The notes under the pieces were generated by a model. That model saw only the letters and a program-made list of their open reading frames with translations. It searched no databases and had not been told where the DNA came from. From assembly GCA_009693985.1 (NCBI GenBank), contig SHWE01000005.1, positions 1-61,871 of the forward strand: 61,871 nt of DNA, read 5' to 3'. The translations under genes were made by a program, and so were the position numbers. Origin of the DNA: Alphaproteobacteria bacterium. Lineage in GTDB: Bacteria > Pseudomonadota > Alphaproteobacteria > Micropepsales > Micropepsaceae. Shown here piece by piece: positions 1 to 61,871 of the stretch; the stretch's first letter is position 1; every line of letters starts with the position of its first letter.

Positions 1-62
1 AGGCTCGCATGTTCGATGTCGTCAGAAAAGCGTACCGACGGGCGCCCATATAAGATACTGTT

Positions 63-3014
63 TTATATAGGTTTTATCTTTGCCGCTTGCATGCTTTTTT
101 GGAGCACGCGGGCGACGTGGAGAGCGGTGCGGCCGGTGCCATCATGGATCTGATGACGGCATGAGGTGCCGTCGGCGACGATGATGGCATCCGCATCCGC
201 CTTGCGCACGGCCGGAAGCAACGACAGCTCCGCCATCTTCAGCGAGATGTCGATGGTCTCTTTCTGATAGCCGAAGGCGCCCGCCATGCCGCAGCAGGAG
301 GATTCGATCTGTTGCACGTCGAGGCCGGGCACGGTCTTCAAGACCTTCTGCACCGAGCCCATCACGTCGAACGCTTTCTGATGGCAATGGCCGTGCAGAT
401 GCGCGGTTTTCCCGATTGCGCCGAGCGCGGGCTTGAAACGGCCCGCATCGATTTCCTTGGCGAGGAATTCCTCGAACAGGAAAGAATTCATCGAGAGCAG
501 CTTGGCGTCTTCGCCCGGCAGCACAGACAACGCCTCATCGCGGAAGGTGAAGATGCAGGACGGTTCCAGCCCGACGATGGCGACACCGCGTTTGGCGAAC
601 GGCACTAGCGCCGCCAGCGAACGCTTCAGTTCGGCGCGCGCTTCCTCGACAAGCCCCGCGGTCAAGAAAGTGCGCCCGCAACATAAGGGGCGCGCGGTGC
701 CGTTGACCGATTTGGGCAGGTGCACGCGATAGCCGGCGCCCGTCAGCACGGCCAAAGCGGCTTCGAGATTTTCGCGCTCGTGATAGCGGTTGAAGGTGTC
801 GGCAAAGAGCACGACCTCGGGCCCGCCGGCTGGACCGACCGCAGCTTCGCTGCGCGCGAAGGGCCGCCGCCATTTCGGCAAGGAACGCCGCGCGCTCATG
901 CCGATGATCGGCTCGCTCAGTTTCGCCAAGCCCGGAATCTGGTCGCGTAAATTCAACAGGAAGCCGAGCTTCGAGGCCAAGGGCGCATAGCGCGGCAGAT
1001 AACCGATCAGCCTATCGCGCAACGACACGCCATATTTCGCAGCGCGCGCGGCCAGCACTTCGATCTTCATCTTCGCCATGTCGACGCCGGTCGGACACTC
1101 GCGCTTGCACGCCTTGCAGGAGACGCAGAGCTTCAGCGTCTCCATCATGTCGTCGGAGGTCAGCGCGCCCTCGCCCAATTGTCCCGACAGCGCGAGCCGC
1201 AACGTATTGGCGCGGCCGCGCGTCAGATCACGTTCGTTGAAGGTGGCGCGATAGGATGGGCACATGGCGCCGCCCGAATGCTTGCGGCAGGCGCCATTGT
1301 TGTTGCACATCTCGACGGCGCCCTGGAACCCATGCGCGCCGCCCGGATATTCCGACCAATCGAGCGCCGGCTTCATGTCGGAAATCCCGTATTCCGGCCC
1401 GAAGCGCAAATAGTCGCGGTCGTCGAATTTCGGCGCGCCGACGATCTTGCCGGGGTTGAAAGCGAGGCCCGGATCGAACGTGCCCTTCACTTCGCCGAAC
1501 GCGCGCACCAGCCGCGTCCCGAACATCTCCTCGTGGAATTCGGAGCGCACGATGCCGTCGCCATGCTCGCCCGAATGCGAGCCCTTGAAACGGCGCACCA
1601 GCTCGAAGGCTTCCTCGGCGATGGCGCGCATCGCTTTCAGATCCTTCTCCAGCTTCAAATTCAGCACCGGGCGCACATGCAGGCAACCGACGGACGCATG
1701 CGCGTAGAACGTGCCCTTGGTGCCGTGTTTCGCGAACACCTGGTTGAGCAGATCGGTGTATTCCGCCAGATGGATCAGCGGCACGGCGCAATCCTCGATG
1801 AAGGAGACGGGTTTCCTCTCGTCCTTCATCGACATCATGATGTTGAGGCCCGCGGCGCGCACATCGGCCATCGCGGTTTGCAGCGCCGGATCGCGCACCT
1901 CGACGACGCCACCCCATTTGCCGCCGATCTTGTCCCAGGAGAAGCCGAGATCGCCCATCATCTCGCCCAGGCGCTTCATGCGCCGCTCGTTCTCCTCGTC
2001 GCCCTCGTCGAATTCGACCATCAGCAGGCATTCGGGGTCTTCGCGGACGAATTTCGAGATCGCGTTCTGGAACATCGGAATGGCGCGCCCGAGATCGATC
2101 ATCGTCTTGTCGATGGCTTCGACGGCGATAGGACCCAATGTCACCAGATGCTGCGCCGCGTTCATCGCCTCATAGAAGGCGCCGAAATGGCAGACGCCGA
2201 CCGTGCGCTTGGCCCTTAGAACCGGATGCAGCCGGAGCTGAACTTGCGTCGAGAAAGCAAGCGTGCCTTCCGAGCCGACCAGAATATGGGCGAGATTGTG
2301 CTTGGCATTGCGCGGGGTCAGCGCGTCGAGATTGTAGCCGCCGACCCGGCGCTGCACTTTGGGAAAGCGTTCCTCGATCTCCTGCGCCTCGCGGGCGCCC
2401 AGCGCCAACAGTTGCCGCGCGATGGGGCGCAGCGGCGAATCCAGGGCAAGCTCGGACAGGTCGGCCGACACCTCGCCAAAATGCGCCGGCGCGCCATTCG
2501 CCAGCACCGCATCGATGGCGATCACATTGTCGCGCGTGGTGCCGTAGCGCAAAGAGCGCGTGCCGCAGGAATTGTTTCCGGTCATGCCGCCGATGGTGGC
2601 GCGGCTGGCGGTCGAGACGTCGATCGGAAACCACAGCCCGTGCGGTTTGAGATGTCGGTTCAGCTCATCGAGCACGATGCCGGGCTGCACGATGCAGGTC
2701 TTCGCGGCCGCATCCACCGACACGATTTTGTTCAAATATTTCGAGCAATCGACGACCAGGCTGTGATTGACCGTCTGGCCGCATTGCGAGGTGCCGCCGC
2801 CGCGCGGCGTAACCGCGATGCCTTCGGCCCGCGCGATGGCCATGGCCCGTTCGGCTTCGGCCACCGAGCGCGGCACGACGACGCCCAGGGGCATCATCTG
2901 GTAGGAGGACGCATCCGTGGCGTAGCGGCCACGGGTGAAGCGGTCGAACAGGACTTCGCCCGCATTTTCGGTTTTCAGACGCCGTTCCAGGCCGGGATTC
3001 GCGACGATGGTCAT
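63..3014 (-). CDS. FAD-linked oxidase fused to a 4Fe-4S/CCG reductase module (YdiJ-like 2-hydroxyacid dehydrogenase)
   Basis: Membrane-associated respiratory dehydrogenase that probably oxidises a D-2-hydroxyacid (D-2-hydroxyglutarate or D-lactate type) and passes electrons through iron-sulfur clusters. The 983-residue product has an N-terminal FAD-binding PCMH domain (about 40-215, with RGGGTS at 71-76) and an FAD-oxidase C domain ending near SGEHGDG (481-487). It then has a ferredoxin-type domain with Cys clusters at about 570-585 and 630-640 (CVSCKACKRECP) and a CCG domain (LCCG near 778, SSCCG further on). Length and order match E. coli YdiJ (about 1018 aa). The open frame extends 71 codons further upstream, but I start at ATG 3014 because the family begins there and the extension has no family-like sequence. 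It is divergent from the aminotransferase at 3117, with a palindrome between them. The exact substrate is inferred, not shown. Confidence 0.88.
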   Translation of the reverse strand: MTIVANPGLERRLKTENAGEVLFDRFTRGRYATDASSYQMMPLGVVVPRSVAEAERAMAIARAEGIAVTPRGGGTSQCGQTVNHSLVVDCSKYLNKIVSVDAAAKTCIVQPGIVLDELNRHLKPHGLWFPIDVSTASRATIGGMTGNNSCGTRSLRYGTTRDNVIAIDAVLANGAPAHFGEVSADLSELALDSPLRPIARQLLALGAREAQEIEERFPKVQRRVGGYNLDALTPRNAKHNLAHILVGSEGTLAFSTQVQLRLHPVLRAKRTVGVCHFGAFYEAMNAAQHLVTLGPIAVEAIDKTMIDLGRAIPMFQNAISKFVREDPECLLMVEFDEGDEENERRMKRLGEMMGDLGFSWDKIGGKWGGVVEVRDPALQTAMADVRAAGLNIMMSMKDERKPVSFIEDCAVPLIHLAEYTDLLNQVFAKHGTKGTFYAHASVGCLHVRPVLNLKLEKDLKAMRAIAEEAFELVRRFKGSHSGEHGDGIVRSEFHEEMFGTRLVRAFGEVKGTFDPGLAFNPGKIVGAPKFDDRDYLRFGPEYGISDMKPALDWSEYPGGAHGFQGAVEMCNNNGACRKHSGGAMCPSYRATFNERDLTRGRANTLRLALSGQLGEGALTSDDMMETLKLCVSCKACKRECPTGVDMAKMKIEVLAARAAKYGVSLRDRLIGYLPRYAPLASKLGFLLNLRDQIPGLAKLSEPIIGMSARRSLPKWRRPFARSEAAVGPAGGPEVVLFADTFNRYHERENLEAALAVLTGAGYRVHLPKSVNGTARPLCCGRTFLTAGLVEEARAELKRSLAALVPFAKRGVAIVGLEPSCIFTFRDEALSVLPGEDAKLLSMNSFLFEEFLAKEIDAGRFKPALGAIGKTAHLHGHCHQKAFDVMGSVQKVLKTVPGLDVQQIESSCCGMAGAFGYQKETIDISLKMAELSLLPAVRKADADAIIVADGTSCRHQIHDGTGRTALHVARVLQKSMQAAKIKPI

Positions 3015-3036
3015 GGTGCTTTTATGGGGTCCTTCC

Positions 3037-3054
3037 GGTCTTGTGTACAAGACC
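3037..3054. promoter_or_regulatory. 18-bp palindrome, candidate GntR-type operator
   Basis: Perfect 8-bp inverted repeat GGTCTTGT-GT-ACAAGACC in the 102-bp divergent spacer between the FAD/Fe-S dehydrogenase (start 3014) and the aminotransferase (start 3117). The core TTGT..ACAA resembles sites bound by FCD-type GntR repressors of organic-acid genes. That assignment is an inference, and no GntR gene lies in the window. Confidence 0.5.
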
Positions 3055-3116
3055 CGGGCATGGGAAAGAAAAGGCCTAAAAACGCCTAGCGCGAAACAGC
3101 AAGATTCCGAGGACTT

Positions 3117-4325
3117 ATGTCGAAGAACACCCCCCGTATTCCGGGCCGCCACTTCCTGCAAATCCCGGGTCCCGCACCCGTTCCCGACCGCATCCTGCGC
3201 GCGATGGACCGCGCCGTCATCGACCATCGCGGTCCCGAATTCCAGCAGCTTGGCAAGAGGGCGCTCGACAGCATCAAGACCGTTTTCAAGACCAAGAGCA
3301 ACGTCTTCATCTATCCGTCCTCAGGGACGGGAGCGTGGGAAGCGGCGCTGACCAACAGCTTCTCGCCCGGCGACAAGATCCTGATGTACGAGACCGGCCA
3401 TTTCGCCACGCTGTGGAAGAACATGGCGGTCAGAATGGGGCTCAAGCCGGAATTCATCGAATCCGACTGGCGCACCGGCGCCGACCCCGAAAAAATCGGC
3501 GAGCGCCTCCGGGCCGATAAAAATCACGAGATCAAGGCCGTCTGCGTCGTCCATAACGAGACTTCGACCGGCATCACCTCGCCGGTGCAGGACATCCGCA
3601 AAGCCATCGACGCGGCGAAACACCCCGCCCTCTTCCTCATCGACACGGTATCGGCGCTGGCCTCCATGGATTTCCGCCACGACGAATGGGGCGTCGACGT
3701 CACGGTCTGCGGCTCGCAAAAAGGCCTGATGCTGCCGCCCGGCCTCGGCTTCACCGCGGCCAGCGAGAAGGCGATCAAGAACTCCAAGAACGCCACGCTG
3801 CCCAAGAGCTTCTTCGCCTGGGACGACATGATCGGCCCCAACGCGGTCGGCTTCTTCCCCTACACGCCGGCGACCAATCTGCTCTACGGTCTCGTCGAAG
3901 CCATCGACATGCTGCACGAGGAAGGTCTCGACCGCCTGTTCGCCCGCCATAAGCGCCATGCCGAGGCGACGCGGCGCGCGGTGCGCGGATGGGGCCTCGA
4001 AATCCTCTGCACCGACCCGAAATGCTATTCGCCGGTGGTGACCGCCATCCTGATGCCGCAAGGCCACGACGCCGACCAATTCCGCAAGACTGTACTCGAA
4101 ACGTTCGACATGTCGCTGGGCGCCGGCCTTTCCAAAGTTGCCGGAAAAGTGTTCCGCATCGGCCATCTCGGCGACACCAATGACCTTACAATCCTCGGCG
4201 CGCTGTCGGGCGTGGAGATGGCCCTCGAAGTCGCCGGCGTGCCGCACAAGAAGGGCGGCACCCAGGCGGCGATGGATTATCTCGCGCAGGCAGCAAAATC
4301 GCCGATGCAAAGCGCCGCAGAATAA
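3117..4325 (+). CDS. Class V aminotransferase (serine-glyoxylate / alanine-glyoxylate type)
   Basis: PLP enzyme of 402 residues that probably transaminates glyoxylate with serine or alanine. The N-terminus has the family signature GRHFLQIPGPAPVP (10-23). A glycine-rich stretch YPSSGTGAWE (66-75) binds the PLP phosphate, an Asp in FLIDTVSAL pairs with the cofactor, and the Schiff-base Lys is K202 in CGSQKGL. The length is normal for SgaA proteins. ATG 3117 is preceded by a purine-rich stretch. It is followed after 35 bp by an MFS carrier on the same strand and is divergent from a 2-hydroxyacid dehydrogenase. With glcDEF about 6 kb away this suggests glycolate to glyoxylate to glycine/serine flux, which is an inference from context. 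Confidence 0.88.
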   Translation: MSKNTPRIPGRHFLQIPGPAPVPDRILRAMDRAVIDHRGPEFQQLGKRALDSIKTVFKTKSNVFIYPSSGTGAWEAALTNSFSPGDKILMYETGHFATLWKNMAVRMGLKPEFIESDWRTGADPEKIGERLRADKNHEIKAVCVVHNETSTGITSPVQDIRKAIDAAKHPALFLIDTVSALASMDFRHDEWGVDVTVCGSQKGLMLPPGLGFTAASEKAIKNSKNATLPKSFFAWDDMIGPNAVGFFPYTPATNLLYGLVEAIDMLHEEGLDRLFARHKRHAEATRRAVRGWGLEILCTDPKCYSPVVTAILMPQGHDADQFRKTVLETFDMSLGAGLSKVAGKVFRIGHLGDTNDLTILGALSGVEMALEVAGVPHKKGGTQAAMDYLAQAAKSPMQSAAE

Positions 4326-4360
4326 AAGCGGAGCGATAATATTTCGGGAGGACCGGGGCA

Positions 4361-5644
4361 ATGCAGAAAGCTTTGAAGGCAACCAACGTTGTTCTGATCC
4401 TTCTATGCGCGATGTATTTCATCACCTACATCGTGCGCCAGAACATCTCGACGGCGATCATCGAGATACGCCCGGAGTTCAACCTCTCCAACACGCAGGC
4501 GGGGTTGATCTTCTCGGCCTTCGGCTATCCCTATCTGCTGTTCCAGATCATCGGTGGCCAGGCGGCCGACCGCTTCGGGCCCCGGCTCACTTTGTTGGTG
4601 AGCGGCCTCGTCTGGGCGGGCGCCACCGTGCTCACCAGCGTCGCCTGGGATTTCTATTCGCTGTTCGTCGCCCGCGTGCTGATGGGCTTCGGCGTCGGCT
4701 GCACGCTCCCGACCGCGACGCGCGCCATGCAATACTGGGTCGAAACGCGCAACCGCGGCTATGCGCAAGGCATCACGCACGCCTTCTCGCGCCTCGGCAA
4801 TGCAGTGACGCCGTTCCTGATCGTGACCCTGATGGCGCTCATCACCTGGCGCGGCTCGTTCATCGTGATCGGGCTCGCCGGCTTCGTCTGGGTGCTGGTC
4901 TGGTATTGGTATTTCCGCAACGATCCCTATGAGCACCCCAGCATCACCAAGGAAGAGCTCGCGGTCCTGCCCGCGCGGGTGGTGATCAAGCGTCCGGCGA
5001 TTCCATGGGGCCCGCTGGTCTCGCGCATCTGGCCGGTGACGCTGACCTATTTCTGCTACGGCTGGTGCCTGTGGCTTTACCTGAGCTTCCTGCTCATCTT
5101 CTTCAAGGACAAGTTCGGGCTCTCGACGGGCGAGACGGCTCTGTTCGCCACCATCGTCTATACGATCGGCGCAGTCGGCAACACGATCGGCGGCGTCGTC
5201 TCGGACAAGGTGCTGCACAACACCAATAATGTACGCACCGCGCGCATCGGCACCGCCGTGTTCGGCTTCGTCGGCGCGCTTCTTTCGCTGATGCCGATCC
5301 TCTATCTCGAGGACAAGGTTCTGGTGGCGGTCTGCCTGTCGTCCGGCTTCTTCTTCGCCGAGATGATCATCGGCCCGATGTGGGCGATCCCGATGGACAT
5401 CGCGCCGAAATTCTCCGGCACCGCCTCGGGGCTGATGAATTCGGGCTCGGCGCTGGCGGCGATATTGTCGCCGGTCGTCGCGGGGATCGTGACCGATGCC
5501 ACCGGCGATCCGCAGATTCCCTTCGTCATTGCCATCGGTGTGTTGATGGTCGGCGCGATGAGCGCCTTCCTGATGCACCCCGAACGGCAACTCACCGATG
5601 ACGCACCGCCGGCTTCGAAGCCACGCGTGGCCCCCGCGGAATAG
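4361..5644 (+). CDS. MFS transporter, organic-acid type
   Basis: Inner-membrane carrier of 427 residues with about 12 hydrophobic segments. The loop 2-3 signature GGQAADRFGPRLT is visible near residues 66-78, and a second-half equivalent near GGVVSDKVLH. The fold resembles the anion:cation symporter group (phthalate, glucarate, hexuronate carriers). It lies 35 bp downstream of the aminotransferase, so it is probably co-transcribed and may import a substrate of that pathway. The C-terminal tail is short, soluble and proline/alanine-rich. A hairpin terminator follows directly. The substrate cannot be read from the sequence. Confidence 0.85.
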   Translation: MQKALKATNVVLILLCAMYFITYIVRQNISTAIIEIRPEFNLSNTQAGLIFSAFGYPYLLFQIIGGQAADRFGPRLTLLVSGLVWAGATVLTSVAWDFYSLFVARVLMGFGVGCTLPTATRAMQYWVETRNRGYAQGITHAFSRLGNAVTPFLIVTLMALITWRGSFIVIGLAGFVWVLVWYWYFRNDPYEHPSITKEELAVLPARVVIKRPAIPWGPLVSRIWPVTLTYFCYGWCLWLYLSFLLIFFKDKFGLSTGETALFATIVYTIGAVGNTIGGVVSDKVLHNTNNVRTARIGTAVFGFVGALLSLMPILYLEDKVLVAVCLSSGFFFAEMIIGPMWAIPMDIAPKFSGTASGLMNSGSALAAILSPVVAGIVTDATGDPQIPFVIAIGVLMVGAMSAFLMHPERQLTDDAPPASKPRVAPAE

Positions 5645-5656
5645 TGCTATTGCGCG

Positions 5657-5686
5657 ACGCGGCATGGCCGTTCGGTCATGCCGCGT
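5657..5686. terminator. Hairpin terminator between convergent MFS and HxlR genes
   Basis: A 13-bp stem (ACGCGGCATGGCC with its complement, one G-U pair) and a GTTC loop, followed by TTT. It sits in the 51-bp gap between two converging genes and could serve both directions. Confidence 0.65.
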
Positions 5687-5695
5687 TTCGCCAAT

Positions 5696-6397
5696 TCATC
5701 CGGCGGCCAGCTTTTTCTCCACCGCGAACGGACTGAGCCCGAGCCAAATCTGCATGTTGGCGGCGAGCTGACGATCGCCGGTGACGTCCATCTTCTTGGC
5801 CTTGATCGCTTCGCGCACGGTCGTGAGGCCGATCCAAATCGCCGTCATCGAACGCAAATCCGTCGTCACATACAGATCGACGTCAAATCCCGGATCGACG
5901 GTACAGACATCGGTCTCGGCGCCAGGCGCAACGACCAGCCACCATTTGCGCAAACCCTCCGCTTGTTCGGGGTATTGAAAAAGAACGGTGCAGCGCCGTT
6001 TCGGCAGCGCACCGGCGTTGACGAACTGGCGCATGCCCCACATGAAATAGGAGACATCGAGTTTTTCCAACGCCTCGGAGGCCGCTATCCAGCGCTGGCC
6101 CCAAATTCCCATAGCGAGGATGACCGGCTTCAAGTCCCGGCCCGAACGCGTCAGATGATATTCGGACACCCCGGGGGCCGTCTCCGAAGCAATGCGCTGA
6201 ACGACGCCCGCATCCTCGAGTTCTTTCAGCCGCTTCGACAGCAAGGCGGGAGACATGCGCGGCACGCCCCGCCGCAGGTCGTTGAAGCGTGTCGAGCCGG
6301 CGATCATCTCGCGCAGCACCATGACGATCCATCGCGTGCCGAGAATTTCGGAAGCCATGGCGATCGGGCAGAATTGTCCATAATTGATCTCGGTCAT
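5696..6397 (-). CDS. HxlR-family transcriptional regulator with C-terminal SCP2-like domain
   Basis: DNA-binding regulator of 233 residues. The first about 110 residues are a classic HxlR winged helix: a Cys near the N-terminus in YGQFCPIAMA, then ILGTRWIVMVLREM, then a recognition region with RMSPALLSKRLKELE. The remaining about 110 residues resemble an SCP2 sterol-carrier-like domain, a known two-domain arrangement that may bind a small hydrophobic ligand. I prefer ATG 6397 because an AAGG box lies 9 nt upstream of it; ATG 6406 would touch that box. The gene is divergent from a DUF2306 membrane protein, and two repeated operator-like palindromes lie in the spacer, so the pair is probably regulator and target. 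Confidence 0.87.
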   Translation of the reverse strand: MTEINYGQFCPIAMASEILGTRWIVMVLREMIAGSTRFNDLRRGVPRMSPALLSKRLKELEDAGVVQRIASETAPGVSEYHLTRSGRDLKPVILAMGIWGQRWIAASEALEKLDVSYFMWGMRQFVNAGALPKRRCTVLFQYPEQAEGLRKWWLVVAPGAETDVCTVDPGFDVDLYVTTDLRSMTAIWIGLTTVREAIKAKKMDVTGDRQLAANMQIWLGLSPFAVEKKLAAG

Positions 6398-6449
6398 GGC
6401 GGCCATCCTTGTTTGCCGAAACCCTATGACGTGAATCTCTTTGCGCCTA

Positions 6450-6487
6450 GTTCAGTTTCTATACCGGGCTGGGTTCAGTTCCTGAAC
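6450..6487. promoter_or_regulatory. Tandem 15-bp operators, candidate HxlR binding sites
   Basis: Two copies of the same 15-bp site stand 23 bp apart in the HxlR/DUF2306 divergent spacer. GTTCAGTTCCTGAAC at 6473-6487 is a perfect 6-3-6 palindrome. GTTCAGTTTCTATAC at 6450-6464 keeps the left arm exactly and 4 of 6 bases of the right. A longer inverted pair CTAGTTCAG (6447-6455) / CTGAACTAG (6482-6490) frames both. Position and symmetry suit a dimeric winged-helix regulator. Confidence 0.6.
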
Positions 6488-6546
6488 TAGCGGCGTGGCC
6501 GCGATCTCGATGAACTCTTCGCACGCATTGCGAAAAGGAGATCGAC

Positions 6547-7236
6547 ATGACAGACGCCGCCGTGACCCGCGATTTTGAATCGCCATCCGGGAAACAAACG
6601 GGAATGCGCGCGAGCGCGGTCCTCATCTGGGCGCTTATCATCGCCTGCGCCCTGGCTTTTATTTTTGCCTACGCGACGCGCTATTTCGTGCACTACGACG
6701 CCGCGACATTCGGGCCCTATTGGCCGCGGCGCGGTGCGCTTCTGCTTCATATCGGGGGCGCAATCGTCGCGCTTCTGACCGCACCATGGCAGTTCTGGAG
6801 CGGCTATCGCAGGATGCCGATGGCCGTGCATCGCTGGACCGGACGTGTTTTCGTGGCGGCGGTGGCCCTGGGCAGCGTCAGCGCGGTCTATCTGTCGCTC
6901 ACGACCACCTTCGGATGGGCCTTCGGCTTGGGCACGATCGCATTGAACGTGGCGTGGGTCGCGACCACTTGCATGGCTGTTTACGCCATTCGTCATCGCC
7001 AGATCGAGCTTCATAAGCAGTGGATGATCCGCGCCTATGTGGTGACGTTCGCCTTCGTCGTCATCCGCCTGTTCAACGATGTGCTGCCGACATCGGCATT
7101 GGCCGGAAAGGACCTCGCCATCACGCTGAGCTGGGCCGGATGGGCGGTGCCGCTCCTCGCCACCGAACTGATCCTACAGGCTCGGCAAATCCACAAAACG
7201 CTGCGGCACATGCAAAGGCCGGGAGCCGTTGCATGA
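6547..7236 (+). CDS. DUF2306-type integral membrane protein
   Basis: Predicted inner-membrane protein of 229 residues with six hydrophobic segments, starting at about 20, 65, 100, 128, 158 and 190. Between segments 2 and 3 it has the conserved His-containing loop AVHRWTGRVF typical of DUF2306 proteins. The family function is unknown; conserved histidines in the membrane region suggest haem or metal binding, which is an inference. The start ATG 6547 has AAGGAG 6 nt upstream. It is divergent from the HxlR gene and shares the operator-bearing spacer, so it is the most likely target of that regulator. Confidence 0.82.
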   Translation: MTDAAVTRDFESPSGKQTGMRASAVLIWALIIACALAFIFAYATRYFVHYDAATFGPYWPRRGALLLHIGGAIVALLTAPWQFWSGYRRMPMAVHRWTGRVFVAAVALGSVSAVYLSLTTTFGWAFGLGTIALNVAWVATTCMAVYAIRHRQIELHKQWMIRAYVVTFAFVVIRLFNDVLPTSALAGKDLAITLSWAGWAVPLLATELILQARQIHKTLRHMQRPGAVA

Positions 7237-7257
7237 ACCGCATTGCCTGAGAAATGA

Positions 7258-8922
7258 CTAGGGCTGCACCACCATCAGCGTGAACGGGTAGACATAGGCT
7301 TGCAGCGTCACATACAGGCCGACGAGGCAGGCCAGCACGATCGAGTGCACGAAGACGAAGCGCAGGATCGAGCTTTCGTGCCCGAACCAGCCCGTCGCGG
7401 TGGACGCCACCACGATGGATTGCGCGTCGATCATCTTGCCCATGACGCCGCCGGAGGAATTGGCCGCCGCCATCAGGATCGGCGAGAGGCCGAGCTGTTC
7501 TGAGGTGATCCTCTGAAGGCCGCCGAACAGCACGTTCGAGGCCGTATCCGAACCCGTCAGCGCCACGCCGAGCCAGCCGAGCAACGTCCCGAAGAAGGGA
7601 TAGAACACGCCCGACGCGGCGAAGGCGAGGCCCAGCGTCGCATCGACGCCGGCATAGCGCGTCAGCGTGCCGAGCGCGAGCATCGCCGAAATGGTGATCA
7701 GCGAATATTTCACCACGCCGATGGTCTCGATATAGGCGGTGACGATGCGCTTGGGCGAGAAGCCCATCAGCAGCGCGGAAATGATGGCCGTAACCAGAAT
7801 CCCCGTGCCGCTATAGGAGAAGAAGTTGAAACGGAAGGCCGCCGCTTCCGGCGAAGGCATGGCGACGACGGGCGGCACGCGCTGGACCAATTGGTGCAGC
7901 CCTTCGATCGGGAAGACCGGCGCGAAAAACCCGTCGAGCAGGGCCTTCATTTCGTTGGTGCCCCAGAGGCCGAGGACGACGCAGAGGATGATCCACGGCA
8001 TCCACGCCTTGGCGACTTCGGATGACGGCGCCCGCGGTCCCATCGGTTTGGGCGGCGGCATCGTGGAGGCGGAATCATCGCTGATCCGCAGCGCCGCCGA
8101 TGTCCAGATCCTCGCCGGCTGCCAGACATAGAAAAAGCCGCGCAGGCACACCATGCACACCACGGCGGCGCCGATGCCGGCGAGCCAGGGATTGATGTAG
8201 TTCGAGATGGCGAATTGGGCGATGCCGAAGGTCAGGCCGCAAACCAAAGCCGCCGGCCAAATCTCCTTGGTGGCGCGCCAGCCGGCAAAGGCCCAGATCA
8301 GCCAGAACGGCATGATGACGGAGAAGACCGGCAATTGGCGGCCGACCATGGCGCCAAGCAGATAAGGGTCCAGGCCCGTGGAGGCGGCAAGGCCGACGAT
8401 GGGTGTGCCCAACGCGCCGAAGGCAACCGGCGCCGTGTTGGCGATCAGCGACAGACCGGCGGCGGCGAGCGGCGAGAAGCCGAGCCCCATCAGGATGGCG
8501 CCCGTCACCGCGACGGGCGTGCCGAAGCCCGAGGCGCCCTCGAAGAAGGCCCCGAAGGCGAAAGCGATCAGCAGAAGCTGCAACCTGCGGTCGGGCGTGA
8601 TGTCGCCGATCGATTGCTGCATGATCGCGAACCAGCCCTTCTCCACCGTCAGCCGGTAGAGGAAGATCACGTTCAGGATGATCCAGCCGATGGGGAAGAA
8701 GCCGGTCAGGAGCCCAAGCCCCGTCGCGCGCAAGGCCATGTCGAACGGCATGGTGAAGCCGGCAACCGCGATCAGCACGGCGACCACGAGCGAGACGACC
8801 GCCGCGATATGGACCTGGATCTTGCCCGATGCGATCAGCGCGAGCAGAAAGACCGCCGGAACCGCCGCGACGATGGTCGACAGCACCACGTTCCCAAACG
8901 GATCGTAGACTTGACTCCACAT
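7258..8922 (-). CDS. glcA: LctP-family L-lactate/glycolate permease
   Basis: Proton-coupled 2-hydroxymonocarboxylate importer of 554 residues with about 13 membrane spans. It shows family landmarks such as the GASGFGTPVAVTGAIL stretch near residue 125 and the GGVMGKMIDAQSIVVAS stretch near 495. ATG 8922 is chosen because the product then begins MWSQVYDPFGN, typical of the family, and a GGGGG run lies 8-12 nt upstream; the open frame extends 68 meaningless codons further. LldP and GlcA are close paralogues. The divergent glcDEF operon points to glycolate as substrate, so the symbol rests on context. Confidence 0.85.
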   Translation of the reverse strand: MWSQVYDPFGNVVLSTIVAAVPAVFLLALIASGKIQVHIAAVVSLVVAVLIAVAGFTMPFDMALRATGLGLLTGFFPIGWIILNVIFLYRLTVEKGWFAIMQQSIGDITPDRRLQLLLIAFAFGAFFEGASGFGTPVAVTGAILMGLGFSPLAAAGLSLIANTAPVAFGALGTPIVGLAASTGLDPYLLGAMVGRQLPVFSVIMPFWLIWAFAGWRATKEIWPAALVCGLTFGIAQFAISNYINPWLAGIGAAVVCMVCLRGFFYVWQPARIWTSAALRISDDSASTMPPPKPMGPRAPSSEVAKAWMPWIILCVVLGLWGTNEMKALLDGFFAPVFPIEGLHQLVQRVPPVVAMPSPEAAAFRFNFFSYSGTGILVTAIISALLMGFSPKRIVTAYIETIGVVKYSLITISAMLALGTLTRYAGVDATLGLAFAASGVFYPFFGTLLGWLGVALTGSDTASNVLFGGLQRITSEQLGLSPILMAAANSSGGVMGKMIDAQSIVVASTATGWFGHESSILRFVFVHSIVLACLVGLYVTLQAYVYPFTLMVVQP

Positions 8923-9052
8923 GGCTGTGCCCCCCGGCTTTCCCCTATTTGCGGCAAGTGTCTGCCTTTTCCCGCATCCTCGTAAAGGGGGTGCCCCTCG
9001 GCTTTTCCGGCAATGATTGGTAAGACGGCCCGCGATCCTTAATATTGATGCC

Positions 9053-10540
9053 ATGCTTGATCTTCCCGCCCCCGACATGGCCGTTCTCGCGCGCCGTGGC
9101 GCTATCGTCCGGGCGCTCCGGACCATCGTGCCGGACGGCGTGATCTCCGACGAAGCGACTCTGACGGCCTATGACGGCGATGCGCTGACCGCCTATCGCC
9201 AGCGCCCGATGGTCTGCGTGCTTCCCCAAACGACGGAGCAGGTTTCGGCGCTGCTGGCCTATGCGGCCGCCGAGAACATAAGGGTGGTGCCGCGGGGCGC
9301 CGGAACCTCGCTTTCGGGGGGCTCGCTGCCGCTGGCCGACGGCATCCTTCTCGGCCTCTCGCGCATGACCAAAGTGCTCGAGGTCGATTACGAAAACCGC
9401 TGCGCCGTGGTGCAGCCGGGTGTCACCAACGCCTCCGTCACGCGGGCGGTGCAGGCGGCGGGGTTCTATTACGCGCCCGATCCGTCCAGCCAGATCGCCT
9501 GTTCCATCGGCGGCAATGTCGCGGAGAATTCCGGCGGCATCCATTGTCTGAAATATGGGCTCACCACGCAGAACCTGATGGGCGTCGAGCTGGTGCTGAT
9601 CAATGGTGAGCGCATCAGGCTCGGCGGCAAACATGCGGGCGATGGCGGGCTCGATCTGCTTTCGGTCGTATGCGGCTCGGAAGGCCTGCTGGGCGTCGTG
9701 ACGGAGGCGACGTTGCGCATCCTGCCCAAGGCGCAAGCGACGCGCACGCTGCTGATCGCCTATGACAGCGTCAGGAAAGCCGGCGAGACGGTCGCCGCCA
9801 TCATCGCGGCGGGCATCATTCCGGCCGCGCTCGAATTCATGGACCGGCCCTGCATCGCGACGGTCGAGGCCTTCTGCGCGCCGGGCTACCCGCCGGACGC
9901 CGAAGCGATCCTGATCGCCGAAGTCGACGGCATGGATTCGGAGGCCGAAGACGAAGCGCGGCGCATCGGAAAAATCGCCAAAGCCAATGGCGCCACGTCG
10001 GTGCGCGAATGCGCAAGCGACGAGGAACGCGCCCGTGCCTGGTCTGGGCGCAAGGCCGCCTTCGGCGCGATGGGCCGGCTCACTCCGGACATGCTGTGCA
10101 TGGACGGCACCATTCCGCGCAAGGCGCTTGCCGACGTGCTGGAGCGCATCGCGGAGTTCGCGATCAAATACCGGCTCGGCTGCTGCAACGTGTTCCATGC
10201 CGGCGACGGCAATCTGCATCCTCTCATCGTGTTCGACTGCATGAAGGAGGGCGAGCTTGAACGCGCCGAAGCCTTCGGCGCCGATATTTTGAAGCTCTGC
10301 GTCGAGATGGGCGGCGTCTTGACCGGCGAGCACGGCGTCGGCGTCGAAAAGAAAGCCCTAATGGGCGAGATGTTCTCGGACACCGACCTAGCGCAACAGG
10401 AACGGCTTAAATGCGCCTTCGATAGCGCCTATCTGCTGAACCCCGGCAAAGTGTTTCCCTCCCTGCACGCCTGCGTCGAGCTTGGGCACATGCATGTGCG
10501 GGACGGGCGCATGCCCTTCGCCAATCTGCCGCGGATGTAG
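9053..10540 (+). CDS. glcD: Glycolate oxidase subunit GlcD (FAD-linked)
   Basis: Catalytic flavin subunit of glycolate oxidase, converting glycolate to glyoxylate at the membrane together with GlcE and GlcF. The 495-residue product has the PCMH FAD-binding fold with RGAGTSLSGG near residue 84 and GNVAENSGG near 160. The FAD-oxidase C domain ends with GEHGVGVEKK. ATG 9053 gives MLDLPAPDMAVLARR, the usual GlcD start; a TTG 36 nt upstream is in frame but less likely. The glcE start follows only 7 nt after the stop. Confidence 0.93.
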   Translation: MLDLPAPDMAVLARRGAIVRALRTIVPDGVISDEATLTAYDGDALTAYRQRPMVCVLPQTTEQVSALLAYAAAENIRVVPRGAGTSLSGGSLPLADGILLGLSRMTKVLEVDYENRCAVVQPGVTNASVTRAVQAAGFYYAPDPSSQIACSIGGNVAENSGGIHCLKYGLTTQNLMGVELVLINGERIRLGGKHAGDGGLDLLSVVCGSEGLLGVVTEATLRILPKAQATRTLLIAYDSVRKAGETVAAIIAAGIIPAALEFMDRPCIATVEAFCAPGYPPDAEAILIAEVDGMDSEAEDEARRIGKIAKANGATSVRECASDEERARAWSGRKAAFGAMGRLTPDMLCMDGTIPRKALADVLERIAEFAIKYRLGCCNVFHAGDGNLHPLIVFDCMKEGELERAEAFGADILKLCVEMGGVLTGEHGVGVEKKALMGEMFSDTDLAQQERLKCAFDSAYLLNPGKVFPSLHACVELGHMHVRDGRMPFANLPRM

Positions 10541-10547
10541 GGCTAAC

Positions 10548-11738
10548 GTGCAGCGAATTGCCACCGCGAGCGAAATCGGAATCGCCGACGCCGTCCGCCA
10601 CGCCGCGGAGACGAAGACGCCGTTGGAGATCGTTTCGGGCGGCACCAAGCGGAAATTCGGGCGCCCCGTCGCGGCCGAAACCATGCTGGATGTCAGCGCC
10701 ATTACCGGCATCGTGAAATACGAGCCGGAGGAATTGGTGATCACCGCGCGCGCCGCTACGCCGCTGGCCGAAATCGAAGCCGTGCTGGCGACGAAGAAGC
10801 AGACGCTGGGTTTCGCGCCTACCGATTGGGGACCGCTGTTCGGCGAGCCTAAGGGCAAGGCGACGCTGGCCGGCATCGTCGCGACCAATGCGAGCGGCGC
10901 GCGGCGCGTGAAGGCGGGGGCTGCGCGCGATCACGTCATCGGCTGCCGCTTCGTCAACGGGCGCGGCGAAGCGATCAAGGCCGGCGGCTTCGTCATCAAG
11001 AACGTCACCGGCTTCGATCTACCCAAGCTGATGTGTGGCGCGTTCGGCACGCTCGGCGTTCTCACCGAACTGACGTTGCGCGTGACCCCGGCGCCGCCGC
11101 GCGTATCGACGCTGGCCTTGCGCACCTCGCCGCAAGAAGGATTGCGCGCCTTGCGCGAGGCGGCGAAGCTGTCTCTCGATCCAACCGGGCTTGCCTATAT
11201 TCCCGACGTCTTCGATCCGGACGAGACCGAAGGCGGCACCGGCGGCGGCCTCGCGCTCATCCGCGTCGAGGGCAGCCACGCCCCGCTCGAAGACAAGCTC
11301 GCGCGGCTGACGGCGCGTTTCGCCGGCCTCGACACCATCGTGCTCGACGACGACACGACGCGCATCCTCTTTCGCGACATCGGCGACGGAAAATTCCTGC
11401 TGAGCCGCAATTGCGACATCTGGCGGCTTTGCGTGCCGCAAAGTGACGCGCACGCGGCCGTCGAAGCCAGCGGCGCGCGCTTCTGGTATGCCGATTGGGC
11501 AGGCGGGCTGTTGTGGCTCGGCCTTCCGGCCAGTGAGGAGACGGCGACACAATTGCGCTTCATCACCAAAAAATTCGGCGGCCACGCGACGCTGATGCGC
11601 GGGGATGCGGCGGCGCGGGCGCGTCTTCCCGTGTTCGAGCCGGAAGCGCCGGCGCGCGCCACCCTCACGCGCAGCGTCAAACATGCGTTCGATCCGGAAA
11701 CTATCTTCAATCCGGGTCGGATGTATAAGGACCTCTGA
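10548..11738 (+). CDS. glcE: Glycolate oxidase FAD-binding subunit GlcE
   Basis: Second flavin-fold subunit of glycolate oxidase, 396 residues. It has a PCMH domain with SGGTKRKFGRP near 25-35 and LAGIVATNASGARR near 107-120, and a short C-terminal half ending FNPGRMYKDL. I choose GTG 10548, just after the glcD stop. The open frame also runs back into glcD, but that part has no GlcE-like sequence. The stop overlaps the glcF start as TGATG, indicating translational coupling. The flavin oxidase C domain is reduced compared with GlcD, as usual in GlcE. Confidence 0.9.
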   Translation: MQRIATASEIGIADAVRHAAETKTPLEIVSGGTKRKFGRPVAAETMLDVSAITGIVKYEPEELVITARAATPLAEIEAVLATKKQTLGFAPTDWGPLFGEPKGKATLAGIVATNASGARRVKAGAARDHVIGCRFVNGRGEAIKAGGFVIKNVTGFDLPKLMCGAFGTLGVLTELTLRVTPAPPRVSTLALRTSPQEGLRALREAAKLSLDPTGLAYIPDVFDPDETEGGTGGGLALIRVEGSHAPLEDKLARLTARFAGLDTIVLDDDTTRILFRDIGDGKFLLSRNCDIWRLCVPQSDAHAAVEASGARFWYADWAGGLLWLGLPASEETATQLRFITKKFGGHATLMRGDAAARARLPVFEPEAPARATLTRSVKHAFDPETIFNPGRMYKDL

Positions 11739-12976
11739 TGCGCACCGCCTTCCGCCCGGAACAGCTTGCCGACCCGCATTTGAAAGAGGCGGAACACGCG
11801 CTGCGCACCTGCGTGCATTGCGGCTTCTGCACGGCGACCTGCCCGACCTATCTGGTCCTCGGCGACGAGCGCGATTCCCCGCGCGGCCGCATCATGCTGA
11901 TCCAGAACATGCTGGAGAGCGATAGGCGTCCGACGCGCGAGACGGTGCGCCATCTCGACCGCTGCCTGTCGTGCCTGGGCTGCCGGACGACGTGTCCCTC
12001 GGGCGTCGATTATTCGGCGCTGATCGACACGGCGCGCCTGCATATCGCCAAGAATTATCGCCGCGGGCCGTTCCAGAGCCTGTTTCGTAGCGCCGTGCTT
12101 TACCTGCTGATGCGCCCGCGCCTGTTCGCCTTTGCGTCGGTGCTGGCGCGCATCTTTGCGCCCGTACTCCCCGGCAAGCTCGGCGCCATGGCGAAGAAGG
12201 CGAAACGGCGCAAGCGGCGCAAAACCAAGATGCGCTTTGTTTTGCGCACCTCGCCGGAGGCGCCGAAGGTTCTATTGCTTGAAGGCTGCGCCCAGCGCGC
12301 ACTGGCGCCCGAAATCGACGAAGCCGCCGCGCGCGTTCTCGCCCGCAGGGACGTGAAGACGGAGACGGCGCCTTTGTGCTGCGGCGCGCTCGCCTATCAC
12401 ATGGGGAACGTCGGGATCGCCAAACGCTGCGCCAAGCGCGTCATCGAAGCCTTCGAGGACGCCAAAGCCGATGCGCTGACCATGACGGCGAGCGGCTGCG
12501 TCGCGTTCCTGAAAGATTATGGCAGCGTCTTCGCCGGCGAACCCAAATGGGTGGAGCGGGCGCAAGCCATGGCGGCCCGCGTCGAGGATTTCAGCGAGCT
12601 GGCCGATGCGCCCAAGACGCCGATCGCGGACGAGGCGGCGCGCGCATTGACCATCGCCTATCACCCGCCCTGTTCGTTACAGCACGGGCAACGCATTCAT
12701 GGCCGAGGCGAACAGCTTCTCAAGGAAGCGGGATTCAACCTGGTGCCCATTCCGGACGCGCATCTGTGCTGCGGCTCGGCCGGTAGCTACAGCCTGCTGC
12801 AACCGAAAATCGCCGAGCAATTGCGCGCGAGGAAGCTTGACGCCATCCGCTCCACCGGCGCGACGATCATCGCTTCCGGGAATATCGGTTGCCTCACGCA
12901 GCTTTCGGGCGAGCTGCCGACCGCGCATATCGCCGAGCTGCTCGATTGGGCGGCCGGCGGTCCGAAGCCGATTTAG
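11738..12976 (+). CDS. glcF: Glycolate oxidase iron-sulfur subunit GlcF
   Basis: Electron-transfer subunit of glycolate oxidase, 412 residues. Two 4Fe-4S motifs are visible: CVHCGFCTATCP (C25-C35) and CLSCLGCRTTCP (C76-C86). Two CCG domains follow, with LCCGALAYH near 213 and HLCCGSAGSY near 345. A basic stretch with alternating Lys/Arg near 148-163 (KKAKRRKRRKTK) is unusual and may be a flexible membrane-facing linker. The ATG overlaps the glcE stop. The operon ends here; a hairpin-rich repeat separates it from the convergent aldolase gene. Confidence 0.92.
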   Translation: MRTAFRPEQLADPHLKEAEHALRTCVHCGFCTATCPTYLVLGDERDSPRGRIMLIQNMLESDRRPTRETVRHLDRCLSCLGCRTTCPSGVDYSALIDTARLHIAKNYRRGPFQSLFRSAVLYLLMRPRLFAFASVLARIFAPVLPGKLGAMAKKAKRRKRRKTKMRFVLRTSPEAPKVLLLEGCAQRALAPEIDEAAARVLARRDVKTETAPLCCGALAYHMGNVGIAKRCAKRVIEAFEDAKADALTMTASGCVAFLKDYGSVFAGEPKWVERAQAMAARVEDFSELADAPKTPIADEAARALTIAYHPPCSLQHGQRIHGRGEQLLKEAGFNLVPIPDAHLCCGSAGSYSLLQPKIAEQLRARKLDAIRSTGATIIASGNIGCLTQLSGELPTAHIAELLDWAAGGPKPI

Positions 12977-13053
12977 TTGTCATTCCTGGCTGAGCGTCAA
13001 CAACTGGGTCCCCTTCCCTCGCATCGCGATAGCGATGCTCGCCGGGGATAACA
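12977..13053. repeat. Intergenic mosaic repeat with hairpin between glcF and aldolase genes
   Basis: A 77-bp spacer containing GCATCGC-GATA-GCGATGC (13021-13038), a perfect 7-bp stem. Outer parts, GTCATTCCTGG near 12979 and CCGGGGATAAC near 13042, partly mirror each other. The pattern resembles dispersed palindromic intergenic repeats common in alphaproteobacterial genomes and may double as a terminator for both converging genes. Only one copy is in the window. Confidence 0.45.
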
Positions 13054-13737
13054 TTACTTGCAGCGCCGCAGCACGTAATTGAAAATGCCGGTGTGGATGT
13101 CGGGACGGTTGGCGTAGGCGCCTTTGGCCATGGCCTCGGCGGGATCGCCGACGAGCTTCGCTCCGCCCGCCCATTCCGCCATCATCTGCGCCTGGCAGGC
13201 CTGGTTGAGCTTGAGCGCGAGATAGACCGCTTCTTCCATGGTCGGCGCCGCGGTGACGATGCCGTGATTGCGCAGGATCAGCGCGCCGTGTTTGCCGAGC
13301 GTGCGGGCGACCGCCTTGCCGCGCTCTGGCGTGATGATGAGATCGGTCGTCTCGGAGAACACCGGCAAGCCACCCGCGAAGAAGGCGCCGTCATTCGACA
13401 CCGCCTGCAAGGGCTTGCCGAGCGAGGAGAACACCACCGCATAGATCGCGTGGGTATGGACGACGGCGTGGCAATCGGGACGCGCACGCAGCACTTCGGA
13501 ATGGATGAACACCTCATTGTGGCGGCCGAACGTGCCGGCCACTTTGTTGCCCTCGATATCGACGGTGATGATGTTCTCCGCCGTCATTTCCTCGAGGCCC
13601 ATGCCGGCGGGCTTCATCAGGAAATGGTCGGGCGCATCCGGCAGACGCAACGAGACATGGCCGGCGACGTAATCGCCCTGCCCTTCATGCGCCAAGACGC
13701 GGCCCGCATCGGCGAGCAACGTCTTGGGGTCTTTCAT
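13054..13737 (-). CDS. Class II aldolase/adducin family protein
   Basis: Zinc-dependent aldolase-fold protein of 227 residues, cytoplasmic. Metal ligands are visible as HTH at 94-96 and a later His in LRNHGIVTA near 154; a Glu at about 75 (RHNEVFIHS) is the usual catalytic acid. Family members cleave sugar phosphates or decarboxylate aromatic hydroxyacids, so the reaction is open. ATG 13737 is 1 nt after the stop of the MFS gene (TGAGATG), so the two are translationally coupled. Given the aromatic-acid-type carrier upstream, a role in an aromatic or hydroxyacid pathway is a reasonable inference. Confidence 0.85.
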   Translation of the reverse strand: MKDPKTLLADAGRVLAHEGQGDYVAGHVSLRLPDAPDHFLMKPAGMGLEEMTAENIITVDIEGNKVAGTFGRHNEVFIHSEVLRARPDCHAVVHTHAIYAVVFSSLGKPLQAVSNDGAFFAGGLPVFSETTDLIITPERGKAVARTLGKHGALILRNHGIVTAAPTMEEAVYLALKLNQACQAQMMAEWAGGAKLVGDPAEAMAKGAYANRPDIHTGIFNYVLRRCK

Positions 13738-13738
13738 C

Positions 13739-15097
13739 TCAGTGACGCGCCAGAGCCGAACGCGACGCCATCTCGCGCGACGCCTCCGGTGTGATCGACT
13801 TGTCGAGCACGAAGCAAGCCGCACCCGCCGCCAGCATGGGCAGCGCGCCGAGCAGGAAGATCATGTCGAGCGGAGTCTCGATGTAAATCAGGAAGCCCGC
13901 GATCATCGGGCCGATGATCGCGCCGATGCGCGCCACCGCGAAAGCGGCTCCGGTGGCGGTGGAGCGGATGAAGGTCGGATAGATCATGCTCGAGACCGCG
14001 TTCAATCCGATATTGCCGCCGAGAACCAGGATGCCCGAGGCAAGCGACATCGCCATAGTGAGGGCGACGCTCATATCGGTGACGACGCCGACCGCCGCGA
14101 CCGGAAGCGCGCCGAGGATCATGACCGTGGTCATCACCGGCACGCCCTTCTTGTCGATCAGATAGCCGAAGATGAACGCGAAGGCGGCGCCGAGCTGGAA
14201 CAGCGCCTGCGAGCGGGCGGCGTTGGCGAAGCCGAGCGGCTCGGTCAGCAGCGTCGTCATCCATTGCGACAGGAAGAAATGCGTGATGAAGGAGAAGCCG
14301 AGCGCGAACCACAGGAACCAGGTCATCGCCGAGCGCCCTTCGGTGAACAGATGCTTCACCGGAACGCCCGTCTTGATGGTCTCTTCGATGACGAAATTCG
14401 TTTCGGGTCCGTAATTGGCGGAAGGGCGCAATTTGCGCGCGTAGCCGAGAATGCGCGGATCGTTCGGCTTTCTCAAAACCAGATAGCGCACCGATTCAGG
14501 CAGCGACACGGACAGGATCGCCGCCACCACCAGCGCGCCGATGCCGCCGATATAGAACACCGAGCGCCAGCCATATTGGGGAATGATTTCTGCGGCCAGG
14601 ATGCCGCCGCCCGACGATCCGATCGTATAGCCGAGATACATCAGCGTGATGCGCAAGCCGCGGTTCTTCGATTTCGCATAATCGGAGATCAGCGCGATCG
14701 CCATAGGCATGGCGCCGCCGACGCCGAACGCCGCGCAAAAGCGCAAAGCCGCAAGCTCGTAAAGATCGGTCGCGATCGGAATGAGCAGCGTGAAGGTGCC
14801 GAACACCAGCGCCGCCAGCACGGTCGAGGGGCGCCTGCCGATACGGTCCGCCAGCATGGAGAACACGATCGAGCCGGTCATCCAGCCGACGATGCTGATA
14901 TTGAACACCGGCGTCATCAGCGCCCGCGTGATGCCCCATTCCTGAATGATGGCAGGGGCCGCGTAATTGATCGCCTGATTGTCGAAGCCGTCGGCGAGCA
15001 TGACCAGACAGCACAGCAGAAAGGTCGACGTGGCGAACCAGCCCCGTTCCTGATTTTCCACGACTTCCAGGATATTCGCTCTCGTCGCCTGTGCCAT
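13739..15097 (-). CDS. MFS transporter, aromatic-acid:H+ symporter type
   Basis: Inner-membrane carrier of 452 residues with 12 predicted spans. The loop 2-3 motif DRIGRRPST lies near residue 84, and an acidic residue is kept in span 1 (LADGFDNQAINYAAP), a hallmark of the AAHS group (PcaK, BenK). It heads a two-gene minus-strand operon with the class II aldolase. The start ATG 15097 is followed by a soluble N-terminus of about 20 residues. It is divergent from the receptor-like gene at 15310, with a 212-bp spacer. The substrate is probably an aromatic or short organic acid, unproven. Confidence 0.85.
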   Translation of the reverse strand: MAQATRANILEVVENQERGWFATSTFLLCCLVMLADGFDNQAINYAAPAIIQEWGITRALMTPVFNISIVGWMTGSIVFSMLADRIGRRPSTVLAALVFGTFTLLIPIATDLYELAALRFCAAFGVGGAMPMAIALISDYAKSKNRGLRITLMYLGYTIGSSGGGILAAEIIPQYGWRSVFYIGGIGALVVAAILSVSLPESVRYLVLRKPNDPRILGYARKLRPSANYGPETNFVIEETIKTGVPVKHLFTEGRSAMTWFLWFALGFSFITHFFLSQWMTTLLTEPLGFANAARSQALFQLGAAFAFIFGYLIDKKGVPVMTTVMILGALPVAAVGVVTDMSVALTMAMSLASGILVLGGNIGLNAVSSMIYPTFIRSTATGAAFAVARIGAIIGPMIAGFLIYIETPLDMIFLLGALPMLAAGAACFVLDKSITPEASREMASRSALARH

Positions 15098-15198
15098 TTC
15101 CCGCCTCTTCCGCTTGCCGTGCCCGGCCGTGCCCGAAGCTACACTACCGCGCCAGGGCGGGCCAAGCAGGCCAATAATAAAATGTGAGGTTCGACGGT

Positions 15199-15227
15199 TT
15201 GACCCCCTTGTCCCGGAAGCCTAAATT
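15199..15227 (+). promoter_or_regulatory. Candidate sigma70-type promoter for the receptor gene pair
   Basis: TTGACC (15199-15204) and TAAATT (15222-15227) are separated by exactly 17 bp in the spacer upstream of the gene at 15310. The octamer TTCGACGG occurs on both sides of the candidate, near 15190 and 15226, and could be an operator half-site. This is by eye only. Confidence 0.4.
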
Positions 15228-15309
15228 CGACGGGAGAACGGTTTGATCGGCTGATCGCGGCTTAACAGCCACGCATGATCGCCCTGAAATTCGCAACGTG
15301 GAGCATGCA

Positions 15310-16251
15310 ATGAGGAAGTTGGTTCTGGAAACGACGGCGCCCTTCCAGGGTTTGCCGGAACTGGTCGCCTATGACGAAGGATTGTTCGAGAAGGAAGGCC
15401 TGCTGATCGAATGGGTGGATCGCGACAAGGGCGTCGAGAAGAAGACCGACACCGCGATCACCAGCCATAAGGGCGTCGATCCCTTCGCCAGTCACGGGCG
15501 GCTGCTCGAACAGGGCAAGGCCGACATGTACAACGCCTGCGAGTGGGGAAATTACTGCCGCGTGCAGGACACCGGCGTCGGCTCCCGCCAGCTCGGACGG
15601 CGCGGCATCGTGACCTATGCCGCCATCATCGTGCGCCCCGATTCTCCCGTCTACACGGCGCAGCAATTGGCGGGCCGCACCGTCGGCGTGCCGTTCTACT
15701 TCGGCACCCATTACCTCGCGCTGCATCTGCTCGAAGGGTTTCTGCCGCGCGAGATGATCAAGGTCGTCAAAGCGCCCAACGGCTCGCGCTTCCGCTTCGA
15801 TTCCATGATGCGGGGCGAGATCGAGGCGACGACGCTGACCGAGCCTTACATCACGCTGGCCGAGAAAAAGGGCTGCCGCACCATCTGTTCGGCCTTCTAT
15901 CACGGCACCGAGGTCGCCTCCGACAGAGTGGACGCCGAGACCTATGCCGCCTTCAATCGCGCGGTGCGTGCCGCCGTTGCGCGCATCAACGCCAACAAGA
16001 AGGCGTATCTCCATTACTTCATCGACTACCACAAGGCGAAGGATGCGGAGATCGGCACGCTGAAGCCGGAAGACATCCGCGAGGGGCGCATCGTCGTGTG
16101 CGATCCGGCGCCCATCCCGCTCGACGAGATGCAGCGCACCTATGAGTGGCTGAAAAGCTGGGGCATGTTGGAAGAGACCGCATCCCCGCTCGAGCTCGTC
16201 AATCTGCACGTCCAGAACAGCGCCCATTCGGCGGCGGGCTACCGGGCGTAA
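15310..16251 (+). CDS. NMT1/THI5-like periplasmic-binding-fold protein without signal peptide
   Basis: Protein of 313 residues with the type II solute-binding fold seen in NMT1/THI5 and taurine/nitrate receptors. It opens as a beta strand followed by GLPELVAYDEGLFEKEGL, and a hinge region near GRTVGVPFYFGTHYLA. No hydrophobic signal sequence is present, so it either works in the cytoplasm as an enzyme or sensor (as 4,5-dihydroxyphthalate decarboxylases of the same fold do) or is exported another way. ATG 15310 has GGAG 6 nt upstream; a GTG 12 nt earlier is the alternative. It is followed after 31 bp by a Bug-type receptor. Confidence 0.72.
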   Translation: MRKLVLETTAPFQGLPELVAYDEGLFEKEGLLIEWVDRDKGVEKKTDTAITSHKGVDPFASHGRLLEQGKADMYNACEWGNYCRVQDTGVGSRQLGRRGIVTYAAIIVRPDSPVYTAQQLAGRTVGVPFYFGTHYLALHLLEGFLPREMIKVVKAPNGSRFRFDSMMRGEIEATTLTEPYITLAEKKGCRTICSAFYHGTEVASDRVDAETYAAFNRAVRAAVARINANKKAYLHYFIDYHKAKDAEIGTLKPEDIREGRIVVCDPAPIPLDEMQRTYEWLKSWGMLEETASPLELVNLHVQNSAHSAAGYRA

Positions 16252-16282
16252 ACGCTTCGCTTTTGCGTAAAGGAAAACCAGA

Positions 16283-17323
16283 ATGCTTCGCATGAAATTG
16301 TCCGTGGCCGCCGCGTTCCTGTCTGTGTTGGCCGCGCCCGCTTTTGCCGCTCCCGCCGACGCGGTGGCGAATTTCTACCGGGGCAAGACCGTCCAGGTGC
16401 TGGTGGGTTTCGCGCCCGGCGGCGGCTACGACCTCTATGCGCGCACGCTCGCCCGCTACATGGGCAAGCACATTCCGGGCAATCCGACGCTGGTGACGCA
16501 GAACATGCCGGGCGCCGGCGGCATCAAAGCGATGAACTATCTCTACAACGTCGTCCGCAAAGACGGCACCACCATCGGAACCTTCGCGCGCGGCCTCGCC
16601 ATCGAGCCGTTGCTCGGCCACGCGCAAGGCACGCAATTCGACGCGACGAAGTTCAGCTGGATCGGCAGCGTGTCGAACGAAGTCTCGATCTGCGCCTTCT
16701 GGCACACCAGCGGCATCAAGACCTGGGAGGACCTTAAGACCAAACCCAGCGTTATCGGCGCATCGGCCGCGGGCGCCGACAGCGAAATCTTCCCCGTCGT
16801 CCTGCGCAACATGTTCAAGCTGCCGATGAAGGTGGTGACCGGCTTTTCCGGCGGCGGCGCCGACATCAATCTCGGCATGGAGCGGGGCGAAGTGAACGGC
16901 CGCTGCGGCTGGTCGTGGTCGAGCCTCTTATCGCAGAGCCGCCAATTGCTCGACAGCAAGCGGATCAACATCGTGATCCAATTGGCGCTGGAGAAGCACG
17001 AGGATTTGCCCGACGTGCCGCTCATCATGGATTTGCCGACGACGCCGCAGAACAAGGCGGCGTTGCGTTTGATCGCGTCGCGCCAATCCATCGCACGGCC
17101 CTTCGCGGCGCCGCCCGGCGTTCCCGCCGAGCGCATTGCCGCGCTCAGAGCGGCTTTCGACGCCACCATGAAGGATCCGCTCTTCCTTGCCGAAGCCAAA
17201 CGCCTCGATCTCGAAGTGCGTCCCGTTTCGGGCGTGGAGGTAGAAAAGCTCCTCAAGGAAATCTACGCGTCCCCGGCGGACGTCGTGAAATTGGCGTCGG
17301 AGGCCGAAAGGTCGCGTCCGTAA
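16283..17323 (+). CDS. Tripartite tricarboxylate transporter (Bug/TctC-like) solute receptor
   Basis: Secreted periplasmic binding protein of 346 residues. The signal peptide is clear (MLRMKLSVAAAFLSVLAAP, cleavage after AFA near residue 23). The Bug fold shows the landmark VGFAPGGGYDLYAR near 41-54 and MPGAGGIKAMNYLY near 75-88. Such receptors bind carboxylates and usually feed TctA/TctB membrane subunits, but no tctA or tctB lies in the window, so this is an orphan receptor. It probably shares a transcript with the gene at 15310. Ligand unknown. Confidence 0.87.
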   Translation: MLRMKLSVAAAFLSVLAAPAFAAPADAVANFYRGKTVQVLVGFAPGGGYDLYARTLARYMGKHIPGNPTLVTQNMPGAGGIKAMNYLYNVVRKDGTTIGTFARGLAIEPLLGHAQGTQFDATKFSWIGSVSNEVSICAFWHTSGIKTWEDLKTKPSVIGASAAGADSEIFPVVLRNMFKLPMKVVTGFSGGGADINLGMERGEVNGRCGWSWSSLLSQSRQLLDSKRINIVIQLALEKHEDLPDVPLIMDLPTTPQNKAALRLIASRQSIARPFAAPPGVPAERIAALRAAFDATMKDPLFLAEAKRLDLEVRPVSGVEVEKLLKEIYASPADVVKLASEAERSRP

Positions 17324-17554
17324 GGCGCGTAAGGCGACGATTTTCAGCGATTTGTCGGACCATCCTTGGCCCTTTGTTAAGGCTGAATCGTGTTGATGCG
17401 CGCGCATCGGAACGATCCCTGGCCGGGTCCAAGTGGTCATCCGCTGCCAGCCGCGCTCGCTTGGCCAGGCCGACTAGGCCGCTCGGACTTTGAGCGATCC
17501 CAACTTTTCACCTAATGCCCGTTTGATTGACACGTAAGTATGCCACCTGAGCTT

Positions 17555-17725
17555 CTAACGCTGTATCGACAGCGGACAAAGCGAAACGGAACTAATGGTG
17601 ATTGCGGCTTGCGAACCTAAGCAATCGTAATAGCAAATCTTGTTCATGCCTGACGTTTGCTCGCCGGTCTTGAAGCACGTGTTAGCAGCCATCCGAACCG
17701 GCAGCAGCCCAACCAAAGGCAACAT
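17555..17725 (-). CDS. Small Cys-containing protein, possibly secreted
   Basis: A 56-codon ORF read from ATG 17725 to TAG 17555. The product begins MLPLVGLLPV, a short hydrophobic head, and then carries a patterned core: CFKTGEQTSGMNKICYYDC at 18-36, then AAITI and LCPLSI. Four cysteines are spaced C-x14-C-x3-C-x14-C. From memory, similar small proteins with the SGMNKICYYDC core and an LCPL tail occur in alphaproteobacteria, without known function; I could not check this. A second in-frame ATG at 17692 gives 45 residues. No strong ribosome site is visible, so it may be a remnant. It is antisense to a meaningless plus-strand frame. Confidence 0.5.
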   Translation of the reverse strand: MLPLVGLLPVRMAANTCFKTGEQTSGMNKICYYDCLGSQAAITISSVSLCPLSIQR

Positions 17726-17885
17726 ATGGGCGGGTCGCGGTCTCGCGCCGAAGTGGCTAAAAGCAGCCGAAAAGGCTGGTCAAAAGCGCGACACGTTCTT
17801 GGTGTGAGCAAGGCGGTTATCAGCCGTTTTTACCGAACGTCTGAAGGTTGCGAATAAATTCGATTGGTTGAGAGAGCAGTAGGTT

Positions 17886-18032
17886 TTAATTCTTGCGCGC
17901 ATCCCAAACGAAATCCAGTTCATTCAGACGGCTGCGGCGGTCTTCGCTTAACTCGGCTTGTTGCCTTCGCTGAAAGCTAACCCACACACCCAGCCGATAC
18001 CCATCTTCGGTGGTGTGAGCTTTCGGAACCAT
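17886..18032 (-). pseudogene. Helicase-associated (HA) domain fragment
   Basis: A 48-codon ORF whose whole product reads as one HA repeat: DGYRLGVWVSFQRRQQ (10-25), then LSEDRRSRLNELDFVWDARK. The pattern DG..LG.W...QR, then a leucine-rich helix ending F.WD, is that of the HA domain (PF03457), found in tandem in large helicase-like mobile or defence proteins. No helicase part is present. It starts 9 nt downstream of, and in the same frame as, the stop of the molybdopterin-enzyme gene. This is most likely a stranded domain from a larger lost gene, though a tiny free-standing HA protein is possible. Confidence 0.6.
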
Positions 18033-18041
18033 GCAGGCGCT

Positions 18042-20438
18042 CTAGCCGGCTTTGCGCGCCGCGCCGGCGCCGATCAATTCCACGATCCGGCTGGGCGAGA
18101 TCGGCGCTTCGCTGATCTTCACGTCGAAGGGAGCAAGCGCATTCTCGACCGCGGCGATGATCGCGGCGATCGCAGGGATGGTTCCGCTTTCGCCGGCGCC
18201 CTTGACGCCGATCGGATTCAGCGGCGATGGCGTCTCCATGTGATGCAGCTCGACATGCGGCACATCGGTCGCGCCCGGCAGCAGATATTCGCCGAAATTC
18301 ACGTTCAGCGGCTGCGCATTGCCGTCATAGATCATGCGCTCGAAGAGGGCATTGCCGACGCCGTGCGCGACACCGCCCTCGACCTGGCCCCGCACCACCA
18401 TCGGATTGATGACATTGCCGCAATCGTGCATCACGATGTAGCGCGCGATCTTCACCTCGCCCGTTTCCACGTCCACCTCGACTTCGGCGACATGGGTGCC
18501 GTTGGAATAGGTCGATTGATCGGGCGTGAAATAGGATGTGTGCTCGATGCCGGGCGTCAGGCCGCCGGCCATCGAAACGCCCGGCATGCCCGCCGCCTTG
18601 AAGGCGAGATCGCGAAAATGCCTGCGCTTCTCGGGGGCGCCCTTCACTTGCGCGAAATGGTTGTTGAGCTCGATCTCCTCGGGCGCGACTTGCAGCATGT
18701 CGGCGGCAAGGAGCTTCAGCTTCTTGGCGACTTCGATGGAAGCCAGATGTGCCGATGAGCCCGCATTCACTGCCGTGCGCGCCGCGAAGGTGCCCATGCC
18801 GAACGCGATGGTCGCGGTGTCGCCGGTGACGACCGCGACGTCCTCATAATCGATGCCCAATTGATCGGCCGCGATCTGCGCCAGGATCGTCTTGTGCGAT
18901 TGGCCGTGCGGGGTCGCGCCCGTATACAGGCTCACCTTGCCGGTGGTGGAGACGCGCACCGTCGCACCCTCATAGGGCCCGAGCCCGGTCGCCTCGACCG
19001 CGTTGCTCAGCCCCATGCCGATATAGCGGCCCTTTGCACGCGCCTCCTTCTGGCGTTGCGCAAAACCGTCATAGCCGGCCGCTTCCAGCGCCGTCGCCTG
19101 ACAGGCCGGATAATCGCCGCTGTCATAGGTGACGGGCCGCCCATCGCGGAAGACGATACCGACCTTGTAGGGCATCTGCTCCGGCGTGATGAAATTGCGC
19201 CGCCGCACCTCGGCTGGATCGAGCTTCAGCTCGCGCGCGACGCGATCCATCAGCCGCTCCATCACGAAGACACCGGCGGGCCGGCCGGCGCCGCGCACCG
19301 GCGTCGTCGAAATCTTGTTGGTGAAGGCAACCACCACATCCATTTTGAAGGACGGAATCACATACGGGCCCGGCACCGTCGTCGCCGCGATCCACGGAAC
19401 GGTCAGCCCCCACGGCAGATACGCGCCATCATCATGCACCATGCGGCCGCGTAGCCCGCGAATCTTTCCGTCCGCATCGGTGGCGATCTCGACGTCCCAA
19501 TATTCGTCGCGCTCCTGATGGGTGGCGACGAAATTCTCGCGGCGGTCCTCGATCCATTTGACGGGGCGCCCAAGCTTCTGCGCCGCCACCGCGACCACCG
19601 GATATTCGGGATAGAGCGCGCCCTTGGGCCCGAAGCCGCCGCCGACATCGGGCGTGATCACATGCATCTGATGGTCGTTGAGGTCGAGAGCATCGAGAAG
19701 CGCGCGCTTCATGCGGTGCGAGCCTTGCGAGGAGATGTAGACGGTGAACGTCTCCGTAACATCTTCGTAGCTCGCCACTAGCCCTCGGCATTCCATGAAG
19801 AACGGCCCGCCGCGATGGGTGTGCAGGCTCTCTTTGAAGATATGCGTCGCGCCCGAGAAGGCCGTCTCATTGTCGCCATGGCTGAATTTGATGTGGGCGC
19901 AGATATTGCCTGGCGTGCCTTCATGCGCACGCGGCGCGGTCTCCGCGATGGCCGCAAGGCAATCGGAGGCAGCGGGCAAGATCTCGTAATCGACCTCGAT
20001 AAGGGCGGCCGCGTCCTCGGCGATATGGCGACTGTCCGCCACCACCATCGCGACGGGTTCGCCGACATAGCAGGCCTCGATCGGCACCAGCGCCCACGGC
20101 GTGAAGAGCTGACTGATGGCAGGGTTCGGCACCAGAAGCGTGAACGGCTTCTGCGCCGGCGCGGGCAAATCCGCATGCGTGAGGACGAGATGCACGCCGG
20201 AGAGAGCGTTCGCCGCCGCGACGTCGATGCTCTTGATCCTGGCGTGCGCATGCGGGCTGCGCACGAAACACGCGTGCAGCGTGCCGGGGAGGCGAATGTC
20301 GTCAACATAACGGCCGCGCCCCGTGGTCAGCGCACGGTCTTCCAAGCGTTTGACGGGCGCGCCGAAATATTTGGGGCGGTTGGCCCCGGACGGTGCGCTG
20401 GGCGCGCTCGCCCCGCCATCGGTGATTTTTGCCGACAT
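18042..20438 (-). CDS. Xanthine-dehydrogenase/CO-dehydrogenase family molybdopterin-binding large subunit
   Basis: Molybdenum hydroxylase catalytic subunit of 798 residues. It has the Ald_Xan_dh_C N-terminal domain (GAPVKRLEDRALTTGRGRYV near 17-36), then the MoCo-binding domain. The signature VRGAGRP lies near residue 378 and is closer to the form II (not true CO-oxidising) type. The catalytic Glu is E750 in GVKGAGESG. ATG 20438 is used; the longer open frame upstream overlaps the divergent UbiD gene and has no family sequence. The [2Fe-2S] and FAD subunits normally encoded beside it are absent, so electron transfer partners must come from elsewhere. The substrate may be an aromatic or N-heterocyclic compound (inference). 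Confidence 0.88.
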   Translation of the reverse strand: MSAKITDGGASAPSAPSGANRPKYFGAPVKRLEDRALTTGRGRYVDDIRLPGTLHACFVRSPHAHARIKSIDVAAANALSGVHLVLTHADLPAPAQKPFTLLVPNPAISQLFTPWALVPIEACYVGEPVAMVVADSRHIAEDAAALIEVDYEILPAASDCLAAIAETAPRAHEGTPGNICAHIKFSHGDNETAFSGATHIFKESLHTHRGGPFFMECRGLVASYEDVTETFTVYISSQGSHRMKRALLDALDLNDHQMHVITPDVGGGFGPKGALYPEYPVVAVAAQKLGRPVKWIEDRRENFVATHQERDEYWDVEIATDADGKIRGLRGRMVHDDGAYLPWGLTVPWIAATTVPGPYVIPSFKMDVVVAFTNKISTTPVRGAGRPAGVFVMERLMDRVARELKLDPAEVRRRNFITPEQMPYKVGIVFRDGRPVTYDSGDYPACQATALEAAGYDGFAQRQKEARAKGRYIGMGLSNAVEATGLGPYEGATVRVSTTGKVSLYTGATPHGQSHKTILAQIAADQLGIDYEDVAVVTGDTATIAFGMGTFAARTAVNAGSSAHLASIEVAKKLKLLAADMLQVAPEEIELNNHFAQVKGAPEKRRHFRDLAFKAAGMPGVSMAGGLTPGIEHTSYFTPDQSTYSNGTHVAEVEVDVETGEVKIARYIVMHDCGNVINPMVVRGQVEGGVAHGVGNALFERMIYDGNAQPLNVNFGEYLLPGATDVPHVELHHMETPSPLNPIGVKGAGESGTIPAIAAIIAAVENALAPFDVKISEAPISPSRIVELIGAGAARKAG

Positions 20439-20502
20439 GGGCGATGCAATAAAGGGCCGCGCCCGCTTTGCAAAGAGCGCGGATGGCTCCATTCTCCCGG
20501 CC

Positions 20503-22158
20503 ATGAACGAGCAATCGCGCCAAGCCGGGACCGCCATGGCCCCTCTCGACTTCCAGGAGCATCTTGCGGCGCTGGAAGCCGCCGGTTTGCTGGTGCGCGT
20601 CGACCGGCCGATCAACAAGGACACCGAGATGCACCCGCTGGTGCGCTGGCAGTTCCTCGGCGGCGTGCCCGAGGACGAACGCCGCGCCTTCCTGTTCACA
20701 AATGTTATCGATTCCAAGGGAAGGCGTTACGACATTCCGGTCGTCGTGGGCGCGCTCGCGGCCTCCCCGCGCATCTACGCCATGGGCATGGGCAAAGCGG
20801 TCGGCGACATCGGCAAGGCCTGGAACGAAGCCCTCGCCCATCCCATCCCGCCGGTGCGGGTGAACGCCGCGCCCTGCCAGGAGAGGATCATCGAAGGCGA
20901 GGATTTGAAACGGCAAGGCGGCGGACTTGCGAGCCTGCCGGTGCCGGTGTCGACGCCCGGCTTCGACTCCGCGCCCTATTTGACCGCGACGCTCTGCATC
21001 ACGCGCGATCCCGAGAGCGGCGTGCAGAACATGGGCATGTATCGCGCGGCGCTGAAGGCGACCGATCGGCTCGCCGTGCGCATGGTGGCGCGGCCCGGCG
21101 GCGCCGGCGGCTATCTGCATTGGCTCAAATATCGCGAGCGAAAAGAAAAGATGCAGATCGCCATCGTGCTCGGCGGCGCGCCCATCGTCTGCTTCACCGC
21201 GCCGCAGAAATTCGCCGTCGATATGGATGAGGTGGCGGTCGCGGGCGGCGCCGCGGGCGCGCCCATCCGCATTGTCAAAGCGCGCACCGTCGATCTTGAA
21301 GTACCCGCCGACGCCGAAATCGTCATCGAAGGCACCATCGACACCGAAATCCTCGAACCCGAAGCGCCGTTCGGCGAAAGCAACGGCTATGTCGCGCTCG
21401 AAGCCTTCAACATGCCGATGCAGGTAACGGCGATCACGATGAAGAAATCGCCCGTGTTCCCGGCCATCATCAGCCAGGTGACGCCGTCGGAATCGAGCGT
21501 CATCAAGAAGGTCGCCTATGAGCCGCTGTTCCTGGCGCATTTGCGCGATCAGTTGGCGGTCAAGGGCATCAAGCGCGTCGTCATGCATGAGCGCCTGACC
21601 AATCTGCGCCCGGTGATCTTCCTGCAATTCGCGCCCCAAACGCCGCGCACCGAAGTATGGCGCGGGCTCGAGGGCGCCTCTATCCTGCAAGCCGGTTGCG
21701 GCAAGATCGTCATCGCGGTCAGCGACGACATCGATCCCGAATCCGTCGACGCCGTGCTGTGGTCGCTCGCCTATCGGTCCAATCCGATAGAAGACGTGCA
21801 TCTGGTGCCCTATCACGGCAGCCTTCAGGGCGCGCAATACGGGCCGAAGAAAACCAATTCCGCGATGCTGATCGATGCGACGCTGAAAGGTCAGATGCCG
21901 CCGCTCGCGCTGCCGGCGCGCGAATTCATGGAGAACGCGAAGAAAATCTGGGAGGAGCTTGGCCTGCCCGCTCTGACCGTCGCTTCGCCGTGGCACGGCT
22001 ACACGCTGGGCGACTGGACCGAGGTTTGGGATGGGTTCGCGCGCGCCGCGGCGGCCGGCGATTGGGAAAAGACCGGCGCCGAGACGTTGAAACGCGTGCG
22101 CAAGGGTTTGAAACCCGAGACGCTGGTGAGCACGGTGGAGAAAAAGGACAAGCCCTAA
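20503..22158 (+). CDS. UbiD-family (de)carboxylase, copy 1
   Basis: Prenylated-FMN-dependent decarboxylase family protein, 551 residues. Visible landmarks are QNMGMYRAALK near 178 (the N-x-G-x-Y-R core) and EPEAPFGESNGY near 286, which supplies the catalytic acidic residues. The C-terminal trimerisation part follows. ATG 20503 is chosen; ATG 20536 is possible. It is divergent from the molybdopterin subunit with a 64-bp spacer containing the palindrome CTTTGCAAAG (20466-20475), and convergent with a DctA-type carrier (stops overlap by 4 nt). No UbiX flavin prenyltransferase is in the window, so cofactor supply is from elsewhere. The substrate is probably an aromatic or unsaturated acid. Confidence 0.88.
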   Translation: MNEQSRQAGTAMAPLDFQEHLAALEAAGLLVRVDRPINKDTEMHPLVRWQFLGGVPEDERRAFLFTNVIDSKGRRYDIPVVVGALAASPRIYAMGMGKAVGDIGKAWNEALAHPIPPVRVNAAPCQERIIEGEDLKRQGGGLASLPVPVSTPGFDSAPYLTATLCITRDPESGVQNMGMYRAALKATDRLAVRMVARPGGAGGYLHWLKYRERKEKMQIAIVLGGAPIVCFTAPQKFAVDMDEVAVAGGAAGAPIRIVKARTVDLEVPADAEIVIEGTIDTEILEPEAPFGESNGYVALEAFNMPMQVTAITMKKSPVFPAIISQVTPSESSVIKKVAYEPLFLAHLRDQLAVKGIKRVVMHERLTNLRPVIFLQFAPQTPRTEVWRGLEGASILQAGCGKIVIAVSDDIDPESVDAVLWSLAYRSNPIEDVHLVPYHGSLQGAQYGPKKTNSAMLIDATLKGQMPPLALPAREFMENAKKIWEELGLPALTVASPWHGYTLGDWTEVWDGFARAAAAGDWEKTGAETLKRVRKGLKPETLVSTVEKKDKP

Positions 22159-23444
22159 GCTGGCGCGCCGCGCTTCAATTCTGCATCCAGCGTTTTCTCA
22201 TCGACGCCGCGTTCCAATTTCGCGATTACGATGGTGGCGAGCGCGTTACCGAGCACATTAACCGGCACGAAAGCCGACGACAGCAGCCGGTGCACGCCGA
22301 GGATCAAGCCGACGGCGGCAACGGGAATGATATTCGTCGCCGACAGCGTGGACGCGAGTATCACGATGGCCGAGCCCGCGACTCCGGCGCCGCCCTTGGA
22401 CGTGAACAGCATGATCGCGAGAAGCCCCAATTGCTGGCCGAGCGTCAGATCGATTCCGACAGCCTGCGCCAGGAATACCGATACGGTCGCGAAATAAAGA
22501 CAGGTGCCGTCATGGTTGAAGGCGTAGCCCGTCGGCAACACCAGCGCGACAAGCGACTCGTCCACGCCCAGCGCGCGCAGCTTCGCATTGATGCGCGGGA
22601 AGACGGACTCGCTCGAACTCGTGCCGACGACCAGAATCAATTCGGCGCCGATATAGCGCGCGAGGCGAACGAGGCTGATACCGAACCAACGCGCGATGGA
22701 CCACAGCACGAGAACCACGAACAGCGCGCAGCAAATATAGAACTCCAACACCAGCTCGCCGAGCGACAATAGCGACGAGGGGCCGAATTTCCCCACCGTA
22801 TAGGCAATGGCCCCGAACGCACCCAACGGCGCGAGCACCATCACGAAGCCGATCATCTTGAAGAGGATTTGCGTGATCGTCTGGATGCCGTCGATGACGG
22901 GCTTGCCCTTGGGACCGATGGCCAGCAGCGCGAAAGCGAACATCAGCGAGAAGAACAGCACCGGGATCACATCGCCATCGGCGAAGGCGCCGACCGCGCT
23001 CGACGGCACAAGATTGAGCAGGAACTCGCCGAAGCTGATGACCCTCGCCGTCTCCGTGACCGACGTCACGCTTCTGTCGGTGAAGGTCGCGGGATCGATA
23101 TTCATGCCTGCGCCCGGCTGCCACAGATTGACCAGCACCAAGCCCAGGACGAGCGCGAGCGTGGTGACGATCTCGAAATAGATCAGCGCCTTGATGGCGA
23201 CGCGTCCGACGCGCTTGGCTTCCCCGACGCTGGAGATGCCGTGCACCACGGTGCAGAAGATGATGGGCGCGACCAGCATGCGCACCAGCCTGATGAAGAG
23301 ATCGCCGAGCGGCTTCATCGCATCGGCGCTTCCGGGCCAGATCGTGCCGACGGCGACGCCGAGCAGCATCGCGACCAGGATTTGCAAGGACAGATCGCGA
23401 TAGAACGGACGTCGTACTTTGCGGGCGATGGCGGCGTCGGTCAT
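22155..23444 (-). CDS. Dicarboxylate:cation symporter (DctA/GltP family)
   Basis: Sodium- or proton-coupled dicarboxylate importer of 429 residues. The family signatures are the serine-rich hairpin GTSSSESVFPR near 278 and PTGYAFNHDGT near 308, followed by LFTSKGGAGV near 355. ATG 23444 lies 1 nt past the stop of the upstream gene (TGATATG), so it is coupled to it. It is the last gene of a three-gene minus-strand operon after an amidohydrolase and a 4,5-dihydroxyphthalate-decarboxylase-like protein. That suggests import of an aromatic or aliphatic dicarboxylate for this operon (inference). Confidence 0.9.
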   Translation of the reverse strand: MTDAAIARKVRRPFYRDLSLQILVAMLLGVAVGTIWPGSADAMKPLGDLFIRLVRMLVAPIIFCTVVHGISSVGEAKRVGRVAIKALIYFEIVTTLALVLGLVLVNLWQPGAGMNIDPATFTDRSVTSVTETARVISFGEFLLNLVPSSAVGAFADGDVIPVLFFSLMFAFALLAIGPKGKPVIDGIQTITQILFKMIGFVMVLAPLGAFGAIAYTVGKFGPSSLLSLGELVLEFYICCALFVVLVLWSIARWFGISLVRLARYIGAELILVVGTSSSESVFPRINAKLRALGVDESLVALVLPTGYAFNHDGTCLYFATVSVFLAQAVGIDLTLGQQLGLLAIMLFTSKGGAGVAGSAIVILASTLSATNIIPVAAVGLILGVHRLLSSAFVPVNVLGNALATIVIAKLERGVDEKTLDAELKRGAPA

Positions 23445-23445
23445 A

Positions 23446-24345
23446 TCAGGCTCCGGCCGCGCCGAGGATGCGGGCGGCATCGGCGAAGAGTTCTTCGGCC
23501 GAAAGCTTCCTCGGGATGAGCCCCTGGTCGAGCGCATAAGCGATGATCTGGTCCAGCGACTGGCTGACGGCGCCGATGCCGAAACGCAAGGGATCTTCGG
23601 CGCCGGTGGCAAGCTCCTTCGCCGCCGCAGGGCTTTCCTTCAGCACGCGATAGACCTCGCGCACGACATCGGGGCGCGCTTTGACGATGTCCTCGCGTAG
23701 AATCGCCAGATGATTGATCGGCACGCCGCCATGACGTGACGCCCATTTCTTTCCTTGCGCCTCGTGGTCGGGGATCAGATGCTTCAGCGGCCCCTCTTCC
23801 GCGACATCGCCGAGGATCGCCGCATCCAGCTCGCCATCGAGCAACATCTGCTTGATGATCTTGCCTTCGGGGGCGCGCTCGACGATGGGCGGGTCCTTAT
23901 ATTCGGCGACATGCGGATCTTCGAACGTCACCCAGACGATGGAATCGAGATCGACGCCGTAATCTTCGGCGAGGAAGCCGCGCACCCAGGCGCCCGTCGT
24001 CTGCGTGTAGGCGCGCACGCCGACGCGCTTGCCGTTCAGATCGCGGGACGTCAACGGCCCCTTGGCGGAATTGTAGAAGATCGTGTGGTGCTGGTTGCGC
24101 CCGACAATGGTGGCCGGCAACAGCACATAGGGTTTGCCGAAGATTTTCGCCTGCAAGAAGGTGACGATGGCGAGCTCGCCGAAATCATATTTGAGATCGC
24201 GCACGATCGCCTTGAACTGCGTGTTGGCGACCTTGACCTCGAAATAATCGAAATTCACCAGCGGCGATGAGACCGCGCCGCTTTTCAGCGCCTTGGTGTT
24301 CGGATGGTTTCCGAGCAGCGAATGCAAGGTGACGGGCTCGCTCAT
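23446..24345 (-). CDS. 4,5-dihydroxyphthalate decarboxylase-like protein (periplasmic-binding fold)
   Basis: Cytoplasmic protein of 299 residues with no signal peptide. It resembles Pht5-type 4,5-dihydroxyphthalate decarboxylases, which share the solute-binding-protein fold. The telling stretch is VRAYTQTTGAWVRGFLAEDY near 110-129, followed by D-x-D-S-I-V-W-V. It follows the amidohydrolase by 1 nt and precedes DctA by 1 nt, forming a tight operon. A decarboxylase beside a dicarboxylate carrier and an amidohydrolase fits degradation of an aromatic dicarboxylic acid. Annotation pipelines often call such proteins ABC receptors; the missing signal peptide argues against that. Confidence 0.78.
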   Translation of the reverse strand: MSEPVTLHSLLGNHPNTKALKSGAVSSPLVNFDYFEVKVANTQFKAIVRDLKYDFGELAIVTFLQAKIFGKPYVLLPATIVGRNQHHTIFYNSAKGPLTSRDLNGKRVGVRAYTQTTGAWVRGFLAEDYGVDLDSIVWVTFEDPHVAEYKDPPIVERAPEGKIIKQMLLDGELDAAILGDVAEEGPLKHLIPDHEAQGKKWASRHGGVPINHLAILREDIVKARPDVVREVYRVLKESPAAAKELATGAEDPLRFGIGAVSQSLDQIIAYALDQGLIPRKLSAEELFADAARILGAAGA

Positions 24346-24346
24346 A

Positions 24347-25198
24347 TTATTTGTCCGCCAGCGTCGGATACAGCAGTTGCGCGGTGCCTGCGAAAATCCA
24401 TTCGCGGTCGCGCTCGGGCAGAAATTTCAGAACCTCTTGCGCCAAGGCCACCAGCTCGGACAACGACCTTTCCGATGCCGGATAGTTCGAGCCCCAGGCG
24501 ATGCGGTTGGCGCCGAAATCGCCCACCAGCCGCCCGAAGAAGCTATCCGGCGTCGCTTTGCCCAGATGGGCGCCGAGCAGATTACGCTCCGTAACTTTCA
24601 AAAAGACATTCGGATAGGCCGCCAGACCCCAAAGAGAATCGGCGCCCGCATAGGGCGGCCCGTCTTCCTGAACCGGGCGCGCCAGATGATCCAGGATGAT
24701 GCGCAATTTCGGAAAGCGCTTCAGAACATTCACCACTTGCGGAATGCCCTTCGCCGTCATCTGCAAGCAGACGGGAAGGTTCTTCGCTTCCGCCAATCCC
24801 CAGCCCGGAAAGCTGCGCTCGTCATCCAGCCAATCGGCCTGGCCCGGCATCGTGCTGCCCGTGGTGAAGAGGCGCAATCCGGTGAGGCCCTTGCTCTTCC
24901 AATGATTCATGGTCGCCACCGCGTCGGGCGCGACGATGTCGCAGGAGAACACACCGGCGAAACGCTCCGGATGCGCTTTGACCGCATCCGCGACATAGGA
25001 ATTGTCGTGGCCGTAACAGGTCGAGGCCTGCACCAGCGCGGCTTTGCTGACCCCGGCCTTGTCCTGCTCCACGATCATCTGCTCGTAGGAGACAGGCCGC
25101 TCGCGCGACCAATCGGATTGATGGCCGCCGATGGGAGCGCGCGGATAAGTCTGCGTGTCGGTGGAAATGACGTGCGGGTGGATATCGATGAATTTCAT
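24347..25198 (-). CDS. Amidohydrolase_2-family TIM-barrel hydrolase/decarboxylase
   Basis: Metal-dependent enzyme of 283 residues. It starts MKFIDIHPHVIS, with the HxH motif at residues 7-9 where the metal binds, a further conserved His in LRIILDHLARP near 168, and an Asn/Ser-rich WGSNYPASE near 242 where family members usually have the catalytic Asp. The replacement of D by N in WGSN rather than WGSD is worth noting. Relatives hydrolyse lactones (2-pyrone-4,6-dicarboxylate, LigI) or decarboxylate aromatics. It leads the operon with the decarboxylase-like protein and DctA. Divergent from the MetE-like gene across a 185-bp AT-richer spacer. Confidence 0.85.
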   Translation of the reverse strand: MKFIDIHPHVISTDTQTYPRAPIGGHQSDWSRERPVSYEQMIVEQDKAGVSKAALVQASTCYGHDNSYVADAVKAHPERFAGVFSCDIVAPDAVATMNHWKSKGLTGLRLFTTGSTMPGQADWLDDERSFPGWGLAEAKNLPVCLQMTAKGIPQVVNVLKRFPKLRIILDHLARPVQEDGPPYAGADSLWGLAAYPNVFLKVTERNLLGAHLGKATPDSFFGRLVGDFGANRIAWGSNYPASERSLSELVALAQEVLKFLPERDREWIFAGTAQLLYPTLADK

Positions 25199-25383
25199 AA
25201 TCGAGTCAGCGTCCCTGATGCATTGATGCCGGTCAATAAACCTTAGACAGATTGGCTCACAACATCCAATTCGAACCGCTGTTTAAGCCATAGATTTTGA
25301 TTAAGTACATCCTCATGGGCGACACGGTTGTAGCGCTTTCGGATTTCTTCTAGTCGTATGGCGAAAACACCGGACGACGCCCC

Positions 25384-26547
25384 ATGAAACGCAGCACCGA
25401 CCGCATCCTCACCACCCATGTCGGCAGCCTGATCCGGCCCCAGGCGCTGCTGGACCAGTTGCGCGCGCGTCAGAAGGGCGAGCCCAACGAAGAGGCCTAT
25501 GAGGAGTGCCTGAAGGACAGCGTCGCCTGGGTGGTGCGCCGCCAAGCCGAAGCCGGAATCGACGTCGTCGATGACGGCGAATACGGCAAGAACATCTCCT
25601 GGGCCCAATATGCGCTGGAGCGGCTTTCCGGTTTCGAGCGCCGGCCGGTGCCGCTGGACAAAAATCCGTTCGTCGCCGGCGCCGACCGCGCCCGCTTCAG
25701 CGAATTCTACGCCGAGATGGATGCCGCCCAGCCGCCCTCGTCCGATTGGGAATCGGTCTGCGTCGGCCCGCTCACCTATACGGGTCTCGACGCGTTGAAG
25801 CGCGACATCGACGACATCAAGACCGCGCTCAAGGGTGTGAACGTAACCGAAGCGTTCCTGCCGGTGGCGGCGCCCGCCAGCGTCATCCCCGACCGCAAGA
25901 ACGCCTATTACAAAAACGACGAAGAGATGTTCGAGGCGCTGGCGGCCGCGATGCGCACCGAATATCGCACCATCGCGGAATCCGGCCTGCTGCTGCAACT
26001 GGACGATGCGCGCGCCGCCGTCACCTATGACCGCATGGTGCCGCCCGCGAGCTTCGCCGATTACCGCAAATGGCTGGAGCACCAGATGGAGGTGCTGAAC
26101 CACGCCATCGAAGGCATTGCCCCCGAGCGCATCCGCTATCACGTCTGCTGGGGAAGCTGGCCTGGCCCGCACACCACCGACGTGCCCTTGCAGGATATCG
26201 TCGACATTCTGATGAAGGCGAATGTCGGCGCCTTCCTGATCGAAGGCGCCAATCCGCGCCACGAGCATGAATGGACGGTGTGGGAGAATGTGAAACTGCC
26301 GGAGGACAAGGTGCTGATCCCCGGGGTCATCAGCCATGCCACCAACATCGTCGAGCATCCCGAACTGGTGGCGCAGCGCATCGTGCGTTATGCGAAGGCT
26401 CTGGGGCGCGAGAACGTGATCGCCGGAACCGATTGCGGCTTCGCGCAAGGGCCGTTCCACCGGCGCGTTCATCCTTCGATCATGTGGGCGAAATTCGAAG
26501 CGCTCGCCGAAGGCGCGAGGATCGCCAGCAAGAAATTGTGGAGTTAA
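25384..26547 (+). CDS. Cobalamin-independent methionine synthase C-terminal-like (MetE-like) protein
   Basis: TIM-barrel zinc protein of 387 residues resembling only the catalytic half of MetE. It begins ILTTHVGSLIRP, the classic start of this subfamily. Likely zinc ligands are His and Cys in YHVCWGSW near 256-263 and Cys in GTDCGF near 354. The folate-binding N-terminal half of MetE (about 400 residues) is absent, so it is not an ordinary methionine synthase; relatives act as methyltransferases or alkyl-thiol lyases of unknown substrate. No SAM or cobalamin riboswitch is recognisable upstream. Its TAA overlaps the TAA of the convergent esterase as TTAA. Confidence 0.85.
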   Translation: MKRSTDRILTTHVGSLIRPQALLDQLRARQKGEPNEEAYEECLKDSVAWVVRRQAEAGIDVVDDGEYGKNISWAQYALERLSGFERRPVPLDKNPFVAGADRARFSEFYAEMDAAQPPSSDWESVCVGPLTYTGLDALKRDIDDIKTALKGVNVTEAFLPVAAPASVIPDRKNAYYKNDEEMFEALAAAMRTEYRTIAESGLLLQLDDARAAVTYDRMVPPASFADYRKWLEHQMEVLNHAIEGIAPERIRYHVCWGSWPGPHTTDVPLQDIVDILMKANVGAFLIEGANPRHEHEWTVWENVKLPEDKVLIPGVISHATNIVEHPELVAQRIVRYAKALGRENVIAGTDCGFAQGPFHRRVHPSIMWAKFEALAEGARIASKKLWS

Positions 26548-27398
26548 TGCGTCGCGACGAAGCGCGCGATGTCGTCGCGTAACGCGGCGACGTGACGAAA
26601 GCGCGGCGCCAGCGACAGGATGATCCCCATGTGGCCAGCATCGGCGTAAACGTGCTCTTCGACGTCGCTTCCGAAGCTGCCTAGCTTCACAACAAGGGCG
26701 CGCGCGGCTTCGATGGACGCGACCGTGTCTTTCCCGCCGCTCGCGAACATCATCGGTGGCCGCTTGCCGTCGATGCGTTGCACGGGCTGAAACTCGGACG
26801 GCGTACGGCCGGCGAAGACCGCATTGGCGGCGCCGCCGACGCCCGACGAGCCATAAGAACTCGCGATCCCGATGACACCGCGCAACGAGGACATATTCGC
26901 GCCCAGCCAGCGCGGATCGGCGCCCAGCATCACCGCGATATAGGCACCCGCCGAATGGCCGGCGACGAAGATGCGCGCCGGATCGCCGCCATATTGCGCC
27001 GCGATCTTCTTAAGCGCCGCGAATGCACTTGCGCCGTCTTCGAGAAAATCGGGAAAGCGCGCTTGCGGCAAAATCCGGTAATCGGGGACGGCGACGACGA
27101 TGCCCTTGCTCGCGAGCGCTTCGCCGACGATGCGGTATTCGCTCTTGCGACCGGCCATGAACGCGCCGCCATAAAAGAACAAAACAACCGGCGCCGGTCC
27201 CACGAGCGCGTCGGGCACGTAGAGGTCCATGCCGTGCCGCGCGCCATCCGCGTAAGCGATGTTCCGGTGCACGCGATAGCCCCGGCGCGGCGCCAGCAGG
27301 TTGAGCATGGACGCAGGCGAGCGCCCCGCCCCGAAGAGCTGGAACAGAGATGTCAGGAATCTCAGCAAAGACACGGTTTTCGCCCAGCGGTGATTCAC
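26544..27398 (-). CDS. Alpha/beta hydrolase (carboxylesterase/lipase family)
   Basis: Esterase-fold protein of about 284 residues. The nucleophile elbow is GHSAGA near 146-151. The oxyanion region reads FFYGGAF, with Tyr in place of the usual HGG His. The catalytic Asp and His are in the last quarter (ASGGKDT and YADAGHMG). The first about 30 residues are weakly hydrophobic and may anchor it. The start is uncertain: GTG 27398 sits inside a 23-bp palindrome, and GTG 27374 or ATG 27308 are alternatives. It is divergent from the VOC-led catabolic operon, so it may hydrolyse an ester or lactone for it. Confidence 0.85.
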   Translation of the reverse strand: MNHRWAKTVSLLRFLTSLFQLFGAGRSPASMLNLLAPRRGYRVHRNIAYADGARHGMDLYVPDALVGPAPVVLFFYGGAFMAGRKSEYRIVGEALASKGIVVAVPDYRILPQARFPDFLEDGASAFAALKKIAAQYGGDPARIFVAGHSAGAYIAVMLGADPRWLGANMSSLRGVIGIASSYGSSGVGGAANAVFAGRTPSEFQPVQRIDGKRPPMMFASGGKDTVASIEAARALVVKLGSFGSDVEEHVYADAGHMGIILSLAPRFRHVAALRDDIARFVATH

Positions 27399-27415
27399 AA
27401 ATATGGTTTGTGAAT
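27393..27415. promoter_or_regulatory. 23-bp palindrome in divergent promoter, candidate operator
   Basis: Perfect 9-bp inverted arms ATTCACAAA and TTTGTGAAT flank a 5-bp centre TATGG. It lies between the esterase gene and the VOC gene (start 27470), overlapping the possible GTG start of the esterase, so a bound repressor would block that gene. No regulator gene is adjacent. Confidence 0.6.
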
Positions 27416-27469
27416 GAAAGCGGATTTAGCGAGAATGGCCCAACTCGCCACCCGAAGGACACTGGAATC

Positions 27470-27868
27470 ATGGCCAAGCTGCGTCATATCGCGCTCATCG
27501 TCACCGACCCCGAGGCCTCCGCCCAATTCTACGAAAAGGTCTTCGACCTCAAGCGCGTCGGCTCCGCGCGCCGCGGCATCTATCTGTCCGACGGTACGCT
27601 GAACCTCGCGCTTCTGCGCGTGGAGGGTAATGAAAAGCCAGGGATCTATCATTTCGGCGCCTGGGTCGACGATCTGCCGGAAAGCGAGAGGCGCGCGACC
27701 GAGGCCGGCGGCACCTATCTCGCCGGGCGGCCGACCTCGCCGAACTCGTTCTACGAATGCAAATATCGCGATCCCGACGGCATCGTCTTCGACATGACCC
27801 ATAATGGCTGGACGGGCGCCGTGAAGGACGTCGTGCCGGCGAAAGCGCCCGCCAAAGCGGACGCGTAG
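27470..27868 (+). CDS. VOC-superfamily protein (glyoxalase/dioxygenase fold)
   Basis: Single-module vicinal-oxygen-chelate protein of 132 residues: two beta-alpha-beta-beta-beta halves, starting MAKLRHIALIVTDPEASAQF and ending in the motif YRDPDGIVFDMTH. Candidate metal ligands are His6 and a His in IYHFGAWV near 60. The usual C-terminal Glu (PDGxxxE) is Asp here, so the metal site may be altered. ATG 27470 is preceded by GAAGGA. It is the first gene of a tight operon leading into the FAD monooxygenase after 6 nt. It may be a ring-cleavage or epimerase-type enzyme; the reaction is not determinable. Confidence 0.85.
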   Translation: MAKLRHIALIVTDPEASAQFYEKVFDLKRVGSARRGIYLSDGTLNLALLRVEGNEKPGIYHFGAWVDDLPESERRATEAGGTYLAGRPTSPNSFYECKYRDPDGIVFDMTHNGWTGAVKDVVPAKAPAKADA

Positions 27869-27874
27869 ACATCC

Positions 27875-29095
27875 ATGACGGACGCCGCCAATCGCGTGCT
27901 GATTATCGGCGCGGGCCCCGTCGGCCTGTGCCTCGCGCTGAAGCTCGCGCAAGACGGCGTACCGAGCACCGTCGTCGAACAATTGACCGACGCCAATTTC
28001 CTCGACCAGGTGCCGCGCGCCGGGACCAATCATCCCGCCACGCTGGAAATGTATGACGAGATCGGCCTTTACCGGAAGCTCGAGCCGCGCGGCATCATCG
28101 CGCCTTTGTTCCACTACTGGGACCGCGCCAAGAACGAGCGCATCGCCGAATTCGATCACGCGGCGCTGAAGGACGACACGCGCTTTCCCTTCGCGCTGCA
28201 ATGCGAGCGCATCAAGATCGTCGAAGAAGCGCTCGCGATGGCGAAAACCAATCCGCTGATCGATGTGCTTATGGGCACGAATTTCGTCGGCTTCTCGCAG
28301 GGCAGCGACGGTGTGATCGCTTTCGTCGAGACCGCGGACGGCCAGAAAGACCGCATCGCGGCGCGCTACATCGTCAGCGCGGAAGGCGCGCGCAGCATCG
28401 TGCGCAAAGGGTGCGACATCGAATTCGAAGGTTTTACCTATTCCGACCGCACGCTCAACATTGAAGTCGCCTACGACTTCAAGCAGCACGGCTACACCGA
28501 CCGCAACTACATCTCCGATCCCGACGAATGGTCGAACCTGTTCCATTGGAAAGGGCCGCCGGAGCGCTGGCGCGTCCATTTCCCGACCAAGCCGGACGAA
28601 GACGAAGCCGAGCTGACGCGCCCCGATGCGCTGCAGGCGCGGCTGCAAGGATTGCTTCCGACCGGCAAGCCTTTCAACATTGTGGGGTGCAACCTCTATA
28701 CGGTGCATCAGCGCGTGGCGCGCAAGTTCCGTAGCGGACGCGCGATCCTGGCCGGCGATTCCGCGCATGTGAACAGCCCCATCGGCGGCATGGGACTGAA
28801 CAGCGGCGTCCATGATGCGTTCAATCTCGCCGACAAGCTCGCCCGCATCTGGCGCGGCGAGGATGCCGACAGACTGCTCGATCTCTATGAGAGCCAGCGC
28901 CGGCACATCGCGGTCAACAGCACGCAGGCCGACACGATCCGCAACAAAAAGCTGCTGGCCGAGAAGGATCCCGCCGTGCGGCAAGCGAACCACGATTCGC
29001 TGAAGCGCCAGGCGGAAGACCCGAAGCTCGCGCGCGAATTCCTCTTACGGACGTCGCTCATCAATTCGGTGCGCGAAGCGGCGCGGATTCCGTGA
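27875..29095 (+). CDS. FAD-dependent aromatic hydroxylase (PheA/TfdB/MhpA-type monooxygenase)
   Basis: Flavoprotein monooxygenase of 406 residues. It has the Rossmann motif GAGPVGLCLAL (12-22) and the second FAD motif GDSAHVNSPIGGMGLNSG near 291-308 with the conserved GD. The middle substrate domain is present. Full-length group members often have an extra thioredoxin-like C-terminal domain of about 150 residues, which is absent here. It sits 6 nt after the VOC gene, and its stop overlaps the GTG start of the SLC13 carrier. It probably hydroxylates an aromatic ring or activated ketone imported by that carrier (inference). Confidence 0.88.
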   Translation: MTDAANRVLIIGAGPVGLCLALKLAQDGVPSTVVEQLTDANFLDQVPRAGTNHPATLEMYDEIGLYRKLEPRGIIAPLFHYWDRAKNERIAEFDHAALKDDTRFPFALQCERIKIVEEALAMAKTNPLIDVLMGTNFVGFSQGSDGVIAFVETADGQKDRIAARYIVSAEGARSIVRKGCDIEFEGFTYSDRTLNIEVAYDFKQHGYTDRNYISDPDEWSNLFHWKGPPERWRVHFPTKPDEDEAELTRPDALQARLQGLLPTGKPFNIVGCNLYTVHQRVARKFRSGRAILAGDSAHVNSPIGGMGLNSGVHDAFNLADKLARIWRGEDADRLLDLYESQRRHIAVNSTQADTIRNKKLLAEKDPAVRQANHDSLKRQAEDPKLAREFLLRTSLINSVREAARIP

Positions 29096-30531
29096 CCGCG
29101 GTCGAAGTTCCCGGCGTGGACGCGCGGAAAAGCCCCGTTCCGACCAACGGCAATTATATCAAGGCGGCCAAAACGCTCGCCTGCGTGGCCGTCCCGCTCG
29201 CCATCTGGTTCATGCCGCTGGGGCTCACGGCGCCGATCCGGGCGGCCTTCGCCATCTCGGCCTTCATGATCATCGCCTGGATGACGGAAGCGATGGAATA
29301 CGCCGCGGCGGGGCTCGTCGGGCTGCTGCTGTTCTGGTTCTTCGGCATCGCCGAGCCGGCCGTCATCTTCAGCGGCTTCGTCAACGACACTGCCTGGTTC
29401 TATCTCGGCGCCATGCTGATCGGCGCGATGGCCACCAAATCTGGCCTGCCGCAACGGATCGCCAACGCCGTCATTGCCCGTGTCGGGGTGACCTATTCGC
29501 GGCTGCTGCTCGGCCTCATCATCATCACCTTTCTGCTCACCTTCGTCGTGCCGTCGGGCGCGGCCGTTCTTGTCATCATGGCCTCCATCGCGATGGGCGT
29601 GATGAAGCTGTTTGGCGCCGAGAAGGGCTCGAATATCGGACGCGGTCTGTTCGTCGCCATCACCTACACGACGTCGATCTTCAACAAGATGATCATCGCC
29701 GGCACCGCCTCGATCATGTCGCGCAGCATCATCGAACAGACGGGCGGCGTGCGGGTCTCCTGGGGCCTGTGGTTCGGAGCGTTCCTGCCCGTGGCCATCG
29801 TGACGATCTTCGCCGCCTGGTGGCTGACGCTGAAATTGTTCCCGCCCGAGACGAACGAGCCGCTGATGAGCGCCGCTTCTGTTCGGGCGCAATATCGAAC
29901 CAAGGCCGCATGGACGCCGCTCTCGCGCAAAGCCGCCGTGCTCAGCGCTTTCGCGCTTCTCTTGTGGACGACCGATTGGGCGCATGGCGTCTCGCCTTCC
30001 ATCGTCGCCTTCGGAGTCGGGTTGTTCGCGCTGCTGCCCTTCATCGACGTGCTCGACGAGAACGACTTCAAGAAGATCAATCTCCTGCCCTTCTTCTTCG
30101 TAGCCGCGGCGCTGGGCATGGGCGAGGTGCTGAAGACGACGGGCGCGCTCGCCATCCTGACCGACAGCTTCATCGGCGGCATCGAGCCATTGCTCGCGAA
30201 TAAAGCCATCGCCCTGCCAGCGCTCTATTGGGGCGGCTTCTTCTATCATTTCGTCACCGCCAGCGAGATTTCCATGCTGGTGACGTCGCTGCCGGTGCTG
30301 ATGGAATTAGCGCGGGCGCACGGCCTCGATCCGGTGTGGATCGGCATGATCTGGTCGTTCTCCTCAGGGGGAAAACTGTTCGCCTATGAATCGGCGGTGC
30401 TGGTGCTGGGCTATAGCTTCGGCTATTTCCGCCACACCGATCTGATCAAGCTCGGCCTCGCGCTGACCATTGTCGATTTTGTCGTGCTGGCGGGATGCGT
30501 CGCATTCTATTGGCCGCTGCTGGGCCTTTGA
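29092..30531 (+). CDS. SLC13/DASS-family anion (dicarboxylate) symporter
   Basis: Inner-membrane carrier of 479 residues with about 12 spans. It starts with a soluble N-terminus of about 20 residues followed by spans from residue 28 on. The region near 165-185 (serine/threonine-rich, TYTTSIFNKM) and the second repeat near 405-430 (SSGGKLFAYESAV) correspond to the re-entrant substrate loops of the DASS fold. The GTG start overlaps the monooxygenase stop (GTGA), showing coupling. Known relatives move succinate, tartrate or sulfonates; here the ligand is probably the operon substrate. Confidence 0.85.
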   Translation: MTAVEVPGVDARKSPVPTNGNYIKAAKTLACVAVPLAIWFMPLGLTAPIRAAFAISAFMIIAWMTEAMEYAAAGLVGLLLFWFFGIAEPAVIFSGFVNDTAWFYLGAMLIGAMATKSGLPQRIANAVIARVGVTYSRLLLGLIIITFLLTFVVPSGAAVLVIMASIAMGVMKLFGAEKGSNIGRGLFVAITYTTSIFNKMIIAGTASIMSRSIIEQTGGVRVSWGLWFGAFLPVAIVTIFAAWWLTLKLFPPETNEPLMSAASVRAQYRTKAAWTPLSRKAAVLSAFALLLWTTDWAHGVSPSIVAFGVGLFALLPFIDVLDENDFKKINLLPFFFVAAALGMGEVLKTTGALAILTDSFIGGIEPLLANKAIALPALYWGGFFYHFVTASEISMLVTSLPVLMELARAHGLDPVWIGMIWSFSSGGKLFAYESAVLVLGYSFGYFRHTDLIKLGLALTIVDFVVLAGCVAFYWPLLGL

Positions 30532-30544
30532 GCTGGAGATATTC

Positions 30545-30928
30545 ATGGCGGACATCGAACGCGTGTTGACGGATACGGCGCCCAAGCCCGCCGGCCATTA
30601 TTCGCAAGCGGTTTGCCACGGCGATCTCATCTTCGTCTCCGGCCAATTGCCGGTGACGCTGGAAGGCAAGATCATCGCCGATGCGAGCTTCGAGGATCAG
30701 GCGCGGCTCGCGCTCGCCAATCTCCTGGCCATCGTCAAAGCGGCGGGCAGCAGCCCGGAGCGGGTGCTGAAAGTGACGGTGTTCCTCGCCGGCGTCGAAT
30801 ATTGGCCGAAATTCAACGCGGTCTACGCCGAGGCTTTTGGCGCGGCCAAGCCTGCCCGTTCGGTGGTGCCGGTCCCCTCCCTGCATTATGGTTGCTTGGT
30901 GGAAATCGAAGCCATCGCCGCGCGATGA
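30545..30928 (+). CDS. RidA/YjgF family imine/enamine deaminase
   Basis: Small trimeric protein of 127 residues. RidA members hydrolyse reactive 2-aminoacrylate-type enamines or imines to ketones and ammonia. The landmarks are YSQAV near 19, FVSGQLP near 31, and a conserved Arg in PARSVVPVP near 108 followed by VEIEAIA at the C-terminus. ATG 30545 has GGAG 7 nt upstream. The stop overlaps the aldo-keto reductase start (ATGA). Inside a catabolic operon it may be a pathway deaminase rather than general housekeeping; this would mean the substrate carries nitrogen (inference). Confidence 0.88.
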
Positions 30929-31755
30929 AACAGGTCAAGCTTCCATCCGGAATTGACGTGCCCGTGCTCGGTCAGGGCACTTGGGCGATGGGCGAGCGCG
31001 GCGGCCGCAAAACCGAAGTCACGGCGCTGAAGCTCGGGCTCGATCTCGGCATGAACCTGATCGACACCGCCGAGATGTATGCGAGCGGCGGCGCCGAGGA
31101 GGTCGTCGGCGAAGCCATCGCCGGGCGGCGCGACGAAGTCTATCTCGTCAGCAAGGTGCTGCCGTCCAATGCCTCGCGGCGCGGCATCGTCACCGCCTGC
31201 GAGCGGAGCCTGAAACGGCTGAAGACCGACCGCATGGAGCTTTATCTGCTGCACTGGCAGGGCGGCGTGCCTTTGGCCGAAACGGTCGAAGGATTCGAGG
31301 CGCTGGTCAGGGACGGAAAAATCCGCCGCTGGGGCGTCAGCAATTTCGACGCCGGCGATATGGAGGAATTGGTTTCGCTGAAAGGTGGCGATGCGGTCCA
31401 GACCAATCAGGTCTATTACAACCTCAATCATCGCGGCATCGAATTCGATCTCGCGCCCTGGTGCCTGAAGCACCGTGTCCCGATCATGGCCTATTCGCCG
31501 CTCGATCAGGGCCGGCTGCTGCGCGCGCCCGCGCTGCAACAGATCGCGCAAGCGCATGGCGTCACCGCAGCGCAAGTGGCGCTCGCCTGGTTGATGCAAC
31601 GCGATGGCGTGTTCGTCATCCCCAAGGCGGGAAGCGAGGCCCATGTGCGGGAGAATTTCGGCGCGCTGAAAGTGCAGCTTTCGAAGGACGATCTTGCCAC
31701 GCTCGACCGCGCCTTTCCGCCGCCGCGTAAGAAAACGCCGCTGGAGACAACATGA
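30925..31755 (+). CDS. Aldo-keto reductase
   Basis: NAD(P)H-dependent oxidoreductase of 276 residues with the AKR barrel. The catalytic tetrad is visible: Asp in LIDTAEMY near 47, Tyr in the same motif, Lys in LVSKVLP near 78, and His in LLHWQGG near 110. The cofactor region [14 protein letters not shown] lies near 233-246. ATG overlaps the RidA stop and its TGA overlaps the start of the next gene, so translation is coupled on both sides. It would reduce a ketone or aldehyde, possibly the product released by the RidA step (inference). Confidence 0.9.
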
Positions 31756-32687
31756 CCGAAGCGGCATCGCTGGGCGTCGAACGCCAATTGCCGCAAGGGG
31801 GCGAGATCTTCCTCGATCACATCGCCCATTTCGTGCGCGATGGGGCGGCAGCGGCACGCGCGATGATTCAAGCGGGCTTCGCAGCCACGCCGGTCTCCGT
31901 CCAATCCAATCCCGGGCCGAACGGCATCCCGGTGCCGACGGGCACCAGCAATATCACCGCGATGATGGACCGCGGTTACATCGAGATTCTGTTCAAGACC
32001 TCCGAATCTCCCGCCACGCGCGAATTCGACGACGGGCTCGCGTGCTATACTGGACTGCATCTCATCGCCTTCGCGGTGGCGGATGCGCGGAGCCAATCGG
32101 CGCGGCTTGCGAGCGCCGGTTTCCGCACCGCGCCCATCGTGGCGTTGCGCCGTCCTGTCGGCACCGAGATGGGAGAGACCGAGGCCGCCTTCACCGTCGC
32201 GCGCGTCGCACCCGGCGAAATGCGCGAGGGGCGCATCCAATTCCTCACCCATCACACCGAGGATGCCGTCTGGCAGAAGCGCTGGCTCGCGCATCCGAAC
32301 GGAGCGTTTGCGCTGATCGACGCCATTATCGCGGTCGCGGATGTTTACGAAGCCACCACGCGATTCACGCGGTTCTTCGGCCGCGAGCCGGCACGCACCG
32401 CGATGGGGCAAGGCTTCTTCCTCGACCGCGGCGGCGTGCAGATCGTCAACCAGCCGGCCTTCGCGCAAATTCTTCCGACCGTCGCCATTCCTGCTTTGCC
32501 CTTCATCGGTCTCTATGCGGTCTGCGTGGCGGACATCGCAAAGACGGAAAGCCTCTTGCGCATGAACGGCCTCAACCCTACGCGGCAGGGGCCCGTTCTG
32601 GTCCAGCCCTTCCCGCTCGCGCTGGGTCAAGGCGCATTTCTGTTCGTCGCGCGCGCCGCCGACTTGCCGTGGCGGCGTCAAACGTGA
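31752..32687 (+). CDS. Glyoxalase-like (Glyoxalase_3/VOC) two-module protein
   Basis: Protein of 311 residues with two VOC-like halves. The first contains [11 protein letters not shown] (20-30) with a His that may bind metal, and the second begins near [12 protein letters not shown] (188). This is the arrangement of the Glyoxalase_3-like domain. The four-base ATGA overlap joins it to the aldo-keto reductase. It contributes a second VOC protein to this operon. The reaction is unknown; relatives include ring-cleavage dioxygenases and isomerases. Confidence 0.8.
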
Positions 32688-32726
32688 CATGGAAGCGTAA
32701 CCACGAAATTCCAACCGATTGAGCCC

Positions 32727-34583
32727 GTGACAACAGATAAACCCAAATCCGTATCCATCGGGCCGTCGATGGTCTCGACGCTGCCTTTCACCACGCGCCC
32801 GGAGATCGAAGGCACGTTCGGCGTCGTCACCTCGACACATTGGATCGCCACCGCTGTCGGCATGTCGATGCTGGAACGTGGCGGCAACGCTTTCGATGCC
32901 GCCGTCGCGATGGCCTTCACGCTTCAGGTCGTGGAGCCGCATCTGAACGGCCCCGGCGGCGACGTGCCGGTGATCCTCTATGACGTGAAGCGCGGGAAAC
33001 CGGAGGTCATTTGCGGCCAGGGCCCTGCCCCGCGCGGCGCGACGATTGAGAAATATCGCGCGATGGGGCTCGACATGGTGCCGGGTTCGGGACTGCTGGC
33101 GGCCTGCGTGCCGGGCACGTTCGAGACCTGGATGATGCTGTTGCGCGATTACGGCACCATGAATGTGCGCGACGTGCTCGAGCCCGCGATCTTCTATGCG
33201 CGGGGCGGCCATCCGCTGGTCGAACGCGCCTCGGAAACCATTGTCACCGTCGAAGCGCTGTTCCGCGAATATTGGAAGACATCGGCGGCGATCTGGCTTC
33301 CGGGTGGCCGCGTGCCGATGCCGGGAACGATGATCGTCAATCCCGCCTTCGCCGACACCTATGAGCGCATCCTCAAGGAAAGCGAAGCGACGGGGGGAAA
33401 TCGCGATAGACAGATCGAAGCCGCGCGCAACGCCTGGACGAAAGGCTTCGTCGCCGAGGCAATCGACAAATTCTGCCGCACCACCGAAGCGATGGACACC
33501 AGCGGCGTGCCGCACAAAGGCGTGCTGACCGCCGATGACATCGCCGCGTGGCTTCCCACCATCGAAGCGCCCGCCACCTATGATTATGGCGGGCTGACCG
33601 TGTGCAAGGCCGGATGGTGGAGCCAGGGACCGGCGATGTTGCAGCAGCTCGCGCTGCTCAAGGGCTTCGATCTCGACGGGCTCGATCCGGCCGGACCCGA
33701 TTTCATCCATCTGCAAGTCGAAGCCGTGAAGCTCGCTTTCGCCGACCGCGATTCCTTCTATGGCGATCCGAACTTCGTGAAGGTGCCGAGCGAGACGCTG
33801 CTGTCGGATGCGTACAATGCCGAACGCCGCAAGCTGATTACCGACCGTGCCAGCCTCGAATTGCGCCCTGGAAAAATTCCAGGTTACGGCGGCACGGTGC
33901 ATGTCGGCATCGCGCAAACGGCGGCGGGCGCGGGCGAGCCGACCACCGGCAAGATCGCCGCCGACTCGGGCGAGCCCACCGTCGGCAAACTCGGCGAAGC
34001 GCGCGGCGACACCGTGCATTTCGACATCGTCGACAAACACGGCAACATGATCTCCTCCACGCCATCGGGCGGCTGGCTGCAATCCTCGCCCGCCATTACC
34101 GAACTCGGCTTCTGCCTCGGCACGCGGATGCAGATGTTCTGGCTCGACGAGAAACATCCTGCCGCGCTCGCACCGGGCAAGCGCCCGCGCTCGACGTTGT
34201 CGCCAACGATGGCGCTGCGCGACGGCAAGCCCGCCCTCGCCTGGGGCTCGCCGGGCGGCGATCAGCAGGATCAATGGATCTGCCAATTCCTGCTGCGCCA
34301 CATCCACGCCAAGCACAATCTGCAACAGGCCATCGACGCGCCGGCCTGGCATACGGAGAGCTTCGCCTCGTCGTTCTGGCCGCGCGCCGCGCGTCCTGGT
34401 GTGCTCGTGGTGGAAAGCCGCGTCGGCGAGGCGACAATCGCCGAATTGCGCCGGCGCGGCCATGTGGTCGAAGTCGGCCCGCCCTGGTCGGAAGGGCGCC
34501 TCACCGCCGCTTCGCTGGACGGCGTTCGCCGCAAGGCCGCCGCCAACCCGCGCGGAATGCAGGGCTACGCCGCGGGGCGGTAA
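32727..34583 (+). CDS. Gamma-glutamyltransferase family protein (Ntn hydrolase)
   Basis: Autoprocessing hydrolase/transferase of 618 residues. The large subunit spans about 1-428 and the small subunit begins at the nucleophile Thr429 in GDTVHFDIVD. Downstream lie STPSGGW (444-450) and the oxyanion/Gly-Gly site WGSPGGDQ (506-513). No signal peptide is visible, so it is probably cytoplasmic, unlike classic periplasmic GGT. The linker before Thr429 carries a duplicated block GEPTTGK (403-409) and GEPTVGK (415-421). The GTG start 32727 lies 39 nt after the glyoxalase-like gene, on the same strand. The substrate may be a gamma-glutamyl compound or a cephalosporin-like amide. Confidence 0.88.
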   Translation: MTTDKPKSVSIGPSMVSTLPFTTRPEIEGTFGVVTSTHWIATAVGMSMLERGGNAFDAAVAMAFTLQVVEPHLNGPGGDVPVILYDVKRGKPEVICGQGPAPRGATIEKYRAMGLDMVPGSGLLAACVPGTFETWMMLLRDYGTMNVRDVLEPAIFYARGGHPLVERASETIVTVEALFREYWKTSAAIWLPGGRVPMPGTMIVNPAFADTYERILKESEATGGNRDRQIEAARNAWTKGFVAEAIDKFCRTTEAMDTSGVPHKGVLTADDIAAWLPTIEAPATYDYGGLTVCKAGWWSQGPAMLQQLALLKGFDLDGLDPAGPDFIHLQVEAVKLAFADRDSFYGDPNFVKVPSETLLSDAYNAERRKLITDRASLELRPGKIPGYGGTVHVGIAQTAAGAGEPTTGKIAADSGEPTVGKLGEARGDTVHFDIVDKHGNMISSTPSGGWLQSSPAITELGFCLGTRMQMFWLDEKHPAALAPGKRPRSTLSPTMALRDGKPALAWGSPGGDQQDQWICQFLLRHIHAKHNLQQAIDAPAWHTESFASSFWPRAARPGVLVVESRVGEATIAELRRRGHVVEVGPPWSEGRLTAASLDGVRRKAAANPRGMQGYAAGR

Positions 34584-34588
34584 AGCGA

Positions 34589-35119
34589 CTACCGAATACC
34601 GACAGCGGGCACGTCTGTAAACATGCGGTCAGGAAATTTCCGCTCAAGCCAACTGAGAACGGAAGAATTGACGAGCGCAGTAGCGCCGTCGACCGAACTC
34701 ACGACACGACTGGTCACCGGGATGCCAAGGTATAACTCCGATATCACAGCACCGTTCGAATTTAGAAATTTAACCCCCCATCGACTATCCGGTTGATCGT
34801 CCCACGAACCAACGATCTTGCTACTCTCAAGCACGTGCAGCAAAGTTTCCCTATCCGCTTGCGACAACATCACGTTACAAGGGAATGCAGCCCTAGAAAG
34901 CCGAGAAGGTGTAATAACGAGGATCGGAGTTTGATAGTAATCAAGCATGATAACGCGAAGGCGTTGTATTTCCCCGGAGCGGATTCTTAGTTCCAGCTGA
35001 CGCCAAGCAGTTTCGGCTATATTTGGTTGGGGAGCCCCCCAAGCCTCCGTTGCTGCGGTGAGCAACAAGCCCACCAGCGCCGCAAAGTGCCACCGCCGAT
35101 GTACCACTTCCACAGCCAT
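34589..35119 (-). CDS. Secreted hypothetical protein in a low-GC patch
   Basis: Product of 176 residues I cannot assign. It begins with a signal peptide (MAVEVVHRRW then AALVGLLLTAATEAWG, cleavage near residue 29). The mature part is mixed alpha/beta with no cysteine pairs; only one Cys (FPCNVML). Codon use and base composition are visibly less GC-rich than the neighbours, suggesting recent acquisition. ATG 35119 is preferred over a TTG 33 nt upstream. It converges with the gamma-glutamyltransferase gene and is divergent from the metallo-hydrolase. Confidence 0.6.
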   Translation of the reverse strand: MAVEVVHRRWHFAALVGLLLTAATEAWGAPQPNIAETAWRQLELRIRSGEIQRLRVIMLDYYQTPILVITPSRLSRAAFPCNVMLSQADRETLLHVLESSKIVGSWDDQPDSRWGVKFLNSNGAVISELYLGIPVTSRVVSSVDGATALVNSSVLSWLERKFPDRMFTDVPAVGIR

Positions 35120-35196
35120 CAACCTGCCCCAGCCAAAGTAAATACCGGCCAACCCTGCCCCTCAAGGTATATAGAGATATTACCTCACGACGTCGT

Positions 35197-35225
35197 TTGA
35201 CGGATTTCTAAGACCCAACATTATG
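35197..35225 (+). promoter_or_regulatory. Candidate sigma70-type promoter of the metallo-hydrolase gene
   Basis: TTGACG (35197-35202) and ATTATG (35220-35225) with a 17-bp spacer, 35 bp before the start codon at 35260, in an AT-rich stretch. By eye only. Confidence 0.45.
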
Positions 35226-35259
35226 CTATTTCTTGGGAGAAATTTCTTTGGAGGGAATT

Positions 35260-36369
35260 ATGAAACGGACGGCTCTTTTGTTGGGTGCGGCCCTTATGGC
35301 GCTCGCGCCCCCTGCGCTGGCGCAGAACCGCACGACCTTGGACATCTATGTGATCGACGTCGAAGGCGGCAACGCCACGCTGTTCGTGCCGCCCTCCGGC
35401 GAATCCGTGCTGATGGATACGGGCAATGTCGCTCCCGCCGCCGCCAAGCGCGATGCCGACCGCATCATGCAGGCGGTGAAGGATGCGGGCCTCACTAGAA
35501 TCGACCATCTCATCACCACCCATTGGCATGGCGATCATTTCGGCGGCATGGCCGAGCTCGCCGCGCAAATTCCTATTCTAGAATATATCGACCACGGGCC
35601 GAACGTGCAGCCGGCGCAAGTCGTCGACGATTTCCTCACCAAGACCTATCCCGGCCTCTACGGAAAATCGAAACGCACAATCGCGAAGCCGGGCGACCGT
35701 CTGCAGGTCGCCGGCCTCGACTGGCGCATCGTCGCTTCGGCTGGCCAGACCCAGACGGCCTCGCTGCCGGGCGCGGGCCGCGCCAATCCCTATTGCGCCG
35801 GCCACACGCCGGGAGAAGACGACCCGACCGAGAACGCGCAGTCGGTCAGCAGCATCATCAGTTTCGGGCGCTTCCGCGTCGCGCATCTGGGCGATCTGAC
35901 CTGGAACAAGGAATTCAACCTGATGTGCCCGGTCAATCGCGTCGGCACGGTCGATCTCTTCGTCGTCTCGCATCACGGCCAGCCGATCTCCAATGCGCCG
36001 GTGCTGGTGCACGCGATGGCGCCGCGCGTCGGCATTCTCAACAACGGCACGCGCAAGGGCGGACAGCCGCCGGCGATGCAAGTAATCGCCTCTTCGCCCG
36101 GCATCGAAGACCTCTGGCAGATTCACTTCTCGCTGCTGTCGGGCCAGGAATACACGCAAGCCGGCATGTTCATCGCCAACGGCGTCGACGAAGCGCAAGC
36201 GGCGATGCCGGTGCAGCCCATCGCCGCGCCGCCACCCGGCCCGAACGCGCCGCCCCCGCCGCAGCACAATGGACCGGCCTTCTGGTTCAAGGTGCAGGCC
36301 AAGCAGGACGGAAGCTTCACGGTCACCAATCAGCGCAACGGCTTCACCAAGACCTACGCCGCCAGGTAG
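35260..36369 (+). CDS. Secreted metallo-beta-lactamase-fold hydrolase
   Basis: Exported protein of 369 residues. The signal peptide is MKRTALLLGAALMALAPPAL, cleaved near residue 21. The metal-binding motif THWHGDHFGG lies at 87-96, giving HxHxDH; further ligands are in AHLGDLTW and VVSHHGQP. The layout (short fold starting LDIYVIDVEGGNATLF) resembles the ComEC C-terminal-like hydrolases. A proline-rich stretch AAPPPGPNAPPPPQ lies near 324-337. ATG 35260 has GGAGG 5 nt upstream. Substrate unknown. Confidence 0.87.
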   Translation: MKRTALLLGAALMALAPPALAQNRTTLDIYVIDVEGGNATLFVPPSGESVLMDTGNVAPAAAKRDADRIMQAVKDAGLTRIDHLITTHWHGDHFGGMAELAAQIPILEYIDHGPNVQPAQVVDDFLTKTYPGLYGKSKRTIAKPGDRLQVAGLDWRIVASAGQTQTASLPGAGRANPYCAGHTPGEDDPTENAQSVSSIISFGRFRVAHLGDLTWNKEFNLMCPVNRVGTVDLFVVSHHGQPISNAPVLVHAMAPRVGILNNGTRKGGQPPAMQVIASSPGIEDLWQIHFSLLSGQEYTQAGMFIANGVDEAQAAMPVQPIAAPPPGPNAPPPPQHNGPAFWFKVQAKQDGSFTVTNQRNGFTKTYAAR

Positions 36370-36570
36370 CTAGGTCGCCGCTTTCGCGCGCGCATATTGA
36401 CGGAGCCAAGTGCGCAAGGAGCCCCAATCGGGGGCGCCTGCGCGCTGGTCCGCGATGGCGCCTTTGCGGAACAGGATCAGCGTCGTGATGCTGCGGATAT
36501 TCTATTGCGCCGCCAGCGTGCCCTCGCGCTCGGTATCGACTTTGAGGAAACGAATCTCCGGCTCGAACGC
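36370..36570 (-). pseudogene. Thioredoxin-2-like C-terminal remnant
   Basis: Reading the minus strand from 36570 gives AAAFEPEIRFLKVDTERE, an amber stop (36502-36504), then NIRSITTLILFRKGAIADQ and an alpha-helical end stopping at 36370. This is the second half of a TrxC-like thioredoxin. The active-site CGPC half is missing, the conserved cis-Pro (RSIPT) has become Thr, and a Tyr or Phe codon is now TAG. It begins immediately after the metallo-hydrolase stop and is antisense to the N-terminal part of the CBS frame. Confidence 0.75.
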
Positions 36571-36834
36571 GGCGGCCTCGCCGGCATCCTCTCCGAACGC
36601 GACATCGTGCATGCCTTCGCCGACAAGGACGAGCGCACGGGAGAATTCACCGTCGGCGACTACATGACCAAGAACGTCGCGGCGTGCATGGAGGCCGACA
36701 CGGTTCAGGAGGTCATGGACATCATGACCCGCTGCCGCTTCCGCCACATGCCGGTGATGGACAAAGGGAAACTGACCGGCATCGTCTCGATCGGCGACAT
36801 CGCCAAGACGCGGTTTCGGTCGAAGCCGAGATAG
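36397..36834 (+). pseudogene. CBS-domain protein, 5'-truncated
   Basis: An open frame of 145 codons from TTG 36397, but only the part from about 36571 (GGLAGILSERDIVHAF onward) resembles the common 140-residue two-CBS proteins. It keeps the end of CBS1, the linker and all of CBS2 (VGDYMTKNVAACMEADTVQE, then HMPVMDKGKLTGIVSIGD). The first about 58 codons are the reverse complement of the thioredoxin remnant and have no protein meaning. Thus the first half of CBS1 is lost. It could still be translated as a chimera, but adenosyl-ligand binding by CBS1 would be broken. Confidence 0.72.
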
Positions 36835-36839
36835 CTACT

Positions 36840-36870
36840 CACCATGGCCGGGCTTGACCCGGCCATGGTG
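36840..36870. terminator. Perfect 13-bp hairpin (terminator and REP-like element)
   Basis: CACCATGGCCGGG, loop CTTGA, then the exact complement, followed by ATTTT. It lies between the CBS remnant and the convergent UbiD gene. The core GGCCGGG-CTTGA-CCCGGCC resembles a dispersed palindromic repeat I associate with many alphaproteobacterial genomes. Confidence 0.7.
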
Positions 36871-36879
36871 ATTTTGAGC

Positions 36880-38475
36880 TTACTTCCCCGGCGGCTCGAC
36901 GGCGAATTTGGAGCCGCGCTCGCAACAACGCCCTTCGGCGTCCTGCCACAGACGTTCGGTCGTATGCAGATGGCCCAACGCGCGCGCCACCGTCTGGAAA
37001 TCGTGGGCCGCGAAACGCTCCGCTATTTCGGTGTAGTACATCGGCTTGTCGCGGATGACGTTCAGAATCTCTTCCGCCAGCGCGGCGGCGGCGCGCTCAT
37101 CGCCCGCGGCGCCCGACGAATCCGCTTTGCCTTTGACGTAATCGCCGATCTTCGCGCTGTCGGCATAGGCGTAAGCGATGCGCTCATAGCGCTCCTTCGG
37201 AATGCCTTCGCTGATCGTCGCGTCGATGCCGATCTTCGCCGTTGTCGGCACTTGGCCGGGCGGTGTCGGCGCCAGCGACGGATCGAGCGGCTTGCCGCGC
37301 GCATTGGTGACGATCAGCACGTCGCGGTCACCCTGCACGCGCGTCGCGATGGCCCATTCGACGTCCATCGGATTGAACACGTCGATGTCGTCATCGACGA
37401 CGACGACATGCTTCAAATCCATCACCGAGAGCGCGGCGAGGATCGCGTTCTTGCCCTCGCCCGCCTGCTTCTTGATCGAGATCACGGCATGCCAGAAGGC
37501 GCAGCCGCCGAGCGTGACATTGATATCCTTCACCGTGACGCCCGCCGTGCGCAGCGCCTGGCGGATTTGCGCGTAGCGCGTCGGCGCCGCCAGCCAGGTG
37601 TTCTCCCACGGCATGTGCAGCGAATAATAGATCGCGCCTTTGCGCATGGAGATCGCCTTGATCCGCACCAGAGGATTCCAATGCAGTCCCCCCATCAGGC
37701 GCGTGAATTCGCCGAAGCGCCCTTCCGGCCACGTCCAACCCGTCGGGAGGATTTCGGCTTCCAGCACGATCTCGGCATCGGCGATGTAAGGCACATCGAT
37801 GGTCTTGCACGGCGCCAGCTCGATCGGCTCCCCGCGCAAGCCGCCGGCAATGTGCATCTCATCGACGCCGAGCGGCGCGCGATAGCCCGACGCCATGATC
37901 TCCAAAGGATGCGTGCCGATGCTGATGGAAATCGGCAGCGGCCGCCCCGCTTTGTAGGCGCGGTCGGCGAACAACCGCATATTGTTTGGCGTCACGATAT
38001 CGATGCCGGTGAGCGCCTTCTCCTTGACGATGAAGCGATAGATGCCGCTGTTCATACCAAGCTCGGGATCGCGCGCGATGACGACGCCGGCCGTGATCAT
38101 CGGCCCGCCATCATAGATCGACGACATCGGGATCGGCAGCTTGAAGAGATCGACGTCGTCGCCAACGACCGTCACCTCGCGCGTCGGCGAGGTGTTGACC
38201 ATGATCGGCGGGATCGGCTTGTCGATGGCCCTCTTCAGCCGCTCTTCGATCTCGCCATAGGTCTTGGCGCCCATCGAGAGCATCGCGCGCTCCCGCGTGC
38301 GGATGATGCCGGAGACGACCGGCATGTCGTAGCCGATCACCTTGTGGAACAGCAGCGCCTTGTCGGATTGATCGACCAGCGTGCCGATATGGCGGATGTC
38401 GACCGGCTGCTTGATGTCGATCAGCTCGTTCGCGCCCCGAAGGCGGTCGAGGAATTGCCTGAAATTTTCCTGCAT
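36880..38475 (-). CDS. UbiD-family (de)carboxylase, copy 2, with C-terminal winged-helix-like extension
   Basis: Prenylated-FMN-type decarboxylase of 531 residues. Landmarks are MNSGIYRFIVK near 143 (core G-x-Y-R), PEGRFGEFTR near 247 with the catalytic Glu pair, and DDDIDVFNP near 367. After the usual end (GIDATISEG, near 419) about 100 residues follow. The last 65 read like a small helix-turn-helix domain: LAEEILNVIRDKPMYYTEIA, then FQTVARALGHLHTTERLW. It is divergent from the CoA-pathway operon at 38598, with an inverted-repeat operator candidate between. Its sequence differs strongly from the UbiD at 20503, so the two are not a recent duplication. Confidence 0.9.
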   Translation of the reverse strand: MQENFRQFLDRLRGANELIDIKQPVDIRHIGTLVDQSDKALLFHKVIGYDMPVVSGIIRTRERAMLSMGAKTYGEIEERLKRAIDKPIPPIMVNTSPTREVTVVGDDVDLFKLPIPMSSIYDGGPMITAGVVIARDPELGMNSGIYRFIVKEKALTGIDIVTPNNMRLFADRAYKAGRPLPISISIGTHPLEIMASGYRAPLGVDEMHIAGGLRGEPIELAPCKTIDVPYIADAEIVLEAEILPTGWTWPEGRFGEFTRLMGGLHWNPLVRIKAISMRKGAIYYSLHMPWENTWLAAPTRYAQIRQALRTAGVTVKDINVTLGGCAFWHAVISIKKQAGEGKNAILAALSVMDLKHVVVVDDDIDVFNPMDVEWAIATRVQGDRDVLIVTNARGKPLDPSLAPTPPGQVPTTAKIGIDATISEGIPKERYERIAYAYADSAKIGDYVKGKADSSGAAGDERAAAALAEEILNVIRDKPMYYTEIAERFAAHDFQTVARALGHLHTTERLWQDAEGRCCERGSKFAVEPPGK

Positions 38476-38535
38476 CGCGGTCTCCTCGGGGCGAGCGCGC
38501 CCAGCGGCTATTTCACACGGCTAATTCGTCTTTTC

Positions 38536-38567
38536 CTAGCCAATAGCCGCCTATCAGGCTAGATAGG
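38536..38567. promoter_or_regulatory. Overlapping inverted repeats, candidate operator
   Basis: Two interleaved inverted repeats: CTAGCC (38536-38541) with GGCTAG (38557-38562), and CCTATC (38550-38555) with GATAGG (38562-38567). They lie in the 122-bp spacer between the UbiD gene and the dehydrogenase that starts the CoA operon. Regulator unknown. Confidence 0.4.
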
Positions 38568-38597
38568 AGCATACCTAACATATCAAGCGAGCACCCA

Positions 38598-39602
38598 ATG
38601 AAGGCCCTTCTCCTCCGCCAGCATGGCGGGCTCGAAAACCTCGAACTCGTGACCGACCATCCGATGCCGGTGGCGATCGAAGGCCATGTCGTCCTGCGGG
38701 TACGGGCGTCATCGTTCAATTATCACGATGTGTTCACGGTCAAGGGCATGCCGGGCATCAAAGTACCGCTGCCGGTGGTGATCGGCCTCGATCTGGCGGG
38801 CGAGATCGCCGAGGTCGGCCCCGGTGTCGAGCGCTGGAAGGTGGGGGCGCGCGTGCTGGTCAACCCCGTCAACAAGAAAAAGGGCCTGATGGGCGAGATG
38901 CTCGACGGTGGGATGCAGGAATATTGCCTCGTCGCCGCCGACCAGCTCATCGCCATGCCCGACAAGGTCAGCTTCGAGGACGCAGCCTCGCTGCCGGTGG
39001 CTTACGGCACCGCGCATCGCATGATCGTCACCCACAACACCGTGAAGAAGGGCGACCGCGTGATCGTTCTGGGCGCGTCTGGCGGCGTCGGCACGGGCTG
39101 TGTCGCGCTGTGCAAATTGTTGGGCGCCGAAGTCATCGCCTGCGCCTCCAGCGAAGAGAAGATGGCGAAGCTGAAGGAGATGGGCGCCGACGAGTGCCTC
39201 GACTACACCAAGGTCGACTGGTCCAAATGGGCGGTCGAGAAATACGGCAAGCCGCAGCGGCGCACCTATGAAGGCGGCGTCGATGTGGTGATCAATTTCA
39301 CCGGCGGCGACACCTGGGTGCCGTCGCTGCGCTGTCTGAAGCGCGGCGGCAAACTGCTCGTCTGCGGCGCGACCGCGGGCTACGACCCGAAGGAGGATTT
39401 GCGCTATGTCTGGAGCTTCGAGCTTCAGATCATCGGCTCGAACAGTTTCTACGACGACAATCTGACGGCGCTGATGCAGATGATCGCGGACGGCACGATG
39501 AAGCCGATGATCGACAAGGTGGTGCCGCTGGAAGGCGCTGCCGAGGGCTTGCGTCTAATCCAGGATCGCAAAGTGATCGGCAAGGTGGTGGTGACGCCAT
39601 GA
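38598..39602 (+). CDS. MDR-family zinc-independent alcohol dehydrogenase/quinone reductase
   Basis: NAD(P)H-dependent oxidoreductase of 334 residues. The N-terminal GroES-like domain has SSFNYHDVFTVKG (37-49), and the Rossmann motif GASGGVGTGC lies near 153-162. The structural-zinc cysteines of true alcohol dehydrogenases are missing; a few residues (NYHD) fit the crotonyl-CoA reductase/quinone reductase branch. First gene of a nine-gene same-strand run; its stop overlaps the thioesterase start (ATGA). It may oxidise an alcohol or reduce an enoyl intermediate. Confidence 0.87.
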   Translation: MKALLLRQHGGLENLELVTDHPMPVAIEGHVVLRVRASSFNYHDVFTVKGMPGIKVPLPVVIGLDLAGEIAEVGPGVERWKVGARVLVNPVNKKKGLMGEMLDGGMQEYCLVAADQLIAMPDKVSFEDAASLPVAYGTAHRMIVTHNTVKKGDRVIVLGASGGVGTGCVALCKLLGAEVIACASSEEKMAKLKEMGADECLDYTKVDWSKWAVEKYGKPQRRTYEGGVDVVINFTGGDTWVPSLRCLKRGGKLLVCGATAGYDPKEDLRYVWSFELQIIGSNSFYDDNLTALMQMIADGTMKPMIDKVVPLEGAAEGLRLIQDRKVIGKVVVTP

Positions 39603-40027
39603 GCGACGAGATCAATGTCGAAAAAGTTCAGGCGCTGATCACACGGGCGCCGTTCCATCAATGGCTGGGGCTGAGTGTCGTCGCCGTGCATGAGGACGGC
39701 ATCGAACTGAAAGCAAAATGGCGCGAGGAATGGGTGGTGAACCCGGAGCGGCGCTACACCCATGGCGGCATATTGGCGGCGCTGGTCGATCTCGCCGCCG
39801 ATTGGGCGCTGGTCAAGAAGACCGGCCGCGGCGTGCCGACCATCGACATGCGGGTGGATTATCACGCCGCCGCGATGCCGGGCGATTTGACGATCAAGGG
39901 GCGCGTCGTGCGGGCGGGCGGGCAATTCTCCTGCGCCGAGGCCCATGTCTATGACGAGAGCGGCAAGCTGCTGGCCAGCGGGCGCGGGACCTATTTCACG
40001 GCGCCGACACCGCCGCCGAAGGCGTAA
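39599..40027 (+). CDS. PaaI-type hotdog-fold thioesterase
   Basis: Acyl-CoA thioesterase of 142 residues. The hotdog signature is THGGILAALVDLAADWAL near 52-69, where the Asp is the catalytic residue of PaaI enzymes. Beta strands follow (IDMRVDYHAAAM). Start and stop overlap both neighbours by 1-4 nt. Such enzymes rescue CoA from stalled aromatic-CoA intermediates, which fits the adjoining acyl-CoA ligase. Confidence 0.88.
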   Translation: MSDEINVEKVQALITRAPFHQWLGLSVVAVHEDGIELKAKWREEWVVNPERRYTHGGILAALVDLAADWALVKKTGRGVPTIDMRVDYHAAAMPGDLTIKGRVVRAGGQFSCAEAHVYDESGKLLASGRGTYFTAPTPPPKA

Positions 40028-41520
40028 TGACGGCGTTTGAAAACCTTGGGCATCTGATCGGGCGCGGCAACGATCCCGAGAAGATCGCGATCGTCGATCT
40101 TGGCGGCGAGACGCCCCCTCGCGAATTCACCTATGGAAAGCTCGGTGCGCTGGCCAATGGCGTCGCGCGCGCGCTGTTGAAGAAGGGTTTGGGACGCGGC
40201 GACCGCGTCGCCATCGTCTCCGCCAATCGCGCCGAATATCTGGCCGCCGTTTTCGGCATCATGCGTGCCGGACTCATCGCGGTGCCGGTGAATTTCAAAT
40301 TTCCGCCCGAGACGATCGCCTTCATCATCAAGGATGCCGGCGCGGATTTCATCTTCTGCGATGCCGCGCGCCGCACCGATTGCCCGCCGGGCGTTCCCAC
40401 GGTCATTTTCGGCGAGGCATTCGAGCACTTCATCGATACCGGCCCGTTCGATGCGGTGCGCCAGGTCAGGCGCGAGCCCGCGATGTTCCTCTATACATCG
40501 GGATCGACCGGTATTCCCAAAGGCGTGGTGCTGTCGCACCAAAGCCATCTTTGGGTGGTCGAAACGCGGCTGAAGGCGCAGGACATTTCGCACCATCGTT
40601 TTCTGGTGGCGGCGCCGCTCTATCACATGAACGCGTTGGCGGTGTCACAGCTTGTCTGTGCGGGCCACGCGACACTCGTGCTGCTGCCGCAATTCACCGC
40701 GGCCGCCTATATCGCGGCAATCGAGAAATACCGCGTCACCTGGGTGACCGCCGTGCCGCCGATGATGGCGATGATGCTGCGCGAGAAAGACCGCATGGCA
40801 CGCGCCGATCTGTCCTCGGTCGAATCCTTGCGCATGGGCTCGGCGCCGGTCAGCGAAAGCCTGATGGCGGCGCTCAAAACCGCGCTGCCCAAGGCCGCGA
40901 TCACCAACGCCTATGGCACGACCGAAGGCGGGCCGGTCGTGTTCGGGCCGCATCCCAAAGGCCTTCCGACGCCGTCGCTCTCCGTCGGCTTTCCGGTCGC
41001 GGGCGTCGAGGTGCGGCTGAAAGGCCGCGACGAGGGCGAGCTCGAAATGAAATCGCCCGCCATTATGAATGGCTATCACAACCGTCCCGACCTCTCCTCA
41101 CCCATCACCAAGGACGGCTTCTATGTCACCGGCGACGTGTTCCGGCGCGACGCGGACGGGTTTTATTTCTTCGTCGGACGCACCGACGATATGTTCGTCT
41201 CGGGCGGCGAGAACATCTATCCGGGTGACGTCGAGCGGATGCTGGAACGCCATCCCGACATCGCGCAAGCGGCGGTGGTGCCGATCCCCGACGACATCAA
41301 GGGCATGAAGCCGGTCGCCTTCGTCGTGCCGCAAGCGGCAAGGCGCCTCAGCGAAGATGAAGTGAAGCAATATGCGCTGAAGCACGCGCCCGCCTATCAG
41401 CATCCGAGGACCGTATGGTTCCTCGAACGCCTGCCGCTGTCCTCCACCAACAAGATCGACCGCAGCGTCCTGATGCGGCTCGCGGCCGAACGCATTGCAA
41501 ATCTGGTGACGCAATCATGA
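40027..41520 (+). CDS. AMP-dependent acyl-CoA ligase (ANL superfamily)
   Basis: Adenylating enzyme of 497 residues that activates a carboxylic acid to its CoA thioester. Motifs: the P-loop-like LYTSGSTGIPKG near 157-168, NAYGTTEGGP near 296-305, YVTGDVFRRDADGFYF near 367-382, the hinge VGRTDDMFVSGGENIYPG near 384-401, and the catalytic Lys in STNKIDR near 475-481. ATG overlaps the thioesterase stop by one base, and the TGA overlaps the next ATG (ATGA). The acid could be aromatic or short-chain; the binding pocket cannot be read reliably. Confidence 0.92.
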   Translation: MTAFENLGHLIGRGNDPEKIAIVDLGGETPPREFTYGKLGALANGVARALLKKGLGRGDRVAIVSANRAEYLAAVFGIMRAGLIAVPVNFKFPPETIAFIIKDAGADFIFCDAARRTDCPPGVPTVIFGEAFEHFIDTGPFDAVRQVRREPAMFLYTSGSTGIPKGVVLSHQSHLWVVETRLKAQDISHHRFLVAAPLYHMNALAVSQLVCAGHATLVLLPQFTAAAYIAAIEKYRVTWVTAVPPMMAMMLREKDRMARADLSSVESLRMGSAPVSESLMAALKTALPKAAITNAYGTTEGGPVVFGPHPKGLPTPSLSVGFPVAGVEVRLKGRDEGELEMKSPAIMNGYHNRPDLSSPITKDGFYVTGDVFRRDADGFYFFVGRTDDMFVSGGENIYPGDVERMLERHPDIAQAAVVPIPDDIKGMKPVAFVVPQAARRLSEDEVKQYALKHAPAYQHPRTVWFLERLPLSSTNKIDRSVLMRLAAERIANLVTQS

Positions 41521-42326
41521 ACACCACCAAAGTCGGGATTGCCGGGCTCGGCGCCATCGGCCGCGCCATCGCCGAGCGGCTTCATCGCGGCGAAGTCGCG
41601 GGCGTTACCCTGGCCGGAATCGCCAGCGGCGACCGCGCGAAGGCCGAGATCTATTTGAAAGGGATCGGCTGCAACGCGCCGGTCATGACGATTGAAGAAT
41701 TGGCGAAGGCCGCCGATTTCGTCGTCGAATGCGCGCCCTCCGCCGTCTTCCGCGAGATCGCCGTGCCGGTGCTGTCGGCGGGCAAGAGGCTGATGGCGTT
41801 GAGCGCGGGGCAAATCCTTCAGAACGACGATCTGATCGCGCTGGCAAAGAAAAACGGCGGGCAGATATTGGTGCCGACCGGCGCGCTGATCGGCTTCGAC
41901 GCGGTCACCGCGGCGGCGGAAGGCAAAATCCATTCGGTGGTGATGACGACGCGCAAACCCGTGAAGGGCCTGCTCGGCGCGCCATACCTCGCGAAGAACA
42001 ATATCGATATCGCCGGATTAAAAGAACCCTTGCGCATCTTCTCCGGCACCGCGCGCGAAGCCGCCATAGGCTTTCCCGAGAACGTCAATGTGGCCGCCGC
42101 GCTGTCGCTCGCCGGCATCGGCGCCGATCTGACGACTATTGAAATCTGGGCCGACCCCGCGCTGACCCGCAACACGCATCGCGTCGTGGTGGAAGCGGAT
42201 TCCGCGCGCTTCGAAATGTCCATCCAGAACGTGCCGAGCGAGAATCCGAAGACGGGGCGCATCACCGCGCTCTCGGCCATTGCCGCGTTGCGCAAATTGC
42301 ACGCGCCTTTGCGCGTCGGCACCTAA
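41517..42326 (+). CDS. Aspartate dehydrogenase-like NAD(P)-dependent oxidoreductase
   Basis: Protein of 269 residues with an N-terminal Rossmann fold (VGIAGLGAIGRAIAERL, 6-22) and the C-terminal aspartate-dehydrogenase domain (GAREAAIGFPENVNVAAALS region near 176-195). Aspartate dehydrogenases make oxaloacetate and ammonia from L-aspartate or the reverse. In catabolic operons such proteins may act on other amino or keto acids. ATG 41517 overlaps the ligase stop. With a citryl-CoA-lyase-like enzyme three genes on, it could handle released oxaloacetate (inference). Confidence 0.83.
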   Translation: MNTTKVGIAGLGAIGRAIAERLHRGEVAGVTLAGIASGDRAKAEIYLKGIGCNAPVMTIEELAKAADFVVECAPSAVFREIAVPVLSAGKRLMALSAGQILQNDDLIALAKKNGGQILVPTGALIGFDAVTAAAEGKIHSVVMTTRKPVKGLLGAPYLAKNNIDIAGLKEPLRIFSGTAREAAIGFPENVNVAAALSLAGIGADLTTIEIWADPALTRNTHRVVVEADSARFEMSIQNVPSENPKTGRITALSAIAALRKLHAPLRVGT

Positions 42327-42361
42327 ATGAACTAGGTTGTGCCCTTGAAGCGGGGGAATTC

Positions 42362-43513
42362 ATGCAAAGCATAGAATGCACGATCCTGCGCGGCGGCAGC
42401 AGCAAGGGCGTCTATATCGAACGCGATTGCTTGCCGCCCGCCGGCGCGGAGCGCGACCGGCAGATCCTCGAAATCTACGGCAGTCCCGATGTGCGCCAGA
42501 TCGACGGGCTCGGTGGCGCCGACAAGCTGACCAGCAAGGTCGCATTGATGGGCAAGCCCACGCGCGCGGATTGCGACATCGATTATCTGTTCGGTCAGGT
42601 CGGCACGGTGATCCCGAAGATCGACTGGACCAGCAATTGCGGAAATCTTTCGGCGGGCGCCGCGCTCTACGCCGTGCATAAGAAATACGTGCCGCTCGAC
42701 GGCGACGCGGCGCGGGTGGCGATCCATCAGGTGAACACGGGCCGGCGTCTGCGTGCGACGGTGCCGCTCAAGGACGGCCACGCGGCGCGATCCGGCGATT
42801 TCGCCATTGGTGGCGTGCCCGGAACGGGCGCGCGCATCGATCTCGATTTCGGCGATTTCGGCGGCGGCGCGATGAAGAAGGGCGTGCTGCCGACCGGCAA
42901 TCCGGTGGATTCCTTCGACGTGCCTGGCCTCGGCCGCATCGATGTCAGCGTCATCGACGCGGCCAATCTCTGCATCTTCGTGCGGGTGGAAGATGTCGGC
43001 ATCGATCCTCTAACCGGCGTCGAGGAATTGCAGGCCAACACCGCGCTGATCGACCGGCTGGAAGCGATCCGCACCACGGTGTCGCGCGATATCGGTTTCA
43101 TCACCGAAGGCGATGTCGAGCAGGAAATGCGCATCCGCGTGAATCCGCTGCTGTTCGCGGTGGCGAGCCCTCGCACCTACAAGGCGCTCAACAACATCAC
43201 CGTCGATGAAAGCGAGCACGACATCCTGTCGCGCTCGATGGCGCGGCGGGCGTTCTCGAAGGCGCATCCCGGCACCGGCTCCATCGGCACTTCGGTCGCC
43301 TGCGGCATCGCGGGAACCATCGCGCACGAAGCCTATCGTGGGCGCACCGTGCGGGGCGAAACCTACAGCGTGCGCATCGGCCATCCCGGCGGGCATCTGG
43401 AAGTGCGCGCCAAATTGGATGCGCTGAGCAACCGGCCGCCGATGCTGCAATCCGCAATTCTCGGCCGCACCGCGCGCGTCATCATGGATGGCTGCGCCTA
43501 TCTCAAGGCGTAA
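42362..43513 (+). CDS. PrpF-family isomerase (aconitate / 4-oxalomesaconate type)
   Basis: Cofactor-free proton-transfer isomerase of 383 residues, diaminopimelate-epimerase fold. The family start motif is ILRGGSSKGVYIER (8-21), then IDGLGGADKLTSK (43-55), and the catalytic Cys in SNCGNLSAGA near 97-106. PrpF interconverts methylaconitate isomers; GalD of the same family tautomerises 4-oxalomesaconate in gallate breakdown. Here the first region looks more PrpF-like. There is no acnD or prpB/prpC in the window, so it is not the standard methylcitrate cycle. ATG 42362 follows a GGGGGAA box. Confidence 0.88.
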   Translation: MQSIECTILRGGSSKGVYIERDCLPPAGAERDRQILEIYGSPDVRQIDGLGGADKLTSKVALMGKPTRADCDIDYLFGQVGTVIPKIDWTSNCGNLSAGAALYAVHKKYVPLDGDAARVAIHQVNTGRRLRATVPLKDGHAARSGDFAIGGVPGTGARIDLDFGDFGGGAMKKGVLPTGNPVDSFDVPGLGRIDVSVIDAANLCIFVRVEDVGIDPLTGVEELQANTALIDRLEAIRTTVSRDIGFITEGDVEQEMRIRVNPLLFAVASPRTYKALNNITVDESEHDILSRSMARRAFSKAHPGTGSIGTSVACGIAGTIAHEAYRGRTVRGETYSVRIGHPGGHLEVRAKLDALSNRPPMLQSAILGRTARVIMDGCAYLKA

Positions 43514-43517
43514 CACG

Positions 43518-44354
43518 ATGATCAACGACAAAAACCTCACCACCGAGCAAGTGACCGATTGGTGGGAGACGGAGATCGTCGACATCGCGCCGGGCATGAT
43601 CCGGATTCGCGGCTATGAGATCCAAGACTTGATCGGCAATGTCAGTTTCCCATCGATGATCTGGCTGGTGCTGCGCGGCGAATTGCCGAGCGAAGCGCAA
43701 AGCCATCTGTTCGGCGCGGTGCTCGTCGCCGGCGTCGATCATGGCCCGCAAGCCCCCGTCATCGCGATTGCGCGCATGGCGATCACCTGCGGCATCGGGA
43801 TCAATGGCGCGATGGCGAGCGCCATCAACGTGCTCGGCGACGTGCATGGTGGCGCCGGCCAGCAATGCATGGAGCTCCTGGCCGACATTCGTGCGCGCGC
43901 CGATAAGGGCGCGGCGTTCGACGAAGCGGTCGCATCCGGCATGGCGGCGTTTCGCGAAGAGCACGGCCGCTTCATGCCCGGCTTCGGACATCGTTTTCAT
44001 ACCGTCGATCCGCGCGCCGTGCGGCTCTCCGCGCTGATCCGCGAGGCGCAAAGACAGGGCGTCGTCTCCGGGCGCATCCTCGCCATCGCCGAAGCGGTGC
44101 AGGACAGCATCTCGAAGGGCAAATCCGAGCGCGTTGCGATGAACATCGACGGCATCACCGCGACGGTGCTGCTGGAACTCGGCTTTCCGCCCGAAATGGG
44201 GCGCGGCATCTTTATCCTCTCGCGCAGCGTCGGGGCGTGCGCGCACGCCTATGAGCAATCGCTGAAGGGCGAGCGCATCAAGGGACCGACGCCGCCCGCA
44301 GCCGGCTTCCGCTACAAGGGCGTTCCCCCGCGCAAATTCAAAGCCCCCCAATGA
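43518..44354 (+). CDS. Citryl-CoA lyase-like short citrate-synthase-fold enzyme
   Basis: Protein of 278 residues matching only the core of citrate synthase (normal 380-430). The three catalytic positions are kept: His in DVHGGAGQQ near 109, His in GFGHRFH near 155, and Asp in MNIDGITATV near 203. This short form resembles citryl-CoA lyase, which cleaves citryl-CoA to acetyl-CoA and oxaloacetate. It is 4 nt after the PrpF-like gene and overlaps the CoA-transferase start (ATGA). A CoA-transferase next door would supply the CoA ester to be cleaved. The true substrate may be a citrate analogue. Confidence 0.85.
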   Translation: MINDKNLTTEQVTDWWETEIVDIAPGMIRIRGYEIQDLIGNVSFPSMIWLVLRGELPSEAQSHLFGAVLVAGVDHGPQAPVIAIARMAITCGIGINGAMASAINVLGDVHGGAGQQCMELLADIRARADKGAAFDEAVASGMAAFREEHGRFMPGFGHRFHTVDPRAVRLSALIREAQRQGVVSGRILAIAEAVQDSISKGKSERVAMNIDGITATVLLELGFPPEMGRGIFILSRSVGACAHAYEQSLKGERIKGPTPPAAGFRYKGVPPRKFKAPQ

Positions 44355-45499
44355 GCGGGCGGCCGCTTCCGCTCGCCGGAATCCGCGTGCTCGAATTCGG
44401 GCATACGATTCTGGGGCCGTCTTGCGGAATGGTGCTGGCTGATCTCGGCGCCGAAGTCATCAAGATCGAGCCGCCCGGCGGCGAGCGCACACGGCGGCTG
44501 AAGGGTTTCGGCACCGGCTATTTCGCCTATTTCAACCGCAACAAGAAAAGCGTCACGCTCGATTACAAGACGGAAAGCGGCCTCACCGATGCGCGCGCGC
44601 TGATCACCGGCGCCGACGTGCTGATCGAGAACATGGCGCCTCATGCGCTAAGCCGCGCCGGTCTCGGGCCGGACGATGCGAAGGCGATCAATCCGAACCT
44701 CATCTATTGTTCGCTGAAAGGCTTTCTTCCTGGGCCTTACGAGAACCGCGTCGCGCTTGATGAGATCGCGCAGATGATGAGCGGGCTTGCCTATATGACG
44801 GGTCCGCCGGGCCAGCCATTGCGCGCGGGCACGTCGATCACCGACATTCTCGGCGGCATTTTCGGCGCCATGGGCATCCTCGTCGCCTTGCGCGAGCGCG
44901 ATAAGGGGCATGGCGGCGCGATGGTGGAAGCCGCTTTGTTCGAGACGGCCACCTTCCTGATGGGCCAGCACATGGCCTATGCCGCGCTCTCCGACGAGCC
45001 CGTGCCGCCGATGTCGGCGCGGGTCAGCGCCTGGGCGGTGTATGAGCTGTTAGAAACGGCGGAAGGCGGGCGCGTCTTCATCGGCATCACCAGCGACAAT
45101 CATTGGAAGAGCTTCTGCGCGGAATTCGGCCGCCCTGATCTGTTCGCCGATACGACGCTCAAGACCAATGAGGATCGCATCGATGCGCGGGCGCGTCTGA
45201 TTCCGCAGCTCGTCGCTCTGTTCAAGAGCCTTCCGGCGGCCGAGATCGAGAACCGCGCGTTGCGCGCCGGCCTTCCCTTCGCGCGGGTCGCGCGCCCCGA
45301 GGATTTGTTCGAGGACGCGCATTTAAATGCTAATGGCAGCCTCGCGGCGACCATCCTTCCCAACGGCACCGCGACGAAACTGCCGAAATTGCCGATCCGT
45401 ATCGACGGCGAGAGCTTTGCGCTTCGCAGCAACCCGCCCAAAGCGGGCGAAGACACGCAGGCCATTCTCGCGAGGCTCCGCGCAAGGGATAAAGAATGA
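44351..45499 (+). CDS. Class III (CaiB/BaiF) CoA-transferase
   Basis: Formyl-CoA-transferase-family enzyme of 382 residues that moves CoA between carboxylic acids. The N-terminal motif is IRVLEFGHTILGPSCG (11-26), followed by DLGAEVIKIEPPGGE (31-45). The catalytic Asp is probably D165 in TSITDILGG. It overlaps both neighbours by 4 nt (ATGA), so it is made together with the lyase-like enzyme and the dehydrogenase. The arrangement suggests CoA-ester formation of a tricarboxylate followed by cleavage. Confidence 0.92.
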   Translation: MSGRPLPLAGIRVLEFGHTILGPSCGMVLADLGAEVIKIEPPGGERTRRLKGFGTGYFAYFNRNKKSVTLDYKTESGLTDARALITGADVLIENMAPHALSRAGLGPDDAKAINPNLIYCSLKGFLPGPYENRVALDEIAQMMSGLAYMTGPPGQPLRAGTSITDILGGIFGAMGILVALRERDKGHGGAMVEAALFETATFLMGQHMAYAALSDEPVPPMSARVSAWAVYELLETAEGGRVFIGITSDNHWKSFCAEFGRPDLFADTTLKTNEDRIDARARLIPQLVALFKSLPAAEIENRALRAGLPFARVARPEDLFEDAHLNANGSLAATILPNGTATKLPKLPIRIDGESFALRSNPPKAGEDTQAILARLRARDKE

Positions 45500-46449
45500 A
45501 GAACATCCGCATCGCGGTCCTCGACGATTTCCAGAGCGTCGTGCGCGGGCTCGCCGATTGGGGCCGCCTGCCGTCTCATGTTTCGGTCGCGATCTTCAAC
45601 GATCATGTCGAGGGCGAAGCCCTGATCGACCGCGCGGCTTCCTTCGACGTGCTCGTGCTGACGCGCGAGCGCACAAAGCTGCCGCGCGAGGTGATAGCGC
45701 AGCTTCCCAATCTCAAATTCATCGTCACCACCGGCATGCGCAATCTCGGCATCGATTACGATGCCTGCCGCGCGCGCGGCATTCCGGTGAGCGGCACGGA
45801 AGCGGGCAGCTCGCCGACCGCCGAACTCGCCTGGGGCCTGATCCTTTCGCTCGCCCGCCACATCCCCGAAGAAGACCGTTCTTTACGCGAGGGCAAATGG
45901 CAGACGCGGCTCGGCTTCGCGCTGAGCGGTAAGGTGCTCGGCATATTGGGTTTGGGGAAACTCGGCGCGCAGGTCGCGCGTGTCGGTCAGGCTTTCGGCA
46001 TGACGACCATCGCCTGGAGCCAGAATTTGACGGCGGAGCGCGCCGCCGAACATAGCGTCACGCGCGTCGACAAGGCCGAACTGTTCCGCCAATCCGATGT
46101 GCTGACCATCCACGTGCTGGAGAGCCCACGCACGCGCGGCCTTGTAGGACGCGAGGATTTTGCGCTGATGAAACCGTCGGCGATTTTCGTCAACACCTCC
46201 CGCAGCTCCATCGTCGACCAGACCGCGATGATCGAGGCGCTGATTTCGGGCATAATCGCGGGTGCCGGGCTCGACGTCTTCGACAAGGAACCGCTGCCGC
46301 CGGACGCAGCCATTCTCGCCGCGCCCAATACGGTGCTGACGCCGCATCTGGGTTATGTCAGCCGCGAGAGCTATCAGGTCTATTACCCGCAAGCGCTGGA
46401 AGACATCGAAGCCTGGCTCAACGACGCCCCGATAAGGGTGATCGGGTAA
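45496..46449 (+). CDS. D-isomer-specific 2-hydroxyacid dehydrogenase
   Basis: NAD-dependent oxidoreductase of 317 residues. The Rossmann motif LGILGLGKLGAQVARVG lies near 149-165. Catalytic residues are visible: Arg in NTSRSSIVD near 236, Glu in DVFDKEPLP near 263, His in LTPHLGY near 285. It would interconvert a 2-keto acid (glyoxylate, hydroxypyruvate or a pathway product) and its D-hydroxy form. Last enzyme gene of the overlapping run; the IclR gene follows after 52 nt. Confidence 0.92.
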   Translation: MKNIRIAVLDDFQSVVRGLADWGRLPSHVSVAIFNDHVEGEALIDRAASFDVLVLTRERTKLPREVIAQLPNLKFIVTTGMRNLGIDYDACRARGIPVSGTEAGSSPTAELAWGLILSLARHIPEEDRSLREGKWQTRLGFALSGKVLGILGLGKLGAQVARVGQAFGMTTIAWSQNLTAERAAEHSVTRVDKAELFRQSDVLTIHVLESPRTRGLVGREDFALMKPSAIFVNTSRSSIVDQTAMIEALISGIIAGAGLDVFDKEPLPPDAAILAAPNTVLTPHLGYVSRESYQVYYPQALEDIEAWLNDAPIRVIG

Positions 46450-46476
46450 TTGACGGCGGACGACGTCCGTGACATT

Positions 46477-46493
46477 TGTTCGTACAGCGAACA
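46477..46493. promoter_or_regulatory. 17-bp inverted repeat, candidate PcaR/IclR operator
   Basis: TGTTCG-TACAG-CGAACA is a perfect 6-bp inverted repeat with 5-bp centre, 8 nt before the IclR-family start codon. Its form closely resembles the GTTCG-N5-CGNAC sites of PcaR/PcaU-type IclR regulators, suggesting autoregulation. It also argues for the downstream ATG 46502 over GTG 46469 as the regulator start. Confidence 0.6.
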
Positions 46494-46501
46494 GAGAGCC
46501 G

Positions 46502-47287
46502 ATGGAAGCCACCGAAGACGACGACGAGACCCAGGGGCGCGATTACGTCACCGCGCTGGCCCGGGGCCTTGCCGTCATGCGGGCGTTCAGCGACCAGGCT
46601 CAGCGCCTGACCCTCTCCGAGGTCGCGCGCATCGTGGCGCTGCCTCGGGCGAGCGTCAGGCGGGCCCTCTTCACCCTCGAGAAGCTCGGCTATGTCGAGG
46701 TGGAGGGGCGCTTCTTCAGCCTCGCCCCCCAGGTGCTGCGCCTCGCCCAGGCCTATCTTTCATCGAGCCCGGTGCCCCGGGTAGCCCAGAACTTCCTCGA
46801 ATTGGTCAGCGAGCGGCTCGGCCAGTCCTGCTCGCTTTCCATCCTGCATGAGGACGAGGTCATCTACATCGCCCGCTCGACCCGCAAGCGATTGGGCTCG
46901 CTCCACCGCGACGTCGGCACCCATCTGCCGGCGCATTGCACCTCGATGGGGCGGGTGCTGCTGGCCGCCCTTCCGCCAACGGAGCGCGACCAGTTCCTTG
47001 CGAAAACCACGCTGACCGCCTTTACGCGCTACATGATCACGGACAAGGACGAGCTTCGCCAGGCGGTAGAAAAAGCGGGAAAGCTCGGCCATTGCCTGGT
47101 CGATCAGGAGCTGGAAATCGACCTGCGTTCCCTCGCCATCCCGATTCGAAACGCCTCGGGGCGGGTGATCGCGGCCATGAATGTCAGCGCGCGCGCCAGC
47201 ACCACGAGCAAGAAGGAGATGCTCGATTCCTTCCTTCCGGTCTTGCGGGAAGCCGCCGCCAATATGCGTCCGCTGCTTATCGGATGA
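46502..47287 (+). CDS. IclR-family regulator, PcaR/PobR-like
   Basis: Transcription factor of 261 residues. An N-terminal winged helix (TALARGLAVMRAFSDQ at about 20-35, recognition helix PRASVRRALFTLEKLGYV near 54-71) precedes the IclR effector domain, with the landmark THLPAHCTSMGRVLLAAL near 146-163. The sequence falls in the group controlling beta-ketoadipate and related aromatic routes. It ends the CoA-operon run and probably controls it, with a matching palindrome directly upstream. Effector unknown. Confidence 0.88.
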   Translation: MEATEDDDETQGRDYVTALARGLAVMRAFSDQAQRLTLSEVARIVALPRASVRRALFTLEKLGYVEVEGRFFSLAPQVLRLAQAYLSSSPVPRVAQNFLELVSERLGQSCSLSILHEDEVIYIARSTRKRLGSLHRDVGTHLPAHCTSMGRVLLAALPPTERDQFLAKTTLTAFTRYMITDKDELRQAVEKAGKLGHCLVDQELEIDLRSLAIPIRNASGRVIAAMNVSARASTTSKKEMLDSFLPVLREAAANMRPLLIG

Positions 47288-47399
47288 GCATTTATCGGCC
47301 TTTTATCAACACCAATTTATTATTGGCTTAGGGAAATGATCTGGAAATGCAGTAAAATCAGGGCCTGACTGATTCTCCTTAGAGAGGGATATTTATCCG

Positions 47400-47711
47400 A
47401 TGGAAGCCAAACCCGCCGCCCCCAAGGCCAAGACCGAAACCATGAGCACCCGCCAACTCGCCGCTGCCTTGGCCGAGAAGCAAGAACTCACCAACAAGCA
47501 GGCGAATGCGATCATGGAAGACATGGTCGGCCTGATCACCAAGCAGCTGAAGAAGGGCGTGCGCATTCGTCTGAATGGGCTTGGCATTCTTCAGGTGCGC
47601 AAGCGCGCCGCCCGCATGGGACGCAATCCCGCCACCGGCGAAGCCATCAAGATCAAAGCCAGCAAGAAAGTGGCGTTCCGCGCCGCCAAAGAGCTGAAGG
47701 AAGCCGTTTAA
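47400..47711 (+). CDS. HU/IHF-family DNA-binding protein with N-terminal extension
   Basis: Nucleoid protein of 103 residues. The HU fold starts near residue 16 (STRQLAAALAEKQELTNKQA), has GVRIRLNGLGILQVRKR in the beta-arm base, and the signature MGRNPATGEAIKIKASKKV near 73-91. The N-terminal 15 residues (rich in Lys, Ala, Pro) are an extension absent from E. coli HU; a second in-frame ATG (residue 15) could give a normal 89-residue protein. It stands alone, between the IclR gene and a strong terminator. The 112-bp leader is AT-rich. Confidence 0.9.
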   Translation: MEAKPAAPKAKTETMSTRQLAAALAEKQELTNKQANAIMEDMVGLITKQLKKGVRIRLNGLGILQVRKRAARMGRNPATGEAIKIKASKKVAFRAAKELKEAV

Positions 47712-47727
47712 TTACGGCTCGATTTCG

Positions 47728-47758
47728 CCAACCGGTTCGGCCTCGCCGAACCGGTTGG
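47728..47758. terminator. Strong intrinsic terminator after the HU gene
   Basis: A perfect 14-bp stem (CCAACCGGTTCGGC and its complement) with a 3-nt CTC loop, followed by TCTTTC. It separates the HU gene from the convergent lipoprotein gene whose stop is at 47763. Confidence 0.75.
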
Positions 47759-47762
47759 TCTT

Positions 47763-48632
47763 TCATTGCGGAAAATTCGGCACCGAGAACGGCCTGATAT
47801 CCGCAGGGAACGGCGATGAGGAATTGTCCAGCCCATCGCTCAGGATGATCTGGGTCTCGCCGTTCACCACCGGGTTGCGCTGGTTCTCCAGGCTCGAGAC
47901 ATTTTCCATGCGCGGATATTGCTCGGCGCGCTTGGTGTAGCGCCGCGTCACCTGCCACGGCGCGGTGAACGCCACCGGATCTTCGACGGTGATCTGATTC
48001 TCCAATGTCTTGTCGTCCACTTTCCGGATGCGCTCCGTCACCCGCGCCGCATCCGAAAGCGCGGCGCCGCTGCGGTCGATGGGGATACCGCCCTTGATGC
48101 TGCGCGTCTCGACGACGAGCGTGTCGCCCTCCCAACGGCCGATGGAATAGCCCTCGAAGGTCGGCCACAGCTCGTCCTCCGGCGGGAAAGGACGGCCGTC
48201 GGTGTAGATGTAGCGCACATCGGGGCGCTCATAGACGATCCACACCTGCTCGGGCCGCACGACGAATTGCAAGCCCCGCGCGGGCGAGAACATGCGCATC
48301 ATGCCGCCTGGATAGCCGAGCGACAGCGGATCGGAGAACTTCCCGGTCTTCACCACCTCATCGAGGAATTTCACATAGGCCGCTTCCCATTCGGGCTTGT
48401 AGGGCGGGAAGTCGCGCGCGTTCGGATTGTTGGCGTTCACGGCGCCCCGGCTCTGGTCGAAAAGTGTCGTGCCGACGCCCATCCAGATGCCGGACCAATC
48501 GGGCAGCGCCGCGAAGGCTTGCGCCTTGTCGGCGGCCGGCGCGGCGGCGGTCTCGGCCGGCGTATCGGCCGGCCCGCAAGCCGCCACGCCGAGCGCGAGC
48601 AGGCCTGCGAACGCATAGCCCCTCATGCTCAT
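47763..48632 (-). CDS. Outer-membrane-type lipoprotein of unknown function
   Basis: Exported lipoprotein of 289 residues: MSMRGYAFAGLLALGVAAC with lipobox Cys at 19. An alanine-rich linker follows. The mature part (WSGIWMGVG near 46, a region with WPTFEGYSIGRWEGDTLVVET near 146) resembles proteins of unknown function often found beside DUF6152 genes. It overlaps the DUF6152 gene as ATGA. A longer open frame reaching 49316 is not used because it runs through the DUF6152 gene. Confidence 0.78.
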   Translation of the reverse strand: MSMRGYAFAGLLALGVAACGPADTPAETAAAPAADKAQAFAALPDWSGIWMGVGTTLFDQSRGAVNANNPNARDFPPYKPEWEAAYVKFLDEVVKTGKFSDPLSLGYPGGMMRMFSPARGLQFVVRPEQVWIVYERPDVRYIYTDGRPFPPEDELWPTFEGYSIGRWEGDTLVVETRSIKGGIPIDRSGAALSDAARVTERIRKVDDKTLENQITVEDPVAFTAPWQVTRRYTKRAEQYPRMENVSSLENQRNPVVNGETQIILSDGLDNSSSPFPADIRPFSVPNFPQ

Positions 48633-49018
48633 GGCGCCGCCGCGCCCCCGCGCGTGGAGAGCACGGTGCCATCGGCCTTGGTCACGTTGACGAGCGAGCC
48701 GCCGGGTCCGCCATTCCTTAAAGGATGCACGCGGATCGTCACCTTGTCGCCCGGCACGAGCGCCGTCCGCTTGATGCCGGCGCGCAACAGCACGATGGGA
48801 GCGCCGGTTTCGATGCTCCATTCCACCGGCGCGGCGCCGGGTTTCGCTACCATCAGCTGAATCCAGGAATGGGGATTGGTGTATTGGAATTGCTTCACCG
48901 TGCCGTTCAGCACCACTTCCTTGTCGTCGTCGAACATCGCGCCCGAATGATGGGCGAGCACCGGCGCGGCGCTCCCGGCAACGAAAGCGAGAATTGCGAG
49001 AGTTGCGGTTTTGCGCAT
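48629..49018 (-). CDS. DUF6152-family secreted protein
   Basis: Small exported protein of 129 residues. Signal peptide MRKTATLAILAFVAGSAAP, cleavage near LAHHS. The mature N-terminus HHSGAMFDDDKEV and the stretch YTNPHSWIQL near 45-54 are typical of DUF6152 proteins, which are small beta-barrel-like (OB-fold-like) domains. Paired histidines after the signal peptide suggest metal binding (inference). ATG 49018 has GAAAGG 7 nt upstream. Translationally coupled to the downstream lipoprotein. Confidence 0.82.
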   Translation of the reverse strand: MRKTATLAILAFVAGSAAPVLAHHSGAMFDDDKEVVLNGTVKQFQYTNPHSWIQLMVAKPGAAPVEWSIETGAPIVLLRAGIKRTALVPGDKVTIRVHPLRNGGPGGSLVNVTKADGTVLSTRGGAAAP

Positions 49019-49058
49019 GATCATGCCTTTCGCGGGACCACGAAGCCGTAAAAACCGA

Positions 49059-49100
49059 TGGTACGCTACCAGGGCCAAAACCGGCAATAGAAACTGGTAG
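49059..49100. promoter_or_regulatory. Repeated TGGTA/TACCA half-sites in a divergent promoter
   Basis: TGGTA-CGC-TACCA (49059-49071) and a further CTGGTAG (49094-49100), mirrored by CTACCAG (49066-49072), lie between the DUF6152 and flavoprotein genes. Possible operator for an unknown regulator. Confidence 0.35.
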
Positions 49101-49109
49101 AATGACGGG

Positions 49110-50273
49110 ATGGACAAATTCGACACCATAGTGCTCGGCCTCGGCGCGATGGGCGCCGCGACGGCGTATCAGCTCGCCAAGCGCGGCACCTCCGTGCTCG
49201 GCATCGACCGTTTCGCGCCGCCGCACGATCGCGGCTCGAGCCACGGGGAATCGCGCATCACGCGGCTCGCAATAGGTGAAGGCACGCATTACACGCCGCT
49301 CGCCATGCGCTCGCACGAAATCTGGCGGGAAGTCGAAAAGGAAACCGGAAGCGACCTTCTCACCGTGACCGGCGGGTTGATGATTTCAAGCGCAAGAAAA
49401 ACGTCGAAACTGCATGTCGAGAATTTCTTCGGGAACACGGTCGCGGCGGCAGAACGCTACGGTATCGCGCATCAGATGCTGGACAGTGCGGACATCAGGC
49501 AGCGCTTCCCGCAATTCAACATTCGCGACGGGGAGACCGGCTATTACGAATATGATGCCGGCTTCTTGCGTCCCGAGGCGTGCGTCGCCGCACAGATCGC
49601 GCTTGCACGAAAGCACGGCGCCGAAATCCACCCAGGCGAGACGGTGCTCGGCTTCGACGCGTCGGATCGCGGCGTTACGTTGCGCACGGACAAAGGCACC
49701 TATGCGGCGGAGCGGCTGGTCATCTCGGCGGGCGCATGGCTGCCCGAGCTCTTGGGCGGCGAGTATGCGAAAATTTTCAAGATCTACCGCCAGCTTCTGT
49801 TCTGGTTCGCGGTGAAGGGACCGATCGCACCGTTTGAGAAAGGCACTTTCCCCATTTTCATCTGGGAGCTTCAAGGGCCGGACCAGGCGATCTATGGATT
49901 TCCCGCGATCGATGGCGCGCGCGGCGGGGTCAAGGTCGCGACCCAGCAATATAGAGCGACGACGACGCCCGAGACGGTGAACCGCAACATCTCGGACGAA
50001 GAGATCGCCGCGATGTACGAAAATTCGGTCGCGCCCTATCTCCCCGCACTGGACCGCGAATGCCTGAAAGCCGTGTCATGCCTCTACACGGTGACGCCCG
50101 ACGCCGGCTTCGTCATCGACGCCCATCCGAAAAGTGAACGCGTGCTCATCGTGTCGCCGTGCTCCGGCCACGGCTTCAAGCACTCCGCCGCCATCGGCGA
50201 GGCCATTGCCCAACGCATCATCGACGGGCAAAGCCGCTTGGATCTGAGCGCGTTTACGTTCGCGCGGCTTTAG
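49110..50273 (+). CDS. Sarcosine oxidase / N-methyltryptophan oxidase-like flavoprotein
   Basis: Monomeric amine oxidase of 387 residues that demethylates N-methyl amino acids and releases formaldehyde and H2O2 in known members. The Rossmann motif GLGAMGAATAYQLA lies at 10-23. GSSHGESR (42-49) carries active-site His45 and Arg49. Cys324 in SCLYTVTPD is the covalent FAD attachment site, and SGHGFKHS near 353 (SPCSGHGFKHS) is the C-terminal FAD contact. Full length. Convergent with the esterase; stops overlap by 4 nt. Confidence 0.9.
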   Translation: MDKFDTIVLGLGAMGAATAYQLAKRGTSVLGIDRFAPPHDRGSSHGESRITRLAIGEGTHYTPLAMRSHEIWREVEKETGSDLLTVTGGLMISSARKTSKLHVENFFGNTVAAAERYGIAHQMLDSADIRQRFPQFNIRDGETGYYEYDAGFLRPEACVAAQIALARKHGAEIHPGETVLGFDASDRGVTLRTDKGTYAAERLVISAGAWLPELLGGEYAKIFKIYRQLLFWFAVKGPIAPFEKGTFPIFIWELQGPDQAIYGFPAIDGARGGVKVATQQYRATTTPETVNRNISDEEIAAMYENSVAPYLPALDRECLKAVSCLYTVTPDAGFVIDAHPKSERVLIVSPCSGHGFKHSAAIGEAIAQRIIDGQSRLDLSAFTFARL

Positions 50274-51241
50274 GGCCGCGGCGCCGCCTTCGAGAAGAAC
50301 TCCCAGATCGCGACGGGAGCATCGAGATCGCCGGTCGCGCGCCCTAGCCCACCCCAGTTTTGAGGCGTGCGCGTCGGCACCGTATGGCCGCCGCCATGCA
50401 CCGCATAGACGACGACGCTCGGCTTGCCGGGGGCGCTCCACAGCATTTCCTCGACATAGGTCGGATCGCTGGTGTTCTTGTGTGGCAAACGCTTGACCTG
50501 GGCCGCGCCCGTCACGCCGTTCAGCTTCGCCCAATACTCTCCGGATTCTTTCGAGGAATGGACCGGCCCCGCATTGAAGGAGCCGAGCATCACATTGCCG
50601 CCCGCGAACGGATTGATCGGGTCCAATGTGCCGTTGATGATCATCACCGGCATGGCGGCGCCCGACGGCGTGCAGGCGAGGTTCTCGGGCCGCGGGAGGC
50701 TGGCGGAAATCGCGGCGACGGCGGCAAATTGGTTGGCGCGCTCCAGCGCGAAGCGGAAGCCGAGCTGTCCGCCATTCGACCAACCCGCCGAGAAGACGCG
50801 CTTGCGGTCGATGCCGTGGTCGGCGACCTCTTTGGCGATCATGGCTTCGACGAAGCTGTAATCGTCGATATTCATGCGGCGTGCCGGCTGGGGCGAACCT
50901 TTGCGGCAATCGTTCCACGTCGCCTGATAGCCGTCCGGGTAGATGACGATAAAGTCGTCGCGGTCGGCCAAGAGCTCGAATTCGTTCGCCGTCACCTCGC
51001 GCATCCCTTCGCCGTCGCCGCCCGAGCCGTGGAAGACGAACAGCAGCGGTGCGTTCGGTTTCAGACTCTTGGGCGTGTAGACGAGGAAGCTGCGCTCCAT
51101 GCCTTTGACGGCGAGCGTCTGGCGCGCGAGCGTGCCGGCAGGCTTCGGCTCCGCCGCACGCGCGGCGAAGTGAAAAGAAATGGCCGGAATCGCGAGCGCG
51201 GCTGCAACCAAAATGCCCGCCCGTAATTTCGTTCGATTCAT
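50270..51241 (-). CDS. LpqC/PHB-depolymerase-family secreted esterase
   Basis: Exported alpha/beta hydrolase of 323 residues. Signal peptide near 1-29 (AGILVAAALAIPAISFHFAA). The oxyanion segment FVFHGSGGDGEGM lies near 68-80, and the nucleophile motif AGWSNGGQ near 152-159 (Ser155). The late His is in VHGGGHTVPT near 281-290. Relatives are feruloyl esterases, polyhydroxybutyrate depolymerases and acetyl-xylan esterases. The sequence ends shortly after the catalytic His, with no carbohydrate-binding or lining domain. Confidence 0.87.
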   Translation of the reverse strand: MNRTKLRAGILVAAALAIPAISFHFAARAAEPKPAGTLARQTLAVKGMERSFLVYTPKSLKPNAPLLFVFHGSGGDGEGMREVTANEFELLADRDDFIVIYPDGYQATWNDCRKGSPQPARRMNIDDYSFVEAMIAKEVADHGIDRKRVFSAGWSNGGQLGFRFALERANQFAAVAAISASLPRPENLACTPSGAAMPVMIINGTLDPINPFAGGNVMLGSFNAGPVHSSKESGEYWAKLNGVTGAAQVKRLPHKNTSDPTYVEEMLWSAPGKPSVVVYAVHGGGHTVPTRTPQNWGGLGRATGDLDAPVAIWEFFSKAAPRP

Positions 51242-51305
51242 TTCATGCCCCCGGTTCGCCCTATGCGCTCTTTATATCAGAGGCGCGGAAGAAGTCAGGT
51301 CGGCA

Positions 51306-51362
51306 ATGTGTCGGGAATGCGGCGAACGATGCGTCTTCTACTCAATTCGCCTTTGTCCTTAA
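51306..51362 (+). other. Cys-rich 18-codon ORF, possible leader peptide
   Basis: ATG to TAA, product MCRECGERCVFYSIRLCP with four cysteines in 18 residues. It lies in the spacer 76 bp before the truncated L,D-transpeptidase start. An AGG lies 6 nt upstream. It may be a sensing leader or a chance frame. Confidence 0.25.
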
Positions 51363-51437
51363 TAGGATGACGGAACTTCGGATCGCCCTGAGCAGTTCTC
51401 GTCATTGATAAATGTCAAATTTGCCTCGGGGTCTGTC

Positions 51438-51818
51438 ATGCGCTCGCGCAGTTTCTCTCGCCTTCCCTCTGGTCCGAAACCGCGCTTTTTCGCGTCCACC
51501 ATGTTGACGGGCGCGGTCGTCATCGCTTTCTCGTCGGTCGCATTCTATGGCTTGGCCGCGCAGACGCTGGATGGACCGCCGCGCAGCTCCGTCACCCTCA
51601 AGCTTAGCGATGCCAGCCCCCTTGGCGATGCGCTGGCCGGCAAGAAGACGCTGCAAGTAGGGGGTTACGCGGTCGATGTCGCGCGGCTGCGGCACGTCTA
51701 TGAAACGCGCGAATTCCGCCCCATCTGGACACGCTTTTTCGGCGCCGGCGATGCGCGGCGTGCGATGGATGCGCTTTCCCATGGGCGGCGGAGCCCTTGT
51801 CACCGCAATCGGCTCTAG
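51438..51818 (+). pseudogene. Truncated YcbB-type L,D-transpeptidase (N-terminal stump)
   Basis: A 126-codon frame. The N-terminus is basic with a membrane anchor (MLTGAVVIAFSSVAFYGLAA near 22-41), then the start of the L,D-transpeptidase scaffold domain: VARLRHVYETREFRPIWT near 80-97. Complete YcbB-type enzymes are 450-600 residues with peptidoglycan-binding and YkuD catalytic domains. Here the frame leaves family sequence after about residue 115 (RRAMDALSHG) and ends in the next gene. The catalytic domain with the SHGC motif is absent. In many proteobacteria ycbB is followed by ycbK, as here, so this is a deletion scar. Confidence 0.7.
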
Positions 51819-52326
51819 TCTAGCAGTCCCAGCATTGGCGCAGATCGCCGCTCCCGCCGTCATCGGCATCAAAGACACCAATTGCCGCAGCCTTTTCCTT
51901 CAGGCGCTCAACACCGGCGAGAAAATCAGCTGCGATTATTGGGTGGACGGCAATTACGTCCCCGACGCGCTGGCCGGCATCGACCGCGTGCTGCGCGACC
52001 ACCGCACCGGCGACATCGCCAGGATCGAGCCCAAGCTTCTCGACCAGCTCCATACGTTGCAGCAACGCCTAGAGTCACGCTCAGGCTTCCAGGTGATCTC
52101 CGGTTACCGTTCTCCGGCGACCAATGCGAAGCTGCACGAGAAATCCTCCGGCGTCGCCAGCAAGAGCCTGCACATGCTGGGTCAGGCCATGGACATCCGC
52201 GTGCCGGGCTGCGCGCTGGACCATCTGCATAACAGCGCGCTCGCCATGAAAGCCGGCGGCGTCGGCTATTACCCGAAATCGAATTTCGTGCATGTGGACA
52301 TCGGTCGGGTCCGCCGCTGGGCGTGA
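51769..52326 (+). CDS. DUF882/YcbK-like M15 family peptidase, signal region shortened
   Basis: Predicted periplasmic D-Ala-D-Ala-type peptidase of 185 residues. Zinc-ligand motifs are SLHMLGQAMDIR near 132-143 (HxxxxxxD) and NFVHVDIG near 172-179; GYRSPATNAKLHEKSSG near 109-125 is the family core. The mature domain looks complete. The start MRFPMGGGALVTAIG retains the hydrophobic part of a signal peptide, but the twin-arginine pair expected just before it (as in RRKFL) is not there, because the gene's 5' end joins the truncated ycbB. ATG 51781 is an alternative start. Export and function may be impaired. Confidence 0.75.
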   Translation: MRFPMGGGALVTAIGSSLAVPALAQIAAPAVIGIKDTNCRSLFLQALNTGEKISCDYWVDGNYVPDALAGIDRVLRDHRTGDIARIEPKLLDQLHTLQQRLESRSGFQVISGYRSPATNAKLHEKSSGVASKSLHMLGQAMDIRVPGCALDHLHNSALAMKAGGVGYYPKSNFVHVDIGRVRRWA

Positions 52327-53355
52327 TTACGGCCGCGCACTCAGCGCCTTGATCGTGGGGCTGTTGTCGAGCGCATTCGGCTCGACAGGATCGGCGCGCA
52401 GCTTTAAGTGGGCGAAGACCGTCCGCGCTCCATCGACGATGCTTTCGTCGATGGGGCGAGGATAGGCCGAGCCCTCGCGCCGCGACGGCAGGATCGTCAG
52501 GCTGACCGACTGCACCACATTGCCGCCGATCACCAGGATGCGGTCTCTCGCATCGTCCATCTTCACCACGATGTCGCAATGGGTGGGCGCGAACTGGCCA
52601 ACATCCATGCGGCGGTCTTCGAGATTGCGATAATCGGTGGACCCGCGCGAATTGCACAGAAGGTCGCCCGGCTCGATCGCAACCTCGCCGGCATCATGGG
52701 CCTCATAGGCGGCTTGCGGCGCCGTCCCGTCGCGCGCGGCAATGGCCTGATCGATATAGTTGCGATGCGCGATCGATCGCTCGAACTGCACCATGTCGCC
52801 CAAGCCCGCTTCGCACATCACCCATGAGACGAAAGCCGCCGACCAGGGCTGCACCCAATTCACCGCATTCCCGCCGGGGCTCGCCCAGGCGCGGTTCTGC
52901 TGATTGATGACGCGCGCACCGTCCGGTGTCGCCGACCAATAGCCGGCAATTGTCGTGTCCAGCCGGTCGTCATATTCGAGCTGTCCGAGCTTGGGGAATT
53001 GCCGCGCGATGCGTGGGCTCGCGAGCTTCGGATTGGCGGCGTCGGGCACGAGACCGCCAGGCAAAAGCTGCGTCTCGATCTTGGTCGCATCGATGGTCTG
53101 GAAACCGAAATAGGCCCATTCCTGCACCGCGACATCGACGATGCGCCGGCGGGCATCCTTCGTCGGCCCGATACGGCAGAGATTCTGATAGACCGCGATG
53201 CGCCCGCGTTCACCAAGCACGCGTTCCGAGGGCGGAATGACGTCGAAGGATTCGCGCGGCAGACGCTCCATCTCGTCTTCGGCGCGCAAGCTGGGCGCAC
53301 TGCCGAGAAGCCCCGTAAGGAGCAGCGTCAATATCCTATGCGCGTAGGAACGCAC
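52327..53355 (-). CDS. DUF2272-domain secreted protein
   Basis: Exported protein of 342 residues (signal peptide AHRILTLLLTGLLGSAPSLR near 5-24). The DUF2272 core is WSAAFVSWVMCEAGLG near 172-187, followed by FERSIAHRNYIDQAI and a His/Asp late motif (THCDIVVKMDD near 260). This resembles papain-like CHAP-type amidases with catalytic Cys/His. The Cys in SWVMCEAG would sit near the helix start, but the exact catalytic role is not known. It lies 9 nt downstream of ydbL, the last gene of that operon. Its strand also runs toward the ycbK-like gene. Confidence 0.78.
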   Translation of the reverse strand: MRSYAHRILTLLLTGLLGSAPSLRAEDEMERLPRESFDVIPPSERVLGERGRIAVYQNLCRIGPTKDARRRIVDVAVQEWAYFGFQTIDATKIETQLLPGGLVPDAANPKLASPRIARQFPKLGQLEYDDRLDTTIAGYWSATPDGARVINQQNRAWASPGGNAVNWVQPWSAAFVSWVMCEAGLGDMVQFERSIAHRNYIDQAIAARDGTAPQAAYEAHDAGEVAIEPGDLLCNSRGSTDYRNLEDRRMDVGQFAPTHCDIVVKMDDARDRILVIGGNVVQSVSLTILPSRREGSAYPRPIDESIVDGARTVFAHLKLRADPVEPNALDNSPTIKALSARP

Positions 53356-53364
53356 GCCCGTGCT

Positions 53365-53754
53365 CTATTTGCGCACCCAGTTTCCATTCGGCAGCCGGAA
53401 GAATTGACCGGGCGGTATCTGGCCGAAAAGCTGTTGCGCGGTTGCCTGTCCGGCGACCTCGGGGGTGACGCCGGTGCGCGCGGCGATGTCGCGGAAGACA
53501 GTCGCGCGGCCCGCATTGATTTCGTTCACCGCCGCGGCGATACCAGGATTGGGCGGTGTGACGAAGCCGAGATATCCATCGCCCTGCTCTCCCACCAGTC
53601 CTTGCGCCTTGGCGCCGTCGACGGCGGCCTTGGCGCCTGCCGCTTGGGCAAAAGCGGGAGCCGGATTTGCGATTGCGACAGCGGCCAGCGAAAGGCACGC
53701 GACGAGCGCATAGAAGAATTTCCATTTGCGAGATGCCGAAGACATCGTTTGCAT
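53365..53754 (-). CDS. ydbL: YdbL-family periplasmic protein (DUF1318)
   Basis: Secreted protein of 129 residues. The signal peptide ends near AFAQA (residue 38). The DUF1318 core GLVGEQGDGYLGFVTPP is near 53-69, with the conserved end FFRLPNGNWVRK. YdbL acts with YdbH and YnbE in lipid transport across the periplasm. ATG 53754 has GAAGG 7 nt upstream; a TTG 15 nt earlier is rejected. It is 15 nt downstream of ynbE. Confidence 0.88.
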   Translation of the reverse strand: MQTMSSASRKWKFFYALVACLSLAAVAIANPAPAFAQAAGAKAAVDGAKAQGLVGEQGDGYLGFVTPPNPGIAAAVNEINAGRATVFRDIAARTGVTPEVAGQATAQQLFGQIPPGQFFRLPNGNWVRK

Positions 53755-53769
53755 CCTCTTACCTTCCAA

Positions 53770-53967
53770 TTAGAACAGATTTGGATTCGACGAGATCAGG
53801 GTTTGGACTTCCTGGTCGAGCCGTACCCGCACATCGGCGTCGAGCCGCGCATAGATATTGATGGGCGCCACTTCGACGCGCACGGTCGGCGTACAGCCGC
53901 CTGTCAACAGAGCGGCAAATACGCTCGCGCCCATCACGCAATTCCGCACCCTGAAATCCATCCGCAT
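53770..53967 (-). CDS. ynbE: YnbE-family outer-membrane lipoprotein
   Basis: Small lipoprotein of 65 residues with lipobox LTGGC, lipidated Cys25. The mature peptide PTVRVEVAPINIYARLDADV is typical of YnbE. In E. coli YnbE stacks beta strands with YdbH to connect inner and outer membrane. It sits between ydbH and ydbL as in enterobacteria, which confirms both neighbours. Confidence 0.88.
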   Translation of the reverse strand: MRMDFRVRNCVMGASVFAALLTGGCTPTVRVEVAPINIYARLDADVRVRLDQEVQTLISSNPNLF

Positions 53968-53995
53968 TTGCTCCCTCTGGCTCGCGCAACCCCGC

Positions 53996-56900
53996 TCAAG
54001 GCGCGGGCGCCGAACCGCCGAAATAGGATTTGAGAAGCTCGTCTAAATTGATCGACGCGTCCAGTGTCAGGTCGACGGGCGTACCCTTCGGCAGCGGCAG
54101 CGGCGCGTTGAACGCTTCGCCGCGCAAGAGTTGAACAACGCCGACACGCGTTTCAAGAGCGACCATCGGATCGTTGCGGCCCTTGATGCGGAATATCATG
54201 CCGAGGCGGCCCATCGGCCGGCTGCTGATCTCGCCTTCCAGCACGTCAAAAGCCATGTTCTCGAGCGCCTGATAGGCGAAGTCCTGAACCGCATTGGGCG
54301 CCACCTGATTCGGATCGCCGACACCGACGCCGCCGGTGAGCGCCTCGCGGCGAATCGACAGACGCCCGGCCCCGATCGCGGCGACACGGCCATTGTCGAA
54401 GCGCAAACCCTCGGGACTTAGCGTGAACGGCACGTTGCCGCCGATCTTGGCATTGGAGGTCACACGGCCGGTCAGACCAGCCGCCTCGATCAAGGGTTCG
54501 ACGTTGAGATTTTCAAGATGCACAACCCCGCGCGTGGTCGATGCGCTGGCGAAATTATAGCTCAGCGGATCGAGCACAAGACGCCCTCCCGCGACGGCGG
54601 CGCTTGCCGAATCCAGACGGAAACTCTCCGGCGTGTAGGTGAATTGCGCCGCGATGTTTTCAATCGGAACGAACGTATCGATCCGCTGGGCGGTGATGGA
54701 TTGGGCGGGCGCGACGGCAAGGGGCAGAAGCGAATCCAATTTGAGATTGAAGCTTACGCCCCGGACGCCGCCGGCCGCGCTTTGCAGGCCGAGCCCAGTG
54801 CTGACAACACGGCCATCGCTGGTGATGCCATCCTTGGACCAGCCGAGACGTCCGGTGAAACTGGCCATCCCCGCGACGCGCGTCCCGAACATGCCGAGGA
54901 ACGGCACGATATCGGCGGGCTGCAATTGGTTGGGCGCGAAGACGAGACCTTGCGCGTCGATGGCGGCGCTGCCCGTGCCCGTCTGCATCGCATGGCGGAG
55001 CGCGACATTGGCAAGCCTGCGTTCGCCGGTGGTGACGGTAACATCGCCACGCCATTCGTCATTGGCCAGGTTCATCGCGCCGGTGGCGGAGACCGGCAGA
55101 TAGCGCGCGGGCGCAAGAAGGTCGGAGAGCTCCGCCTGCGCGATCTCGACGCGGCCGTTCTGAAGGCCTGCGCCTTGCCCCGCGATCTGCAAGCGCCCTT
55201 CGCCATTGGCGAGCGCAGACCCAGCGGTTTCAAATTTCGCCGCGACATCGTCGAGACGCGCTTCGATCCGCCATCCTCTGGGCTCGCCGACGAACAAAGG
55301 CTGCGGAGGCGCGCCACAGATTTGGGCCGACGCGTCGCGCAGATAGACGACTCCACCATTGAGCAAGGAGGCGAACCGGACATCGGCGCATCCGGCGAGA
55401 TCGAATGCGGTGCGAGTCCCCGCGCTTTGCAATCTGCCGCGGCCGGACATTTGCAGGCCCGGAAGATAGTCAAGATCGAGCGCGGTCTCGAATTCGGTTT
55501 GCGCATCGAAATTGCCTCCGCCGTAGCGATAGGAGGTCAGCGCCAAGCGGGTTGGGGGAAGTCCGCCGCCTCGAATGTCGAGGCCGAGCGCGCCCGTCAT
55601 ATCGGCGCCCGCCATATTAAGAAGCGGCCCTTCGCGTGGGCTGAGCGTGATCTTCGCACCCCCCATGCCGTCGAGAACAATGGGCGTGGCGCTCGTCACA
55701 ATTGTCGCCGCGTCGCTGCGGGCGATTTCGAGCGAAGCTGTTTGCAGCGTCACGGTTTCGAGCGCCGTAACAATGGAAGCGGCAAGCGCGGCATCGCCGC
55801 TGGCGGTCGCGTAAGGCAAAGAGATCGCGCGGGGAATGTTGGCGCGTCCCGAAAGCGAGAGGCGCGCCGTGCCTTGTGTGCTTCCATCGCGAAGCGTGCC
55901 GTTCGCGGACGCCTCGACGCGGAATGCCTGGCTCGTAATTGTGCCATCCTTCAAACGATAGCGCAGGCCGGCGCCGTTCAAGACCGTGCGGGGCGTCCCT
56001 TCAAGCGACCATCCGGCTTGCGTGATGTTGGCGGTGAGCGTCGGCAGCGTGGTCTCGGCGGTCAGCCGCGCCAGCGATGCCTCTCCGCTGCCGGCATTCA
56101 CGACTTCGACGCGCGACGTGCCGTTGGCAGCGATGCGCAAAGCGCCATCGGCGAATTGGAGTTCGGCGGCTGCAATATCTATCCGCTCGGTAAAGCGCGC
56201 GGCCGTGATCACGCCGCCAAAATTGGCACCGGCAAGTTGCACATCGAGATTGCCCCGGGCGCGCACATTGACGCGACCAGCGGCGAAATCCCCTTCGACA
56301 CCTTCCACCGCGACACGCATTTCGGACGACGCGGCGGCCAGCGTGGCGGCAATCGCGGCGGCGGAGCGCAGCGTCAAATTTCCGGCGGCGAAAGCGAAGC
56401 GCGTGGAATTGCCGGCCCCTTGCCATTTCAATCCGCGAATATCGGCGGCGAGTTCGGCACCCTTGGCGCTGTTGCCTTGATAGGTGAGAGAATCGAGTTT
56501 CAACGTCGCCGAGCCGTCCAAGAATTCGCCGCGCGCGTCCGCCTTCAGCGTACCGGCGGAGAAAGCCCCGGCGATACCCTCGCCTTGCAGACGGCCCGGC
56601 TGCAAACTCGCATCGACATGGAGGACGCGGCGATTGGCGATTTCCAGATCGGCGGTGAAGCGCACATTGCCGTTCGGTGTGACCAGAAGAACATCGCCCT
56701 TTTCGATCGAGACAGCCGGGCCCTCGCCTTCCGGCGCCTGTGCCAATGCTTCGTCGATCAGCGCCTGCAACGAACCGAAGCTGAGTTTCTCCCCATCATA
56801 ACCGACGCGTAGGAACGGACGCACCAGCTTCACCGCGGCGATCCCCGGCGTCATGCCGTCATTGAGATAGACGAACGTCACCTCCATGCTCTCGGCGGTG

Positions 56901-57151
56901 AAATCGGGCTGATCCACGGTTCCTGCGCGCACGCGGGCGAGAAAGCCACCCATGCTGAGCGCGCTGAAGCTCACTTCGGAGTCGATACCGCGTGTCCTGA
57001 GATAATTCTGCGCGATCAGCGCGACGACGGAATTGCGCTGGATGTAGAGCGCCACCGCGGCGGCGAGCAGCAGGGCAACAACACTTGCGAAGATGATTGC
57101 TAAAATCGTCCAGAAGCCGAAACGTCGTTTCGCGGCCGTTGGCGCATTCAT
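53996..57151 (-). CDS. ydbH: YdbH-family intermembrane lipid-transport protein (AsmA-like)
   Basis: Inner-membrane-anchored periplasmic beta-groove protein of 1051 residues, larger than E. coli YdbH (about 880). The single N-terminal membrane span is near 13-36. The rest is long repetitive beta structure (many G-x-hydrophobic repeats) ending in the conserved C-terminal YdbH domain (PLPKGTPVDLTLDASINLDE then LLKSYFGG). ATG 57151 overlaps the upstream TPP-enzyme stop (ATGA). The open frame running further upstream is not coding. YdbH, TamB and YhdP act redundantly to move phospholipids to the outer membrane in E. coli. Confidence 0.88.
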   Translation of the reverse strand: MNAPTAAKRRFGFWTILAIIFASVVALLLAAAVALYIQRNSVVALIAQNYLRTRGIDSEVSFSALSMGGFLARVRAGTVDQPDFTAESMEVTFVYLNDGMTPGIAAVKLVRPFLRVGYDGEKLSFGSLQALIDEALAQAPEGEGPAVSIEKGDVLLVTPNGNVRFTADLEIANRRVLHVDASLQPGRLQGEGIAGAFSAGTLKADARGEFLDGSATLKLDSLTYQGNSAKGAELAADIRGLKWQGAGNSTRFAFAAGNLTLRSAAAIAATLAAASSEMRVAVEGVEGDFAAGRVNVRARGNLDVQLAGANFGGVITAARFTERIDIAAAELQFADGALRIAANGTSRVEVVNAGSGEASLARLTAETTLPTLTANITQAGWSLEGTPRTVLNGAGLRYRLKDGTITSQAFRVEASANGTLRDGSTQGTARLSLSGRANIPRAISLPYATASGDAALAASIVTALETVTLQTASLEIARSDAATIVTSATPIVLDGMGGAKITLSPREGPLLNMAGADMTGALGLDIRGGGLPPTRLALTSYRYGGGNFDAQTEFETALDLDYLPGLQMSGRGRLQSAGTRTAFDLAGCADVRFASLLNGGVVYLRDASAQICGAPPQPLFVGEPRGWRIEARLDDVAAKFETAGSALANGEGRLQIAGQGAGLQNGRVEIAQAELSDLLAPARYLPVSATGAMNLANDEWRGDVTVTTGERRLANVALRHAMQTGTGSAAIDAQGLVFAPNQLQPADIVPFLGMFGTRVAGMASFTGRLGWSKDGITSDGRVVSTGLGLQSAAGGVRGVSFNLKLDSLLPLAVAPAQSITAQRIDTFVPIENIAAQFTYTPESFRLDSASAAVAGGRLVLDPLSYNFASASTTRGVVHLENLNVEPLIEAAGLTGRVTSNAKIGGNVPFTLSPEGLRFDNGRVAAIGAGRLSIRREALTGGVGVGDPNQVAPNAVQDFAYQALENMAFDVLEGEISSRPMGRLGMIFRIKGRNDPMVALETRVGVVQLLRGEAFNAPLPLPKGTPVDLTLDASINLDELLKSYFGGSAPAP

Positions 57152-58686
57152 TCGACGATCAGTTCGATCAGGAACGGCCCTTTCCGCGTCAGGCTCCCGC
57201 GCAGGAGATCGACGAAAACCTCCAGCGTCTCGGCGCGCGCCGCTTCCACGCCCTGACTTTCGGCGAGACCGACCCAATCGAGATTGGGCCGATCGAGCTC
57301 GAACAACCCGAGCGCGGTCGGTCCCGGCACGGCGCCGACGGCGGCAAGCTCTTTCAACAAAATGGCATATTTGCGGTTGGAGAGGATGATCGTGGTGACG
57401 TCGAGATTTTCGCGGGCGTAAGACCACAGCGCCTGCACCGTATACATGGCCGAGCCGTCCGCTTGCACGACGACGACGCGGCGGTCCGGCGCGGCGATGG
57501 CGGCGCCGACGGCCAAAGGAAGCCCACCGCCGATGGCCCCGCCCGGCACTTGCAGCCAATCATGCGGCGGCGCGTTGGCGGTGGCGGCGAAGAACGGCGC
57601 GCGCAGCGTGATCGCTTCATCGATCAGGATGGCGTGATCGGGCAGCAATGCGGCCAGCGTTTGGGCGGCGCCCTCCACCGACATCGGCCCGCTGGCGATT
57701 TCGAGCTTCGCATGTTTGAGCTGCGGGGCCGGCGGGCAATTCAGCTCGTCGGCCAGCGCCGCAAGCGCGTGTACGAGATCGTGCTCCGCGCCTGCCAGCT
57801 CATGCACCGCCGCGTCCCTAGGCGAGGCGATGCCGGGCTTGCCCGGATAGGCGAAGAACGTCACCGGCTCGCCCGCGCCGGCCAGGATCAGATGTTTGGT
57901 GCCCGCCAATTCTTCGACGGCGAGATCGACCACATAGGGCACCATGCGAATCGGATAGCGCCCGACGCCTCGTGCGATGCGGCCGTTGAAGGTGGGGGCC
58001 ATCAGCTTCGCGCCGGTCTTGGCGGCGATGCGATGCGCATGGCCAAGCGCGGGCGCCGAAAGCGCAAGGTGCCCAAGAAGAAGGACGGTGGGTTCGCCCG
58101 ACGCCAAGCTGCGCGCCGCTTCGCGCAAACGCTCGCCGCCGATTTTGGCGGGCACAGGCACGGCGAGCGCCAAGGCTTCCACCCCGCCATCGTTCCAGCT
58201 CACATCGGACGGCAGAATGAGCGTCGCGATGCCGAAGGGCGGCGTCCGCGCCGCCTGCACGGCCTCGGCTGCGGCGACACCCAATTCCTGAACTTGCGCG
58301 ACTTTCCGTACCCAGCGGGAGACCGGCCGCGCCCAGCCCTCGGTGTCGGTGGTGAGCGGCGGGCGCAGAGGCGCGTGATAGGTCGCCTGGTCGCCGACAA
58401 TATTAACGATCGGGCTATTGGCGCGTTCGGCGTTGTGCAGATTAGCAAGACCATTGGCGAGGCCCGGCCCGCAATGGAGCAGCGTCGCCGCCGGCGTTCC
58501 CTTGATGCGCCCATAGCCGTCGGCCGCGCCCGTCACCACGCCTTCGAACAGGCCGAGCACGCAACGCATCCCGCGCGCGCGGTCGAGCGCGGCGACGAAA
58601 TGCATCTCGCTGGTGCCCGGATTGGCGAAGCAGGTATCGACGCCCGAGGCCAGCAGCGTCCGTACAAGACTCTCGGCGCCGATCAT
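57148..58686 (-). CDS. Acetolactate synthase large-subunit-like TPP enzyme
   Basis: Thiamine-pyrophosphate enzyme of 512 residues. The catalytic Glu is E48 in LGLFEGVV. The PYR domain is followed by a middle domain, and the PP domain carries VQADGSAMYTVQALW (GDG-type motif, near 410-424) ending in the Asn of ILSNRKY. The product is shorter than true IlvB (about 570), and no small regulatory subunit is adjacent. It belongs to the uncharacterised group near benzoylformate decarboxylase, so the substrate is a 2-keto acid of unknown type. ATG 58686 is used rather than TTG 58716. Its stop overlaps ydbH. Confidence 0.88.
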   Translation of the reverse strand: MIGAESLVRTLLASGVDTCFANPGTSEMHFVAALDRARGMRCVLGLFEGVVTGAADGYGRIKGTPAATLLHCGPGLANGLANLHNAERANSPIVNIVGDQATYHAPLRPPLTTDTEGWARPVSRWVRKVAQVQELGVAAAEAVQAARTPPFGIATLILPSDVSWNDGGVEALALAVPVPAKIGGERLREAARSLASGEPTVLLLGHLALSAPALGHAHRIAAKTGAKLMAPTFNGRIARGVGRYPIRMVPYVVDLAVEELAGTKHLILAGAGEPVTFFAYPGKPGIASPRDAAVHELAGAEHDLVHALAALADELNCPPAPQLKHAKLEIASGPMSVEGAAQTLAALLPDHAILIDEAITLRAPFFAATANAPPHDWLQVPGGAIGGGLPLAVGAAIAAPDRRVVVVQADGSAMYTVQALWSYARENLDVTTIILSNRKYAILLKELAAVGAVPGPTALGLFELDRPNLDWVGLAESQGVEAARAETLEVFVDLLRGSLTRKGPFLIELIVE

Positions 58687-58782
58687 TTTACGGTTATTGA
58701 ACCCTAGACATTGCAACAGCCTAGAGCATCATCTTCGGGAGCGGAAGCAGGCGGCTTCCATCGCGGGCGGCAATAGCGGGAC

Positions 58783-61700
58783 ATGCAATCGGTGGACGGC
58801 GCTTGGGAATTCTGGATCGACCGGGGCGGCACCTTCACCGATATCGTCGGCAGGCGCGGCGGCGGTGCGCTCGTCACGCATAAATTGCTGTCGGAGAGCC
58901 CCGAAAATTATGCCGACGCGGCAACCGCCGGCATACACGCGCTGATGGAACGCTATGGTGCGGGGCTCATCGCGGCGGTGAAGATGGGAACCACCGTCGC
59001 CACCAACGCGCTGCTCGAACGCAAAGGCGCGCCGACGGTGCTCGCGATCACGAAGGGCCACGCCGATGCGCTGCGCATCGGCCATCAGAACCGGCCCAAG
59101 ATTTTTGCGAGGTCCATCGAATTGCCGGAGCCCGTCTATGCGCGCGTGGTCGAGATCGACGAGCGCGTCGGTCCCGGCGGCGAGATCATCGCGGCGCTCG
59201 ATGAAGGTGCCGCGCGGGCGGCGTTGACGGCTGCATACGGGGAGGGCTTCCGCGCCGTCGCGATCGTGCTGATGCATGGCTACCGCTTTACCGCCCATGA
59301 GCGGCGCGTCGCGGAAATAGCCCGCGAGATCGGCTTCCCCCAAATCTCCGTCAGCCACGAAGTCAGTGCGCTGGTGAAATTGATCGGACGCGGCGATACC
59401 ACCGTCGCCGACGCGTATCTTTCGCCCGTGCTCAACGCCTATGTCGAAAATCTGCGCGACGCGCTGGGGCGCGAGGTGCCCCTCTTCTTCATGCAATCGA
59501 CGGGGGGCCTTGCCGATGCGCGCGCCTTCCGGGGCAAGGACGCCGTGCTGTCGGGACCGGCTGGCGGCGTGGTCGGCATGGTGGAGACGGCGCTGCAAGC
59601 GGACTTTGATGCGGTGATCGGCTTCGACATGGGCGGCACCTCGACGGATGTTTCGCACTACGCCGGTTCCTACGAGCGCACCCATGAGACGGTCATCGCC
59701 GGGAGCCGGATGCGCACGCCGATGCTCGCCATCCACACGGTAGCGGCGGGAGGCGGCTCGATCTGCCGCTTCGACGGAATGCGTCTGCGCGTGGGTCCGC
59801 AATCGGCGGGTGCGGTGCCGGGCCCCGCCTGTTACGGGCGCGGTGGGCCGCTGACGGTCACCGATTGCAATCTGATGCTGGGGCGGCTCAGGACCAAATT
59901 CTTCGACCCTATTTTCGGGCCGCATGGCGACGCGCCGCTGGATCGCGCCATCGTCGTCGAGAAATTCGCCGCCCTCGCGAATGAGGTCGCGGCCACAACC
60001 GGCAAACCCGCGGCACCGGAGGAGATCGCCGAAAGCTTCCTCGCCATCGCAGTCGAGAATATGGCCAAAGCGATCAAGCAGGTCTCCATCGAACGCGGCC
60101 ATGACGTCACGCGTTACACGCTGGTCGCTTTCGGCGGCGCCGCCGGGCAGCACGCCTGCCTCGTCGCCGACCGGCTCGGCATCAAGCGCGTGATGATCCA
60201 CCCGCTCGCCGGCGTGCTGTCGGCCTATGGTATCGGCCTTGCTCATATGCGGATCGTCCGTGAACGGACCATTGGCGTGAGAATCGGCGAATCCGAAGCC
60301 GCGCTTGCGAAAGCGGTGGACGAACTGGCGCATGACGCGAGGACGGCGCTGCTTGCTCAGAATGTCGCCTTCGACCGCGTGGACATCGTCGCGACCGCGG
60401 ACTTACGTTACGAGGACGTCGATGCCGTGCTCACCGTGCCCTTCGGGGCGGAACGAGAGATGGGCGCCGCATTCGAGGCGCAACATCGTTTGCGCTTCGG
60501 GTTCAATGCCGCCGGCAAGCGCCTGATCGTCGAAACCATCTCCGTCGAAGCCATCGGCATTGCACGAAAGTATCACGACGGCGGCGCCCTGCCCGTTTCA
60601 TCCACCAAAACCCCCGCCGCTCATGTTCGCGCCCGCATGGGTGGCGCGGATCACTACACGCCGATCCACGAACGCGATGCCCTGACGCCCGGCGCCGGGA
60701 TTTCGGGCCCGGCGATCATCAGAGAGACGATCGCGACCACCATCGTCGAGCCGGGCTGGCGCGCCAGTGTCGATGCACAGCGCAACCTCATCCTCGAACG
60801 CGTCGTGGCGTTGCCGGGAAGAATCGCGCTCGGCACCAATGTCGATCCGGCGACGCTGGAAATCTTCAACAATCTCTTCATGGCGATTGCCGAAGAGATG
60901 GGACTCGCATTGCAGAACACGGCGTCGTCGGTGAACATCAAGGAGCGGCTGGATTTTTCCTGCGCGCTGTTCGACAGAAACGGCGAGCTGATCGCCAACG
61001 CGCCGCACATCCCGGTCCATCTCGGCTCGATGGGCGATTCGGTGCGCACCATTATCGACGCGCGCGGCGATGCGAGAGACGGGCGCGGCCTAAAGGCCGG
61101 CGACGTCTATGTGCTCAACGCGCCCTATCGCGGCGGCACGCATCTGCCCGACGTCACCGTGATCATGCCGGCCTTCGACGAGACCGGCACGCTGATCGCC
61201 TATATCGCGGCGCGCGGCCATCAGGCGGACATCGGCGGCATGACACCGGGCTCGATGCCGCCCTTCAGCCGCCACGTCGAAGAGGAAGGCGTGCTGATCG
61301 ACAATTTCCTGCTGGTCGATGAGGGCAATTTCCGCGAGACCGAATTGCGCGCGCTGCTGGCTTCCGGGCGTTACCCCGCGCGCAATCCCGATCAGAACAT
61401 CGCCGATTTGAAAGCGCAGATCGCCGCCTGCGTGAAGGGCGCCGCCGAATTGCGCGGGCTTGTGCGCACCTATGGGCGCGACGTGGTGCACGCCTATATG
61501 GGCCACGTGCAGGACAATGCCGCCGAATGCGTGCGCCGGGTGATCGACGGACTCAGCGATGGGGCTTTCGCATGCGAGATGGACAATGGTTCGACCATCC
61601 GCGTGGCGATCTCGGTCGATCGGGCGCGGCGCGCGGCGACGGTCGATTTCACCGGCACCAGCGGTCAGGCGCAGAACAATTTCAACGCGCCGCTGTCGAT

Positions 61701-61871
61701 AGCCCGCGCCGTCGTGCTCTATGTCTTCCGCACGCTGGTGGAGGACGATATTCCGCTCAACGATGGCTGCATGCGGCCGATTACGATGGTGGTTCCGGAA
61801 GGCTCCTTGCTCAATCCGCGTTACCCCGCCGCCGTCGTCGCCGGCAATGTCGAAACCAGCCAGGCGATCAC
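58783..61871 (+). CDS. Fused 5-oxoprolinase/hydantoinase (HyuA-HyuB), partial at right edge
   Basis: ATP-dependent lactam-hydrolase family protein, at least 1029 codons, open at the window end. The HyuA half starts with FWIDRGGTFTDIVGRR (10-25), the actin-like phosphate loop, and carries VGFDMGGTSTDVSH-type sequence near 280. The HyuB half begins near residue 687 (VDPATLEIFNNLFMAIAEEM), with NAPYRGGTHLPDVTV near 780. Both halves are in one frame, like eukaryotic 5-oxoprolinase and some proteobacterial forms. It is divergent from the TPP-enzyme gene; a hairpin GGAAGC-AGGCG-GCTTCC (58743-58759) lies in the 96-bp spacer. The substrate may be 5-oxoproline or an N-heterocyclic lactam. Confidence 0.9.
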   Translation, partial: MQSVDGAWEFWIDRGGTFTDIVGRRGGGALVTHKLLSESPENYADAATAGIHALMERYGAGLIAAVKMGTTVATNALLERKGAPTVLAITKGHADALRIGHQNRPKIFARSIELPEPVYARVVEIDERVGPGGEIIAALDEGAARAALTAAYGEGFRAVAIVLMHGYRFTAHERRVAEIAREIGFPQISVSHEVSALVKLIGRGDTTVADAYLSPVLNAYVENLRDALGREVPLFFMQSTGGLADARAFRGKDAVLSGPAGGVVGMVETALQADFDAVIGFDMGGTSTDVSHYAGSYERTHETVIAGSRMRTPMLAIHTVAAGGGSICRFDGMRLRVGPQSAGAVPGPACYGRGGPLTVTDCNLMLGRLRTKFFDPIFGPHGDAPLDRAIVVEKFAALANEVAATTGKPAAPEEIAESFLAIAVENMAKAIKQVSIERGHDVTRYTLVAFGGAAGQHACLVADRLGIKRVMIHPLAGVLSAYGIGLAHMRIVRERTIGVRIGESEAALAKAVDELAHDARTALLAQNVAFDRVDIVATADLRYEDVDAVLTVPFGAEREMGAAFEAQHRLRFGFNAAGKRLIVETISVEAIGIARKYHDGGALPVSSTKTPAAHVRARMGGADHYTPIHERDALTPGAGISGPAIIRETIATTIVEPGWRASVDAQRNLILERVVALPGRIALGTNVDPATLEIFNNLFMAIAEEMGLALQNTASSVNIKERLDFSCALFDRNGELIANAPHIPVHLGSMGDSVRTIIDARGDARDGRGLKAGDVYVLNAPYRGGTHLPDVTVIMPAFDETGTLIAYIAARGHQADIGGMTPGSMPPFSRHVEEEGVLIDNFLLVDEGNFRETELRALLASGRYPARNPDQNIADLKAQIAACVKGAAELRGLVRTYGRDVVHAYMGHVQDNAAECVRRVIDGLSDGAFACEMDNGSTIRVAISVDRARRAATVDFTGTSGQAQNNFNAPLSIARAVVLYVFRTLVEDDIPLNDGCMRPITMVVPEGSLLNPRYPAAVVAGNVETSQAI

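Follow-up and report, generated by a model that had tools for sequence, protein, structure and literature searches.

One question raised by this locus is whether two short, overlapping frames are what remains of an ldtD (ycbB) and mepK (ycbK) pair joined by a deletion, or whether their arrangement has some other origin. The stretch of DNA analysed, here called the window, comprises all 61,871 bases of contig C23, which belongs to a draft genome of 2.0 Mb in 68 contigs that is 63.6% complete. Both frames lie on the + strand and differ by one base, the first running from an ATG at 51438 to a stop at 51818 (126 aa), the other ending at 52326. The arrangement is, as argued below, probably a real deletion scar produced by ordinary gene decay, with misassembly unlikely, and as an interpretation the scar is well supported. 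The features on which the argument turns are the following.

51438..51779, + strand: ldtD/ycbB stump of about 114 codons, comprising a signal or anchor segment and the opening of the scaffold domain; matched by an N-terminal YcbB profile over residues 72-115, and also ranked first by the full-length profile.
51774..51786, + strand: probable deletion junction, best estimate 51780, from the end of the YcbB profile match at residue 115 and a codon-usage change-point at 51780.
51780..51818, + strand: tail of the stump frame past the junction to its stop, out of frame with mepK, from the translation; the coding score is negative in the last interval scored, 51753-51812.
51784..52326, + strand: mepK/ycbK (DUF882, M15 family) without a twin-arginine start, the Pfam domain beginning at 51880; from PF05951, NF053624 and 33 of 33 conserved positions.
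51769..51858, + strand: possible new signal peptide, MRFPMGGGALVTAIGSSLAVPALAQ and the following residues, starting at 51769 or 51781; from the translation and start context, its function being presumed.

YcbB is built of scaffold, peptidoglycan-binding and catalytic parts (PMC6478713), of which only the scaffold opening remains here, and no YkuD catalytic domain with an active-site cysteine was found at the locus. A sequence-only reading had taken the first frame for a YcbB anchor and scaffold opening that then leaves the family, and profile searches bear this out. With a profile built from 24 YcbB N-termini the stump scores 19-20 bits and ranks first of the 523 frames of the window, the next frame reaching 4.9 bits and the best of 2000 shuffles 6.5 bits; with a full-length profile, built from 89 YcbB-type proteins and less clear for this frame, the score is a weak 9.3 bits, but it too ranks first of 523 (next frame, 1.7 bits) and lies above 2000 shuffles. 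The N-terminal match takes in the scaffold opening LxxFYxxRxxxPxW of LdtD/YcbB and stops at residue 115 (ALSH), where relatives run on towards a [DE]GL motif. Profiles were needed because BLAST against 61 genomes and all the mepK loci collected matched only the stump itself; since the stump holds only about 45 informative residues, it is unsurprising that BLAST found nothing else and that no Pfam or NCBIfam model matches it. Judged by its sequence, then, the first frame is a YcbB-type N-terminus, and we infer that it is non-functional.

The point at which the family sequence ends is also the point at which codon usage, with that of neighbouring genes as reference, switches from the stump frame to the mepK frame (51780). 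Beyond this junction the mepK side picks up partway through the signal-peptide core GGGALVTAIGSSLAVPALAQ. Repeats within 51200-52450 were checked as recombination sites, and none stood out at the junction. Neither the locus nor the assembled genome contains the remainder of the transpeptidase, and the crosslinker gene has clearly been lost at this locus.

MepK is an endopeptidase specific for 3-3 crosslinks, supplying an activity that is needed when such links dominate (PMC12729407). The second frame matches PF05951 at 192 bits over profile positions 5-153 of 153, that is, over the full DUF882 domain, and passes the MepK equivalog cut-off of NF053624 (202 versus 185 bits). When it is aligned with 94 homologues, none of the 33 columns whose conservation is about 93% or higher is altered in it; these include H130, D137 and H170 of the frame, and the M15 motif residues so retained include likely zinc ligands. 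Among solved structures, a search by sequence gave no match to this protein. A twin-arginine motif is present in 93 of 101 other MepK homologues by a crude pattern, several of whose misses are truncated frames or failures of the pattern, and it stands directly before the signal-peptide core, as in RRCVLRLAGAALVTGVASPALA of locus L190, whereas in the window it is missing before GGGALVTAIGSSLAVPALAQ. The domain span and the missing RR motif together confirm the earlier description of a complete DUF882 domain that has lost its twin-arginine start. By sequence the protein lacks nothing from the signal core to its end; the missing signal bears on export and leaves the family assignment of the catalytic domain unchanged.

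What the intact arrangement looked like can be approached through relatives. One sister genus in the same family carries mepK, with 48-61% identity, and 16 of its loci were read (L164 included), two of which (L192 and L194) end inside the transpeptidase gene at contig ends, leaving 14 usable. A YcbB-type gene lies directly upstream of mepK in all 14 of these same-family loci with enough flank, which, with the twin-arginine motif missing from the window, supports the proposal that a ycbB-ycbK pair has been collapsed. More widely, a transpeptidase directly precedes mepK in 67 of the 90 loci with enough flank. The distance between the points joined in the window is 1.35-1.45 kb in 11 of the 14 same-family loci, and 1.15-1.18 kb in the three with a shorter transpeptidase. 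An N-terminal stump alone was found upstream of mepK in none of the 90 loci, and the same short gene, the presence of which in relatives would speak against a deletion, in none of 60 other genomes.

Among these loci the YcbB-type transpeptidases beside mepK in L197 (3573-5043), L200 (3380-4736) and L201 (1383-2694) are about 90 residues shorter than other family members, the missing residues apparently coming from the peptidoglycan-binding region. In Microbulbifer loci, including L045, L049, L055 and L072, two or three tandem YcbB-type transpeptidase genes stand upstream of mepK.

We consider it likely that ldtD and mepK were joined when the source DNA lost about 1.35-1.45 kb in one deletion. 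The parent allele is here reconstructed from relatives of other species, with which MepK shares about 50-65% identity. Such an event would place codon ~114 of ldtD directly before the hydrophobic core of the MepK signal peptide, with the two reading frames out of register.

The alternative that survives best is that the living population keeps an intact ldtD-mepK pair and that the short version is a chimeric read, a product of a minority strain or a scaffolding join. A draft genome in 68 contigs that is 64% complete leaves room for such an artefact, as does codon usage that is gene-like on both sides up to the junction. However, in intact relatives the words common to the two corresponding ends measure only 4-9 nt, far below what an assembler needs as overlap, so that, from the way in which assemblers work, typical assembly collapse is unlikely; moreover, the contig crosses the junction without a break or a run of N, and no remainder of the transpeptidase occurs elsewhere in the assembly. 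We regard an artefact as unlikely, though a chimeric read or a minority strain might still account for the short version. It is very improbable that the stump frame works as a small membrane protein in its own right, or as a leader whose translation is coupled to that of mepK: it is an open frame whose codon usage resembles that of genes as far as the junction, and its stop falls just past the possible mepK starts, but no similar gene exists in the 60 relatives besides its own genome, or in the 90 mepK loci. Least probable of all is that a frameshift, or a one-base sequence error at the junction, makes of both frames a single membrane-anchored MepK, for although they overlap one base apart, a +1 shift would be required, inspection of the overlap by eye showed no slippery site, the mepK signal-peptide core would fall in mid-protein, and no such fusion occurs among the mepK loci read.

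If a deletion is accepted, the fate of MepK depends on where its translation begins. Possible starts are 51769 (beginning MRFPMGGGALVTAIGSSLAVPALAQ), 51781, or an in-frame ATG at 51676 with AGGGGG upstream, and a frame starting at either of the first two would begin with a Sec-like signal. MepK may be pictured in two ways, either as poorly expressed and cytoplasmic or as exported with the help of a weak, Sec-like signal that the junction has created, and its mislocalisation is possible. A stronger proposal is that MepK is now exported through Sec instead of Tat, the deletion having built it a new signal peptide (MRFPM + GGGALVTAIGSSLAVPALAQ) of which a part comes from ldtD DNA; the cell would then have an active 3-3 endopeptidase no longer coupled to its transpeptidase partner. 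This we think improbable. Were the new signal to work, the locus would show on a small scale how a deletion can, in nature, move an enzyme to another export route; were it not to work, it would be a case of routine pseudogene formation.

Of the consequence expected for the cell wall, the loss of a crosslinker gene holds for the locus, but an organism-wide effect is at most a possibility. The evidence does not allow the claim that the organism has lost 3-3 crosslinking, because the genome is 64% complete and three of six genus mates carry a separate YcbB-type gene, and such a gene of this organism may lie in the missing third of its genome. The suggested search for other YkuD proteins yielded one in the assembly, on contig C3, which the YcbB profile does not match; no other YcbB-type piece was found there with a profile that finds the gene in the three genus mates. 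In the other three mates, one of them 96% complete, no YcbB-type gene was detected, and mepK was not detectable in any of the six, from which erosion of ldtD-mepK looks common in the genus. The window may capture the pair as it disappears, a loss that other members of the genus seem to have undergone already, and would document one step in this erosion in a lineage whose relatives miss one or both genes. The absence of mepK from all six mates nevertheless counts against the deletion and makes the history of the pair at this place less certain.

The gap between an esterase gene and a thiamine-pyrophosphate enzyme gene varies within the genus (window 51241-57148; L159 6718-6816; L160 5641-7890). 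In G001 it spans about 0.1 kb, in G005 it spans 2.2 kb and contains other genes, and in the window it spans 5.9 kb and holds ldtD'-mepK-DUF2272-ydbL-ynbE-ydbH. A second DUF2272 gene (L114, G000:C8:14204-15127), situated at another place in the genome, is 54% identical to that at 52327-53355 of the window.

Among the closest known systems are the ldtD-mepK pairs of the sister genus (e.g. L190 and L193), which have the same gene order and orientation and a MepK about 55-61% identical to that of the window, but are intact and stand in other neighbourhoods. The flanking genes of the window were found beside no ldtD-mepK pair in genus or sister genus, so that neither an empty nor an intact site is directly readable. 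LdtD (YcbB) is an L,D-transpeptidase of the YkuD type that also has scaffold and peptidoglycan-binding domains; the stump shares with it the N-terminal signal or anchor, the scaffold opening and the position before mepK, but nothing of the scaffold follows this opening, and the peptidoglycan-binding, catalytic and C-terminal parts are missing. With MepK (YcbK), an L,D-endopeptidase of the DUF882/Peptidase_M15_2 family, the second frame shares the full domain, all strongly conserved positions and a score above the curated equivalog cut-off; unlike known MepK, it is without the twin-arginine start and takes its new start context from ldtD DNA.
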